64,000 nt of DNA from Apoderus coryli (taxonomy: Eukaryota > Arthropoda > Insecta > Coleoptera > Attelabidae), in contig OU452204.1 in assembly GCA_911728435.2 (NCBI GenBank), positions 20,806,430 to 20,870,429 on the forward strand, read 5' to 3'. A model generated the notes under the pieces. The model was not told where the DNA came from, did no database searches, and saw only the letters and a list, made by a program, of their open reading frames with translations. Below are positions 1-64,000 of this stretch, piece after piece (positions within the stretch are counted from its first letter, which is position 1; every line of letters begins with the position of its first letter). A program made the translations under genes and the position numbers.

Positions 1-900
1 AAGGAAGAAATGACCTGGCTTGATTCTGATATTTCACCATATTTCGTGTTTCTTCTTAATTATTGATTATCATGTCCTGTGTCTTTGATCCGCATTTCTT
101 GTTCATTTCTTTAACTTTGGTTGTCACTTCTTGCATCCTTCATTTGCTCATCTAAACCTTCTCTTTAATTGTTCTTCTAGTTCTTGTTTTTGTTCTATAC
201 CATCAACAAAGTGTCTCTTGCTAGAAAGGAAAACTCCCTCAATTCCCGTTTCAAATAATTTTTCCCTGGAAAGGGTCTAGCATGATTTTGGATCCTGACC
301 TTTTTTAAATTTTTACTGCTCCAGTCTTCATCACATGTACGTATTTCTGCATTTTAGTGGCCACTTCTTTATTGTTGAATTCACTTATGCTTCATTTGTT
401 CTAATTCTTCTTCAAGCATAGTGACTTCTTACAAGAAGATACATCTTCACCATTTGCTCGTCTAAACCGGCCTTTAATTTTTCTTATAGTTCTTATTCGA
501 TTATTTCTCTCCCCATTTTTAGTTAAATTCAAGCATTTGTTCAAGCTAATTAATTTCTCGTTCTATGAATCGTGTAGTCTTGCGTGTTTTTCAGCTTCGT
601 GTCGTACTCCCTCTTCTTCTTTCTCAGTTTCACATTGTTGTTATTATTCCTTCTTGTCTGCATCGCATAGTTCCCTTTCTTCTCTAGTTGCATAGTGTCG
701 TTTCATCTACTTTGTCAGCTTCAGGTCGTTCTTTTCCTTCTTCTTTTTCAGCTTGACGTTTCCTTCTCCTTTCACTACTTCGCGTTGTTTTATTTGATCT
801 TCTTGAAATCTCATAAACTGTTCCATTATAGTTCTATACTGTCGATCTATTATGGATTTCTCACATCTCGTCAATGCATAAACCCTTTGCGTTAACTAGT
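1..900 (-). repeat. degenerate T/C-rich repeat, coiled-coil-like on minus strand
   Basis: The plus strand is a long run of TTC/CTT-rich triplets. Read on the minus strand, short open stretches are rich in Lys, Glu and Arg, like a decayed coiled coil, but stops interrupt every frame. Similar vocabulary recurs in the USP intron near 23.7-24.5 kb, so it is probably a dispersed repeat, possibly old retroelement ORF1 sequence. It should fall within or next to an intron of the TM9SF3 gene, whose remaining exons I do not find here. No gene is claimed. Confidence 0.35.
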
Positions 901-1093
901 TCAATTAAAACTGAAGTTTAACTAGCCAAGGCACGGAAAAGTATAGAAAAATATTGGGAGAATCAAGAAATGGAAGAATCTGGTCACCATTTTTGAGGCT
1001 GTCTTGAAACTGTACCAAATTCCACACATAAAAACGTTATGTGTAGTATTCCCATTGCTTCCTTTATAATAAATTATTATAACGTTTACTTAC

Positions 1094-2578
1094 TCTGTAT
1101 ATAATTCCCCTAATATAGCAAATATAATGACAGTCAACACAACAATAGTCAACTGGTGACCAGCACCAATCAGAGCTGAAAACAGCATTGGCTGAGAAGC
1201 GGGACGAAACACATCACCATGCACTTGTTTCCATCCATACTCATCACCCAAATCTCTTTCCTATAATATTCCAAGTCAAACAAATAATGTATGCACAATT
1301 GGTAAACTTACCATATCGTCAATATCATCATCTTTGCTATATCTGGCGTAATCTTTCCGCAAAGTTCGCATTAAAATCATAGAAACTAAACCGACTAAAA
1401 ATATCACCATCATGAAACTGTTGAAAATGCTAAACCAATGAATCTGAAACAATAATTTTATTTTAAAGCATTACACCTACGTTGAACACTATTTGAATCC
1501 GTACTCTATGCTGGAAAAAGTTGTGATCCAAATATTTGTCGAATCTATCCTCAAATTTCGTGTCAGTCTCTTTCCAAATCACCTCATAAGTGAAGTGTAA
1601 TTTAGTCGTAGGGGATAACAATACTTTATCTTCCGATGTCAGATTCACGTCGATGATTTGTTTCCCGTTATAACCGATTTCAAACTTTTTATGCGTCCAA
1701 ATGTAGTATTTGTTATCTTTCACCTCTCCTGCAAGAAACGGTATAGATTTTTACCAGTTATTTAGTTTTTAATGGGATAAATCAAGACAAATTTGGAATG
1801 ATACTCACCCACAACTCCCCATATTGGAAGGTCATCAATATACATCTGATACCAATAGTGGTTTTTCACAGCATAAACGAATGCTTTGTATTTCTCTTCT
1901 GTTAACTGAACAGCACAAAATACTGTTTTAGGCATATTATCTGGAAACAAAAAGATAGAAGAGTTACAAACCACCAAGTTAACCGACCGGAGAGAGATTT
2001 CAAAAAAAGGTGATCCTTTTCTTTATATTTATAAGCGCACAAAGGAACTTGGATAAACCTTTGTACACTCGTTTAGATGTATTTAGATATATTGTGCTTT
2101 TATAATCGTTCTCGGCAGAATAACTGTTGTGCAAAGTTACAAAATCATTCTATAAATGAAGAAGATTTATAAAGCTCATAGGCACTATTCCAATGTTAAT
2201 ATCATGCAAAAAGAAGAGCACAAGAAACAACAAAGTAAACTTACTTTTAAATTCAATATCAATGCCACTAAATTCGAGTTCAACTCCCTGTAGGGCTTCA
2301 CTGAGTGTTTCATGGTAGTGACTGATAGTTTCTTTAGAACCAGCACAAAACGGTAATGTAAAATACCCGTAAGTCTCTTGTCGATTGTGATATGGTCCTA
2401 CTGTGTTCATCCATAATACAACCTCTTCGTTTTCATCGTACTACATAATAAAATTTAATGGTAATTTATGTCTGATACGAAATGAGTGTATTATTTATAT
2501 ACGTACTATGTGATTATGTTCGTCTGTGTATACCCCGAATATACATGATAACAACAAAATTATATGTAAAAGTAACAT
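1094..2578 (-). CDS. TM9SF3: TM9SF3-like nonaspanin, N-terminal six exons (partial)
   Basis: Transmembrane 9 superfamily protein of Golgi/endosomal membranes, implicated in sorting membrane cargo. Exons on the minus strand are 2507-2578, 2245-2440, 1809-1940, 1505-1728, 1312-1443 and 1094-1260, all with GT-AG borders and matching phases, giving about 307 residues. The start at 2578 opens a signal peptide ([18 protein letters not shown]). Family landmarks follow in order: [66 protein letters not shown], then the first membrane helix ([20 protein letters not shown]) and [17 protein letters not shown]. The last exon seen ends in phase 2 after LGELYTE, so the remaining eight or so membrane helices must lie left of the window. 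Its similarity to TM9SF3 is much stronger than to TM9SF1, 2 or 4. Internal identity is near certain; the exon borders are inferred by eye. Confidence 0.95.
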
Positions 2579-3849
2579 TGTCGTTGAATTAAGGATAAAT
2601 GGATAACACTAATTATGTTTTAGTATTTGCAAATTATGGTGTTTTTAGTTAAAATCATTGATATTCTATTTTCACATACACATTTCAACACGTAGACAGA
2701 GCTGTTTGACAACTTCAATCTTCAATGAATTCGATTCCAACTTCCAACATGACGGATGACAGCGTTGCCATTATTTACGCAGTTTGTCACATTGTCTTAA
2801 ATTTAATTAGAAGATCAGTTTTTTGGTTTATGGCCGTATGCACGGATATTATTTAATCCAGATTAGAGATAAATCCGATTTAATGAAAATATTTCATATG
2901 CACGGCTCGATTATAATGGCTTAAAAAAGAAAAAACTATATATATCAAAAATACAGTGACTTTATACAGTGATGACAACTGGGGTGTCCCATTTTTTATT
3001 AGTTCACTAATATCACGTAGTATCGGCCGCCATGAATAGGCTCACTTTTTGTTTGTTTACTTTTTTCACCAATAATATTGTGTAATGATTGTTTTGAGAC
3101 TTTAATTAATATTTCAAAGCCTGTTTAAAACAGTGGTTTTGCTGTGAAAGTAGTAGGTACCAATCGCGTATTGATATATTATGGCATTATTATTATTACA
3201 CGCATTCTGTTCGTTAAACTAAAGTTTGCAGTTTAACTAGTACTCAATCCACTAGTTGATAGATAGTTCATAATATGGGGGTGACAGCCACTTATACAAG
3301 GTAAATTTTTTATTAAACTTCAGTTTAACTAAGACCATTGTCTTTTAGACAATGCTAACACCTATACAAGTAGCCCTAAACGCGTTTAAAACACCCATCG
3401 AGATTCCTAGTTTAAGTGACGTTTTCTAACCTCAAATGTGAACTTTTAAAGAAACGGTTTTTCGTTTCCTCGATGAGTGTTCGAATGAAATGATATATTT
3501 GAAGACGTGGATGATTTAAGATTTTGGAAAAAATTTAGACTCTTTAAGGAATAGCGCTAGAGCAAATTGAAACAAATACAAATACATAAAAATGTTTAAT
3601 TATATCATAATTACAAATGTATACAAAATATACTGATAAATACATTAAGCACTTTTAAGAATTATCACTAGTACAGGTTTTCAAATTTAATTATTTAACC
3701 TGCAAGCAAACACGCATTCATGCAGAACTTAAATACTATAATTTATATACAATTTCTAAGTTAATGGTAAATATAATATAAATCGATAAATATAATAATA
3801 ACTGGATTAGGTACTACACATAATATAAAAAAACTGTTTCTTAAAAGGT
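2579..3849. other. AT-rich spacer upstream of TM9SF3
   Basis: No gene found. The stretch just above 2578 is the presumed promoter and 5' UTR of the TM9SF3-like gene. The rest is AT-rich sequence with no coding frame I can recognise. The phrase 'gttaaact(g)aagttta' recurs near 905, 3215 and 3320, hinting at a dispersed repeat. Confidence 0.4.
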
Positions 3850-4620
3850 TTGGTACTCAAACTCAACTACGGCTCGGCGTCACTAAACTTCCTTTTAAAA
3901 ATTAAGACAAACGAGGTCTGGCCACTAAATATACGACCAGCGTTCATAACGTGCAAACCCACTGAATTGTCGGAAACTGGGATGCCTCAGCAGTCAACAG
4001 TGTTATTTGTTTGTAATGTCGCGGGCATTTTTCGGATTTTAAGACAATTCATATACTTTTATCTGCCTGTTTTTTGACCTCTTCCTAATTCAACAAACAA
4101 CTTCAACGTCCTCTATCTTTGGACTTCAAAAAACTGGCATTAAAATTCATACACTGACACGTCAAAGCTAGGATGACAGCGCCTGAAGCAACTGGCAGTT
4201 TAACAGAACAGGATTACTATGACTTGGGTGCCGATGCATAGGTAAACTAACTTGCAAAAAACTTCTGCGGTCCAGAACCCATCTTAATCATTACAAAGGG
4301 GAATACTCCAGCCTCAAGACAATCGAAGAGATTAATTATGATCATCGGAATGACAGCACTATAACACGACACTTCCCGGTGGCATTTTTCCGTTTCCTAT
4401 ACGCAGAATCATATACATATTAAATTACTTATGCGATTAACGGAAACGCTGTGCCATTAATTCGGAAAAATAAATATATGTGCTCGTGGTAATTCGCATA
4501 GCAGATATGTAGCGCGTGTGGCCTACCGGGCAACGTGTGGGCTTTGTAATCGGAACGTTGTGGGTTCGATTCCTGCTCTTGCAATTTTTTTTTTCAACAA
4601 AGTTTAGAGTCATTCACAAA
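3850..4620 (+). pseudogene. decayed I/R1-like non-LTR retrotransposon fragment
   Basis: A relic of the RNase-H-bearing LINE that is better preserved at 8946 and 32133. At about 3960-4060 the frame reads ETGMPQQSTVLF, a damaged version of the RT motif (GVPQGSVLS-type). At about 4155-4310 the DNA matches the RNase H segment: GTCAAAGCTAG, AAGCAACTGGCAG, TGGGTGCC, AACTTGCAAAA and CAGAACCCATCTT occur in the same order. The 3' tail phrase 'tagagtcattcacaaaaaa' appears at about 4600, as in the other copies. Stops and indels break all frames. A tRNA-like block sits inside it. Confidence 0.55.
4512..4586 (+). repeat. tRNA-derived SINE-like sequence (A and B boxes)
   Basis: A consensus pol III A box (TGGCCTACCGG, 4519-4529) and a perfect B box (GGTTCGATTCC, 4563-4573) lie 33 bp apart, as in tRNA genes, followed by a T-rich run. 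The seven bases before the A box do not pair with those after the T arm, so no acceptor stem can form and a working tRNA is unlikely. The best reading is the head of a tRNA-derived SINE or a tRNA pseudogene; the anticodon loop would resemble Thr-TGT. Confidence 0.55.
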
Positions 4621-4929
4621 AAAGAATGTTACAAGCGGTGGAAAAATGTCCGCAGTTGGTTGAACTGTTCAAAGTACCGTCCCTAACCTGTAAACATCTA
4701 TGGTTTAAAATAATACGATAGAGATACTAAAATTATAATAAAAGTTCATCACAAACATACATCAATCTAGATTATCTACTATTAAATACTGCTTTTACCT
4801 GTGATTTCATTCAATACGTTAAAATATAAAGGAATAATTATTATTTAAAGCATATTAACTTATATAAATACATTTTTTCGGGTGTAGGCTATTTTATTTA
4901 TTCGGACTTGTTAAAACTAACAAGACTGT

Positions 4930-7200
4930 AAAACTAGAGTTTGTCTGTCAAACAGTATACTTTCCATCCCATCCTGGATTTGGTGATGATATCCGACAAA
5001 AAACTTGTACACAAAATAATTCATGAAGCACCGTTGGGTCTGAGTGACCATGTTGTTATTAAACTTTATGTTCAGTTGTTGGGAACACGAGGGTTATACA
5101 AAAGCGTAACTTCTGGAAGGCTGATTATGTATCAATAAATGATTTTTTGTCCCGCAGTTTGCAAGATACTGATGACATCGAAATATGTCTCGGAGCTATT
5201 CAAGAGGCTATCCAGAAGTACGTACCAGTCTGTCCCCGCAGGATAAACTCGCAGAAGCCGTGGATCAACGGAAATATTTTCGCAGAAATACAAAGGAAGA
5301 GGAGACTCTGGCTCAAGTACAGACGGTTGAAAACGGACGCGAACTATTTGTTGTATAGGCAGCAAAACAATAAACTAAAGACAATGATATCGGAGGCTAG
5401 ATGTCGGTATGAAAGTGAAATGGCGGCGAGTAGCAATAAGAAATTCTATGCTTATATTAAACGGTCACTAAATTCTAACGTTTCTAGTTTCTCTCTGAAA
5501 GCAAAAACTACGGGTGAACCAATAACTAGACCAATTGACATGGCCAATGCATTCGCTAACCAGTTCAGGAGTGTTTTTACCGACGACTCGAGGGACAATT
5601 TATCTGTATTACCCCAGTCTACCAGAAACAGGCAGTCATTAACAACCGTTAATTTTATAACCGCCGATATAAAGGAGGCAGTGGCGGGTTTGAAGCAAGA
5701 CTCGAGTCCTGGCCCGGACGAAATTCCTCCGATGTTTCTTCAGAGATGCACAAAAATGCATCAACATGGGCCCTCTACCGGAGGAATGGTTGTCTGCTGT
5801 CGTGATACCTATATTTAAAAAGGGTGACAAGTTCGCTGCAGAAAATTATCGACCTATTAGTTTGACCTGCGCACTTTGTAAATGCATGGAGAAAGTCATT
5901 AGCAGAAATATGACTTCATTTCTAGTTGAATCAAATATTGTTCCCAATGAACAACATGGGTTTATGCCCAAGAGGTCGGTGGAGTCGAATCTTCTGGAAT
6001 GCCTCAATGTGTGGACCAGCCATAATGATGTTGGTCAGCCTACGGATGTGTTGTATCTGGATTTTGAGAAAGCATTCGACACAGTGCCATTTGCTCGTTT
6101 GTTGCTAAAATTGGAGCATTGCGGCGTGCGGGGGGCACTCCTGAGGTGGATTGAGATGTTTCTTACAAAAAGAATTTTCCAAGTTAGAGCGAATGGTGCA
6201 TTATCCGCTAAATTGCCGGTCTTGAGTGGTGTCCCGCAGGGGTCTGTATTGGGGCCATTGCTTTTTCTGGCATATATATCAGACTTAACAAGAACCATCA
6301 CGTCAAACATGAGCTTCTTTGCTGATGGCACCAAATTGTTTTGTAACCCACTGCGAGACGATAATGAATTCCAGATCGACATTGATGGGTTAGTGTCCTG
6401 GTCGGGGGTTTGGTTGATGAACTTGAATTTGGAGAAGTGCCAGGTACTACACATCGGAGCTAATAATCCCAGGACTCCATATTTCATCAATGGAAATGCC
6501 GTTAAATCTGTAAATCAGCAGAAGGATCTTGGTGTCATAGTAACAGCGGATTTGAAGTGGGAGGCCCATATTTCCGCCACAGTGAAGAAAGCAAATAGAC
6601 TGTGGTATCTGATACAGAGAGCTTTCAAATCGAGATCAAACTCTCTAATATTGCAATTGTATAAATCGTATGTCAGACCACTATTGGAATATGCCAACAG
6701 CGTTTGGTCCCCCTACTTCATTAAGGACATAGAGGCATTGGAAAGGGTTCAGAGGAGATTCACTAAGCTACCTCATGCACTTATACCATATGAGGAGCGA
6801 TTGAGGCTTTTAAATTTGACATGTCTTTATGATCGACGACAACGAGGCGATCTAATTCAAACATACAAGATACTTAGTGCCTACTACTCGGTGAATCTCG
6901 ATGTATTTCATCCTGCTAGAAATCCTAATCTGCGTGGCAATCGTAAAAAAACTTGACAAGGAGAGATGTGCTAGACTTCCTCGGAAGAATTCTATAACAA
7001 ACAGAGTTGTATATGCATGGAATTCATTACCTGAAGAGGTGATAATGGCGCAAACGTTTGACAGCTTTAAGAACAGGCTGGACAATTTCATGGAGGACCA
7101 TGGCGATCACTCGCTATAGAAGATTAGTGAGGATGACATCAATATTTCAAAAACCTCAAATTAGGAACTGAGCAACAGTTTCATCGGTTTTACCGTTTAC
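4930..7200 (+). mobile_element. CR1/L2-like LINE copy, 5' truncated, inactive RT
   Basis: Starts inside the AP-endonuclease domain (LDLVMISD and LSDHVVI at about 4975-5060). A frameshift near 5095 leads to a linker and the N-terminal RT region (5147-5755, [10 protein letters not shown]). About 20 codons are then missing before GPLPEEW, and the RT core runs in 5766-6956: [50 protein letters not shown]. The catalytic box is FADG (about 6319) instead of FADD, which removes an essential aspartate. A last frameshift near 6950 precedes the C-terminal part ending at 7119. It is the same family as the copy at 14794. It lies between the TM9SF3 and BCR genes. Confidence 0.9.
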
Positions 7201-7983
7201 TGTTTTACGACTATTAATAATAATCCTTTTACGACTCATTAGTGATGCTCGCTCAGTGTCTGTGGTCCGTTTCTCTCTCGATTTGCTATGTACAAGGTGG
7301 CTCGAATTCGAGCCTCATCATTGATATCTCGAAAACCCCAAAATATACAAGGTCGGTTAAATTGAGGTAAAATGAACGATTTTGCCATGAATATCTCTAT
7401 CTCATTCTATTTTCAATTACTACACAATATAACCAGTCCGTATGTATTATATATCAAAGGTCATACATGAAATGTATAACATGCCAGACAAACTTTGGAG
7501 TTTTAAAGTCTTGTGCTATGCAACAAGTTCAAAGCTTTTGGTGTCTCTGTAGGAAATACGGACGTCTCTGTGTGGTCGTAAAAAATGAAAAAAAAAAGAT
7601 CCATTCTAAGTTGGAATCGAACTCATATCATCTAGTTATCAAACTGATACTTTACTACCTGAGCTATTTAGAGTTTTTTTAAATATAGACTCCTATAACC
7701 ATCATCATCATCATGCCTACCACTTAAATTTTATATTAAAATTTACGAATTGAAAATATTAAAGAAACTTTCAGTCACATAATTACTGTCCAAATAATGT
7801 TTAAAATAAACAATAAGTACAATTACCGGAAATAATTCCGCGTAAAAAACTTCTTGTGACTAGATTCAGAATGAAAACATTGAACCAATACTTTTTTTTT
7901 CTTCAGTTACAATAGGGATAAAGAAGAAGAATCTTAAAACTGGTAAAGAGATCTGAAACTCAAAAACAAAGTTATTTTGTGCG
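7201..7983. other. spacer downstream of the BCR gene
   Basis: No host gene. It holds the end of the LINE 3' region, a tRNA-like block on the minus strand (7600-7673) and AT-rich sequence that should contain the 3' UTR of the minus-strand BCR gene just right of it. A CAT trinucleotide run sits at about 7702-7715. Confidence 0.4.
7600..7673 (-). repeat. tRNA-like sequence (tRNA pseudogene or SINE head)
   Basis: On the minus strand an A box (TAGCTCAGGTAG, 7655-7666) and a near-consensus B box (AGTTCGATTCC, 7613-7623) have tRNA spacing, and an Ile-GAT-like anticodon loop lies between. Pairing in the T and acceptor stems is poor, so a functional tRNA gene is doubtful. An A-rich run follows on the minus strand. 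Confidence 0.45.
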
Positions 7984-10900
7984 CTATCGTCGATGTGGTC
8001 CATTGGCTAGTAAATCCTGCAAGTAACAATACAGGATACCAGCTTGTGCCATCACATCCACAGTACCAGCGGCTAAGGAATCTTTGGACGAAATAGTTTT
8101 ATGGCTTGGCCGTAACAATGTCGGACCAAACACAGTCGCTAAATTGTGCAGTGACATTTTGTTATCACTTTCGTGAGCGTGTACCCTGTAGAAAAATCAT
8201 CAAAAAAATTAGCGATGAATGCACGAGTACAGTAATAATTATCCTTACCGAATCAGATGATCTAAAATGCATTTGATCGATTCATAATTTTGTTCGGGCA
8301 ACTTCTCAAAAATACTCCTCAACAATTCAGTTCTTCGGCTTAGATTACCGTTACTCTGATTGAATGCCTCAAGCAATTCAGGATACAATTGATCGGAGAA
8401 TAGAGCCTCAGGCAACTCTCGAAGATAAAGTTTCAAGATGCCCGTCACCGAATGGATGTCAACTTCTTTTAACAGTTGCTCCGCCTCATATGAATCTAAA
8501 AGTGTTATAATTTGATATATCATTAGTGATATAAATACATAGTTTCATCTCACTTACTTGTTTCAAATGATTTTTTCAATTTGGATATATCGCTGGCGGA
8601 ACCGGAGACTCTGTATATGCCCACCTCGCTCATACCACGTCGTTCAACTTCCCTTATGCATGCTGTTATGACAAACGGCACATTCCTTTTCTGTCTCCTA
8701 CAAAATAATGAAGAAACTGAGGTCGAGGTATATAGAACGAATCTATAGCAGCCGCCCACAGAGTGTTTCCCCTTTTTTCTAGTCACTCCTGGTGGGCGAT
8801 TTGCTAGCAATTGAGGTTCAAACATATTGAAGAATTGTCACAAGATGTTTTTGGCGACATCTAGTGTGAGCACGCAATATGCCCGGCGAAACACAGTACA
8901 CGAAACATGGGAATCCTGAATCTAATACATTTGGAAAGAAAACCGTCGGACGCTTTGCCACGCAAACATGATTTTGAAATCCCATTTGAAGTGGTCACTG
9001 CAGACCGTCAAAATTGGCTAAATGGGGAACCACGATTCCCAGAAAACACATCAGTCTGGTATATGGACGGTTCAAAAGGAATAGAAGGGAACACAGGCAT
9101 GGGAGTATACGGACCAAATTGCAGGCTCTCTAAATCTCTCGGGAAAAGTCCCACTATATTCCAAGCAGAGATCAACGCTATTAATCGTTGTGCTCAAGAA
9201 TGCCTGCAGCGAGGCATCCCGGAACGGCAGATCAATATTATGTCAGACAGTCAAGCTGCGTTAAAAGCACTGAGGTCTTACACCTTGACGTCAAAGCTAG
9301 CATGGGAATGCAAACAGACCCTAAAGCAACTGGCAGCTCAGGGGAAAAGATTACTTTGACATGGGTGCCAGGACATGAAGGCATAGAGGGGAACGAAGCG
9401 GCGGACCAACTTGCAAAAGAGGGCGCAAACGCTCCGTTCTGCGGCCCGGAACCCATCTTTGGCCTTCCAAAAAGCCATATGAAGAAAGAACTTCGGAGAT
9501 GGGAAAAGGAACAACTTAAGTCCTACTGGAGAAACACTCCAGGCCTAAGACAATCAAAAAGGTTTATCAAACCTTCAGAGGCCAACGCAGGGAAGCTTAT
9601 CCAACTGGAGAGAAGCGAACTTCGGAGATGGGAAAAGGAACAACTTAAGTCCTACTGGAGAAACACTCCAAGCCTAAGACAATCAAAAAGGTTTATCAAA
9701 CCTTCAGAGGCCAACGCAGGGAAGCTTATCCAACTGGAGAGAAGCGACCTAACGCGAATTACAGGCCTTTTTACGGGACACCACCCAGTGAAGTACCATC
9801 TCAAAAAGATGGGCCTAACCGAGGACGACACTTGTCGGTTTTGCGAAGACGCAACAGAACACATGCTCTGCAAATGAATGGCACTTTTCTGCAAAAGGCT
9901 AAAACACCTTGGAGGGGTGACCCTAACACCTGACGAGGCAAGGAATTTAGCCCCCAGAGGGCATCAACTTTATGAAAAGTGTGGGACAGCTGGGCAATTC
10001 ATAGATTAGAGTCATTCACAAAAAATCTTCTGCAAGTCGAAGTGAGGGGAGACCAAACCGCCTAAATGACTCCGAAAAACAATCTACAATGGCCGGACGA
10101 AAAGTAACAACAACACTAACTACCATATCCACCATTCCCTTGAATTAAAAACAACCCCAAGGACTGAAGGAAATTTCTGGGGCCATAACCTGCAAATTTT
10201 AATTTTTTCATACCGTTCAGCACCGTAAATAACATAATTAATTAATATCTGGCTCACGACATAAATTCGAAACTTTTACAAGGTTGCGTACATTCGAAGG
10301 TATTTACAAACCCATCAAAATAAAGAGCCAGAAAGCTGTTGGGCACAAGTTTGTATTATCTTGTACCTGAAGGAAGATAAGACGTGTTTCTACCCAGCCA
10401 TAGGTAGAATTAGATTTTGCGACATTCGATGGTTCTGCGCGGACCCACTCATCATGAAAAGTACCTCTCTAAGATCACACTGTACGCGCTGGTGTCGGAT
10501 CGTAATAAAGATCTAACTATATTCGGTAAAAATACATATCTTACTTGCACACTTGTTGAATCTTCTCTCCAAACAGCGATCCAACTTTTCCAGTCGGCAC
10601 TCGCCGCAAACTCACTTCACACGGCAAATATTTCAGTCCAATTCGCAATGAACACCCGTTTATTATCAAATGCCGCTCAATCAGCTCCTGCTTCAACCAT
10701 GCTCGGCTCAATTTCTGTGTATATTTTCCAAATAACGTATCAGTTGGTTGACTCTCTCTGTACACTAATATTCGAAGGTTCTCACAACCCTCCAGGTCCA
10801 AAACGAAATTCTCATTCCATGCCGGTTTTGTCGAGTTACAAATTAATTTCGTTTTGGCCTTTTGGAAGAAGTGGCCGTAGAAATCCACCTCGATGCAGAT

Positions 10901-13900
10901 ATACAGATCTGAAATAAATTATGTTTTGTACTAACACGATCAAAGCCCTTTTTAATGGCGGATTCTAGAATAGAAACGACCAATTCCCCTTTTTCTGAAG
11001 TCCAAAATAACCATTTTTGTATGAAATAGTGATGAGGCCATGGATTAGAGAGCTAATCCATACAAAAGTCGTCGTTCTGGACCTCAAATCAGAAAAATGG
11101 CTGTAGAATCTGCATATTACGTTTATTGTCATGTTCTACAAATTTTAAAGGCTCGTCATTCTATTTAGAATAGAGACTTCCACAGTTTTACAAGTTTGTT
11201 GCTTGTAATGACTGAAAATTGACTACATATCTATCCTTACCACAAGCAAATTCGAGTCCAGACATTTCATAGACGTACATTTGTAAATCGCCAACCAGCA
11301 AACTCTCATCTTCACCACTTCGTAACAAATAGGAACCCATATTGGTTTTGAGGTATTGTCTATAATAAAATTAGTGAAATTCAACAATGTTTCTACATAA
11401 AGAATGAGTCCTTGTGCAAGAATATTCAGCGACATATCACTCTTGTTACTATTAATTTTTCGCCTCCAGCAAGGCTGCCAGAAAGACAGGGTTATTCAGA
11501 TCAAAGTTCCTCAATAAGCAAGGAAAGTCTGTTCAGGCCATTATGGAAGAGAAATCATCGGTTTATGGGGAACCTTGCCTGTGAAAAACAAGTGGCATGG
11601 GCTTTTTAACCATGAGATGAATAACTCGAAAATAACTCTCAGCCGGAGCGACCTTGTTCAGGCGAAATCAGCAAAGACATCCGGCTCGAAGGACCATGTT
11701 TTACCTATGCCACTTCGAACTCTAAGTGAACAGTACTTTATTTCAATCGGTGGTTCTGATTTGCTCCTAGTTTTCAACAACAAATAAAACACAACAGTTC
11801 AAACTACCTCTAAAAAGGTTGTGTTTTATTTGTTGTTGAAAACTAGGAGCAAATCAGAACCATCGATTGAAATAAAGTATAGTCCACTTACAATTCGAAC
11901 TGCCATAGACAAAACAGACCTACTGCAGTAACCATGAATAATAATAATCTGTATTAAATGATATAGGAGGATGCTCAGCGGCGATTTTTTTAGATCTGAG
12001 AACTGTATGATGGTCTGTAAGTTTTTTGTCAGCTAATTGATTCCGCCGATAAAGCACAGCAGCAGAAGTTGGTTCAGGCTGCTCATCATCAGCATGGAAA
12101 TAAATCTGATCTTGTTTTTTAAATTAGCAAGGAAATTTTCTGACTCTGGATATCCATCAAAAACTATGAGAGCAGATGATTTGTACTTGTCTTCTAACGA
12201 ATTTTAGGTTCGCACCACAACCTGTCTTTCATGCCAGCCTTGGATGATGACCTTACGAGACAGTCAGTAGATAGGCTATGTCGGTTCGGCCTCAATTCTT
12301 ATGGAAAATAACGTGGGGAATCGCGAATTCCCGAAAATGGTTCCCTTAAGGTCATACGACGGTTCTCTGCGCATGATCATAACTTCAAATGTCAAAATCC
12401 CAGAATTATCAACATTATCGATCGAGCTCAGATGTCAAAATCTCAGTACTACCAACATTACCGACCAAGCTCAGATGTCAACGCTATATGTCATACGTCA
12501 AACTCCATACATCAAATGTACGTTGATGTCATTTACGATGTTTACGTCATTTTACGACGTTTACATCATTACGTCATAAACGGACATTTGATGTATGGAG
12601 TTTGACGTATGACACATAGCGTTGACATCTGCGCTCGGTTGGTAATTCTGGAATTTTGACATTTGATGCTATGATTATGCGCAGAGTACCGTCGTATGAC
12701 CTTTAGGGAACAATTTTCGCGAATTTGGACCTTAGGGATTTCCCATAAGAAATGAGGTCGAACCGACATAGCACATTTACTACAGTCGTTTGTGTTAGTT
12801 AAGTTAGTGAAGATTTTGCTCATAATATTCATTGCTTCTCATTTATGTACACCAAATATCGAAAAACTTACTTACCTACATGCTGTTATCCAAGTCTGCA
12901 ATTCAAACATTGAAAAGTTTGTTTGCAACTGTTTACCCGTTCGTTCTGTAGTTTGTAACGTCTGTATCGCCTCAATCCACTGCGTCCGTTCGAAATCAGA
13001 TGACAGAAAGAACACAAACGTTTTGCCCGTGTGTCGATGCTTAATACGAAACACCAAATTTGGAGACACGAGAACCAGTTGGCTCTCAAGTTCCATCAGT
13101 CTTTTACGGAATTTGTCACTTCCCCGTGACTGCTTTGAACGGTGCTGAAGAATAAAAACTATCATTATGATAATTTGGGACAAGGAAATCATTTTTTAAA
13201 ATATTACCTAAGGAAGTTTTTGTACCTTACCTCATTGTTTTTGTCCTCATGACGAAGCTGATCACGTACATTTGACGCTTGTGACTTCAATGCCACTATA
13301 TTCGAGGCTGACGTTTCATACAAATTCGCCATGGTCTCTTCAAGAATCAGAATATCCTCCACTGGTATAAACCATTTTAATTCAAATGTATATTTTTCAT
13401 TTCGGCCTGAAGACTAAAACGTACGAAAATTACAATAACATTTTGTTGTAGACTATTTTATATTATAGTATCTACCTTATATTTGGCACATGCTATAACA
13501 TCATTGAATAAAAATAAATGACGCAACTTTCGATGGCCATCGACATATTCTACTATGAAGGAATTCTTCACTAATCGACGTTGTGCTCTGTCACTAGCCT
13601 GAAATATTGACATTTTTTAATCAAATAGTAAAATACCCCAGTTCCTCATGTGCATAAAATTTTCAGATCAAATAAACAGTTTTGTGATAATAGCTTCGTT
13701 CGCGGAAAGGATTCATTACTGATTCCGAACTGAATCGTGACATCACAGAACGTGTTTTAAAGCGCAGGCGCGTTCATAATATTGGCTCATCGCAAACGCA
13801 AAATAGACTCGCATGGATCGGGGGTCGTTTCAAACAAAATAACAGGCCATGTATGTTAATATATCAAGGGTTATAGTTCGTAACCCAGAAGGTGTCAGAC

Positions 13901-16900
13901 ATTCTCACTAGGCTCAAATTATTGACGAAACCGATATCCCACAAGACATGATTCTTATGGAATCCGACACTGATGTTGCCTCAGAAGATGATCTGCCTCT
14001 TTCAGTTTTGCAGACCCAATTACAAACCTCGTCTCAGTCAACCGATAGACGTGATTGATCAAAACTCGTATATCCCGAGAAACCAGTTGTTTTTGTTGCC
14101 GATTCTGGAATTACTGATATTGTGAAGAATATTGACACTCCAAAGCCAGGAAAACTTTTTCAGCTCTTTTTCACCGATGAAATCATTGAGTCCATTGTTT
14201 TTTCAACAAATTTGTACAGCCAACAAACTGCCACTGCGCCTAAAGTTACAAACACAGAGGAAATGAAAACTTTTTTGGCTATAAATTTGTCTTCCCAGCT
14301 TCAGGGATCACTGGACTAGTGCTCCAGATTTTTATGATTCCTATATTTCCTCTTTGATGTCTGTAAAACACTTTACATGTGAAACCTGGCTACGATAAGC
14401 TTTACAAGCTTAAATTCGTTATCGGATAATTTTGAAAAATGTATGCTTCCCACCAAGGATCTTGCAATTGACGAGTCTATGATCAAATTTAAAGGAAGGA
14501 GCAGCATAAAGCAATATTTTGCAAAAAAGCCAATGAAAAGCGGTTACAAAGTATGGGTATTGCCAAAGGTTTCAAATTTATACTGGCAAATCCGAGGATA
14601 CCGAGAAAAGTTTAGGAGCAATAGTAAAGAATTTAATGGATGGATTGGAAAATAAACATCACATGGTCTATTTGACAACTTCTTTAACAGTGTTCTGTTA
14701 CTTGAAGATCTGAAAAAAAAATAATATTCATGCTTGTGGTACAGTGAACGCCAACACAAAGCTGCTCCCGATTTTCAAAAGTGACAGAAAAATACGAAGA
14801 TCGTTGAACTCAAATGTTGCAACCTTTTCACTGAGAAGAAACGTTACCAACGAAATGATAACAAGTTCAATGGAAATCGCTGATACGTTCGCTGATCAGT
14901 TTAGCAGTGTTTTCACCAGGGTAGCGACCGGTAACATGCCGACACTACCGCAAAACGCCTGGAACCCACAATCAATGACAACTGTCAATTTTACAAACAA
15001 CGACGTGAGAGAGGCTATCACAGTACTGAAGAGTGACTCCAGCCCAGGTCCGGACGAGATCCCACCAGTTTTCCTCCAGAGATGCATTGAACCACTGTTG
15101 CAACCTTTAACAAGAGCAATGCAGAATTGTTTTAACACCGGAACCCTGCCAGATGGGTGGTCGAATGCAATAGTCATACCAATTTATAAGAAGGGGAACA
15201 AATACAATGCTGAAAATTATAGACCAATTAGTTTGACTTGGGCCCTGTGCAAATGCGTGGAGAAAATTATTACGAAGGCACTGACTCCATTTTTACTGCA
15301 GTCAAACGTTATTCCTAACCAACAACATGGATTTATGCCGGGAAGATCAGTGGAGTCAAATCTGCTGGAATGTCTTAACTTGTGGACCAAACAGAACGAT
15401 GATGCTCAGCCTACTGATGTGGTGTACCTGGACTTTGAGAAGGCATTTGATAAGGTGCCATCCGCTCGTCTGCTATTGAAGCTGGAACATTATGGTATTC
15501 GCGGAGAACTCCTGCGATGGATTGAGGGTTTCGTTAGAGGAAAAAGTTTCCAGGTTAGGGCGAATGGTTCGATTTCCCGTAGACTGCCGGTCCACAGCGG
15601 GGTGCCTCAGGGTTCGCTGTTGGGCCCGCGGTTGTTCTTGGTTTACATATCGAATATAAATGCAAATACAAGTTTCTTTGCTGATGACTCTAAGCTGTTT
15701 TGTGATCCGCTGCAGAGCGCTGAGGTGTTCCAGACCGATCTCGACAGAGTGATGACTTGGTCATCAACTTGGCTGATGAGTTTGAATTTGGACATATGTA
15801 TAGTTCTCCATTTGGGACCAAATAACCCCGAAATATCCTACACCCTTGGTGGACACGAATTAAGACCAACTCTCCAGCAAAAGGATCTCGGCGTGATTAT
15901 TACCAATGATTTAAAATGGGAAATCCATGTCTCGGCGGTAGTGAAGAAGGCCAACAAATTGTGGTATTTGATCCAGAAAGCATTTAGATCAAGGTCCAAT
16001 GACATGGTTCTGAAGCTGTACAAGTCGTTTGTCAGGCCGAGCCTGGAATATGCCAGTAGTGTATGGTCTCCTTATTTTGTTAAGGATATTGAGGCTTTGG
16101 AGAGAGTTCAGAGAAGATTTACCAAGCTTTCACAAGCGCTGTGCCACCTGCCATATGAAGATCGGCTAAAAGCTTTGACCTTAACAACGCTTCAAGAAAG
16201 GCGTCGTCGTGGCGACTTGATACAGCCGTATAAGGTTCTTAGCGGACATTACACAATAAACTTGGATCTCTTTCATCTGAATAGAAATCCGAGCCTACGT
16301 TTTAACAGCAAGAAATTGTGCAAAGAAAGATGCGCCAAGCTCGCTCGAAGAAACTTTCTATCAAATAGAGTGGTATATGCGTGGAATGATATGTCGGAGG
16401 AGGTTGTATCAGCGCCAACAGTGAATAGTTTTAAGAACAGACTGGACATTACGCTTAAAGATCGGGGCAGCTGCATGATCCACTACTCGTTATAGTAAAT
16501 CGTCGCGTTTTTGTACAGAGCCGAGTTTTATTTTTTGGCGAATGATTTGACTGAAGTTTCACGAAAAGACAAAACAAACCTATCGGTGTCAGATGCGGTA
16601 AGAACCACGGGGGACCATTTGAGTCGGTAAATCTCAGACATACTTGTTTTCATTCCATGTACCATGCAGTTTCCATATCTCAGATAATCAACACTTACCG
16701 GAAACATAGATTTTGTTTGAATCATATTAAATTGATCCAAAAACTTTTGCGTTAGATGTAGGGCTTCCTCCAAGGCATGCCTGTCAGGATGTTTTACACC
16801 CACACACCGTAGAATATCGTGCAAAACTAAAGCGTTCTTTTGAACTCGTGCTACCTAAAAATATTTATTTAATTAAAGAAAATTAAGAGCGAGTCGATAT

Positions 16901-19900
16901 TATGGAAAACGTACTGGTTTATGTAAAAGCTCCTCCAAAGAAATTGGCTGGCCCGATAAATGTTTACAGGTGATATTCTTGGTAATAAGTCCAAACTGTG
17001 AATTAGCTACACTACATTTCTGTACTGTATCCAATGCTTGTCCGTAATTACTTAAAAAAGCACCGTACAGCGATAAGTTAGATGCCTGAAATTTTATGTA
17101 GCATAACACATCACAATAATAATAATAATAAAAAAAAATCATCATTACCATTGTTTTAAAGCTCTCACCAATTTTCATTTCCCAATTACGTGAATGCCTC
17201 TTTAAGCTGTCCAAAAAGTTTGCATGGAGATCATACAATTCAGTTATTTTGAAAAATATTGTGTTCAGTTCGGATTCCGTTACAATTGGTTGAGATGTGG
17301 TTATAGTGGCTTGGATAGCTTTTTTGTACTAAAACAAAACTATATTTGCGCTTTTGTTACTACCAAATTTTAAACAGTCCTTTACCTTTAGTAAAACACT
17401 CAACCATTCAACATAATTTGTCTCACTGTCAATAATATTATAAACTATACTTCTATACATTCTATCAGACTCATTTTTAATGTCACCATCCTGAAACAAA
17501 CCACAGAAATGAATGATTTTTTTCGTTGCCTTTTCTTGAACATTTTGTGGATTTAATGTTTTGCCACAATAATTGTTATACTCCCTACATACAAAGTATC
17601 ATTTTGCTCCCTCAATTAAGGGGGCAAAATACGTACTTGCCGTGCCATTCCAGGACCATAATGCACTCAAAGTCTTTAAAGAGACTTTATATGAAAAATA
17701 ATTCAGGGTCTCCAAATTCTCATAAATTCTGTTAGTGCAGTTGTGACGTATAATTTATAAACCAGGATCACCCGAATTATTGATAATTTGCCTGATGCGG
17801 CGGTGGCCTCCGGACTAGCTTTGAAACAGTGGAGAAAAGGGGGGGGTCGATATACGATTACCTCTAATCCGATGTCGGAAATGTTTTCTTGCCTGGCGCC
17901 ACTTGCTTAATCTTCACCGCGGGCATCCGTCGAATTCACATGGACAACCCCAATCCGAAACCACACATTTCCCCACGGTAGTACCGTTCTAACGAACAAG
18001 AGAACTGAAAAATAAAGAAACCAAAACATACGACAAGATAGAAAAGAAAACGAAGAAATGGAGCCTCTAATCGCTTGTTCCGAAACAAAAACAAGTAGCG
18101 GGTGTTCTTGCAAATGACACTGCCACTGATCTCCTTGCCGACGATTCAGCGGAGTTTAGGTGAATCGCAGTAGTAGTACCCAGCGTCATCGTCCGGTCTA
18201 ATAAACTAGAACCACTACCTCAACGACTCGTCAACCACCCTTCTGAAGAATCCCGCCATTCAAAGCAGCCGCCAAAGACCCAGTAGCACCTATCAATTTG
18301 CAAGCCGATCAAAAAGGAGAATGAACAAGGGCTAGCAGACTACCAACTAAACAAAAACGGAAATATGACAACAAACACACAAAGGTAAGTCATAACGACT
18401 TAAAATGCATAACGCCTATCAAGATGTTCAGATAGTTAACTTTTAACGTTAGCAATATTGTTACAGATTCGATGTTAGGCTGCAACTACTGGTAATGATC
18501 ATTCCTAGATCAGATATACCATTTAAAAGATCCCACCCGGAATAGAATTCAACATTAAATCCGCATGAATTCTATCAAATACCCAAAAAAACTCACAATA
18601 ACACGGAAACCACAATGAAGTCGAAGGAAATCAGTTGAAACCTTTAGAGAAATTGTATACGAGGTCCGTACAAAACAACTGGTAAGTAGAATAATCAGAT
18701 CTCAATAAAAATTACGTATAATCACTAATCATAAATTCTGTCGAATTTAGGGGAAGGCCAAGGATGTATTAATGGTAAAATCAATAATCGGAAAACCACA
18801 CAGAGCAACGACACAAATCTTTAGCCGTCGTGGTACAAAAATGAACACAGTGGGACAAGAAATGGGACTAATGTTGCTAAGACAAAGTTTATGGTCTTTA
18901 GCCATCATGTGATATTTATGACATTTGACGTATGGCGTTGGCATCAGAGCTCGGTCGGTAATACAGAGATATTTTACTGACCATTTTCCGGAATTTGGAC
19001 CTTAGCAATTTCCCATAAGAAATGCGCCAGAACTCTCATAGCCTATCTACTGACTTTTCCTGGCACTATCATGTTGGCTGTACTCCTATTGGGTCTAAAG
19101 TCTGCTACATTTACGTGGATTACCAAGTGTTTTACCTGACTAAACTTTCTTCTTGTAGAAGGCGTCGTTGATTCTAAAGAACTAGAACTGGCATACGAAC
19201 TATTATCATTAATTTGTTGACGGGATTCGGGTACGTCTTCCCTCTCATCATCGCTGCTACTACGACTGTTTCCGTTTTTTTTCGTAGACCTACAAAGATC
19301 AAGGCAATACAGTCAATGAATGTTCTCTACCGTTTTAGTTATTATCAAATAACAAGTAAGTAGTACTCACTGTATAAAATATTCGATATTCACATAATTG
19401 GACGTTCCCGGTGATTGTGGTTCCTTCGCCATCGTCTCCGTTTTAACATCCAATGGTAATGTGCTGCTTGAGCCGAACACATTTTCTGTACTGGAATGTT
19501 CTGACCGTACTGGATCGTATTCGTCTTCTGGTGCTACCATATCATAGTACGGTTCATCGGATGTGGCTAAAAATTCACTGGAAGACGATACTGATCCGCT
19601 GGTAGACCGACGGGTTCTGTGATGTTCAAGTATACTTTTGAGACTTTCCGGTCTTATAGGCAATCTGTAATTAATAAAACAATGATAAATCATTCAACTT
19701 GGTAAATCCATGGAATGTAACTTACTTAGGAGGACTATTTAATTTCGGCGACTCACTATGTTGTTTTAATCCATTAACTTCAATTACAGTGACAAATGTT
19801 GCAGGATCCCTTTCCGTATCTCCAAGTTCTTCTAATTTCTCTTTAGATCCTATCTGAGATTTACGTAATTTTGAAATTTCGTTTATACACATATTTGCCG

Positions 19901-20444
19901 ACAAAGCCTCTGTCTCCTCAGTATTTAATGGGGCAGACGGTGTAAACTTGTCTAATTCACCCTAAAAATCAACCATAATACTTAATGTTGTCGAAGGCGC
20001 CCAGACATTTGAAGCATATTTATGAACGATCTGAATGCCTTAGTCACAGTTGTTAGAATTATTATTTAGAAATGTTATCAGTAAAATACAGGAAACATTA
20101 TCAAATTTAAGTAAACATGAACATCTCTATTTACATACAAAAATAATTCTTGTGTATGTTACAATTTTACTTATAGGTAGTACCTTTGTTATGTCTTCCA
20201 CAATTGCAACATTTTCCTCAATTTTCTCTTTTGCCAATTTCTTTTTATGTTGCTCCACATCACTCAATAATCGTTCCAAATATTCAACATAGAATTGTTC
20301 TTTCTCTAATTCTTCCTGTAATAGTGCGACTTTTTGTTTATGCTTTGCTAAATTGGCTCGGACGTCCTCTTCCCAGGCACAAGGAAGTGGGCTTTCGGGA
20401 AATCTTTGAAGCCACACTTGTTGGAAATCTCCAAAAACACTCAT
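7984..20444 (-). CDS. BCR: BCR/ABR-type RhoGEF and Rho GTPase-activating protein
   Basis: Bifunctional regulator of Rho GTPases: the DH-PH module loads GTP and the RhoGAP domain stimulates GTP hydrolysis on Rac/Cdc42-like partners. Sixteen exons: 20184-20444, 19726-19961, 19371-19664, 19136-19289, 17386-17490, 17149-17328, 16915-17085, 16699-16854, 13476-13598, 13231-13413, 12876-13144, 11241-11359, 10545-10908, 8558-8697, 8249-8495, 7984-8185. They total 3204 nt, an exact 1067-codon frame plus stop. Order: N-terminal oligomerisation coiled coil (residues 1-87, [18 protein letters not shown]), Ser-rich linker, DH (about 316-519, [24 protein letters not shown]), PH (about 520-715, [20 protein letters not shown]), C2 (about 725-870, [16 protein letters not shown]), RhoGAP (872-1067) with the arginine finger in GIYRVSG (R901) and [19 protein letters not shown]. 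The coiled coil marks BCR rather than ABR; Drosophila RhoGAP1A is the likely fly relative. Large introns host several transposons. Confidence 0.95.
8946..10110 (+). mobile_element. I/R1-like LINE 3' fragment (RNase H), with internal duplication
   Basis: Lies in the BCR intron between the C2 and RhoGAP exons, opposite in strand to the gene. It encodes the RNase H domain: WYMDGSKG (the usual TDGS Thr is Met), [21 protein letters not shown], then after a 1-bp frameshift near 9350 [22 protein letters not shown]-terminal [13 protein letters not shown] zinc-knuckle-like motif follows. The 129 bp at 9488-9616 are repeated in frame at 9617-9745 ([17 protein letters not shown] appears twice). The homology with the copy at 32133 begins at the same point, CGTCGGACGC. 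The 3' tail runs to about 10110. Confidence 0.85.
11734..11879. repeat. inverted repeat (62-bp arms) in BCR intron
   Basis: Left arm 11734-11795 and right arm 11818-11879 are almost perfect reverse complements (one clear mismatch, CGGTGG against CGATGG) around a 22-bp spacer. Transcripts would fold into a long hairpin. The left arm overlaps a short open frame (11575-11787), but I recognise no protein there. It could be a small foldback element or a local inverted duplication. Confidence 0.8.
12264..12784. repeat. foldback MITE, about 520 bp
   Basis: The two halves are reverse complements over most of their length: GCTATGTCGGTTCG...TTCTTATGG near 12274 pairs with CATAAGAAATGAGGTCG...CGACATAGC near 12772, and the arms continue inward through GTCATACGTCAAACTCCATAC to an AC/GT-rich loop of CATTTACGACGTTTACGTC type. 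There is no coding capacity. A partial relative lies at 18921-19056. The superfamily is unknown to me. It sits inside a BCR intron. Confidence 0.75.
13860..14793 (+). pseudogene. piggyBac-like transposase remnant
   Basis: Broken DDE transposase of the piggyBac superfamily. Recognisable pieces are an N-terminal part at 14122-14319 ([23 protein letters not shown]), the core at 14443-14600 ([28 protein letters not shown]) and the start of the next block at about 14730-14785 ([18 protein letters not shown]). Several frameshifts separate them. A LINE is inserted right after FKSD, so the rest of the transposase is missing or displaced. It is in the intron between the BCR DH and PH exons. Terminal repeats were not found. 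Confidence 0.8.
14794..16500 (+). mobile_element. CR1/L2-like LINE copy with intact RT core
   Basis: The open frame 14744-16495 (583 codons) contains the RT and C-terminal region of the same family as the 4930 copy, uninterrupted: [51 protein letters not shown] and a complete FADD box ([10 protein letters not shown]). The first 15 or so codons are piggyBac sequence, so the frame is a chimera created by 5'-truncated insertion into the transposase. The endonuclease domain is absent, so the copy could not retrotranspose alone. It is antisense to BCR within its intron. Confidence 0.88.
17491..18920. other. BCR intron sequence without recognised elements
   Basis: Intron between the Ser-rich linker exon (19136-19289) and the first DH exon (17386-17490). 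I see no conserved coding sequence. Short open frames (for example 17526-17735 on plus and 17907-18113 on minus) have no recognisable motif. A G run (about 17840-17848) and CGG-rich DNA near 17800 stand out from the AT-rich surroundings. Confidence 0.35.
18921..19056. repeat. partial copy of the 12264-12784 foldback MITE
   Basis: Shares with the right half of the MITE the phrases CATTTGACGTATGG, GAGCTCGGT, GGAATTTGGACCTTAG, ATTTCCCATAAGAAATG and CATAGCCTATCTACTGAC, in the same order and spacing. Only one arm is present, so it is a solo end or truncated copy. It lies in the next BCR intron upstream. Confidence 0.7.
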
Positions 20445-20651
20445 ATTAGCAGGTACAATTGAACATCCAATCAAAAATTAGTCATTTTAATTTTGATATC
20501 GTTTATTTATTAATATTATTATTCAGTTATTCTTTACTAACGCCCTAATCAGTTCCAGTAAACATTTTACACTTTCTATTATTATGACATGACCAGTGAC
20601 TTATGTAGAATATGATAATTGACAACTGCCAATTTGACATAAATATATAAT

Positions 20652-21295
20652 TAGGTATGCTAACGTTACTTCGATACTTTGAGAGTATCGATACTTTTGC
20701 TGCAGTATCGAGTATTTTTGGTATCGATATTTTTAGAACGATTCCAAGTTGGTATCGATACTTTCGTAGCAGTATCGGTATCGAAAATAATTATTGTACA
20801 TTATACTGCCACCACCATTTCGTAATTATTTTCTTCAGTGTTTTTTTTTGTTATCAATACATTCAAAAGGTTGGCGACCACTGTCCTATATTATGTAACA
20901 CAAAATCTAATATAGATTTGTAGACATTTTAGTCTCTCGTTATGTGTAGTTCTACGATCCCAGTGTTGACAAGACAGTTGACGTTGACATTGAAGGAGAT
21001 ACGTCAGTAATGTGAAATGACAGATGAAGTCTATGCTTCTTCTTGTGTGGTTATGTTTAGAGGTTAATTTTGATATTTGTTGGTTATGAATAAATATAGT
21101 CTTATTTTAAATTTATGTTCGGCATCCTTATTTAACGAAGCCCTACACATTCAACAGTTTTATTGTTAAAACTGTTGTGTACAGTTTCGATACCGATACC
21201 TAAGAGTATCGATAATTTTTAGACAAGTATCGGTAGGAATCGATACTTGGCAAAAAGTATCGGTATCGATACTTTTTATTTTTTTTACACCCCTA
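20652..21295. mobile_element. non-autonomous hAT-like element with 8-bp target duplication
   Basis: Ends are TAGGTATG and CACCCCTA (terminal inverted repeat TAGGNRTG), flanked by TATATAAT on the left and TATATAAA on the right, a 7/8-match 8-bp duplication as expected for hAT. The subterminal regions are packed with copies of AGTATCGATAC and GTATCGATACC in both orientations, typical of transposase-binding sites. No transposase frame survives in the 644 bp. It lies in the spacer between the divergent BCR and USP genes, 208 bp from the BCR start codon. Confidence 0.72.
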
Positions 21296-22178
21296 TATAT
21301 AAAAGCAGTTTGACTACAGAATAAGAAAGCTATGCGTAGCTTACATATTCTATGGTTTGACCTTCCTTTTATAAGAAAGCAGGTGAGGTGAGCGGTAGAT
21401 TATCATCACATCATCACAGTTTGTTTGTATAGGACGACCCCTCAGAAAAATTAACAAACATATTTTTCTGAGGACGACTCCTTATAATGAGCATATTGTC
21501 ATTCTCTTTATAAACACTTATAAAGACAATGATATTGTGATAATTACCTCGCGATTTTTAACCTGCTTAAAATAACTTAATAGTAATTTAACATCGTAAA
21601 TATGATGAAAGAATACCAAAATTTTTGATTTGACTATTTTGTGATGTTTTGGATATCTGAATTTCTAATCTCACTTCATTACTCAGTTATTTTAACTAGA
21701 GTAAAAAAATCAAATGTCAATGTCAATAGTTGTCACTTGTCACTAACTTCATCTTTCTTCCTTGTCATCTGTCAGTCTCTTGGCAGATGATCCGAAAAAG
21801 TTTTTGGCCATTAGTAAATTAACATTTAGTTACAAAAATATTTAAGCGGATTTCTACATAGTTTTACGAAATTGTACAAATTTATTCGTTAAAAGCCATT
21901 TGGTTATAAATAAGTTGAACAATCACATTTTAACAAAGTTTCATTATTGATATGAGGTGTGTTTGACATTGAAAAGGTTAGTTGTTTATTATAACAAAAG
22001 GTATTATTATACCTTGCCTATTAAACATTAAAACGAAATGGTTCATAAAATAATACTATTTTCAGATCACATTATTTGTGTCACTAATTACTGATCGTGT
22101 TGTTTTTAGTTCTATATATTAATTATTGATTATTTTCATGCGTAAATGTTTCAGTGTGTGTGATATTCCAGTTTCAGG
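21296..22178. other. spacer and 5' UTR region upstream of the USP gene
   Basis: No coding sequence. It should hold the promoter, the non-coding first exon and the 5' UTR intron of the plus-strand USP gene: a clear acceptor (GTTTCAG) ends one base before the ATG at 22179. AT-rich, with a repeated TTTTTCTGAGGACGAC-like phrase near 21430-21475. Confidence 0.5.
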
Positions 22179-25100
22179 ATGGCTGTAAAACAGAAAAATG
22201 TTGATTGTGTGGACCCATCATCTGAAGCTAGATTAACAATCATTTTAAGGACGTTACAAGATATATCTAGGGGGGGTTTGCACCAAAACATCTGTGCCCA
22301 GATTGTGGTCACATTAGGAACAATACAGGTAAGTGCCCTATTAGAATCAAAGTTTTGTACCGTCTAATTAATTTCCTGTTTACAGATCCCAACAGAATCC
22401 CCAACAGCCTTTCTAAAGTTCATTGAAAACATTAAAGGTGTCCAAACTATATTAAAGAAAGAATGTTCCGGACAAGATTTATTGTTTGTTGCTTTAAAGG
22501 CTTTTTATGACGAAATTTCCAATCCAAAAAGGATTCCTTCACCAGCTATGTCGATTGTTTTACAGTTGATCGATATTGCGGCTATTCCAGGTGTGTATTA
22601 AAACTTTTGTTTGTGCCATACATCTCTAGACATGATATTTTAGGTGCGGTCAAATACATATTAAATGCTGGTTATCCTGAGCAAAATTTAGAACGAGCTT
22701 TGTACACTCTATGTCATTGGTTAACACGGTGGACTTATACTGAGAATTTGGGACCGCTAGTTCTAGCGTTCATGCAAGGATTGGAACAGGTAATTTGATT
22801 CACAGTTTACCGTCTTTTATTAGAATGGGGTTTCCCCCTATTTAGGTACCTGCATTATATACTACACAATTAGTTTTTTTATAATATAGTAACCGACATA
22901 ATAATGTGCTTTGCTTAGAAATGTGATGCAACTATATTTTGCAGGAACATCATTATGATATGCTCGTGGATATCACAATATCCACAATTAAGCCACTGTT
23001 CAAACTGTTGGTGTTGCCGCAAAGTCGACGATATGTCGGGCCGTTGGTACTGCATATGCTGTCCCATGTACATCACAATCCGGAGCCCTTCCATAAGGTG
23101 GTGCCACATATCGAAAGTGTAGTGAAATCGTTGCACAGAGAAAACACTGAATCCAGTCTGTATTATTTGCAGCAGGTAAACACTTTTTTTCTTTCAACTT
23201 ACCGCCTTGAATTAATGTATCGCTATTATATTATTAATTTGTTTAATCCGTTATTTTCCTAATACCGTTGACTCCAATGACGAACGTGGGATGCTTTACT
23301 ACAGTTGCAGCATACGAAATTGTGGTTTGTGAAAGCCACTCCAGTTCTTTTATCATTTTGTAAAGAGCCTTCTTCCTGTCTGTTCTTCATTAGAACAGGA
23401 TGCGACAAACATCCTGCAGTAGCTTTTGCCGGCTTCTTTTGTGGCTTCAAATTCCAGAGCCTGTATCAAGGCATTTTCAGGGATGCAATGTCATCTGAGT
23501 CTCAACGTTCTGCAGGTCATCGATGAAGGTCTGCACAGCAAGCTGTTTTGTGAACGTTAAGCAGGACAATCAATACGATTGCAGTACTTCTAGAGCCTCA
23601 CCACGACCAACCATCGAACGTAGGAGGCTTAATGATGTTGCTTCAAGTTTTAATGCTCCAGCACTTCTTATTTATTACTTCTAATTCTTTTTTTGTCTAA
23701 ATTGATACCCACTTTTCTCGAATGTTTTTGTACTTTTCTCAACATTTCTTCTTTGGTTTCTTCGTCGTGTACTTTGTTGTTATTCAATTTTCTTTATCAT
23801 CTTGAGAAGAGATTCCTTTACAAAATCCTGCCTGTTCTTCATCAGAACAGGATTCGATAAACATCCTGTACTAGCTTTTGCCAGCTTGCTTTGTGGCTTC
23901 AAGTTCCAGAGCCTGTATCAAGGCATCTTCGGGGTGCAATGTTATCTGAGTCTCAACGTTCTGCATGTCATCGATGAAGGTCTGCACAGCGAGCTGTTTT
24001 GTGAACGTTAAGCAGGACAATTAATACGATTGCAGTACTTCTAGAGCCTCACCACGACCAACCATCGAACGTAGGAGGCTTAATTCTCATTCCTGATGTT
24101 GCTTCAAGTTTTAATGCTCCAGCATTCACCTCTTATTTATTTAGTTTTGTTACTTTCATCTAATTCTTCTTTTGTCTAAATTGATTCCCACTTTTCCCGA
24201 ATGTTTTTGTACTTTTCTCAACATTTCTTCTTTGGTTTCTTCGTCGTGTTTGCTTTGTTTTGTTATTCAATTTTCTTTATGACGTCTTTTTTAACTGAAG
24301 TTGTCTCATGGGCTAATTTTTACCTGATTCCTTCCTCGTATGCGTCGTGTTTTCTGTCTTTTGCATTGTCGTCTTCGCATCGTTTTATTTCTTTTTCTCG
24401 TCATCCTCTTTCTGTTTGTGTTTCAGCTTCAAGTCTTCTTCTTCCTCAAGTTCGCGTAGTTTCTTTTCAAATTTTTCATAATTTCGTCGTGAGACCCATT
24501 TTCTCGCCAGTACCGTTTTAGAATTCTCGAACACTTGGGCGTTACAACAATTAATAATCTTATAGTATATGAGGCTCCATTTTTGGGGCTATTTTGACAT
24601 GTATAAAATTATGTTTTAGATTGTTAACTTGTCTTCTGCACTAATGGAGCTTTTTGACGGTTATCCCAATTTGTATGGGCCGTTGAAAGAATCTTTGGCC
24701 TCTTATCGGTTGGCCAATAACTACAAGGCGTCGTTAGAAAATAAATCTTGGACAGACGGGACTGGATGCCCAATGCCAAGTCGATGTTCTATAGGTAATA
24801 GATTATTTCAAACTACATAATTCTAATCATTTAATTTGATTCACTCTAAAATGGACTAATACTGTATTGGTATTCCAGGCAAAGTAGGTCTCTACAATTT
24901 AGGCAATACATGCTACATGAACAGCGTGTTACAAGCATTGTTTATGACCAAAACCTTCAGGAACGAGATGCTGTTACACAACAAAATCATGATGCCGTTA
25001 TTTTCGAAATTACAAGTGTTATTTATGTTGTTACAATGTTCCAAACGAACGTGTCTATCGCCCAATGATATTTTGTTGCTGTTGAGACCACCCGGCTTTT

Positions 25101-27326
25101 CTTTGGGTCATCAGCATGATAGTTCAGAGTTTCTCGGATATTTACTGGATACGTTACACGAGCAGGAGAAGAATGTGTCTAAACAAAGTATCGAAGGTTC
25201 GTAAAAATACATCGTCACCATTCTTCCACGTTTTACTTATATTTTTCTGTTTGTTGCTATTATTTAGATGAGGCCTGTGCTCTGGAATCGATCACACCCA
25301 CCGTCGTCCAACAAGCGTTCGGCGGTAAAAGTGTGACAATGTCTTGTTGTGCCGAATGCGGCACCAAAAGTGAACGTACAGATGGTTTCCGTGACTTGCA
25401 ACTGTCATTTCCGAATATCAGCGACAATCAATCGGTCCAGAGTTTGTTGGATTACTATTTGCAACCGGAGAAGTTGTGCGGTGAGAATCAGTACCATTGT
25501 GATATGTGTCAGCGCCTGACAGATGGGGAGAGATTAACGAAAATTGTGGAAACACCGCCCAGATTATTGTTAACTTTGAAACATTTCCGGTAAGCGTTCT
25601 TTTATTTCAATCTGACAACTTTGACGTAAAAATGCACGCGGGCAGTGTTGCCAACATTTGCAAATGAAATTTCCCATATAAACGTTCAAAATGTCCCCTT
25701 TTTCTCTAATAAATAAAAATATCGGTCAACATTTCTCGCGAATATTATCATTTAAGTAAAATTTTCCATTTTCCTTTTAGTATTGCGAATTTCCCACGAT
25801 TTCACATCACTAGGTGTCAGTTTTGTTCCTACAAATGTCTAATTTGACGCTGTCACTAAACAGGAGAGTTGGCAAAGTTACGTATTGTATCGATATGATA
25901 TTTTGACAATATGAATTCTCCTGTTCATCACTGAAGGTAAAATTTCTTCCCTCCAACTAAAAAGATGAAATTGAAACCGAAATGGAGCATATTATCTTCC
26001 CCAGATTTCCCTAAAGCTTTCGAGTGCTTAATTTGTTGGTCATTTGATTCAATATTTTCTGTGTGCTTTCAGTTTGTCCAGGAACCTTCAAACTTCTTTA
26101 CAATGTAATTGTTTTCCTCTAATTTTTAAGTCGTTTTCAAGGGTGGGAAAAAGTGTAGCATATCCAATTATAGACCAGTTAATTGATAATGGGTGCAATT
26201 CCTAAGGTTTTTGAGACGTTGATAACAGGGTTTTATTTCTGGTACGTTTGCCGATCTGAATTTTCTGGAATTTGTGGAGTCTCATCGGATACAGTGGAGG
26301 GGAATTCACACCGTGTACACAGGCTTCTCTAACGCGTTTGACAGAATTAACCATAGTGTTTTGATGCGTTAGGATTTTCAGTTGAAGTATGACTATATTT
26401 TAATGGAGCTTGGCTTACAAACATTGGACGAGCGGAGAATCTTAAGAGATATTCATCTCCGATATAAAATAATGTTCAACATAATGTGTTCTAGTTTTTT
26501 GATAGCAGAATTGGATTTCATATACCTCAAAGATCATTGAGGGTTAACGCACTCTTTGATGAAGTAGAACAAATTACGGAATCAACGCTTTTATCTCTAG
26601 CGTATCGAGATTTGCTAATGCCTATCCTGAAATAAATCTTAAAACATCTTTGGTTGGATGATGGTTGTACGACCTCCCTTGTGCTTTGTTTTTAAATATT
26701 ATCCAAAACAATTTTGTGTGTAAACTGATGGTGTCTCATATTTGTTTCCGAACTCTCATGTTCTCACCGGTATTGCTGATAAACTGTCAGTAAAACTTCA
26801 TTTCCAAAGATCAAATGTTCACAGGTATGACGCCGCAACACACCAACGTACGAAACTTCTTCAACGAGTAAATCTCGACGAACAGATTGATATAGATGGC
26901 ATCAAGTTCTACCTGTACGCAGCCGTAGTGCATTGCGGCAGCAGCGTAGACTCCGGCCATTATTACACATTCGCCAAAGACGATTCTGGTTGGTACAAGT
27001 TCAATGACAGTTCCGTGATCAAAACGAATCTTGACGAACTATGTCGACTCAAACCACCCGAAACACCGTACATATTGTTTTACGGTAAAAGTGATTATAC
27101 AGAGCCAGAAACGTTGCCGAGTACGCTACTAAGTGCTGAATTGCAGTTGGCGCTTAGTCGAGACCATTCAGAGTTTGAAAGTGAACGGAAACGGACTCCA
27201 TTGAAAGTGTATGGTGGTGGGAGAAGGAGTCACGGTAACGATGAACCACCACCTCCACCTCCGCCAGGACCATTTGGCGGTGGTGGGTTTGGTGGGTCGG
27301 CTACGGGAAATATGTGTGTATGCTAG
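22179..27326 (+). CDS. USP38: USP35/USP38-type ubiquitin-specific protease
   Basis: Cysteine protease that removes ubiquitin from target proteins. Eight exons: 22179-22328, 22386-22590, 22644-22789, 22945-23175, 24620-24794, 24879-25196, 25268-25589 and 26825-27326, all GT-AG, total 2049 nt, an exact frame of 682 residues. Residues 1-300 form the helical N-terminal region typical of USP35/38. The USP catalytic domain starts at about 304 with GLYNLGNTCYMNSVLQALF (Cys314), followed by SLGHQHDSSEFLGYLLD, paired CxxC zinc ligands (CCAECG and CDMC), HCGSSVDSGHYYTFA (His561) and WYKFNDSSV (Asp577), so the triad is complete. The tail has a Pro run then Gly-rich sequence, as in vertebrate USP38, but ends in CVC. 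The protein is shorter than human USP38 (about 1040). Assignment to USP38 rather than USP35 is uncertain. Two introns are swollen by repeats. Confidence 0.93.
23330..24560. repeat. tandemly duplicated T-rich repeat in USP intron
   Basis: Two copies about 460 bp apart share long blocks: ACAGGATKCGAYAAACATCC at 23395 and 23849, then CAGAGCCTGTATCAAGGCAT, GAGTCTCAACGTTCTGCA, GTTAAGCAGGACAAT and CGAACGTAGGAGGCTTAAT, followed by TTC-rich sequence like that at 1-900. On the minus strand the tail again reads as fragments rich in Glu, Lys and Arg. This is the intron between the 23175 donor and the 24620 acceptor. It is probably a decayed repetitive gene or retroelement ORF, duplicated in tandem. Confidence 0.6.
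26130..26710 (+). pseudogene. decayed non-LTR RT fragment in USP intron
   Basis: Broken reverse-transcriptase sequence: SNYRPVN at about 26165 (motif NYRPIS), then YTGFSNAFDRINHSVLM at about 26318-26370, the block usually seen as YTDFSKAFDR(I/V)NH. The intervening frames are full of stops. It resembles the Jockey-like elements at 46, 54 and 59.8 kb. It lies in the last USP intron, in gene orientation, and does not disturb the exons. Confidence 0.6.
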
Positions 27327-28727
27327 TGGTAGAACAGGTTAATAATTTAAATGGTATTTTTATTGGTACACAATACTAATTATTATTGATATATGGAACT
27401 GAGGAGTTTGTAATGTATGATTGTGTTTAAGATTTTGTAAAATATTTGTTTTCGAATTTAAATTTATGTACTAGTATTTCTTGAGGTTTTAAAAAATATT
27501 TTGGTTACAAAAACTGTTGTTTTTTTTTTAATTTCCGATATACCCCTTCTAAAATACTAGGTTTCCAGTGCAGGGGTTTAAAAAATGTTAGTGTTGGAGA
27601 GCCCGAGTTAGAATTACGGTAGGTGCATATTTTACCTTATTTTTTAATTTTTGTTTCGTAGAAGATGTCTTAATTTTGACTCATGACGTTTGACATTCGG
27701 GCACAGTATAATAAATAAGACTTTCCGGTTGCGAGCCGTCCTGCGCATATCGTCGCGCATGCCGCCATTATGGGTTAAAACGTCACAATAATCGCATTGA
27801 CGTAGATAGATACCGTTCACTCCTGTGTTCAATATATAGTTCATTGTCGGCGTGTACGAGATAAATAAATATTGTGTTTTGAATCTAATTCTGTGTTTTT
27901 GGTATAGTGTTCGTGGGAATTAAAAGGATTTTATTTTTATTAACGTATCTTATGATTAATACAATGAAAAATCAGGGAGGACATGTGTGCTGCAAAATGT
28001 TGTCCCAATAAGCGGTACACTTGCGCTAAACAAATGTCAATTATTGACAATTGACATTTGTCATTTACCATTAGTTGCTAAAAATGTTGAAAACAACTTA
28101 AAAATTTTCTTAAAATTTCTTGAAAATCAATAATGTAAAGTGTCAGGTTGGATTTATAATTTAATTCCAAATTTAGGTGTGGAATTTTCTTACTGAATAC
28201 CACGCGAGCATAAATTATTCCCGGAAATAATTTAAGCTCTTGTGAAAAAATCACAGTTCGTAACAATATTTCGTAAACCAGTTAAATAAATAGCAACAAC
28301 ATATAAAATACCAAAATAACTTTTATTTAAGACGAAATTCTCGGTCCATACAGTTTCTTTTGGAGTTAAAACTACACTTGCTAACTAACACTTAACTAAA
28401 CAATAATAAAATAAAAATAAATACTCTAACTTGCTATAATCTACGTAATAGGTATTATTTTATCATTATTATTTGACTTAAAAATAAAAACATGTATATA
28501 AAACATATCCTTCTAATACTTTGTAATGTTTCAATAGTTCATTAAAAATAATTAAAGATCACAGCAAATATTGCAACTGTGACCTTTTAATACATCTTTA
28601 ATTAATTTATTTATTTAAGAATGCACATAATAATCAATGTTTTGAGATCGACCATCTTTTTTGTCTAATAGTAAAAAGTGCACATAACCCATTTTATTTC
28701 TATAATATGTACAGGCCATGCAAAAGA
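27327..28727. other. USP 3' UTR and spacer
   Basis: No gene. The start is the 3' UTR of the USP gene. 'ATTGACAATTGACATTTGTC' hairpin-like sequence lies near 28040, and AT-rich DNA follows up to the transposon at 28731. Short open frames (27644-27844 and 28078-28266, minus) show no recognisable motif. Confidence 0.4.
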
Positions 28728-28730
28728 TAA

Positions 28731-31142
28731 CACAGGCCAACACACATTTTGGTGCCTGCGATTTTTTAACTGTTCCTGAGTAATTTTTGGATGCAGAATG
28801 TAAAAAGGTTCTCAGATTTTGTCTATCAGATCTAGTTTTTGAGATTTTTTAAAAAATTGTGTATATAATTTACGTTATAACTGTTATAATATATAATATT
28901 ACTATTGACAGTTAAAAAAAACAAAGACACATGGATTTAAGTATTTATTGCAAAAACTTAATTTACATAATTACATTAGTCACTAATCACATAAAAATTT
29001 TCTTTTATACGATTTTCTAGAATGGAGTTTACTAGGGCAGTCTCGCTGAAGGCTCCAGCAGTAGTCCGCCATCATGTGGCTATCCCATCGTCCTTGATAA
29101 CGATCTTCCATAGTTTTAATATCCTGGTGGAATCTTTCCCCCTGTTCTTCACTACAATCACCTAAGTTTTCTGGAAAACGATCTAGGTGGCTGTGGAGGT
29201 AGTGAACTTTTATACTCATGTTACAGCCGAGAATATTAAAATTTGAAAGCATAGTTTCCACTAATTCTACGTAATTGTCTGCTTTATGATTGCCAAGAAA
29301 ATTTTGTACTACTTGAACAAATGAACTCCAAGCGTTAGATTCAGTCTCGTTCATTGATGTGGTGAATTGTGGATCTTTAACAAGTTGCCTTATTTGAGGA
29401 CCATCAAATATACCAGCTTTTAGTTTTTCCGTGCTAATGCCAGGAAATTTACGTGACAAATACCCAAAACAATTTCCATCTCGATTTAAGGCCTTCACAA
29501 ATTGCTTCATTAGGCCTAGCTTGATATGCAAGGGCGGAAGTAAGATTTTTTCTCTTGAAACCAAAGGTTCGTTGATCACGTTTTGTATTCCTTGAATCAT
29601 GACATCTCTTGAAGGCCAATTTTTGTTAACCCAGTGCTCATTTTTAGCTCTGCTGTCCCAAAGGCACAAAAAACAAGGATATTTTGTATAACCACTCTGC
29701 TGTCCAAGGAGGAAGTTAATCATTTTTAAATCAACACAAATTGACCACTGATGTTCTTCGTATTTAATTTTTCTCAAAACTAATGCTATTGTTTCATATT
29801 CTTCCTTCATGGTAGTAGAATGACCAATAGGAATTGAGCCATATTTGTTACCGTTATGTAAAAGAACACATTTTAAACTACGTTTTGAACTGTCAATAAA
29901 AAGGCGCCAATCATCTGGAGTGTATTCAGGCAAACCCATTTTTTCTAAGAGCCCTTTTATATTGTTACAGAATACCAAGTCATTTTCCTGAGTGAAAAAA
30001 GGCAGCAGATCCTTATCTCTTTTACGATAAAATGTAATATTAGTACCTCGACAAAGTAGATTTTTTTCTTTTAATCTGGATGCAAGTAATTCAGCGGATT
30101 CCTTTGAGAGATTCAGGTCTCTTATAAGATCGTTTAGTTCTTCTTGATTGAAACACTGCGGAGTTGCTAAATCTGCTTCAAAATCGCTGTCGTTTTCTGA
30201 TTGAATTCTTTTAACTTCGTCAGACGTTGATGTTTCTGTATCATCTTCTGTCAGTTTGGGTAGACTGCTGAATGATGGAACGGGTATTTCTTCCGAATGC
30301 ACTACAGGCCTTCTTGCAGAATCTAGATCAGGATATGTCCATTTGTGTCTATTGTTTCTATTTATGCCTTTAATATTAACGAGACAAAAATAGCAGTCGT
30401 CATGATGGTTCCGCGGTTCTCTCCAAACCATTGGTACACCAAACTTTAGGCACTTCCTCTTTCCAGTTGTCCACTGTCGCAAATGTTCAACACATGTTTT
30501 ACATATGAAATGTGGGGCCCAAGATTTATCTTGATCTCCTAAATGAACGCCAAAATAGGCAAGATAAGCTCTTTTCACAAAGTCAGAAATCCTTTTTCTG
30601 CTCTCTTTCAAAGTGTATTCACCACACACATAACAAAAAACATCGGGATGATTTACACAGGTACGTCTGCTTGTGGATGCCATTGTTTCAGTTTAGTGTC
30701 TTGATACTACAAAACGACCAAAATTTACACAAAATGATAGCACAACTTTACTTGGGAAAACTCAGTAATATACTAAATCAAGTACAGCCAAGCAGGTATA
30801 GAAGGATCGGGTCATAGGCAATTACAGGTATAAAAGTAAGTAAGAGCATTGTATTGAGTAGTTCCTAGTATAGGAACATTGGGTCAGGGACAATTCCAGG
30901 TATCCATTTGGCTAATTAGATTCTGGGAAATTCCTATTTTGACGATTAAGTACATATTTATCTCTTTATTTGTTGTCCTTTATCAGAAAAAAATATATCA
31001 TTTAACCTGTAACGTGTATCTCAAAAACTAGAGCTGATAGAAAAAATCTGGTGGCATTTTTGGAATCAGCACATTAAAAACATCTAAAATCAGATGTTAG
31101 ATTTCTGGCACCAAATTTTTTTTTTCATTTTGTTGGCCTGTG
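28731..31142 (-). mobile_element. complete 2.4-kb DNA transposon of unassigned superfamily
   Basis: Both ends begin CACAGGCCAACA in inverted orientation (28731 and 31142). Further inside, the arms share TTTGGTGCC (28749; complement near 31112) and a 30-bp block AGATTTTKTCTATCAG...CTAGTTTTTGAGAT (about 28814-28845; complement about 31018-31050). TAA flanks both sides (28728-28730 and 31143-31145), consistent with a 3-bp target duplication. The only gene inside is the intact 566-codon ORF on the minus strand. A second ACAGGCCATG lies just outside the left end (28711). Within the element, GGTATAGAAGGATCGGGTCA (about 30796) and a diverged copy (about 30868) repeat with a 70-bp period upstream of the ORF. 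A complete, apparently young or selected element. Confidence 0.85.
28983..30683 (-). CDS. Cys-rich protein of unnamed widespread family, candidate transposase
   Basis: A 566-residue intronless ORF with no disruption. I recognise the family as one found in many copies in insects and other animals as 'uncharacterized protein', but I know of no named domain. Visible features: N-terminal zinc-binding-like pairs C17xxC20 and C61xxC64 (spacing resembles a ZAD-type finger), a further C97xxC100, an acidic Ser/Thr-rich linker (about 145-175), and a conserved core from about 225. The core has hydrophobic strands ending in aspartates, LFID (D264) and ICVD (D318), a C337xxC340 pair, LLPPLHIKLGLMK, LHSHLDRFPENLG and SEEQGERFHQD (E512/E513 or E516). 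D264, D318 and one of these glutamates could form an RNase-H-fold DDE triad. Its position between terminal inverted repeats supports a transposase role. That role is inference. Confidence 0.85.
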   Translation of the reverse strand: MASTSRRTCVNHPDVFCYVCGEYTLKESRKRISDFVKRAYLAYFGVHLGDQDKSWAPHFICKTCVEHLRQWTTGKRKCLKFGVPMVWREPRNHHDDCYFCLVNIKGINRNNRHKWTYPDLDSARRPVVHSEEIPVPSFSSLPKLTEDDTETSTSDEVKRIQSENDSDFEADLATPQCFNQEELNDLIRDLNLSKESAELLASRLKEKNLLCRGTNITFYRKRDKDLLPFFTQENDLVFCNNIKGLLEKMGLPEYTPDDWRLFIDSSKRSLKCVLLHNGNKYGSIPIGHSTTMKEEYETIALVLRKIKYEEHQWSICVDLKMINFLLGQQSGYTKYPCFLCLWDSRAKNEHWVNKNWPSRDVMIQGIQNVINEPLVSREKILLPPLHIKLGLMKQFVKALNRDGNCFGYLSRKFPGISTEKLKAGIFDGPQIRQLVKDPQFTTSMNETESNAWSSFVQVVQNFLGNHKADNYVELVETMLSNFNILGCNMSIKVHYLHSHLDRFPENLGDCSEEQGERFHQDIKTMEDRYQGRWDSHMMADYCWSLQRDCPSKLHSRKSYKRKFLCD

Positions 31143-31145
31143 TAA

Positions 31146-32130
31146 TATTTATTGATTAAAATAAGCATACGTCGCACCAACGCTGATAACAAAATGCGTA
31201 TCTCGCACATACCTTAACCATACAAAGAGTACATCTGACCAGGGTAACTATTTGGCGGCCATTTTAAACTTTAATATTATGTAAAACATGAGTAAAATAG
31301 GTTACGAAGTACCCCGAGACAGCAGTTGTTGATAACGTATTAAGGTTCAAAATGGAGGCGCATCTATCTCTTTTTATGACCCGCGCGAATTGTCGATGAA
31401 CAGTATGGTTAAAGTATGTGGTATCTCCACAATGTCAGTCAGCTATAATAATATCCCTAGGTCATTGATAACCAACGTAACAATTTTGGTAACAGTCCGA
31501 TCTAGATGGCATTATATTAACTACACATTTCGATATCATTTCGTAATTGACCAAAAGTTGATAGTGGTTATAAGGCAGTAAGGAGTGCAACCTACTCTAA
31601 AATCGACGACGTTTCGCGGCTTTACTTCCGCTATTTCAAGATTCTTCATACATGAATGATACTGATCAAAGCGCATTGTTTTCAAATCACCAGTAAGAGC
31701 TGCTGTGCCACCGAGCTGGAAAAGACGAAAATAAATCCGCGAAATGCATGGTATTTTTTAAATTATGTTTTGTACTTCTTCAACTATTTAATCCTTGTTG
31801 ACCACCTACTGTAAAAACAATGTGTTTATTTTTGAATTGGGAACACGAAATACGTAACAATAAAATATTGTGGTCATTCAACGATGTTTAGTTGTAAACA
31901 ATTTGATTTTTGTCCCAGATAGTCTAGGCTAGATTATCTCGAACTTAAATGTTTTTTCAAGAGCCGTTGATGATTTGAGCATGTTTGACGAAACACATTG
32001 TAGAAAACTGATAAAAGGCATCAATCATATCGGAGAGTGGGCATCACTGATTTAATGTAACGTAAGTGATTTTAGTCCTACAAAACAACTAATTAACAAT
32101 TGCTTTGAACATCTTTGTTGAAGCTTCAAC
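31146..32130. other. spacer without recognised gene
   Basis: No gene. At about 31600-31640 the minus strand contains a GCGG...CCGC hairpin followed by GAAAC, which I examined as a possible hammerhead and did not accept. The rest is AT-rich sequence. Confidence 0.35.
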
Positions 32131-33170
32131 CCCGTCGGACGCTTTGCCACGCAAACATGATTTTGAAATCCCATTTGAAGTGGTCATTGCAAACCGTCAA
32201 AATTGGCTAAATGGGGAACCACGATTCCCAGAAAACACATCCGTCTGGTATACGGACGGTTCAAAAGGAATAGAAGGGAACACAGGCATGGGAGTATACG
32301 GGCCAAATTGCAGGCTCTCTGATTCTCTCGGGAAAAGTCCCACTATATTCCAAGCAGAGATCAACGCTATTAATCGTTGTGCTCAAGAATGACAGGCATC
32401 CCGGAACGGCAGATAAATATTATGTCAGACAGTCAAGCTGCGTTAAAAGCACTGAGGTCTTACACCTTCACGTCAAAGCTAGCATGGGAATGCAAACCGA
32501 CCCTAAAGCAACTGCCAGCTCAGGGGAAAAAGATTACTCTTACATGGGTGCCAGGACATGCAAGGCATAGAGGGGAACGAAGCGGCGGACCAACTTGCAA
32601 AAGAGGGCGCAAACGCTCCGTTCTGCGGCCCGGAACCCATCTTTGGCCTTCCAAAAAGCCATATGAAGGAAGAACTTCGGAGATGGGAAAAGGAACAATT
32701 TAACTCCTACTGGAGAAACACTCCAGACCTAAGACAATCAAAAAGGTTTATCAAACCTTCAGAGGCCAACGCAGGGAAGCTTATCCAACTGGAGAGAAGC
32801 GACCTAAGGCGAATTACAGGCCTTTTTACGGGACACCACCCAGTGAAGTACCATCTCAAAAAGATGGGCCTAACCGAGGACGACACTTGTCGGTTTTTTG
32901 AAGACGCAACAGAACACGTGCTCTGCGAATGCATGGCACTTTTCGGCAAAAGGCTAAAACACCTTGGAGGGGTGACCCTAACACCCGACGAGGCAAGGAA
33001 TTTAGCCCCCAGAGAAATCATCAATTTTATGAAAAGTGTGGAACAGCTGGGCAATTCATAGATTAGAGTCATTAACAAAAGATCTTCTGCAGGTCGAAGT
33101 GCGGGGAGGCCAAACCGCCTAAACGATTCCGAAAAACAATCTACAATCAAAAAGCGACGTTAAAACTGAA
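32131..33170 (+). mobile_element. I/R1-like LINE 3' fragment (RNase H), second copy
   Basis: Highly similar to the 8946 copy but without its 129-bp duplication. RNase H motifs: WYTDGSKG (canonical Thr kept), IFQAEINAI, then a short deletion at about 32392 that introduces a stop, [20 protein letters not shown], and a 1-bp insertion near 32562 before [12 protein letters not shown]. The C-terminal part to 33061 is open, with [14 protein letters not shown] and CRFFEDATEHVLCEC (one zinc Cys changed to Phe). The 3' tail to about 33170 has TAGAGTCATT. The left homology boundary with the other copy is CGTCGGACGC. Confidence 0.88.
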
Positions 33171-34012
33171 ATAAAAATTATCTAATCCAACTTTTACAAT
33201 CAACTGAATTCCACTGTTCATTAATTTCTCTTCAATTAAAAAAAAAATGAGGGAGATACGCATTTTGCTAATTATATCGACGCACATTAAAAAAATCTCA
33301 CTGAAAAATAGAAGTTAAATTTTGTGCAATATACTTGAAACAATCTGCATAAGAAAAATAATTCCCAAATTATTATTGTAGCAACAACGTTTGATAAACC
33401 TTAGAAATTAACATGGTAACAGGAATTAAATTCTTTCACAAGAACCAAAAAGGAAACAAAGCGGATCCAACAATATGGTTTTATAAAAAAGATTTCAGTA
33501 AAATTTTCCATTCAATGCTGCTAATTCCTCTGTAACTGACATAGAAATGTAGCTTTTTTTCGTGTGCGACCACAAATCGAGGAAATGTCTGTTCGAAAGT
33601 GACATATTTCAACCCGGAATAAGTAAACCTTGCATATTGTTGTATCCGCTTTTGTACATACAAAATATTTTACAGAAAACTATGCAGATTCCTCAAAACA
33701 AACATGAGAAGAACAAACATTTAAAAAAATATATATCCAACACCACAAAAAATATAAAAATGGAATAATACATACTCAATAATTCCATTAAAATATATTA
33801 ATAGTAAAAATAAGACTAGTTTTACAGTCTGTACTCTATAACTTCAATATAATGCCGTCATAATATCTGCACGCACCATCATACAATAATTATTCAATAT
33901 ATTTTCCCAATATGGAAAAACACAACGCAAATTTAAATCATACAATAGACTTTATTACGCCAATGAACAAATGAAGGTGCTCCTTACAAGAACACTTCAC
34001 TCAAAATGGACT
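33171..34012. other. AT-rich spacer
   Basis: No gene found. A and T runs dominate; short open frames (33481-33663 minus, 33562-33768 plus) are low-complexity and show no motif. Confidence 0.35.
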
Positions 34013-34139
34013 ACCTTTTTTATACTTTATTACGCTGTTGAAAAAAGCCCTGCTTTACCGGTTTTTTTATAAGATTCCCATTAAAAATGCTTTACTACAG
34101 GCATATGCGGCTGTTAGGTGCAAAAAGTAATAAAACACT

Positions 34140-35410
34140 TTCAATTCTGACTTTTGTCAGAATATGTAGAAAAATTCAAACTTTTTCAACTCTTACTTTT
34201 TTTTTTGTAAAATTCCGAGGTTTTTACAGAATTATTACTATTTGCAGAATTTTGTAAAAAATGTCTGAATTTTTATCATTCATAATTTACAGAATTCTGT
34301 AAAAAACTCCAAATTTTTGATAATTCTGACTTTTCTTTGAAGATTTCTGTAAAATAACTCGTATTTTTTTTCATTCTGACTTTTGTCAGAATTATGTAGA
34401 AAAATTCAATTCTTACTTGTTTTGTAAAATTCCGAGTTTTTTACAGAATTATTACTATTTGCAGAATTCTGTAAAAAACTCCAAATTTTTTATCATGCTG
34501 ACTTTTTTTGAAGATTTCTGTAAAATAACTCGCAATTTTTTTTTCATTCTGACTTTTGTCAGAATTCTGTAGAAAAACTTAAACTTTTTCAATTCTCACT
34601 TTTTTTTTGTAAAATTCCGAGTTTTTTACTATTCTGACTTTTTTTTGCAGAATTCTGTAAAAAAAAGTCTGAATTTTTATCATTCATCATTTGCAGAATT
34701 CTGTACATTAACTCGCAATTTTTTTTCATCCTGAACTTTGTCAGAATTCTGTAGAGAAGCTCAAACTTTTTCAATTCTCACTTTTTTTTTTGTAAAATTT
34801 CGAGTTTTTTACTATTCTGACTTTTTTTTGCAGAATTCTGTAAAAAAAGTCTGAATTTTTATCATTCATCATTTGCAGAATTCTGTACATTAACTCGAAA
34901 TTTTTTTTCATCCTGAACTTTGTCAGAATTCTGTAGAGAAGGTCAAACTTTTTCAATTCTCACTTTTTTTTGTAAAATTCCGATTTTTTTTATAGAATTA
35001 TTCTGTAAAACAGAATTATTACTATTCTGATTTTTTTTGCAGAAATCTGTAAAAAAAATGAATTGTTTATCATTTGAAGTTTTTTGCAGAATTCTGTAGA
35101 AAAACTCAAAAATTTTCAGTTCTGACTTTTTTTTGTAAAATTCCGAGTTTTTTACAGAATTATTATGTAAAACACAATTATTACTATTCTGACTTATTTT
35201 GCAGAATTCTGTAAAATAACTCAACATTTTTGAATTATGATTTTTTTATTAAATTAAGAGTTTTTTATAACTCATTACTAGTACTACTCTGACTTTTTTT
35301 GCAGATTGCTGTAAAGAAAAACTCTTAATTTTTTTGCATTCTGACTCTTTTTTGCAAAATTTCGAGTTTTTTTACAAAATTATTAAAGGAGATTCTTGCG
35401 AAAAAAAAAA
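34140..35410. repeat. minisatellite built on CAGAATTCTG
   Basis: Degenerate tandem array of units containing (T)GCAGAATTCTGTA or TCAGAATTCTGTAG, separated by T runs and TTCTGACTTTTTTT. The clearest long period is 182 bp: the units starting near 34640 and near 34822 are nearly identical over their length. The short motif is itself a palindrome around GAATTC. Long minus-strand open frames in it (34589-34774, 34771-34956, 34943-35227) are repeat translations (YRILQ, NSDFF) and not genes. Confidence 0.85.
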
Positions 35411-35691
35411 CATGTTTATAAATGGCGCAGTCACCTTAAGGTAAACAACTTGAAAATTACTACGAATCTGAATGGTTCATTAAAGTAAGCATGCACGCTG
35501 TATGTCATGGAAATTAAAATACGAGGTACGACCTTCAATTAACCGAACTGCCACTGCCACTTTGGCTGTTAGGTTTGGTGTGGCGGAGCGGGAATGGAAT
35601 AAAGTTTTTCTACGACTGTCTTTAAATGCCTTTATTATATGTTCAATCATGATTTGAAAATGTAGTACATTGTAATGCTGTTTATCATTTA

Positions 35692-36242
35692 CCCGTGCGT
35701 AATAATATTTCCCACTAGTTGCCTAGCAACTAGTGGGAAAGCCACAAGTCAAGTTGACGAGCGTTTTCTCGGACAACACGTCTTAAGAAATCGAACATCT
35801 ACAAGAGCTAAGTAATCAACTCACAAATGTTAGAAATGTTAGAATTTCTGCTTTAACCGTCAGGAGAAGACTAGTCTGCCACTGGACCGTTGCTTACCGT
35901 AGAACACAGATCACACAGATGAAGATTCGCCAGAGATCTTGTACTATCGATGACTGGAAGAAAGTTTTATTCAGAGATGAAACCAGAGTTAGTCTAAAAT
36001 CTCCAGACGGTTGTGATAAGAGTATGGCGGAGACCTGGAGAAAGGTTTCATGATTGCACCATATCTTCAAGGGAACCATTTGGTGGTGGATCAAAAATGT
36101 TCTGGGGTGGAATTTGTTTTGACCCACGCACAGAATTAGTCCCTGTTCGTCCGCGATCCATGAATGCAGAATTCTATCTAGAAAACATTATTCAAGACCA
36201 TGTTATGCCTAGCAACTAGTGGGAAATATTATTACGCACGGA
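35692..36242 (+). mobile_element. deleted Tc1-like element
   Basis: Flanked by TA on both sides. The ends are inverted repeats reading CCCGTGCGTAATAATATTTC at left and its complement at right, extending through CCCACTAGTTGC. The interior retains the C-terminal half of a Tc1 transposase: VWRRPGERFHDC, GGGSKMFWGGICFD, RTELVPVRPRSMNAEFYLEN, with stops and frameshifts upstream (from about 35770). At the left end the terminal repeat is followed at once by its own complement, forming a 33-bp near-perfect hairpin (35708-35740, 15-bp arms, CTA loop), so the left end looks rebuilt after an abortive event. Confidence 0.85.
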
Positions 36243-36368
36243 TAAAATTTCCTGGTAATGACAGAAGTTTTATTAATATGCTTTGCAGCACTCGCTTGCG
36301 GCTCATGCTGCAAACGATCATACTCGTAAGAAATATATGTCATTTCATGTTCGTTGCACAATATACTA

Positions 36369-36541
36369 TTATCTTGATACATCCAGGGTTTTTTTATTAA
36401 TAAAACTTGTTTGGCTAAGATAAGCCAGAAAATTGGCAGGAGTATTTGGAATGGAATAAAGTTATCTTGATACATCCAGGTTTTTTTTTATTAATAAAAC
36501 TTGTTTGGCTAAGATAAGCCAGAAAATTGGCAGGAGTATTT
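36369..36541. repeat. tandem duplication, about 92-bp unit
   Basis: ATCTTGATACATCCAGG...ATTAATAAAACTTGTTTGGC...GGCAGGAGTATTT occurs at about 36371-36450 and again at about 36463-36541, differing mainly in the length of a T run. The unit contains a short hairpin GGCTAAGATAAGCC. No coding function seen. Confidence 0.8.
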
Positions 36542-36655
36542 TCAATTGTCAATGCGAGCAGGACCGGTCTTTTGGCTGTTATACCTCGCATATAATGCAC
36601 CCATTTGTAAGGTTTTTTTTCCTTTATTCAACAGCGTATTGTAAGTATAAAAAAT

Positions 36656-37109
36656 AATATCAAAAGATAGATATAAAACAATATTCGGTATTTTCTATAA
36701 ACACATTATATAAGTTAATTAAATTTAAATTAATCATAGTTTGGCAATCGAGAGATATGATAATACAATGTTGGTGACTTCCAATTTATTTAATATTGCT
36801 TCAAATTTCTATTTGATATCAATTTTAAGCTAAATCATAATATTTCAATTATTACTAAATGCTGACTGTTACGATTTATGACTAAAATCAGTTGCTTGAG
36901 TGATTAAAAATGTCTTAATATTACATTATAATATAGTTGGACCCAAAATCAGAAATAATGGGAACTTCGATTTCGTTAAAATACATAATATCTGTCACAG
37001 ACAGCTTTTTCAGTCGACAAAACCAACTACTTCCAATTTGATAATTGCATTCATTACTATTATTTTTAATCACTATATTTTCCTATTTTTGAACCTTCTT
37101 CTTATAGAG
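36656..37109. other. AT-rich spacer
   Basis: No gene or recognisable element. The plus-strand open frame at 36900-37115 lacks any known motif and is composed of AT-rich codons. Confidence 0.35.
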
Positions 37110-37117
37110 TTTTAACA

Positions 37118-37362
37118 TTTATCTTCTTGGGGATGTAGGTTCGTGCATAATAATATAATTATTTGCGACTTCTTCAGATTCCTACTGAAACAATAATAAT
37201 AATGTTTTTGTTTCAGTAGGAACATGAAGAAGTCGCAAATAATGCGACGAAACGTTGTTGTATTTGTAAGCTGTTGACGTAGAAATAAAAATCGAAATAT
37301 TTGTATTTCCTAAAGTAAATTAGATTATTATGTACAAACTTACATCCCCAAGAAGACAAATC
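37118..37362. repeat. foldback element with hammerhead-like core
   Basis: Outer arms CTTCTTGGGGATGTAGGTT (from about 37121) and its complement AACTTACATCCCCAAGAAG (ending about 37357). Inner arms GCGACTTCTTCAG...CCTACTGAAAC and its complement GTTTCAGTAGG...GAAGAAGTCGC meet near 37195. The right arm continues AAATAATGCGACGAAACGTT, which resembles a hammerhead ribozyme core. Confidence 0.75.
37223..37256 (+). ncRNA. degenerate hammerhead ribozyme-like motif
   Basis: Reads CATGAAGA, then A, a perfect stem II GTCGC-AAATAAT-GCGAC, then GAAAC-GTT. The opposite arm of the same foldback reads CTGAAGA, the expected core, so CATGAAGA looks like damage here. The cleavage triplet would be GTT. One extra base lies between the core and stem II. 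It is probably inactive as it stands. Confidence 0.35.
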
Positions 37363-37600
37363 AAATATTATTTTTAATCATTGGGGATCAAAGATATTGT
37401 ACAATATATTCTCTGGGATATGTTTGGTAATTTGATATGAACCGGATAGTTGTGATTGCTTGTGTTGTCCGACCTAGGAGTATATTTAATAAAATTAAAT
37501 TAGTAATCCATTGGATGCAGTGGAGTGTAATATAATTACAATAAAAATAAATACATCGTCTCCACTAATAAAAATGTATTAAGATTCCTTTATAAAAGGG

Positions 37601-37631
37601 GACATGTTTCGGAGCTCCGCTCCATCATCAG
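37601..37631 (-). ncRNA. hammerhead ribozyme core, left arm of palindrome
   Basis: Minus strand: CTGATGA, one extra T, stem II GGAGC-GGA-GCTCC, GAAAC-AT-GTC. The conserved A15.1/U16.1 positions and the GTC cleavage triplet are present. Stem III is only ACATGT, self-complementary and too short to close as a monomer, as in dimer-acting hammerheads of Penelope-like elements. Outside, CCTTT before the core and AAAGG after it can extend stem I. Confidence 0.68.
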
Positions 37632-37773
37632 CCTAAAAGGCAACAACATAAATTCTTAAACATAAATAACTATGGTCTTATAAAATAGAAACAGTAATAT
37701 TGTTTGGTTACTGTTTCTATTTTATAAGACCATAGTTATTTATGTTTAAGAATTTATGTTGTTGCATTTTAGG

Positions 37774-37804
37774 CTGATGATGGAGCGGAGCTCCGAAACA
37801 TGTC
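37774..37804 (+). ncRNA. hammerhead ribozyme core, right arm of palindrome
   Basis: Plus-strand twin of the left-arm motif: CTGATGA-T-GGAGC-GGA-GCTCC-GAAAC-AT-GTC. The inner stem I is GG/CC next to the core. The distal stem I is weaker here because the upstream CCTTT is changed to GCATT. Transcripts from either strand of the palindrome would carry a core. Confidence 0.65.
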
Positions 37805-37865
37805 CCCTTTTATAAAGGAATCTTAATACATTTTTATTAGTGGAGACGATGTATTTATTTTTATT

Positions 37866-38175
37866 ATATCTTTAATATTTTACACAAAAATCTATTACAC
37901 ATGTGGTGAATCGAATCTCCCCAAAGTTGCTCAGGCAGGACACCCTTCCAAGAAAATGATCGCTTGTTTCTTTGGCTATATAGGACACGTCGCAACAATT
38001 CCTGTAGATTTTATTTTGTAAAACAAAAATAAAAGGCAACTCTCGTACGTTATACCACAGTTTATACCGAAGCAGTTCAACTTTCGACGTTCTATGAAGC
38101 CACCAATAGGAACGTTTTCCTCATATTTTGGCCATGCGCAGTCCATTTCATAATGCACTCGCAAGTAAAATATCA
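37866..38175 (-). pseudogene. unidentified decayed coding remnant
   Basis: Two overlapping minus-strand frames look protein-like: about 38176-37976 (MDCAWPKYEENVPIGGF, KLNCFGINCG) and, after a shift, about 37995-37870 (YRNCCDVSYIAKETSDHFLG, VSCLSNFGEI). I do not recognise the family. It starts at the right edge of the palindrome, which may have cut it. It could be a transposon fragment or a dead host gene. Confidence 0.3.
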
Positions 38176-38880
38176 TTTACAGCACATGAAAATTATTTAA
38201 AACATTTGTTGTTTTCTTCAAAAAGTTTAATATGAAGTTCCATCAAGTAGAAGTCATAATGCACTAGATGAGGTTGTTTGTTTTTTTTTACATCAAATTT
38301 ATGAAAAACACAGGCCAACAAATTACATCGTTTAATAACAAAACCAATAGAGAACAATTTGAGGTGTAGGTGAGGCTGTTTCATACATTTGGCCTTGTAC
38401 TTTTATACCTCCGCTCAGCAATATTAAAATGACCTGTCAATAACCTCACTTACATTTATGTTGTAAAAGAATTTCTAGTTAAAATTTTCACTTAATTTTC
38501 TAAAAGGAATATGTCATTTAGTGAGCGACATAAAACTAAAATGCTTTATTTTACTCTACTTTTAAAATCAATAATCACTACAAGTTTAACTGAAAAAATA
38601 TAACAACATTTTTCAAATCCGGCTCTGTTGCCCTTGAGCACGATATTTTATTGCGATTTTATGAATGAAATGCGCCAGCGCGGAATATGTCGACCAATAT
38701 TTGCCTTCAAAAACATCAAAGTGTCGAGGCGAAGTTGAACAACTATTAATTTGTTAAACTGTGGTTACACGACGCGACGTACGAATATTGGGAATCATTC
38801 ATTGAATTTGCGGCTACTAGGCTTTATCGGAGAACGGCACACTGTTATCAGACAAAATACAAATCAGAGATCGATGGAAA
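38176..38880. other. AT-rich spacer
   Basis: No gene recognised. A minus-strand open frame at 38193-38384 has no motif I know and may belong to the decayed sequence on its left. Confidence 0.3.
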
Positions 38881-38889
38881 TGCTACTGT

Positions 38890-40375
38890 GAAGAACTAAT
38901 GAAAGACAGTACAGCTCCCGGAAACCAACTAGAACCTGAGCACAAAGAGCAAGAACCACCCCCATTAAGGCAGACAACATCGTCACGGAAATGCTGGAAG
39001 CGAACGTTTTGCACAAAATATGCAACCTAATTTGGAAGAACGGAACATGGCCTAAAGACTGAACTAACTCAACATACGTCCCACTTCACAAAAAAGGAGC
39101 AAACGACATCTGTGGAAATTACCGTACAATAGCTCTCATCTCTCATGCTAGCAAAGTCATGTTGCAGATATTAGCCGAACGCCTTAAACCCCACATCCTA
39201 CCACAACTGCCCCCGGAACAGGCAGGCTTCATTCCGGGAAGGGGAACCAGGGAACAAATCTTGAACCTAAGGCAAATCATAGAAAAAGCAAGAGAATTTA
39301 ACACACCAACTTATCTGTGTTATATTGACTACACCAAAGCGTTTGACTGCGTGCGATGGCAGAAATTATGGAGTATCCTACAAGAAATGGGCATACCTCG
39401 GCATCTGATATGGATAATAAAAAACTTATACGACAGCAACAGCGGTCAAGTCAGAGTAGGAGACGAGCTCACCGAACATTTCAGTGTCAGCAAGGGTGTT
39501 AGACAAGGCTGCATAATAAGCCCAATGCTCTTCAACATATATGGCGAATGGATCATGAGAAGCGCCTTAGAGAACTGGAAAGGAGGAATAACCATCAACG
39601 GGGTCAAAATTAATAACCTTCGCTACGCTGATGACACCACGCTCCGAAGACGAATTAAAAGAACTTATACAACTAGTGGACCAAATGAGTATGGAAGTCG
39701 GTCTTCAAATGAACAAGAAGAAGACCAAGATAATGATAGTATACCGACAGAACCAGAATAGATCGATGGTAAAGAAGATTGGTGATATCGAAACGGTAAA
39801 CACGTACGTCTATCTAGGTTCTCTCATCACGAATCAGGGCGGATGCAGCGAAGAAATCAAAAGAAGAGCCGCATTGGCTAAGCAAGCTATGACGAAATTA
39901 ACTAAGATATGGAAACGTCATCGTATCACGCTCAACACAAAAATAAGACTGGTTAGGAGCCTGGTATTTTCTGTGTTCCTTTACGGAGCTGAGTACTGGA
40001 CACTGAAGCAATCAGACAAAAAGAGGATAGACGCACTTGAGATGTATTGTTGGCGTCGAATGTTGAGGGTCTCCTGGATCGAGAGGAGAACTAATCTGTC
40101 AATCCTCGAACAGATTAATGTAAAGAAAAGGCTACGCATCATAGTTTCAGAAAACATCGCCAAATTCTTCGGTCATGGGGTCAGAAGAGATGGGCTAGAA
40201 AAACTCACAATAGAGGGCATGGTACCAGGAAAGAGAAGCCGCGGAAGATCGCCAACAAGGTATACCGACCCAACTCACTGGCAGGACCTTGCCACAATCA
40301 AAAGGATGGCTGAGAATCGAAATGAATGGAGGCTGACAGTACAGGAGATTTCACGAAATCACGATGCTTGAAAAC
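38890..40375 (+). mobile_element. RTE-like LINE copy, 5' truncated
   Basis: RT of the RTE/BovB type. It starts near 38900 with VPLHKKGANDICGNYRTIAL (stop and frame breaks before 39159), then GFIPGRGTREQI, YIDYTKAFDCVRWQKLW, KGVRQGCIISPMLFNIY and the catalytic box LRYADDTTL (about 39622). A frameshift occurs just after the YADD box, and the thumb and C-terminal region continue in 39631-40371 (YVYLGSLIT, CWRRMLRVSWIERRTN, FFGHGVRRDGLEK, RSRGRSPTRYTD). The endonuclease is missing. It is inactive by truncation. Confidence 0.9.
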
Positions 40376-41524
40376 AAGCTACCGACTAGGAAGAAGATGG
40401 CTTTATCTTCTCCTGGAAGATTTCTAATTTTGAAAACTTCTTACATGCAGCCACTAGTGAAGAAGGAAGACCGATTAAGATACTTCATTGAAATAAGTGT
40501 ACACATTTCATCAGAAACGATTAAAAAAAAATCCTTTGGAAGTTGTAACCATCTTCAAGTGAGTAATTCTGGATATGTATAAATAACACGTCGTGTAAAT
40601 TGCAATTATCAAATTAAATCAGTCATTTTGCAAATTTTTGTACTGTCGGCAAGAGAACAACACCACCACATTACTTACGTTCGAAAATTTCATTAATTTA
40701 TGCAATTCTTGCTATAATAATATTATAATTGTAAGTATATACAAAGAAAATTATTTAATCATCATTATACTATACTAAAACTAATAAAAAAAAGAAAAAA
40801 GCATAATATATTATTGAATTTATAGAATTTGTTTTATTTAACAATAATAATAATAATAGAATTTATTATTAGAAATATCTACTTATTTGTACACTCAAAA
40901 CTTATTATATTTATTTTTTGTTTTCTTTTTTGTGCAACAAGAATAATAATTAAGTACTAATTTAATAAAATTATTATTATTTATAATCACATTGTTCATG
41001 ACGAATAATAATAATAATAAAAAGAGTAGCGCCCCAAATAAACGCAAGAAAAGCATAAATCCGAGGAGTAAATTACAAAACGACAAAAAACAATCAATTA
41101 CACATAATAATAATAAAGATATATAACATAATATATATACTTGTAAAATTAATAAATTAATCAAAATGAGGAATCATTGCTATATTTAATTAATTAGAGA
41201 GCATGTGTCGGATATTATTGATGTATTGGCGATGATATGGCGCTACCTATGAACAACAACAAAATAAGTATTAATCTAATGGCAATCGTTGAAAAACAAT
41301 CAAAAGAAATTTTTTAGAAACAATTTTTACTCATTACCATAACAACCAAATAAATGTTCGGAAATTTTTTCGAGGCGCCGCGATATTTAAGTGAAAATTT
41401 TTTTTGACTTGCGTCAGAATCGTTTAAAAACAAATCTTTATTGAAGTAAACCATCTTGAAGAGGAGCGATAATTATCAATCAGTAAAACTACGTCTGATC
41501 TACAAAATAAACATAAATATATTG
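40376..41524. other. very AT-rich spacer with ATT/TAA microsatellites
   Basis: No gene. Runs of (AAT)n occur near 40840, 41000 and 41107. The long minus-strand frame at 40895-41164 is Leu-rich low-complexity sequence from these repeats and is not counted as a gene. Confidence 0.5.
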
Positions 41525-41675
41525 CTTAGTTACGAATACAGTCTTACATACATGTTTTGAGATCATAAGCTCATCTTCAGTGACATCAAAATTTTTAAAA
41601 ATTATCCGTTACAAGAAATTATAATACCACATTCTAAAAATAGGAGAAAATAGTAAATAACGGGATTATTAGATG
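41525..41675 (-). repeat. hammerhead-bearing repeat, left inverted copy
   Basis: About 150 bp that match the reverse complement of 44088-44250 at roughly 85 percent by eye, including TTATCCGTTACAAGAAATTA and CATTCTAAAAATAG. Together the two copies bracket a LINE RT and the 43385-43910 foldback. It may be the edge of a composite element, or one of two separate insertions in opposite orientation. Confidence 0.7.
41549..41580 (-). ncRNA. hammerhead-like core with lost G12
   Basis: Minus strand: CTGAAGA-T-GAGC(T)TATGATCTC-AAAAC-AT-GTA. The twin copy at 44182 has GAAAC. Here the first G is A, which removes a catalytic guanosine, so this copy should not cleave. Confidence 0.4.
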
Positions 41676-41724
41676 TTGTGTGGAGTCTTAACCTAGCTAG
41701 CCTTATACGTTTACGTACAGAAGT

Positions 41725-43250
41725 ATGTTTTTTGGTCCAGTGTCAGCAGAGGACGTTGCAAGAGTCCTATCTAAATTCCCTAATAAAAAATCTAAGGGTA
41801 TAGACAGTATTCCAATAAAGGTATTAAAGGAATCTGCTGACGTGTTCTGTCCCATAATAGCGGAGTTGTCAAGTATGTCTGTAACTGAAGAGGTCCGTTA
41901 TTATCCCATTACATAAAAAGGGTGACCAGAAAGCCATCGCAAATTATAGGCCAATAGTTTTAATAAGCACTGTGTCGAAGGTGATGGAGAAACTTGTGGC
42001 CGAGAGAATTTTTGAATTTTTAAGCCAGTGTGATGTGTTAAGCGGTTGTCAGCACGGATTTAGACAAGGTTTTTCCACTGAAACCTGCACCGTCGAATTT
42101 GTTCAACAGGTTCATGATCTGATTGATAACGGATCCCATGTAGTGGCTCTTTTATTCGATTTGTCCAGCGCATTTGACGTTGTTGATAGAGACTTTCTAT
42201 GCCAAAAATTAGAACAAGTTGGCATACGTGGACCGATCAATCAGTGGATACATTCTTATTTGAAGGACCGAAAAATCGCAGTTAAAATTGAATCTGTTGT
42301 ATCAGACTTCTTAAATGTTGATCTGGGCACTCCTCAGGGAAGTATACTGGGCCCATTGGTATTTTTACTTTATATTAACGATTTTCCTGCAAATATCACA
42401 CACGGTTTTCAGTACATGTATGCTGACGACACCACTCTTTTATTATCTGACAGGGATCCTGAAATTCTAAAACATAAGATAAATGTCACGCTCGATGATT
42501 TTCAAATGTGGTGTCGGAGTAACAGGCTGATGATCAACTTTGACAAAACAGTTGCTATACACTTTAATAAGTTCAGAACATTGGATCTCAACATAAACTT
42601 TGATCATATCCATCTTCCTCTATCAGATTCTGCTAAACTGCTAGGAGTTTTTGTTGATCCGGATTTCAGCTGGGTAACGCATATAGACCACCTTTGTAAA
42701 AAATTTAATACGTCTTTATACATTATTAATTCGCTGAAGACTTGCATGAATGTGCATGTCTTACTTTCAATATATTATGCATTGGTCTATTCAGCAATTG
42801 CGTATGGTATAGTGGTCTGGGGCAGGTCTAGTATGATTGACAGAGTTTTTATACTACAAAAACGAGCAGTGCGTTGCATTTTTAATATTCCTTTTAGGGG
42901 TACTTGTAGGGAGGCTTTTAAACAAAATCGTTTGCTCACAGTCCCATCTATTTACCTATATAAAACACTCTGTCATATTTACAAAAATAAAGATGGCGCG
43001 CGTACGTGTGGAGACAACCACGAGTATTCCACTAGGGGAAGGGACCGATTGTGCTTGCCTCGTCCCAAACACGAATTTTACAAAAAGTCACCAAAATACG
43101 CGGGCTACCAATGTTATAATCTCCTGCCCGAGGACGTTAAGGGTTGCCTAACTGAGACACAATTTAAAAGAAAATTAAAGCTGTATTTGATTGATAACGT
43201 GTTCTACAGCTTTCAGGAGTTTGTTGATACTAATAGACGGTAGTTTTTTT
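41725..43250 (+). mobile_element. Jockey/CR1-like LINE RT, nearly intact RT domain
   Basis: The linker-RT start is at 41725-41890 (AEDVARVLSKFPNKKSKGID), then a 1-bp shift into HKKGDQKAIANYRPIVLIST and the 423-codon frame 41972-43243. RT motifs are all present: GCQHGFRQGFSTETC, LLFDLSSAFDVVDRDFL, GTPQGSILGPLVFLLYINDF and YADDTTLL (about 42420). The C-terminal region ends at 43243. There is no endonuclease or ORF1 upstream. It sits between the two inverted hammerhead-bearing repeats, in the 3' direction of the SINHCAF gene, perhaps in that gene's unplaced last intron. Confidence 0.88.
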
Positions 43251-43456
43251 TTAGCGATTGTAATTGTTCATTTGTTGTTTATTTATTTTATTTTTTTTCT
43301 CTGAATGTTGTTATAAGTGTTTTTATTTTAAACATTATTTTTTTTTTTTTTCTGAAGTAATCCATCAATCGAGGAGTGAATGTTATTGTTTGAATAAAAG
43401 ACGTCTACTCCACAAAAAATCCTTATATATACGTTGAAACTGTTTATAATTCGCCA

Positions 43457-43488
43457 GACATGTTTCGGACTACAACGTCCATCATCAG
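43457..43488 (-). ncRNA. hammerhead ribozyme core, left arm
   Basis: Minus strand: CTGATGA-T-GGAC-GTTGTA-GTCC-GAAAC-AT-GTC. Stem I is TTAGCCA before the core and TGGCGAA after the cleavage site (four pairs, one mismatch, two pairs). Stem III is the minimal self-complementary ACATGT. One extra T lies between A9 and stem II. Confidence 0.7.
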
Positions 43489-43806
43489 TGGCTAAGGAAC
43501 CTTATATAATTCGGTTAGATGAGGGGGTTAAACTTCATATGAACTTAGAATAGGGTACTTTTACATTGATCTTCAATTTAAACATTTATATAATGCCACT
43601 TCAACATGTTGAAATGATACACAAATTTAAAGTTTAAAAACCAATTTATTTTATTTTTTATTATGCTCAATTTTTAAAAAACAAATTTCCATAAAGTGGC
43701 ATTATATAAACGTTTAAATTGAAGATCAATGTAAAAGTACCCTATTCTAAGTTCATATGAAGTTTAACCCCCTCATCTAACCGAATTATATAAGGTTCCT
43801 TAGCCA

Positions 43807-43838
43807 CTGATGATGGACGTTGTAGTCCGAAACATGTC
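43807..43838 (+). ncRNA. hammerhead ribozyme core, right arm
   Basis: Plus-strand copy of the same motif: CTGATGA-T-GGAC-GTTGTA-GTCC-GAAAC-AT-GTC, with stem I TTAGCCA/TGGCGAA intact. All core residues expected for cleavage after GTC are present. Confidence 0.72.
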
Positions 43839-44087
43839 TGGCGAATTATAAACAGTTTCAACGTATATATAAGGATTTTTTGTGGAGTAGACGTCTTTTA
43901 TTCAAACAATTAAACATTATTGTTTACATATTGACATGTCTATGTACAGAAATGTACAATTTATGACAGAATAAAGAAATTTGAATTTGAATACATACAT
44001 ACACATACCTGGGCTCAGGTTCATTTTAGAGAAAATGTTCCATAAGTAGTTTATATAAATAATTTCAAAATTTTTTTCCACAAAATG

Positions 44088-44250
44088 GTATGTAATAATC
44101 CCATTATTTACTATTTTTAGAATGTGCATATTAAGTATTGTAATTTCTTGTAACGGATAATTTTTTAAAATTTTGATATCACTGAAGATGGGATTATGAT
44201 CTCGAAACATGTATGACATACTGTATTGGTAATTAAGAAATGTATTTATT
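44088..44250 (+). repeat. hammerhead-bearing repeat, right inverted copy
   Basis: Reverse complement partner of 41525-41675. Contains GAATGTGCATATTAAGTATT not present in the left copy, so the two have diverged by an indel. It encloses the hammerhead at 44182. Confidence 0.7.
44182..44213 (+). ncRNA. hammerhead ribozyme core
   Basis: CTGAAGA-T-GGGAT-TATG-ATCTC-GAAAC-AT-GTA. Stem II has five pairs including one G-U. Stem I: ATATCA before and TGACAT after give TCA/TGA plus AT/AT around one mismatch. The cleavage triplet GTA is allowed (NUH). Stem III is the minimal ACATGT. Confidence 0.6.
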
Positions 44251-44254
44251 TGTG

Positions 44255-44322
44255 AATTGCTTGTTACATAAAGTAACAAGACTTTTAGTTATGTTGTTAC
44301 TTTATGTAATAAGCAATTCACC
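44255..44322. repeat. short inverted repeat
   Basis: GTGAATTGCTTGTTACATAA followed by AGTAACAA is mirrored, after an 11-bp spacer, by TTGTTACT and TTATGTAATAAGCAATTCAC. Arms of about 28 bp with two mismatches. It adjoins the right hammerhead repeat and may be its terminus. Confidence 0.7.
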
Positions 44323-44701
44323 AATAAAGCCTCCCACCAGGGAATTCGGGCGCATTTAGTGTTTACAATAGGATATGATGCAGTTGTTGCTTCTCGTCCG
44401 GCCATCGCATAAATTATAAGCAATTCAAAATATTCTTGCCCTCAAAAAAATACCTGAAATGTTTTTTTATCGATTATGTGAGCCATCTTGATTTAAAGAA
44501 GCCCTACACATTCAAGACAGTTCCAAAAATGGGATCTATATAATAGTTTGTTTTGATAATCGTCAAAATACAATTTTAACGTGGAACATCGAGAAGGAAG
44601 GCTCCTATTCTCTTTAGAAGTGTGACAAATGCAAATCCTGTTTCCAGATCTTTGAAGAAAGATCAAAACTCCTAAAAATATTATTCAAAAGAAAAACATA
44701 C

Positions 44702-45903
44702 CTTGTGAATTATTGAAATGGCTTCCGTTAATCACACCATTTTCAAGTGCGCAAGGATTGGAGGATTCATCGTAACCAGAATCGGAACTACTATCACTAA
44801 ACGTTTTAACAGAACCAGGACCCACCACTACCTCTGTATCGGGTTTGGAAGACATTGTGGCACTAACGCCACATCTCAGCCTCGACAACCGCTCCTGACA
44901 TGGCTTAATCAAACATGGATCCACCATGATTTCATCGTTACGACCACGGAATATCGTACCGCAACACACCTCCTCTCTGAAATTTAAACCAAAATTAAAG
45001 AAGAATGAACAAAGAAACTTAAACACGATTTAACTTACTGCGTCCAATAATCCATATCAACAAATCCACTAACATGCTCATCTTCCGGCTGACACCTTCT
45101 TCTCGCCGGACTCTTTTTATGTCGCCGATTGCGCTGCTCTCGCATCACAGACACATTTACGATATCCTCGGAATCACTTACACCGGGACTACTGCCGACA
45201 CTACGTACAGCAAAATAGTCCATCTCCTCAACCTCCCCATCACTTTCTGGACTCATCTCTCGCTCAAAGTGTGGTTGCTGCTGCTGCTGCTTCTTCCGTT
45301 TGATCTTCTCAATGGCCACCATACTGTTGTTACTTTTGTCCTCAAGTTTCTTGTTTCGGCTTTTCAACTTCGTAAACGATTTCATTCCGGGACCAGCACG
45401 GGCATCCACAACCTGTTTATTGTTGGGATACCACAATTGCATTTTAGTTAACATTCCTCTTATTCAGATGAATAATTATTAGAAAATGTAATTACTATCT
45501 GACAGTTTAATGACAGGTATAGGTATTGTTGCAACAGCCTTCTATACATATGTATAATAAACAGGGAGATCGAAGAAAACAATAAATAGGCCAAACAGAC
45601 AAAGAAATTCTTACATGTTGCCAATTCCTTTCGGTTCCGGCTGGTAATTTCTTCCATCGTTTCACTAACAATACGCATGCATTACATATTTCCCCTTGCC
45701 TTGGTGTTGAGAGCTTAAAACATTCTAAAAAATCCTCCTCATACTTCTTGCTATCGGTAAATCTAGAACTGAAACATTTGAACATATTATTGAAATTCTT
45801 CCCAAATGGTGATTTCAACTTTCACTTACCTACTGGATTTTGCTTTACAGATACAACATCCCGTTGAAGATCTATAGACCTTCGGTTTGTGGAACGAGAA
45901 CAT
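44702..45903 (-). CDS. SINHCAF: SINHCAF/FAM60A-like Sin3-HDAC subunit (last exon unplaced)
   Basis: Subunit of the Sin3 histone-deacetylase complex, a nuclear transcription repressor. Exons: 45830-45903, 45615-45768, 45039-45412, 44702-44976, giving 292 residues plus one base. It opens MFSFHKPKVYRSS-GCCICK-AKSSSSRFTDS, almost identical to vertebrate FAM60A, followed by GEICNACVLLVKRWKKLPAG and HVVDARAGP, the conserved zinc-binding core (two CxxC pairs). A longer, low-complexity middle (QQQQQ, acidic and Arg/Lys-rich stretches) leads to DMDYWTQ-EEVCCGTIFRGR, matching the C-terminal conserved block YWK...KICCGIIYKGR. The last exon seen has a good donor (GGTATG) in phase 1, so at least one short 3' exon lies to the left, beyond or among the transposons. 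Confidence 0.92.
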
Positions 45904-46189
45904 GGTTAAAATGCCTGAAAAAAATACATTAGTACATTACAATGGTTACAAAATTTAGGTTTCTTTCTTTTACACAATTTGAACCCACACTTTAAGGCCA
46001 TAACTTCTTAAGGGCGCAATTTCGCATAGAGGTAAGTGATTCTATGTGGATTCTTATGCGATTCACCTCGTATATTGAAAACTGTACTCTTCATTAAAAA
46101 GAATATGCGATTATACTTTCATTCAAAGCAATGTAAATGAATCTGCTCTGGGAATCATCTGCCAATGCAAGATAATAATAATAATAATA

Positions 46190-47730
46190 GCCTTTATTGC
46201 TCAACAGATTTCTCCCTTAACAGAGCAAAATTATAATACAATAGGTAATTCCACAAAAAAAAAACAAAATATTATACATAACACAATAAGCAATCCATTA
46301 AAAGTAAAACATGATTGATCTACACTAATTAAACAATTAACAAGAACAAAAAGAGAAACTACGACGCACAAACAGTCAGAGCAGCCCTCCTAAGTGCTTC
46401 CCTTGAACAATTAAAAATGTCACAGTCAGCACAAATCAAATTAAAATTATTACACATGACATATACGGGCGATTTTGTATAGAGGTTAGTGCAAGGGCGC
46501 TGAGAGTAGAAAGTTAAAGGATTGCGGGCGCCAAGTCTGGGCACGTTAAAATTTATTTGAGCCAGGAGTTCAGAACAGTCGATTCTATTATGTAAAAGAT
46601 CATACAAAAATTTTAGAGAAAAAAACATTCTTCTAAACTCCAAACTCTTGAAATTGAACTTGTTCAGCAACAACGTATATGCAATCCCTCTGTCAGGATA
46701 AATACCGTCTGCCTTAAATGAAAGGTATTTCAAAAACTTTCTTTGGACATTCTCAACATTCCGCACATGAATCTGATAAATCGGGTACCAAATCAAGGAG
46801 CAATATTCGAGCTTCGAACGCACAAAAGAGTTATACAAAACTCTGCTATGAAAACTCCTACAGCTTCTCACGATAAAACCGTAGGATCCCACAGCTTCAC
46901 CAGTCCTAGCAGCCACATGAGGCACAAATGATAGACTAGAGTCGAAAAGCATGCCCAGGTCAGCAGCAGTCAGACACCTAGCTAGTGCGGTCCCACCAAC
47001 CGTGTAGCGAAAACTTATAACATTCTTCCTTCTAGTGAATGTCATACATTTGCATTTATTCTCGTTGAGCGATAGATTATTAACGTTACACCAATGTTCC
47101 ACAGCTCTCAGATCGTCCTGCAACCGAAGACAGTCTCCATGAGAACAGAATAACCCCTTTACAGAGCACTACTTACAATCAGTAATACAATAGTGAGTAC
47201 AAAAAAAAACATTCATTATACAACAATGCAAACCATATAAACTAATACAAAAACAAAAATATCAATTATTATAGTTTAAAGGAGAAATGACAAAACAATA
47301 AATTTGACCCCTGAGAAACACCCGAAGAAGCCTCATAGTTCTGGGAACTATAGAATCAATAGGAAACGTACTGCCTTCTATCGTGCAGATACGACGAAAA
47401 TAGTAACCTCAACCTGCCAACGAATCCATAATGCCCAAGCTTCTGAAGAAGCACCTCGTGATCCAACCTAGCAAAATCCGTATATATAAGATCAAATTGA
47501 CCACCCCTCGCAACAACTCGGGAAACTTGTTCAGTAAATACTGTTCGTAAGAGTTGATCTTCTCGACATAAAGCAGTGTTGACTGTCCTTGCGGCTGTAG
47601 AGAACAGATTCAACAATTTTTGAAAGATTAGACAAGATAAACACGGGACGATAATTACCAATAATTGCCCCCTCGCCAAAGCAAGATGATTCTCAGACGC
47701 ATGGAGGAAGTCTTCTGGCAACTTTGCGCG
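46190..47730 (-). mobile_element. Jockey-like LINE copy with internal deletion
   Basis: Minus strand. An N-terminal RT fragment at 47721-47356 (TEQVSRVVARGGQFDLIYTD, QKLGHYGFVG) lacks the rest of the palm, then the thumb and C-terminal region are intact at 47123-46359 (LSLNENKCKCMTFTRRKN, FVRSKLEYCSLIWYP, VQRKFLKYL). The catalytic ADD box is in the missing part. The 3' end carries CAATAAAGG followed by (CTATTATT)-type repeats (plus strand near 46166-46195), the usual microsatellite tail of this family. It is upstream of SINHCAF on the same strand. Confidence 0.85.
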
Positions 47731-48429
47731 AACGCGGTTGCTGTGAAGCTAGTATAGAGCAAATGCAAGTTTTCACAAAACAAAAATTCAAATTACAGTT
47801 CCAATTTATTTTCCAAACCGAATAAACAATAAAAAAATGCGTAAAACATTTAACTCAACTCTACTATAATGATTCGTATTGTTTTGAAAGAAAATTAAAG
47901 TAAAACAATAAGGCGCCATCAAAAAAAAATAATTTGCATATCATTAAAATTCTGCACAGAAGCAAATAATATAACTTATTATGTTTTGGTTATTATTGTT
48001 AAACAGTGTCCAAAGCGTGAAGTAAACAACCGTTTAGCAACACGCCTTCAACATCCAAATAGGTCGAGACAAGAGTAATACTTTCTCACTGGTATGTCTA
48101 AAAATAGCCACCAGACAACATTTTATAGAAAGATCAAGTGGGGCAAGCAATCAAAACACTAAACGAGTTTAGTTTCAATATTCCATCGGCAACTGAAATG
48201 TTGTGCGGCAGATTTTCATAGAATAATATTTGTTATTGCACTTCTTATGCTTATTGTACGTAAATAATGTAAATGTATCTTGTACAGGGCGGACACATTT
48301 CATTCCTATACGAGGCGACGTTTTTAATTCCGAGGAATGAATGATCACTCGAAGACGACCCTTTTTAAACATACAAGTCTGGAGTTTTTGCTAATGTCTG
48401 AATCGACTTTAGGGAGGTTCTAAATAAAT
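47731..48429. other. spacer without recognised gene
   Basis: AT-rich and without recognisable coding sequence. The minus frame 48175-48372 has no known motif. Confidence 0.3.
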
Positions 48430-48950
48430 GACACTACTGTCCTTCAATAAATAAACTCGTACCGCTCCCCCCTGATAATATGCCCGATGTATTGGAGCTT
48501 TCGTTCTTTGATGGTTGCCAGCAGCTCTTTACCTATGCTCCTCAGTCCTTCCTCGTTGGATATCCGGTCTACCCAGGATATACGCAGCATACTGCGATAC
48601 AAGTACATCTCAAAAGCTCTCCATTGATTGGCAGAGTATCCAGCTCTCGGAGCCATAAAGTAGCACTGGGAAAATATAACAACACAAGCTGTAGGTTTAG
48701 GTATCTACTAGTGCTTGTCTTGTCCTTCTGGCCCGTTCTATCGTTGATCTGATTTCCATTCTAGGGTCACTGTTCTCGTTGACGAGGACTCTAAGATATT
48801 TAATGGACGGCGCTTGTTCCACGACCTGGTTGTTAATTTGAAGAATCGTCCATCTTGGTCTTGGCAACGTTCATGTCTAGACCATACTGTGTGCTATCTT
48901 CAACGATGAGGCAAGGTTAGTGGCAGTGGACCTTCCGGTGAAAACCCCAT
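48430..48950 (-). mobile_element. RTE-like LINE C-terminal fragment
   Basis: Minus frame 48656-48444 reads FEMYLYRSMLRISWVDRISN, ELLATIKERKLQYIGHI, the region following the RT thumb in RTE-type elements (compare CWRRMLRVSW in the 38890 copy). Upstream on the minus strand, degraded sequence continues to about 48950. It is not the same subfamily as the 38890 copy. Confidence 0.65.
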
Positions 48951-48956
48951 GCTGAT

Positions 48957-49301
48957 TCAGGGAAACCTACCCATGTACTCAATCACATATTCTGCTATAC
49001 GCACAGGTTTAAATGATTTAGAAAACTTGGAGATTATAGAAATGGGTCCATAGTTATCGATGAGCGATCTATCGCCTGCTTTATAAACAGGGACAACTCT
49101 TGCCTGTCGCCTTCGATCTGGAAATTTACCGTCGTTGAAAGCCCTATTAAATATTGTTGCTAGTGGACTCGTCAAAATTCCCACGCAATCCTTTATTAAA
49201 AACGATAAAGGAATAAAACAACTTTTCAAAAAACCTTTGGAAACAGTAACAACGATAACTTTATTGTAATGACGTAGTAGGTACCTACGTACATTCAACA
49301 A
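48957..49301 (-). mobile_element. Jockey-like LINE N-terminal RT fragment
   Basis: Minus frame 49301-48957: KDCVGILTSPLATIFNRAF, KFPDRRRQARVVPVYKAGDR and NYGPISIISKFSK (normally [13 protein letters not shown]). It ends abruptly against the RTE-like fragment, and neither piece continues the other, so this is a junction between two LINE families. Confidence 0.75.
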
Positions 49302-52300
49302 AAATAGTTATAATGAGCATTATTATCAAAAAAAGAACAAACTTAAATGTTTCTCAAATACCTATCCATATTTTTTATTGTCAACAATAATAATTATTAT
49401 CTTCTAGATTAGATAAATAAGGAATAATTATTATGGATTATTTTTATTGCATTTTTATTTATTTAAATTTTGAATAAATAATGAATTGTTTATTTATATT
49501 AACAGATAAGCCTATTATTTTATAAGACAAAAATAATTGTAAATATTATGATTTTTGAGTTTCAACAATAATTATTTATCAATTCCACAAAGGAGAATAT
49601 AAATTTGATGTCCATATTCATTCAACCTGGTCGAACAAGAAAAATGCTGATCGTATCATACGAGATGTGTTCAATTAATGTATGCTAGACTCACCCTATA
49701 TATAAGCTTTTGAACTAGAGTCATTATTGAATTCGAAATCTCCTGATTTTTTTAAAATCAAAATCTATCCAACAGTTATAAAAATACACTGTGCAAATTT
49801 TTATTTAAGGGTTGTAGATGTAGATGTCTTGGGACTATCTCTAGGGAAATTAGCATATGTTTGGCAACTATGTGGACCGGTGGACGTGCCATTGATCCAG
49901 TAAACATACGAATGATATAATGAAAGGTGAACGAACTTAAAACGCGCATAATGTGTGTGTTTTGTTACCAATTTTTCGTTCGTAAGACCTCCAAAAATCA
50001 CGTCCTTACTTTTATTTGGTTACTTTTTTATAACAAAAAGAAAGAACAAAATATAATTAAATATACTTTCCGTGTAGGTATGCGATTTTCAATTACAATA
50101 ATAATAATAATAGGTAGGTATCTACAATACGAAATTATATGGCTGCTGTACATCAGAGTAATAAGCTGTTTTGATCGTCGAGAGTGGCGTTGTTATCAAG
50201 GCTGATAATACGCAGCATTCCAAGGCGCTCTGGTTTATTTTTGAAACGAACGCACGACGGTGTGGCATTTGTTTTCGGTAGCGTAGGTCATGATTATGTT
50301 GTAGCGTTGTGTGAAATGTTTTGCATTTTTTTTATAGTTCATAATAAGAAACGATTTGGCAACATGTTGTTTACTTAAGCACCATCAATAAATTGCTGTA
50401 ATTTATTTGTTTTTCTGTTATTAATTATAAATGTCGAAAAATAATAATTTTATCATTTTTTTGCTTAATTTTACCGATGCGGTAAAGTACTAGAATATTT
50501 TGAGCTACTTGGAGGCAACCATATTACCGATAATCTGCCAATTTATCGTACCTATAACTAGCTTAAAGTGATTCAGGACTTAATACAACATGAAGCACTT
50601 TAAGCTAATTTGGCAATTGCCTCATCTATCGGGCCCTAGGGTTGCAGATGACACCGTGCTACTGTAGCAAAAACCGCATTGTCTGGGTGTTTTGAAGAAA
50701 TGAGAACATTTTTTACATTTTCAATCGTACCTTGTATAATAAAAAAGAGAAACAAGAATTTTTGTTGGTTCCAAGGTAAAAAATTCTTAATTAGTCTAAA
50801 GTATTTTCATTTGCAGTAAATAAACCACAGACAAAAATTGTCTAGGTAGCCCGTACTTTCTAAATTATGTTCAATAAGTAATACCTAAGTACCTATATGC
50901 TAATGGTGTCAAGATCATGTGGCATTCTAGCAAGGCAAGGTTTTGGATTTAAAACTTGAATAATGTACCTACCTAAAAGGAATAATAATTGAAAAACGAT
51001 AACAGTCAAAAATTTACTTACCTACGCCTATTATCTATTATAGACAAATAACTGTTTCTGTTATTTAACTTCAGCAATCAAGTTTGGTAATAAATAAATA
51101 AATAATATCGGTGAAAGTTAAAGATAGATGGTATACGTGCGATTAGGGACGTAACTACGTAGTTCTTTTACATTATTTACAATACATAACTTAATTTCAA
51201 CACTTTCAATGGTACCTACCTATAGATCGTAAGGATATTTTTAAAACCCAAACAACGCAACGGTTGGGAAATCTCTCAACAATGACAATGCAGATAAAAA
51301 TATTTTGAAAAGTAATTGATTATTACAAAAGCAATATATGTTTATAATAGAGAAATAAACAAATATCTTCGAGTAAGCACTTTTGTTGAAGCTAACTACA
51401 ATCATAAAAATGATTAACTACCCATGTAGATACCGATAAGTTTCAACTGTATTTTTGCAACTATGATATTTTCGAGAAAATGTAAAAAGAGAATTATGAA
51501 TGTTTTAGGTAAATCAATTCAAATTACTAACAAAAACACAATATCTTTGAGTATTTTCATCGTTAACATGACCTTATTAACAAAACCTTTCGGTAATAAA
51601 AATGAAATGGTAGCATCATCGACGCTATCAAATTTAGTTGTATTATAAATGAACTATGTAGTAAATGTTAATGACATTCTTACCTGTTTGGTGAATACAC
51701 TTTTTGGAAACTTTTTTGATGTAAATTATTAAAAAATCACTTGTATTTCCACTAAAATATTATTAAATAAACTCTACAAGAAAAGCCACCAGTTAACACA
51801 AATGACGGCTAGACCACAGATGGTTGACTGTGCGCATCTCTTTACGCATCGTTCCTACTTTCATAATAATATTTCAAAATTAAAATTTTAATCAAAGATG
51901 ATCTTAGTCAATTTACTAATTTTCGCATTTATAAAATTAAGAAAACAATTTAGATTAATAAATTATTACAAGTAATAGAGATTTTATTAAAACAAAACCT
52001 ATTTTGTATAACTGTGCTTACAGAACCGTAATGGAGATACATAAACAATACCATGTTCAAATATTTATTAAATAACATTTCTTATTTAGAAATACGAAAT
52101 AAATAAAATTAATCTTTTAAACGGATAATTTATAAACATTGACTTGTAAGAATATAATGTAAATTAATTATAATCCAGACAAATATGTTAATTTATTATA
52201 CTCTAATACGGTTCTGTAATGTCTTGAACCATTTCCGGTATAACGTCAGTGTGGTTTAATTTTTGCGGGAAATTTAATCATTCAAATATAATTAATTTTA

Positions 52301-52843
52301 TTCCCATACGATGTTTGATTTGCTGTGTGTATATTACAATTAATTTTAATTCTAAATTAAATCAATGTTTTTAATTAGCTTTGGTAATAATAAACATTAA
52401 TTACCATACAAAATGTTTATGAAAGAATTATTGACAAGTAGTCATCTAGTGGAGATGTAGCGAACCACATATGACAACGAAAAACAGCTGCTTATAGTCA
52501 AATATTAAGGGATTACCGTATACGACTCACATCAGTAGAACTGATGTGACATCATCATCTCGTACGCACTTTTGTAATATAGTTTTGGATAAACCACATG
52601 TGTTAAAGTGAGATAGGTTGTAACATCTGATATTTGACAGTAAAGGAAAGGAATTGAGTGATGTAAAAAGGATATAATAGACTCAGTTCACTCAGAGTAA
52701 AAACATCTGATAATGGCATAATATGAATTTTGTTGTCAAAAAATGTTTACAATATTTTTTTGTTGGAAGATATAATTTACAGCATCAATAAAGAAAGATT
52801 ACACATAAAAGTATCTTTATTATATTTAAATCATTAAGGGAAA
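49302..52843. other. 3.5-kb AT-rich spacer upstream of Rab21
   Basis: No gene found. The sequence is AT-rich with repeated TAGGTA/TACCTA phrases (for example about 49277, 50113, 50969, 51020 and 51213). Short open frames lack motifs. The last few hundred bases should contain the Rab21 promoter and 5' UTR; no clear TATA or initiator is asserted. Confidence 0.45.
52528..52550. repeat. short perfect hairpin upstream of Rab21
   Basis: TCACATCAGT, a 3-base loop (AGA), then ACTGATGTGA: a 10-bp perfect stem about 295 bp before the Rab21 start codon. It might be a 5' UTR or promoter element, or chance. The role is unknown. Confidence 0.5.
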
Positions 52844-53607
52844 ATGGCAAACGGTGAAGCAGGTCCAAAGTCGTTTAATTTTAAAGTGGTTTTGTTGGGT
52901 GAAGGATGTGTGGGAAAAACCAGTTTAGTATTAAGATATGTTGAAGATAAATTCAACAGTAATCATATTAGTACAGTACAGGTAATTATAATAAATTTAG
53001 TTCATTGGTCATGTTATTTCATACATTTATTTATTTATTTCAGGCGTCCTTTTTAAATAAGAAAATAAATATAGACGGTAAACGCATTAATTTGGCGATA
53101 TGGGATACTGCCGGACAGGAAAAGTTTCACGCTTTAGGACCGATATACTACCGAAGTTCAAATGGGGCTGTGTTAGTCTACGACATAACAGATGAGGATT
53201 CGTTTCAAAAAGTCAAAAGTTGGGTAAAAGAATTACGAAAGATGCTTGGCACAGACATTTCACTTGTTATTGTGGGCAACAAATTAGATTTAGAAAAAGA
53301 CAGACATGTTAGTTTCGAGGAAGCTGAAAGGTAAATCAAATAACTCAATAATAAAGCGTTGTTATACGTTGTCTATTTTAGTTATTCGCAAAAAGTCGGT
53401 GCTGTACATTTTCAAACATCAGCTAAAATGAATGAAGGTGTTGAAGATGTATTTTTAGGATTGACACAAAAGATGATAACGACAAGTGAGGAAAAAGAGG
53501 CTGCCAGTTCACCGTTGACAAGGGTCAATTCATATAGACGAAATGTAGTTATCGTGGACGATGAAAATCAGCCACAGCAAACGAATTCATGTTGTGGATT
53601 TAAATAG
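52844..53607 (+). CDS. Rab21: Rab21 small GTPase
   Basis: Small GTPase of early endosomes that controls integrin and cargo traffic. Three exons (52844-52981, 53044-53330, 53382-53607) total 651 nt, an exact 216-residue frame. All guanine-nucleotide motifs are present: GEGCVGKTS (P loop), the switch I region HISTVQASF, WDTAGQEKFHALGPIYYR (switch II), VGNKLDLEK and TSAK. The segment FHALGPIYYRSSNGAVLVYD is diagnostic of Rab21. The tail ends NSCCGFK, a double-cysteine prenylation site of the CCXXX type, as in vertebrate Rab21 (CCSSG). The start ATG is the first in frame and gives the normal short N-terminal extension. Confidence 0.97.
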
Positions 53608-53990
53608 TATTAGGCGTATGATTTTATGGAACATAAGATCTAAATGAAAAATTTAGATGTTGTGTTTCAAATACATCGTAAACTATAATAATATTGTTAT
53701 TATTGGATACTATTTTGTGTAAATAGGAAGATTAATCTTTTCTATACCTAATAGGTAATATGTGATATATAATATTGAAACTATAAACATTTTAGGCCAT
53801 ACAAGATTGTTAATTTATTAGATTAGTTTATAATATTACTTTTACGAAATAATTATCTAGCTTCAGCTAAATTTTTTAACACAATAATAATAAAGAAATG
53901 TATTTACTCTGCACAATCGGTTATCCTTAAAAATAATGTACATAGAGTAACATTTCCCCAAAGAATATATAATAAATTGCTCGCCAACCA
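53608..53990. other. Rab21 3' UTR and spacer
   Basis: AT-rich sequence following the Rab21 stop. No gene. It ends at the (AAT)n tail of the adjacent minus-strand LINE. Confidence 0.5.
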
Positions 53991-53994
53991 TAAC

Positions 53995-55925
53995 AATAAT
54001 AATAATAGCATTTATTGTCCAACAGCGAAGCCAATTACAGGACAAAATAATAATAATTCCAAAACGGTGAAACCACAAAAAATACACTTAAATTAAAATA
54101 AAAAGAAAACAAGCTCTTAATGGTACTACTAATCAGTAACATGAGACATGACACAATCCATAATTTCTTTAACACTACACGAAAAAATATCACAATATTT
54201 ACACATAAGATTGTAGTTTCTGGTACAAATAGAAATAGGAGATCTCAACATAAGATTCGTCCTAGCATAACCACAATAAAATGTTGTACTGGACCTTATA
54301 TGCTGCCTTGGAACGTTGAAATTAATTCTTGAAAGCAAGTGGGAACAATCTATATTGGAGTGAACTAAACTGTAAAGAAATCGCAAAGAATTTATTTTCC
54401 TTCTAAGTTCAAGACTTGGTATATCAAATCGATCTGTCATTAATTGGTAGTCAGTACCCCTTGGAGGATAATGACCATCCTCTTTATACATTAAGTACTT
54501 CAAAAATCCAAGTTGCACTTTTTCGACCGTATTTTGATGAGTCACATAATATGGATACCATATCAGTGACCCATATTCCAGTTTAGAGCGCACGTAGCTA
54601 AAGTACAGCGTTTTAAGGGTATTTGTGTTTCTAAATCCCCTGCAAGTCCTAACCAGAAAACCGTATGTCCTACCTGCCTCTAGTGTCTTATAATTGATAT
54701 GCTCAGCAAACGTAAATTTCGAATCAAATATAATTCCTAAATCAGTGACAGATTCACATCGTGAGATTTGCACCTGATCAATGGAATAAACGTAATCAAT
54801 GATCACCCTCTTGCGCGTAAAACTGATATATTTGCACTTCGACGGATTAAGTGAAAGTTTATTTAGTACGCACCATTGATGCACCAGGTCCAAATTGTTC
54901 TGTAGGTTAGCACAGTCAACGATAATATCAATAGAACTGTACAATTTAAGATCACCCGCAAACATCAGCCGATCACAATTCTTTCCATTCTCCAGGTCAT
55001 TGATAAATAACATAAAAAAGAGGGGTCCTAGGTTCGATCCCTGAGGCACTCCTGAAGAAGCTGTATATGTATGAGACTGGTAGCCATTGTGAGAAACATA
55101 CTGAGGTCTATTTTTCAAGTATGACTGAAGAAACAATTTTAGGTTTAAAACAAAACCAAACTGGTCAAATTTTCGCATCAAAATGCCGTGATCCATTCTG
55201 TCAAATGCCTTAGTGAAATCTGTATATATTACATCAATTTGGCCTCCACGATCTAAAACCTCAGAAACATTTTCAGAAAGAACCGCTAGATTAGACACAG
55301 TAGATCTATGGGAAAAGAAACCATGTTGTACAGTGGAAATCTGATTTATAACAAAACTGTAAATACGATCTTATAGTACAGTCTCAAAAATTTTTGCAAA
55401 ATTCGACAGAATGGAAATCGGGTGATAGTTATCAATCACAGATCTGTCACCCGACTTCAGAATACGAACAACCTTAGACCTCTTCCACTCCTGCGGAAAT
55501 ACCTTATTTTCAAGGGCCAAGTTAAATATTAAGCACAGCGGCCCAACCAGAACCGGCATACAGTCTTTTACAAAGAAAGATGGAAGACCATCCGGACCTG
55601 ATGTCATCCTGTTACTGAGCCTTCTGCATGCTTTTAATATTTCATCCTCAGTAACTGATTCAATCGAAAATGAAATCAACATAAGGACAATCATGACCAG
55701 AATCCGCGTTCGAGGAGTTAATAAATACACCCTGGAAAAAGGTTCCGAATGCATCGACAACGCCCTGCGGATCACTATATTCATCGTCCCCAGAAGTCAT
55801 AACACCCGGCAATCGTGTAGACTTATGTTTACAGTGAAAAAACCTCCAAAACTCTTTGGGATTATGTTTTATACTGTTTTCCACATTACTAATATATGAC
55901 GTATACGCAGTTTTTATATCTAAGG
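53995..55925 (-). mobile_element. Jockey-like LINE copy, 5' truncated, mutated catalytic box
   Basis: Minus strand. The linker at 55884-55660 (PKEFWRFFHCKHKSTRLPGV) leads through frame breaks into the [32 protein letters not shown] (55784-55371), a stop near 55370, then VIYTDFTKAFDRMDHGILM, SGVPQGSNLGPLFFMLFIND and FAGDLKLYSS (55298-54129). The catalytic FADD has become FAGD. The C-terminal region is complete. The 3' end has ACAATAAATG followed by (CTATTATTATTGTT) at about 53997-54020. It is convergent with Rab21. Confidence 0.9.
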
Positions 55926-56292
55926 TTAAGGAAGGTGCCTTTCCTAAGCAATCCCCTAATTATCCCTCTTATTTATCTAAAACACTAAAATTGCTGTCAA
56001 GTGATGAAAATATGGTTGGCATGGGCTACAAGCACCCGTTCTCCACGCGGTTATCAGTTTAAAATAAAATTACGTTGAATTCTAAATTATTTTATATTTA
56101 AAGTAACCATCCTGCAATACATAGACAGATAATTCAAATATCACAATAATAAATCCACAAAACATACACGCATTTCCTACAGTAAAGATAATTTAAATAT
56201 TTGGTTTAGAAAACGTAGAAAAACAATTAAATTGGTCTCTAGTCGGAATTAATTTCATGGAACAACATTAAAGCTACATTGATGATGATAAA
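55926..56292. other. spacer and UBE4A 3' UTR
   Basis: No gene. It contains the 3' UTR of the minus-strand UBE4A-like gene beside 56293. Confidence 0.4.
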
Positions 56293-59200
56293 CTATTTCT
56301 TTTGTTTGCGTTGCTTGACCCATTCCTTGATTTCATTAGCTAGTTCAGTGTTCGGAATCACTTGATCCAGTGATAATGGTGATCTATTGAACGGATCCGT
56401 TTGATCACTCAGTAAGTGCCTGTAATTATTTATTAATCGAGTAACCAACAAAATATCGTTCTCATTAACACATGACCTTACCTAGCTATGGTGGATCTGT
56501 CGACAGTTTGCCGGGAACTGGGCAATATCACCGGATCCGTCATCAAAGTAGACATAATCGGATCCCAAAAGTGTTCCGGCGCCCCGGACAATGCCTCTTC
56601 ATTCGCTTTGTATTCCTGAGCTTTCAGTGCCACTTTTTCAGCAACTTCTTGAAGTTCCGCTATTAACAGACCACCTCCAATACGAACCAAGACATCTTCG
56701 GCCAATCGGAATAGATTCGGACTGTATGATCGTCCATCTTGTGACACAGCCAAACAAAATGCATCATTATCTTTAAGATTGACATATATTTTACAAATAT
56801 CGAGAACGGTGCTTGCTGGATCAAAACTGTACTCTTTCTGGCCTTTGACCTAAAAAATATTGACACGTATAGTTAGCTGCACTCTTTGATACTAACGGGC
56901 TATACTAATAGGTTTGTTCCCACAAATCTTAAGTATTTGTGGTCCGTTAACGTCACTATCAAGCAACTTACCTTAAAATTTTTCTTGTTAGGCCCAACAA
57001 GATTTAAAAGAAAATAATTTAACATGGCAGCTATTCTGTCTACCATAGTGGAATGTGTGAATACAAGAGAAATTTTTGAAGTTAATTTTTCCAAGATTGT
57101 AGTGGTGTATTTGCCTAAAATATTATCAAATCGTGCGTGATTCCCGATCTGTTGTAGATAGGAAATGTTTTGTGTACGTTCCGATGCACTCAGTTTGTTC
57201 CAATCGCCATTTTCTCTGGAAATATCGCTGTTAATACGTTCAATTAGTTCTGGTTATTCTTACTTACTGTGCTTGTTGCATATCTTTAAGTTTCGCCATA
57301 TTTGTCAGAGCCTCATCCAACAGAAAGATGGCATCGTTAATCAGCAAATTAGCAAATCGTAGAAACAATGGTGGATTTACCGCTTCCATATTTTGTTCTG
57401 CTTCTTCAGCTAACTTTCTACGGAAAGGAAAGAAAACCTAAACACAATCTGGCAGCAAGGCAACTCAAACAACAGAAGGATGCGGCTTTGACAGATCGAC
57501 ACGTCTGCCAATCGCGTAACTTATCGTCCTTTTGGCAGCAGTAACTGGCTGTCAAGATTGAGAGCATTTATTTTATTTTTTTAAGAAAATACATACTTAA
57601 AGCATTGCATATGTTCCGACAACTCCCATAAATATTCAAATACAGTATACATTGGTCGGCGATAACTAAATTTCTGTTCAAACTCCACACTTTGACCAGT
57701 CATCTCAATTTCCACAAACACATCCATCAAATGTCTGACAATCTAAAAGCAATTGATTGGAACCCCTTCAAATTATAACACAAACTTTGCGAAGGGGCGT
57801 TTCTAATTCCGCGGACTTATTGGATAAAAGTAGAAAATATATTATATTTAAAAAGGATTTCATGTCCGTAAATATAATAAATGAAAATAATTTCGTGGCA
57901 AAGCGGACTAAAGTGTTGGTTTTACCTACACAAGGAATTTTTTTAATTTAGCAGGGCCCCAGTCTAATTCAATAGAACCAGACCGAGGCATGGGTCGACA
58001 GATACTGACGAATTCGTTTCGCTCTTGTTATGAGCTCGTCAGAGTACCATAGTTTGAATTTTTCATTATTTGGCATTAAACATCGACGGCAGAACGCTTG
58101 GAGACCACCGTCCGAGCATTGCTGAAACCCAAATATTTGGGAGATGCTGGCAGAATGATAAAATGGTCTCCTACTATTTTTATTTATATTTATTTCTATT
58201 TATACGACTGGTTTTACCTATACATTGAGTTTGTTCGGCCTCTGCATGGTATAGGATATGCATTACATGTAGATGATACGTGTTTACATGTGTCTACTGT
58301 TGTGTATCCTATTGTGCTTAAATGCAGGCCGATACTTGTAGATGGGCACCGACTATGGTACTCTGACGAGCTCATAACAAGAGCGAAACGAATTCGTCAG
58401 TATCTGTCGACCCATGCCTCGGTCTGGTTCTATTGAATTAGACTGGGGCCCTGCTAAATTAAACAAAATTCCTTGTGTAGGTAAAATCAACACTTTAGTC
58501 CGCTTTGCCACGAAATTATTTTCATTTATTATATTATATTTCTTTGTCTCTTTTTCATCGCTCCCAATGAGTGCATGTTTCATTTGTGGGAACAAATAAT
58601 AAAGGCTCGGGTCAAGTCTGGACTATAGAGTTGAAAAATTTAGTATATCGAGGCTCACTTCTGCAGGTCAGCCATTACAACAAGACTCTTACGTACTGGA
58701 CCATTGTGGTACTAGAGCAAGACATATTTGGTCGATTTTGCTCTTCTTTTTTCTCTGGTGGCAGTCCTGCATGGCTCAGGTTCATAGTAATGAAAGGTGA
58801 GTTCCTTGATATTGACATTAACGGACCACAAATACTTTAAAACACGTTTCAGATGTGTGGGAACAAACCTATTAGTGTAGTCCGTTAGTGTCAAAGAGTT
58901 CAGCTAACTATACGTATCAGTTTTTAGGTCAAAGGCGGTCTCACAAAAGGGTCGATCATACAGAAGATGTCTTGGTTCGTATTGGAGGTGGTCTGTTAAT
59001 AGCAGAACTTCAAGAAGGTGCTGAAAAAGTGGCACAGAAATACAAAGCGAATGAAGAGGCTACTGTCTGGTGCGCCGGAACACTTTTGGGATCCGATTAT
59101 GTCTACTTTGATGGCAGATTCGGTGATATTGCCTAGTTCCCGGCAAACTGTCGATAGATCCATCATAGCTAGGTAAGGTCATGTGCTATTGGCGAGAACG

Positions 59201-61774
59201 ATATTTTTTTTGCTTACTCCAGGCACTTACTGAGTGATCAAACTGATCCATTATCACTGGAACAAGGAATTCCGAACACTGAAGCTCACTTTTGCAGGGC
59301 AGCCAGTACAACAAGACTCTTTCGTACTGGAGCATTGTGGTACTAGAGCAAGACATCAATTTTGCTCTTCTTTTTTCTTTGATTGCTTCTTTCAACTGTT
59401 CTCATATTGAAGCGTTATGTTCTCTAGTTAAAGAAACACCTTTATCTTTATAATCCATCAATAGCATTCCTTCTGAGTACCAGAAGATGGTCGCCATGAG
59501 TTTTCCGACTGATTGTGTGACCTTAAACGTAAACCTCTTCTTTACGGCATTGCATGGAGTCTTACTTGGCTCAGGTTCATAATAATGAACCGAAGTTTCA
59601 TCTTCAGTAATAATCCGGGCGAACACACCATCCTTATCTTCACCACAGAGGCTTGATCGACGATAGTTCAAAGGTTTTTGACCCGAATAAAATAAAACTT
59701 GGTATTTTTTCTAATAATGAGTCATAGAACATTTCACGACTAAAAATATCCCTCCAACCCGACCATCGGTGATAGGTCAGTGGTTGACAACTACACACCT
59801 ATATCCATTCTGTCCAATTTCTGTAAACTGTTTGAGTGATTGTTATTTGATCGCATATGTATGTCCGTCCGAGATAAAATTACATCGATGCAACATGGTT
59901 TCATGTCAATGAGATCTACCACTAGTAATCTGGCATTAATGACTCAAAATATTTCAGAGGTGATTGATAAGGGCGGCCAGATGGATGTGATATACACGGA
60001 CTTCGCGAAAGCGTTTGATAAAGTGGATCATGGGATATTGCTGCAGAAATTGGACCCATTGGTTTTGTTACGGACTTAAGCATTTTTTTTAATTCATATC
60101 TTTCGAATAGAGAGCAGATTGTATCATATAATGGAAACAGGTCATTCACATATCGCTCACTTTCAGGTGTTCCTGAGGGTTCTAACTTGGGTCCATTGTT
60201 GTTCGTAAATGATTTGGTTAACAAACTGAATTGTGGCAAGTTATTGTTTGCGGATGATTTGAAGATTTTCTTTGAAATTGAGAGTATTGATGACTGTGAT
60301 GAGCTTCAAGCTGATTTGGATCATGTGTTGGAATGGTGTCGGGAAAATAATATTGAACTAAATCCATTATTATTCCCCGGAATTAAAAACACCTCCCCTC
60401 ATACCTTACCTGTAACCTATGCGGATGTTTAGTAAACAACATCTCTCGCTGGTAACTACCCAAGTTATTACTGGATGGTTCATCCTTATGATTGGGCAGT
60501 AACGATTCTAAGCCCTCTGCTAACCTAGCTCGTACATGTGGATTTTTCATGTGGTGTCTAGACCCCATAAATATCAATATGAAACTTAGAATCGGTTCTA
60601 ATTTGTCGTAACCTTGTTCCTCAAACGTTTTCGGACTGAATCGTCTGACAAATATCAGATACGACACTATGTTTTCTACTACAAATTCTGGAATGCATCT
60701 AAAACGAACAAAAGAATCATCTGCATTCTGCCTCTCTCTAGCGTAAAGTACTCGTACAGTTAGCAAGACAACACGAGACTGGCACGGAGCGAATCATCTT
60801 TATTTCAAAAATACACTGCACTTACTTCAATGAGTCAGGGATTTTTTCCGATAAAGGAAACGTTAATATCAATTCTTCTAAAGGCGCAAATGTATTATTA
60901 TTGTCAATAAAATTGTTTCTAATACCCACTTGTGTCAGCCAATACGTTGTTGCTGACACTAGATCAAACATATTTTTCATTAAACCAGGATCGGACAACT
61001 GGCATTTCAACGAAACATACCTGAAAGACAGTACCATAAAACAACGCCCTCTAGAACACTTTCTTTAATAATTACTTTGTTAATTCACTGTTTAAGCGAT
61101 CCTTTAAGCTGCTTATAAAATCTGAAGATCCTGATGCTTGTTGCATAGCATCCCGAAAAGCTCTTTCCATACGTCCAATTTCCTACAATAACAGACCTTT
61201 GAAAATTAATAATGATTGCAAGTCCCTAAAATTTAGTTCGTACATGATTCTGTTTCATTAGTTTGTCCACGCCAACTCGGTAACCTAAATCCGCAGCTTT
61301 GTGTGCCATAAAGAAACATTCCGTGATGAAATTATACGATTTTGAGGTTAGGCGCTCTTCTTCTAGCCCATCGTTGTCATTTGTTGGAATCAAGCAGGTC
61401 TCCGACGACAGTCCTCTCATGTGAATGCCTTTACTGTCAACTTGGTCATTCTAAAATGGATTTTCTATACAATTTGAGCACGGCGAATCGCGTTTTTGGA
61501 TCAATCGCTATGTTAACTAGCATAATTGCCACATATAGGATGACACATAAGCCAAAAGTAAGCTAAGAACAAATAAGAAAAGGGTTAAAAACTCACCGTA
61601 ACCGCACAGTATGTTGGATCTGCTTTCAATATCTTCTTATCTCGGAAGTTTGAACAGAACGGTTGACACATACGTAACAGTATATTGCACAAATTCAACA
61701 TAAATCCATCTGTGACTGTAGTATAAAACGCAGGATTTAGTTCAGGTGGTGCCTGCGAATTCCACAGTTTACCC
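56293..61774 (-). CDS. UBE4A: UBE4A-type U-box ubiquitin ligase, C-terminal 669 residues (partial)
   Basis: E3/E4 ubiquitin ligase of the Ufd2 family, which extends ubiquitin chains. Ten exons on the minus strand: 61597-61774, 61244-61450, 61076-61182, 60826-61020, 60410-60698, 57597-57742, 57268-57417, 56972-57215, 56482-56849, 56293-56419, phases all consistent (2011 nt). The Ufd2 core is clear: [88 protein letters not shown]. The U box follows: [42 protein letters not shown], ending KQRKQKK. These match UBE4A better than UBE4B. The first exon seen starts inside a codon, so the N-terminal third lies right of the window. The 2.7-kb intron 57743-60409 is filled with transposons and a duplicate of this gene's own exons. 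Confidence 0.95.
58001..58048 (-). ncRNA. hammerhead ribozyme, left arm
   Basis: Minus strand, core 58042-58007: CTGACGA, stem II GCTC-ATAACAA-GAGC, GAAAC, stem III ACG-AATT-CGT, cleavage triplet GTC. Stem I is GGTACT (58048-58043) pairing with AGTATC (58006-58001), six pairs including one G-U. All catalytic core residues are present and no extra base interrupts the core. Confidence 0.85.
58357..58404 (+). ncRNA. hammerhead ribozyme, right arm (canonical three-stem fold)
   Basis: Plus strand: stem I GGTACT (58357-58362) with AGTATC (58399-58404); core CTGACGA (58363-58369); stem II GCTC-ATAACAA-GAGC; GAAAC (58385-58389); stem III ACG-AATT-CGT, GTC ending at 58398. This meets the full type I hammerhead consensus. 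The ACGAATTCGT stem III is also self-complementary, so dimer cleavage is possible. Confidence 0.88.
58610..58798 (-). mobile_element. mariner transposase fragment A
   Basis: Minus-strand pieces [14 protein letters not shown] and [10 protein letters not shown] match the mariner transposase region (compare [12 protein letters not shown] in the fragment at 59287), with the middle deleted. It abuts the duplicated UBE4A segment on its left side. Confidence 0.65.
58799..59286 (+). pseudogene. inverted duplicate of UBE4A exons inside UBE4A intron
   Basis: Reverse-complement copy of roughly 56355-56972. It keeps intron sequence (AACGGACCACAAATACTT, GGGAACAAACCTATTAGT), the exon 56482-56849 including its acceptor (TTTTTAGGTCAAAGG), GAAGATGTCTTGGTTCGTAT...GGAGGTGGTCTGTTAATAGC, the donor CATAGCTAGGTAAGG, and the start of the last exon (GGCACTTACTGAGTGATCAA). 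About 120 bp of the exon (after GTCAAAGG) is replaced by unrelated bases, and several indels break the reading frame. Being opposite to the host gene, it cannot serve as an alternative exon, but its RNA could pair with the authentic exon. Confidence 0.9.
59287..59700 (-). mobile_element. mariner transposase fragment B
   Basis: Minus frame 59671-59402: [69 protein letters not shown], then [16 protein letters not shown] after a stop. These are mariner-family motifs, including the second catalytic-Asp region (the usual DET-W-H becomes [11 protein letters not shown]). The N-terminal and extreme C-terminal parts are absent. It abuts the duplicated UBE4A segment on its right side. Confidence 0.85.
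59755..60405 (+). mobile_element. Jockey-like LINE fragment truncated at both ends
   Basis: Plus strand: [20 protein letters not shown] (about 59765-59830), [39 protein letters not shown], a frameshift near 60060, [14 protein letters not shown] (PQG changed to PEG), and an intact [12 protein letters not shown] box (about 60238-60275). It ends about 60370, a few tens of bases before the splice donor of the UBE4A exon at 60410. Same family as the copies at 46, 54 and 62 kb. Confidence 0.88.
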
Positions 61775-61845
61775 CTGTAATAACATCATAAATATTTAAC
61801 GGGCCTTGTCAAGAACTTTTTCACAAAACAACTGTAAAATAATTT

Positions 61846-62108
61846 AATGGCAAAGCGGACTAAAATGCTGGTTTTACCTACACAAGGAATTTTGTTTAAT
61901 TTAGCAGGGCCCCTGTCTAATTCAATAGAACCAGACCGAGGCATGGGTCGACAGATACTGACGAATTCGTTTCGCTCTTGTTATGAGCTCGTCAGAGTAC
62001 CATAGTCGTTGCTCATCTACAAATATCGGCCTGCATTTAAGCACAATAGGATACACAACAGTAGACACATGTAAACACGTATCATCTACATAGTAATGCA
62101 TATCCTTA
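61846..62108 (-). repeat. solo arm of the hammerhead inverted-repeat element
   Basis: Matches, on the minus strand, the right arm plus adjoining spacer of the 57864-58541 element (ATTGTGCTTAAATGCAGGCC, ATACGTGTTTACATGTGTCT, CCCATGCCTCGGTCTGG). It is the same unit without its inverted partner, which shows that the unit is mobile or duplicated independently of the palindrome. Confidence 0.85.
61954..62001 (-). ncRNA. hammerhead ribozyme in solo copy
   Basis: Minus strand, core 61995-61960: CTGACGA, GCTC-ATAACAA-GAGC, GAAAC, ACG-AATT-CGT, GTC, with stem I GGTACT/AGTATC retained. Identical in the core to the two copies at 58 kb. Confidence 0.85.
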
Positions 62109-62155
62109 TTGATAACATATATAAAAAGGAGATAACATATATAAAAAGGAGAAAG
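62109..62155. repeat. 21-bp unit repeated twice
   Basis: GATAACATATATAAAAAGGA occurs twice in tandem between the solo hammerhead repeat and the following LINE. Its composition is TATA-box-like but no promoter role is shown. Confidence 0.6.
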
Positions 62156-63475
62156 CCTGCAGGGACTTTCGAAGATCTGGATCGGAGTATCATCGGCAGA
62201 GGTTTAATTATTTGCGCGGATTGGTCAAAAGACAAGTGAGGGAGGCGTACTCCAGGTATGCTACAGATTGTGAGCAATCAATTAAGACTGATCCTCGTAG
62301 GTTTTGGTCGTTCTTGCAGGGTAGAAGGAGTAACACTAGAATTCCTGGTTCTATGATTGGAGAGGACGCCACGCACGTTTCATCGCAGGAAGTGGTTGAT
62401 GCGTTCGCCAAGTTTTTCCAGGGTGTATATGTTGAATCGCACCCTATCGACGATGACTTGAACTTGAACACATATAATTTTATGGGCCATGGTTCGCACA
62501 TTGTAGATGTTTTGGAGATTTCTGCTGATGATATTATAAACAATTTCGAAGCGTTATAGCCCACTAAATTTTAATTATAGAATTAATAATACACCTCTAC
62601 AGAAAAGGGATGTGATCAAGGATCTCGGAGTGTTCATTGATAGTGACTTGTCATTTGATTATCATATTCAGCATATAACTCAGAATGCTTTAAAAAGTTT
62701 GGGATTTATTCTCCGCATGGGAAAGGACTTTCGTGACACGAACTGTTTGTTAAATTTATATTACACCTTGGTGCGGTCTAAACTCGAATATGCGTCATTT
62801 ATCTGGTCCCCTATTTATGACATCCATGTGCGTAAATTGGAGTCCGTCCAGCGTAGATTCCTTAAATTTTTATTATTTAAAACTGAGGGTGTGTTTCCAG
62901 CTCGCGGGATTGATCACCGTTATTTATTGGCGAGATTTCAAATTGATTCACTCGCTATGCGCAGAGTTCTGGTTGGTCAAACGTTTGTGTTTAGGTTGTT
63001 AAATGACATGATAGACTGTCCTGCTCTTCTTGAGCAACTGAATTTCCATCTACCCCAGTACTATGCTCGGCATCATCGATTATTCAGACTACCTCATATA
63101 CATACTAATTATGAAACCAAGGCTCCGTTGTATCAGGCCTGTCACCAGTGTAATGACAAAAGCATTCATATTATGGTCAACTATTTTGGGGATCCAGTAT
63201 CTACTTTTAAAAATAATGTCATTGGTTACCTCCGCAGTCGGGACGTTTGAGGTCGATCGTGTTCTTCTCCGTTCGCCATTTTTGTTTATTTTTATTTTTG
63301 TCTATAATGTTTAATTAGTTTAGGTATAGATTTAAGATTCAGAATTGTTTTGAATTCGCAATTAAGTATTTAAATTATTGTTTACTACACGATATTATGT
63401 ATTTAGTCGGATTGTCTTGTAATTGGGTTTTTTAACCTGTTAGACAATAAAGATTATTATTATAAAGGCTAGCAA
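62156..63475 (+). mobile_element. Jockey-like LINE copy lacking the RT core
   Basis: The linker region 62212-62559 (QVREAYSRYATDCEQSIKTD, PRRFWSFLQGRRSNTRIPGS, DAFAKFFQGVYVE) is joined near 62560-62590 directly to the RT thumb and C-terminal region 62612-63250 (KDLGVFIDSDLSFDYHIQH, LVRSKLEYASFIWSPIYD, VQRRFLKFLLFK). The fingers, palm and catalytic box are deleted. The 3' end reads ACAATAAAG(ATTATTATTAT) at 63444-63464. Confidence 0.88.
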
Positions 63476-64000
63476 GAGACTTAAAAGTCGGCTAACTTCG
63501 GGCACGGATGGTGTGCCAAGTTTCGTTGTTAAGGATTGTATAATGATTTTGTCGGCCCCATTGGTGCACATTTTCAATCTGATTATTAAATCATCGATTT
63601 ATCCCACCTGTTGGAAGCACGCAAGGATTACTCCTATTCTTAAATCAGGACCTTCCAATATCATATCTAATTATAGACCTATATCAATCCTTTGTAATTT
63701 CTCCAAGGTCTTTGAGATTGTTCTCTACGATAAAATATATCCTACTGTGAGTGGTTTCTTGTCGGCTGACCAGCATGGTTTCATGAGTGTCGCTCATGTG
63801 CATCCAATCTGGCTGTGCTCTCTGAACAGATCTGTTCCGCTATTGATGGTTGCCGCCAGCTGGACGTGATCTACACTGATTTTCAAAAGGCGTTTGATCG
63901 CATTGATCATTGTATCTTACTCAGAAAACTTGACAATTTTGGTTTCTCGGAAGGGCTGGTTAAACTTTTTCGATCGTACCTTTTTCATCGTGCTCAGTTT
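63460..64000 (+). mobile_element. Jockey-like LINE copy running off the window
   Basis: Begins immediately after the (ATT)n tail of the previous copy with KASKRLKSRLTSGTDGVPSF, exactly where that copy's RT is missing, then VVKDCIMILSAPLVHIFNLI, NYRPISILCNFSKVFEIVLY and SADQHGFMS. A frameshift near 63800 leads to LDVIYTDFQKAFDRIDHC at about 63857. It continues past 64000. Head-to-tail arrangement with the upstream copy. Confidence 0.85.

What the first reader, a model, noticed from the sequence alone, without database searches (positions are those of the whole stretch)
28731..31142. Complete DNA transposon encoding an unnamed Cys-rich candidate transposase
Seen: 12-bp identical terminal inverted repeats (CACAGGCCAACA), further matched subterminal blocks (TTTGGTGCC; about 30 bp around TCTATCAG...CTAGTTTTTGAGA), TAA on both flanks, and one intact 566-codon intronless ORF. 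Known: this protein family is common and multi-copy in animals but is normally annotated only as uncharacterized. Inference: it is the transposase of a DNA-transposon superfamily not among those I can name. D264, D318 and one of E512/E513/E516 are the candidate catalytic triad, with N-terminal CxxC pairs as DNA-binding zinc sites. A TAA duplication recalls PIF/Harbinger-type 3-bp sites, but the protein does not.
Basis: partly seen in the sequence, partly recalled or inferred. Interest (0 to 1): 0.88.

Follow-up and report, generated by a model that had tools for sequence, protein, structure and literature searches.

The report
Young Chapaev3 DNA transposon in weevil
This is an intact, recently multiplied cut-and-paste DNA transposon of the known Chapaev3 group in a beetle genome; its enzyme is predicted to fold like RAG1, the enzyme that cuts antibody genes, so it is a clean example of a known kind rather than a new superfamily.

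Summary
The anatomy is as described: 2412 bp, 12-bp terminal inverted repeats, subterminal inverted blocks, TAA on both sides, one intact 566-aa frame. It is a transposon: the same 428-Mb genome holds 420 left and 413 right ends. Of 50 complete copies compared, 44 have identical TWA duplications, and all 44 sit in A-TWA-T. Two clean empty sites, and one with a single base change, were found.

It is not an unnamed superfamily. The CAC...GTG ends, TWA duplication between A and T, C(2)C, LH and H(4)H motifs, DDE residues, size and single exon match published Chapaev3 transposons (PMC4079192; CMC group, a clade of the Transib superfamily in PMC4411706). No named Chapaev3 sequence was available for a direct alignment.

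Possibly new: the N-terminal zinc region resembles the ZAD domain of insect transcription factors. Verdict: new member of a known kind.

The parts
28731..31142 (-). complete Chapaev3 element, 2412 bp (transposase gene on the minus strand)
28728..28730 (.). left copy of the target-site duplication TAA (preceded by A)
31143..31145 (.). right copy of the target-site duplication TAA (followed by T)
28731..28742 (+). left terminal inverted repeat CACAGGCCAACA
31131..31142 (-). right terminal inverted repeat
28748..28756 (+). left subterminal block TTTGGTGCC
31107..31115 (-). right subterminal block TTTGGTGCC (inverted)
28813..28845 (+). left 33-bp subterminal block, candidate transposase-binding site
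   Evidence: 31/33 match to the right block
31018..31050 (-). right 33-bp subterminal block (inverted)
28983..30683 (-). transposase gene, 566 codons plus stop, single exon
30453..30650 (-). residues 12-77, ZAD-like zinc domain (C17, C20, C61, C64)
29019..30161 (-). residues 175-555, RAG1/Transib-like catalytic core
29892..29894 (-). codon of D264, first catalytic Asp (inferred)
   Evidence: 98 of 98
29730..29732 (-). codon of D318, second catalytic Asp (inferred)
   Evidence: 98 of 98
29664..29675 (-). C337-x2-C340, the C(2)C motif
   Evidence: 98 of 98 each
29526..29531 (-). L385-H386, the LH motif
   Evidence: 98 of 98 each
29187..29204 (-). H494-x4-H499, the H(4)H motif
   Evidence: 97 of 98 and 98 of 98
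29145..29147 (-). codon of E513, catalytic Glu (inferred)
   Evidence: 98 of 98

Best explanation
The feature is a complete, autonomous, recently active Chapaev3 transposon (CMC group; a clade of the Transib superfamily in PMC4411706) in a weevil genome. Its 566-aa DDE transposase recognises the CACAG... ends and probably the inverted subterminal blocks, cuts the element out at the CAC ends and inserts it with a 3-bp stagger at ATWAT, which duplicates TWA. Shown here: borders, TWA duplication, ATWAT target, empty sites, copy number, intact gene, invariant DDE and zinc-type motifs, predicted RAG1/Transib-like fold. Inferred from relatives: a nick 5' of CAC followed by a hairpin on the flanking DNA as in RAG1 and Transib; zinc held by C337, C340, H494 and H499; the ZAD-like N-terminus as a dimerisation or DNA-binding module; activity today.
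Confidence: 0.95

Rival explanations
1. It is a PIF/Harbinger element with a diverged transposase: the TWA duplication would reflect Harbinger-type target choice.
For: TWA duplication in 44 of 50 copies.
Against: No Harbinger-type DDE family among Pfam hits at E<=1 for the query or E<=0.1 for 79 members; only one ORF above 101 aa, so no second Myb-like gene; fold comparison ranks RAG1 and Transib first; C(2)C, LH and H(4)H motifs.
Confidence: 0.01
2. It is a separate, still unnamed lineage next to Chapaev3 inside the CMC/Transib clade that happens to share the TWA target.
For: No direct alignment to a named Chapaev3 protein was possible; the clade holds further lineages with similar motifs and CA..TG ends (PMC12730594, passages).
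Against: A-TWA-T in 44 of 44, H(4)H and LH motifs, size and single exon fit Chapaev3 point by point.
Confidence: 0.04
3. It is a multi-copy host gene family or segmental duplication and not a transposon.
For: Many identical copies of one ORF.
Against: Identity stops at the same two ends with unrelated flanks and TWA duplications; empty sites exist.
Confidence: 0.001

Closest known systems
Chapaev3 transposons (Garfield, Merrow, Conan; PMC4079192)
   Same: CAC...GTG ends, TWA duplication between A and T, C(2)C, LH, H(4)H and DDE; Garfield_BM 2289 bp and 556 aa; found in distant animals
   Different: A family in a weevil; in the listed sample nearly all copies are full length (89 of 97 at 2405-2420 bp), while the paper reports MITEs for Garfield and Conan. 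Identity to the named families could not be computed.
Transib, RAG1 and ProtoRAG/RAGL
   Same: Predicted catalytic-core fold; C-x2-C and H-x4-H with the same internal spacing as mouse RAG1 C727/C730 and H937/H942, and LH as L794/H795; CAC ends; CACAG also starts the RSS heptamer (recalled)
   Different: 3-bp TWA instead of 5-bp duplication (5 bp recalled); no sequence similarity detected; no second gene
PIF/Harbinger
   Same: TWA duplication (recalled for Harbinger)
   Different: Other transposase and no second gene
ZAD (zf-AD) domain of insect C2H2 transcription factors
   Same: C-x2-C...C-x2-C spacing and predicted fold, 68 columns at 2.4 A
   Different: Here it is the N-terminus of a transposase and is followed by further conserved H93, C97, C100 and H129

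Membership tests
Chapaev3 | 5'-CAC...GTG-3' termini (PMC4079192) | tested here: met
   CACAGGCCAACA...TGTTGGCCTGTG
Chapaev3 | 3-bp TWA target-site duplication | tested here: met
   44 of 50 copies identical TWA; empty sites
Chapaev3 | A on the 5' side and T on the 3' side of the duplication | tested here: met
   44 of 44 with identical duplication, 49 of 50 of all
Chapaev3 | C(2)C, LH and H(4)H motifs with DDE | tested here: met
   C337/C340, L385/H386, H494/H499, D264/D318/E513, each in 97 or 98 of 98 proteins
Chapaev3 | N-terminal Chapa zinc domain (PMC4411706) | tested here: inconclusive
   Cys/His-rich conserved N-terminus; RAG1 importin-binding model PF12560 hit by 2 of 79 members, best E 0.011; no Chapa profile at hand
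Chapaev3 | transposase clusters with Repbase Chapaev3 proteins | not testable with these tools
   Repbase and the paper's supplements were not available
Transib superfamily in the wide sense (PMC4411706) | RAG1-like catalytic core | tested here: met
Transib in the strict sense | 5-bp target-site duplication (recalled) | tested here: not met
   3 bp
PIF/Harbinger | Harbinger-type DDE transposase domain in Pfam | tested here: not met
   absent at E<=1 for the query and at E<=0.1 for 79 members
PIF/Harbinger | second, Myb/SANT-like gene (recalled) | tested here: not met
   two ORFs of 100 aa or more overlap 28000-32000: the 566-aa one and a 101-aa one on the other strand; the latter was not searched for a Myb domain

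The most novel reading that the evidence does not exclude
Probability: 0.35. Interest if true: 0.6.

Novelty: new member of a known kind. Interest (0 to 1): 0.33.

Why it matters
The family gives an intact, very young and highly copied Chapaev3 element with defined ends and a confident model, a practical starting point for testing in vitro how a RAG1-like enzyme outside the RAG/Transib branch cuts and joins DNA, in particular whether it makes flanking hairpins and why it uses a 3-bp instead of a 5-bp stagger. Identifying it also names a protein family that databases carry only as 'uncharacterized' or 'hypothetical' (2283 relatives at E<=0.001; of the 120 listed no row has a functional name). 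The ZAD resemblance, if it holds, would connect an insect transcription-factor domain with transposases.

Tried and rejected
Viral and prokaryote collections: no relative in viral contigs or genome contigs. BFVD fold search: no match at E<=0.001. PHROGs and NCBIfam: nothing useful. PF12940 (RAG1) in the own genome: no match, and none in the 14 control genomes either, so it shows nothing. Recalled name Cc8L18.2 (a bracovirus gene) as a lead: no paper holds it. The paper of Yuan and Wessler 2011 is not held; it is known here only as cited by others. PMC4202319 turned out to hold only a reference to Chapaev. Empty-site candidates set aside as unclear: L004 vs L058, L071 vs L008, L035 vs window, and the tandem-repeat matches of L030. 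L026 vs L022 also spans the junction but was not inspected letter by letter.

Rows dropped before counts: L023 (no left end within 3 mismatches) and repeats of one place (L064 and L066 repeat L035 and L037; others among L031-L060); the 26-bp pattern loci L031-L060 seldom hold both ends. L001-L030 were brought in because their protein is 100% identical, so identity figures are biased towards young copies; in the 18 distinct places, chosen by their left end, 15 keep the 566-aa frame and 5 have the identical protein.

Paper searches that gave no prior report of a ZAD-Chapaev or ZAD-RAG1 link: and the passages; a report elsewhere is not excluded. One search (Chapaev, AlphaFold, RAG1) gave one paper, PMC12730594, whose passages report no Chapaev3 model.

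Full report
The object. The window lies in a 428-Mb assembly of 129 contigs. Its mitochondrial contig (C129) encodes an ND2 protein 88% identical, over 94% of the query, to that of Apoderus jekelii, with 60% or less for the other 119 listed proteins, so the host is a beetle close to Apoderus (Attelabidae). The ORF is 566 codons without introns, on the minus strand.

It is a transposon. A 26-base left end with up to 2 mismatches occurs 420 times and the right end 413 times in the assembly, the reversed patterns 0 times. Of the first 100 listed left ends, 97 pair with a listed right end; 76 of the 97 are exactly 2412 bp, 89 are 2405-2420 bp, two are 1384 bp and one spans 5057 bp. The 1384-bp copies are the element joined from 1-270 and 1298-2412, i.e. 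internal deletions. In 50 distinct complete copies, 44 have identical 3-bp duplications, 27 TAA and 17 TTA; all 44 have A before and T after, and 49 of all 50 have these neighbours. In the window identical TWA at this span is found at 0.14% of positions and A-TWA-T at 0.016%. Paralogous empty sites: L026 against L040 and L075 against L049 carry ATAAT once, cleanly; L014 against L006 carries it once with one base changed.

It is young. The 40 copies of exactly 2412 bp differ on average by 2.77 positions (0.115%), at most 7; nine other copies are identical to the window's over the whole 2412 bp. At least 77 places encode the identical protein (which scored 77 of 491 candidates). 45 of 50 copies keep the 566-aa frame; because 29 of the 50 were brought in as 100% protein matches, the less biased figure is 15 of 18 (one search set). 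With a rate of a few 1e-9 per site and generation (recalled from Drosophila) this is of the order of some hundred thousand generations; this is an estimate only.

Name. PMC4079192 (abstract and passages) gives for Chapaev3: CAC/GTG ends, TWA duplications between A and T confirmed by empty sites, C(2)C, LH and H(4)H with DDE, Garfield_BM 2289 bp and 556 aa, most others single-exon, and repeated horizontal transfer among animals and into a bracovirus. PMC4411706 (passages) places Chapaev3 as a clade of the Transib superfamily with an N-terminal Chapa zinc domain. PMC12730594 (passages) treats Chapaev3 as a sublineage of Chapaev in a CMCT clade with RAG1. The element meets every one of these features that could be tested. 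PMC12220107 and PMC3630058 (passages) show the group under the names CMC-Chapaev-3 and Chapaev3 in Hydra and a blowfly.

Spread. The worm lizard protein (Rhineura) is 77% identical to a Hydra one (426 of 551) and 70% to the weevil's, against host phylogeny; this fits the published horizontal transfer but is not a test of it here.

How it works. By relation to RAG1 and Transib: the transposase pairs the two ends, nicks next to CAC, makes a double-strand break with a flanking hairpin, and the freed 3' ends attack ATWAT with a 3-bp stagger, giving TWA duplications. The end result (3-bp TWA) is shown; nick, hairpin and pairing are inferred. The inverted 33-bp blocks are retained in the 1384-bp derivatives with proper duplications, which agrees with a role as binding sites but does not prove it.

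Noticed in passing
L005, L018, L070, L028, L068, L071 (flanks): 6 of 50 copies lack identical duplications; three differ only in the middle W (TAA/TTA or TTA/TAA), more than expected for copies this young. Exchange between copies or joining of ends from two copies could explain it.
   Followed up: no
G000 nuclear contigs: COX1 gives 92 further matches outside the mitochondrial contig C129, on many contigs: a nuclear genome rich in mitochondrial insertions (several matches may belong to one insertion).
   Followed up: no
window 26724-27326: End of a ubiquitin carboxyl-terminal hydrolase gene (UCH, E 6.6e-13); the transposon sits about 1.4 kb downstream of it.
   Followed up: partly
window 5694-6956, 14714-16495, 41885-43243: Reverse transcriptase frames of LINE-type elements (RVT_1).
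   Followed up: partly
window 34405-35216: Diverged tandem array, periods 162-182 and about 47 bp; related repeats flank the copy in L030.
   Followed up: no
L035 and L037 (1384 bp): Two identical internally deleted copies at different places with TTA duplications, i.e. moved in trans.
   Followed up: partly
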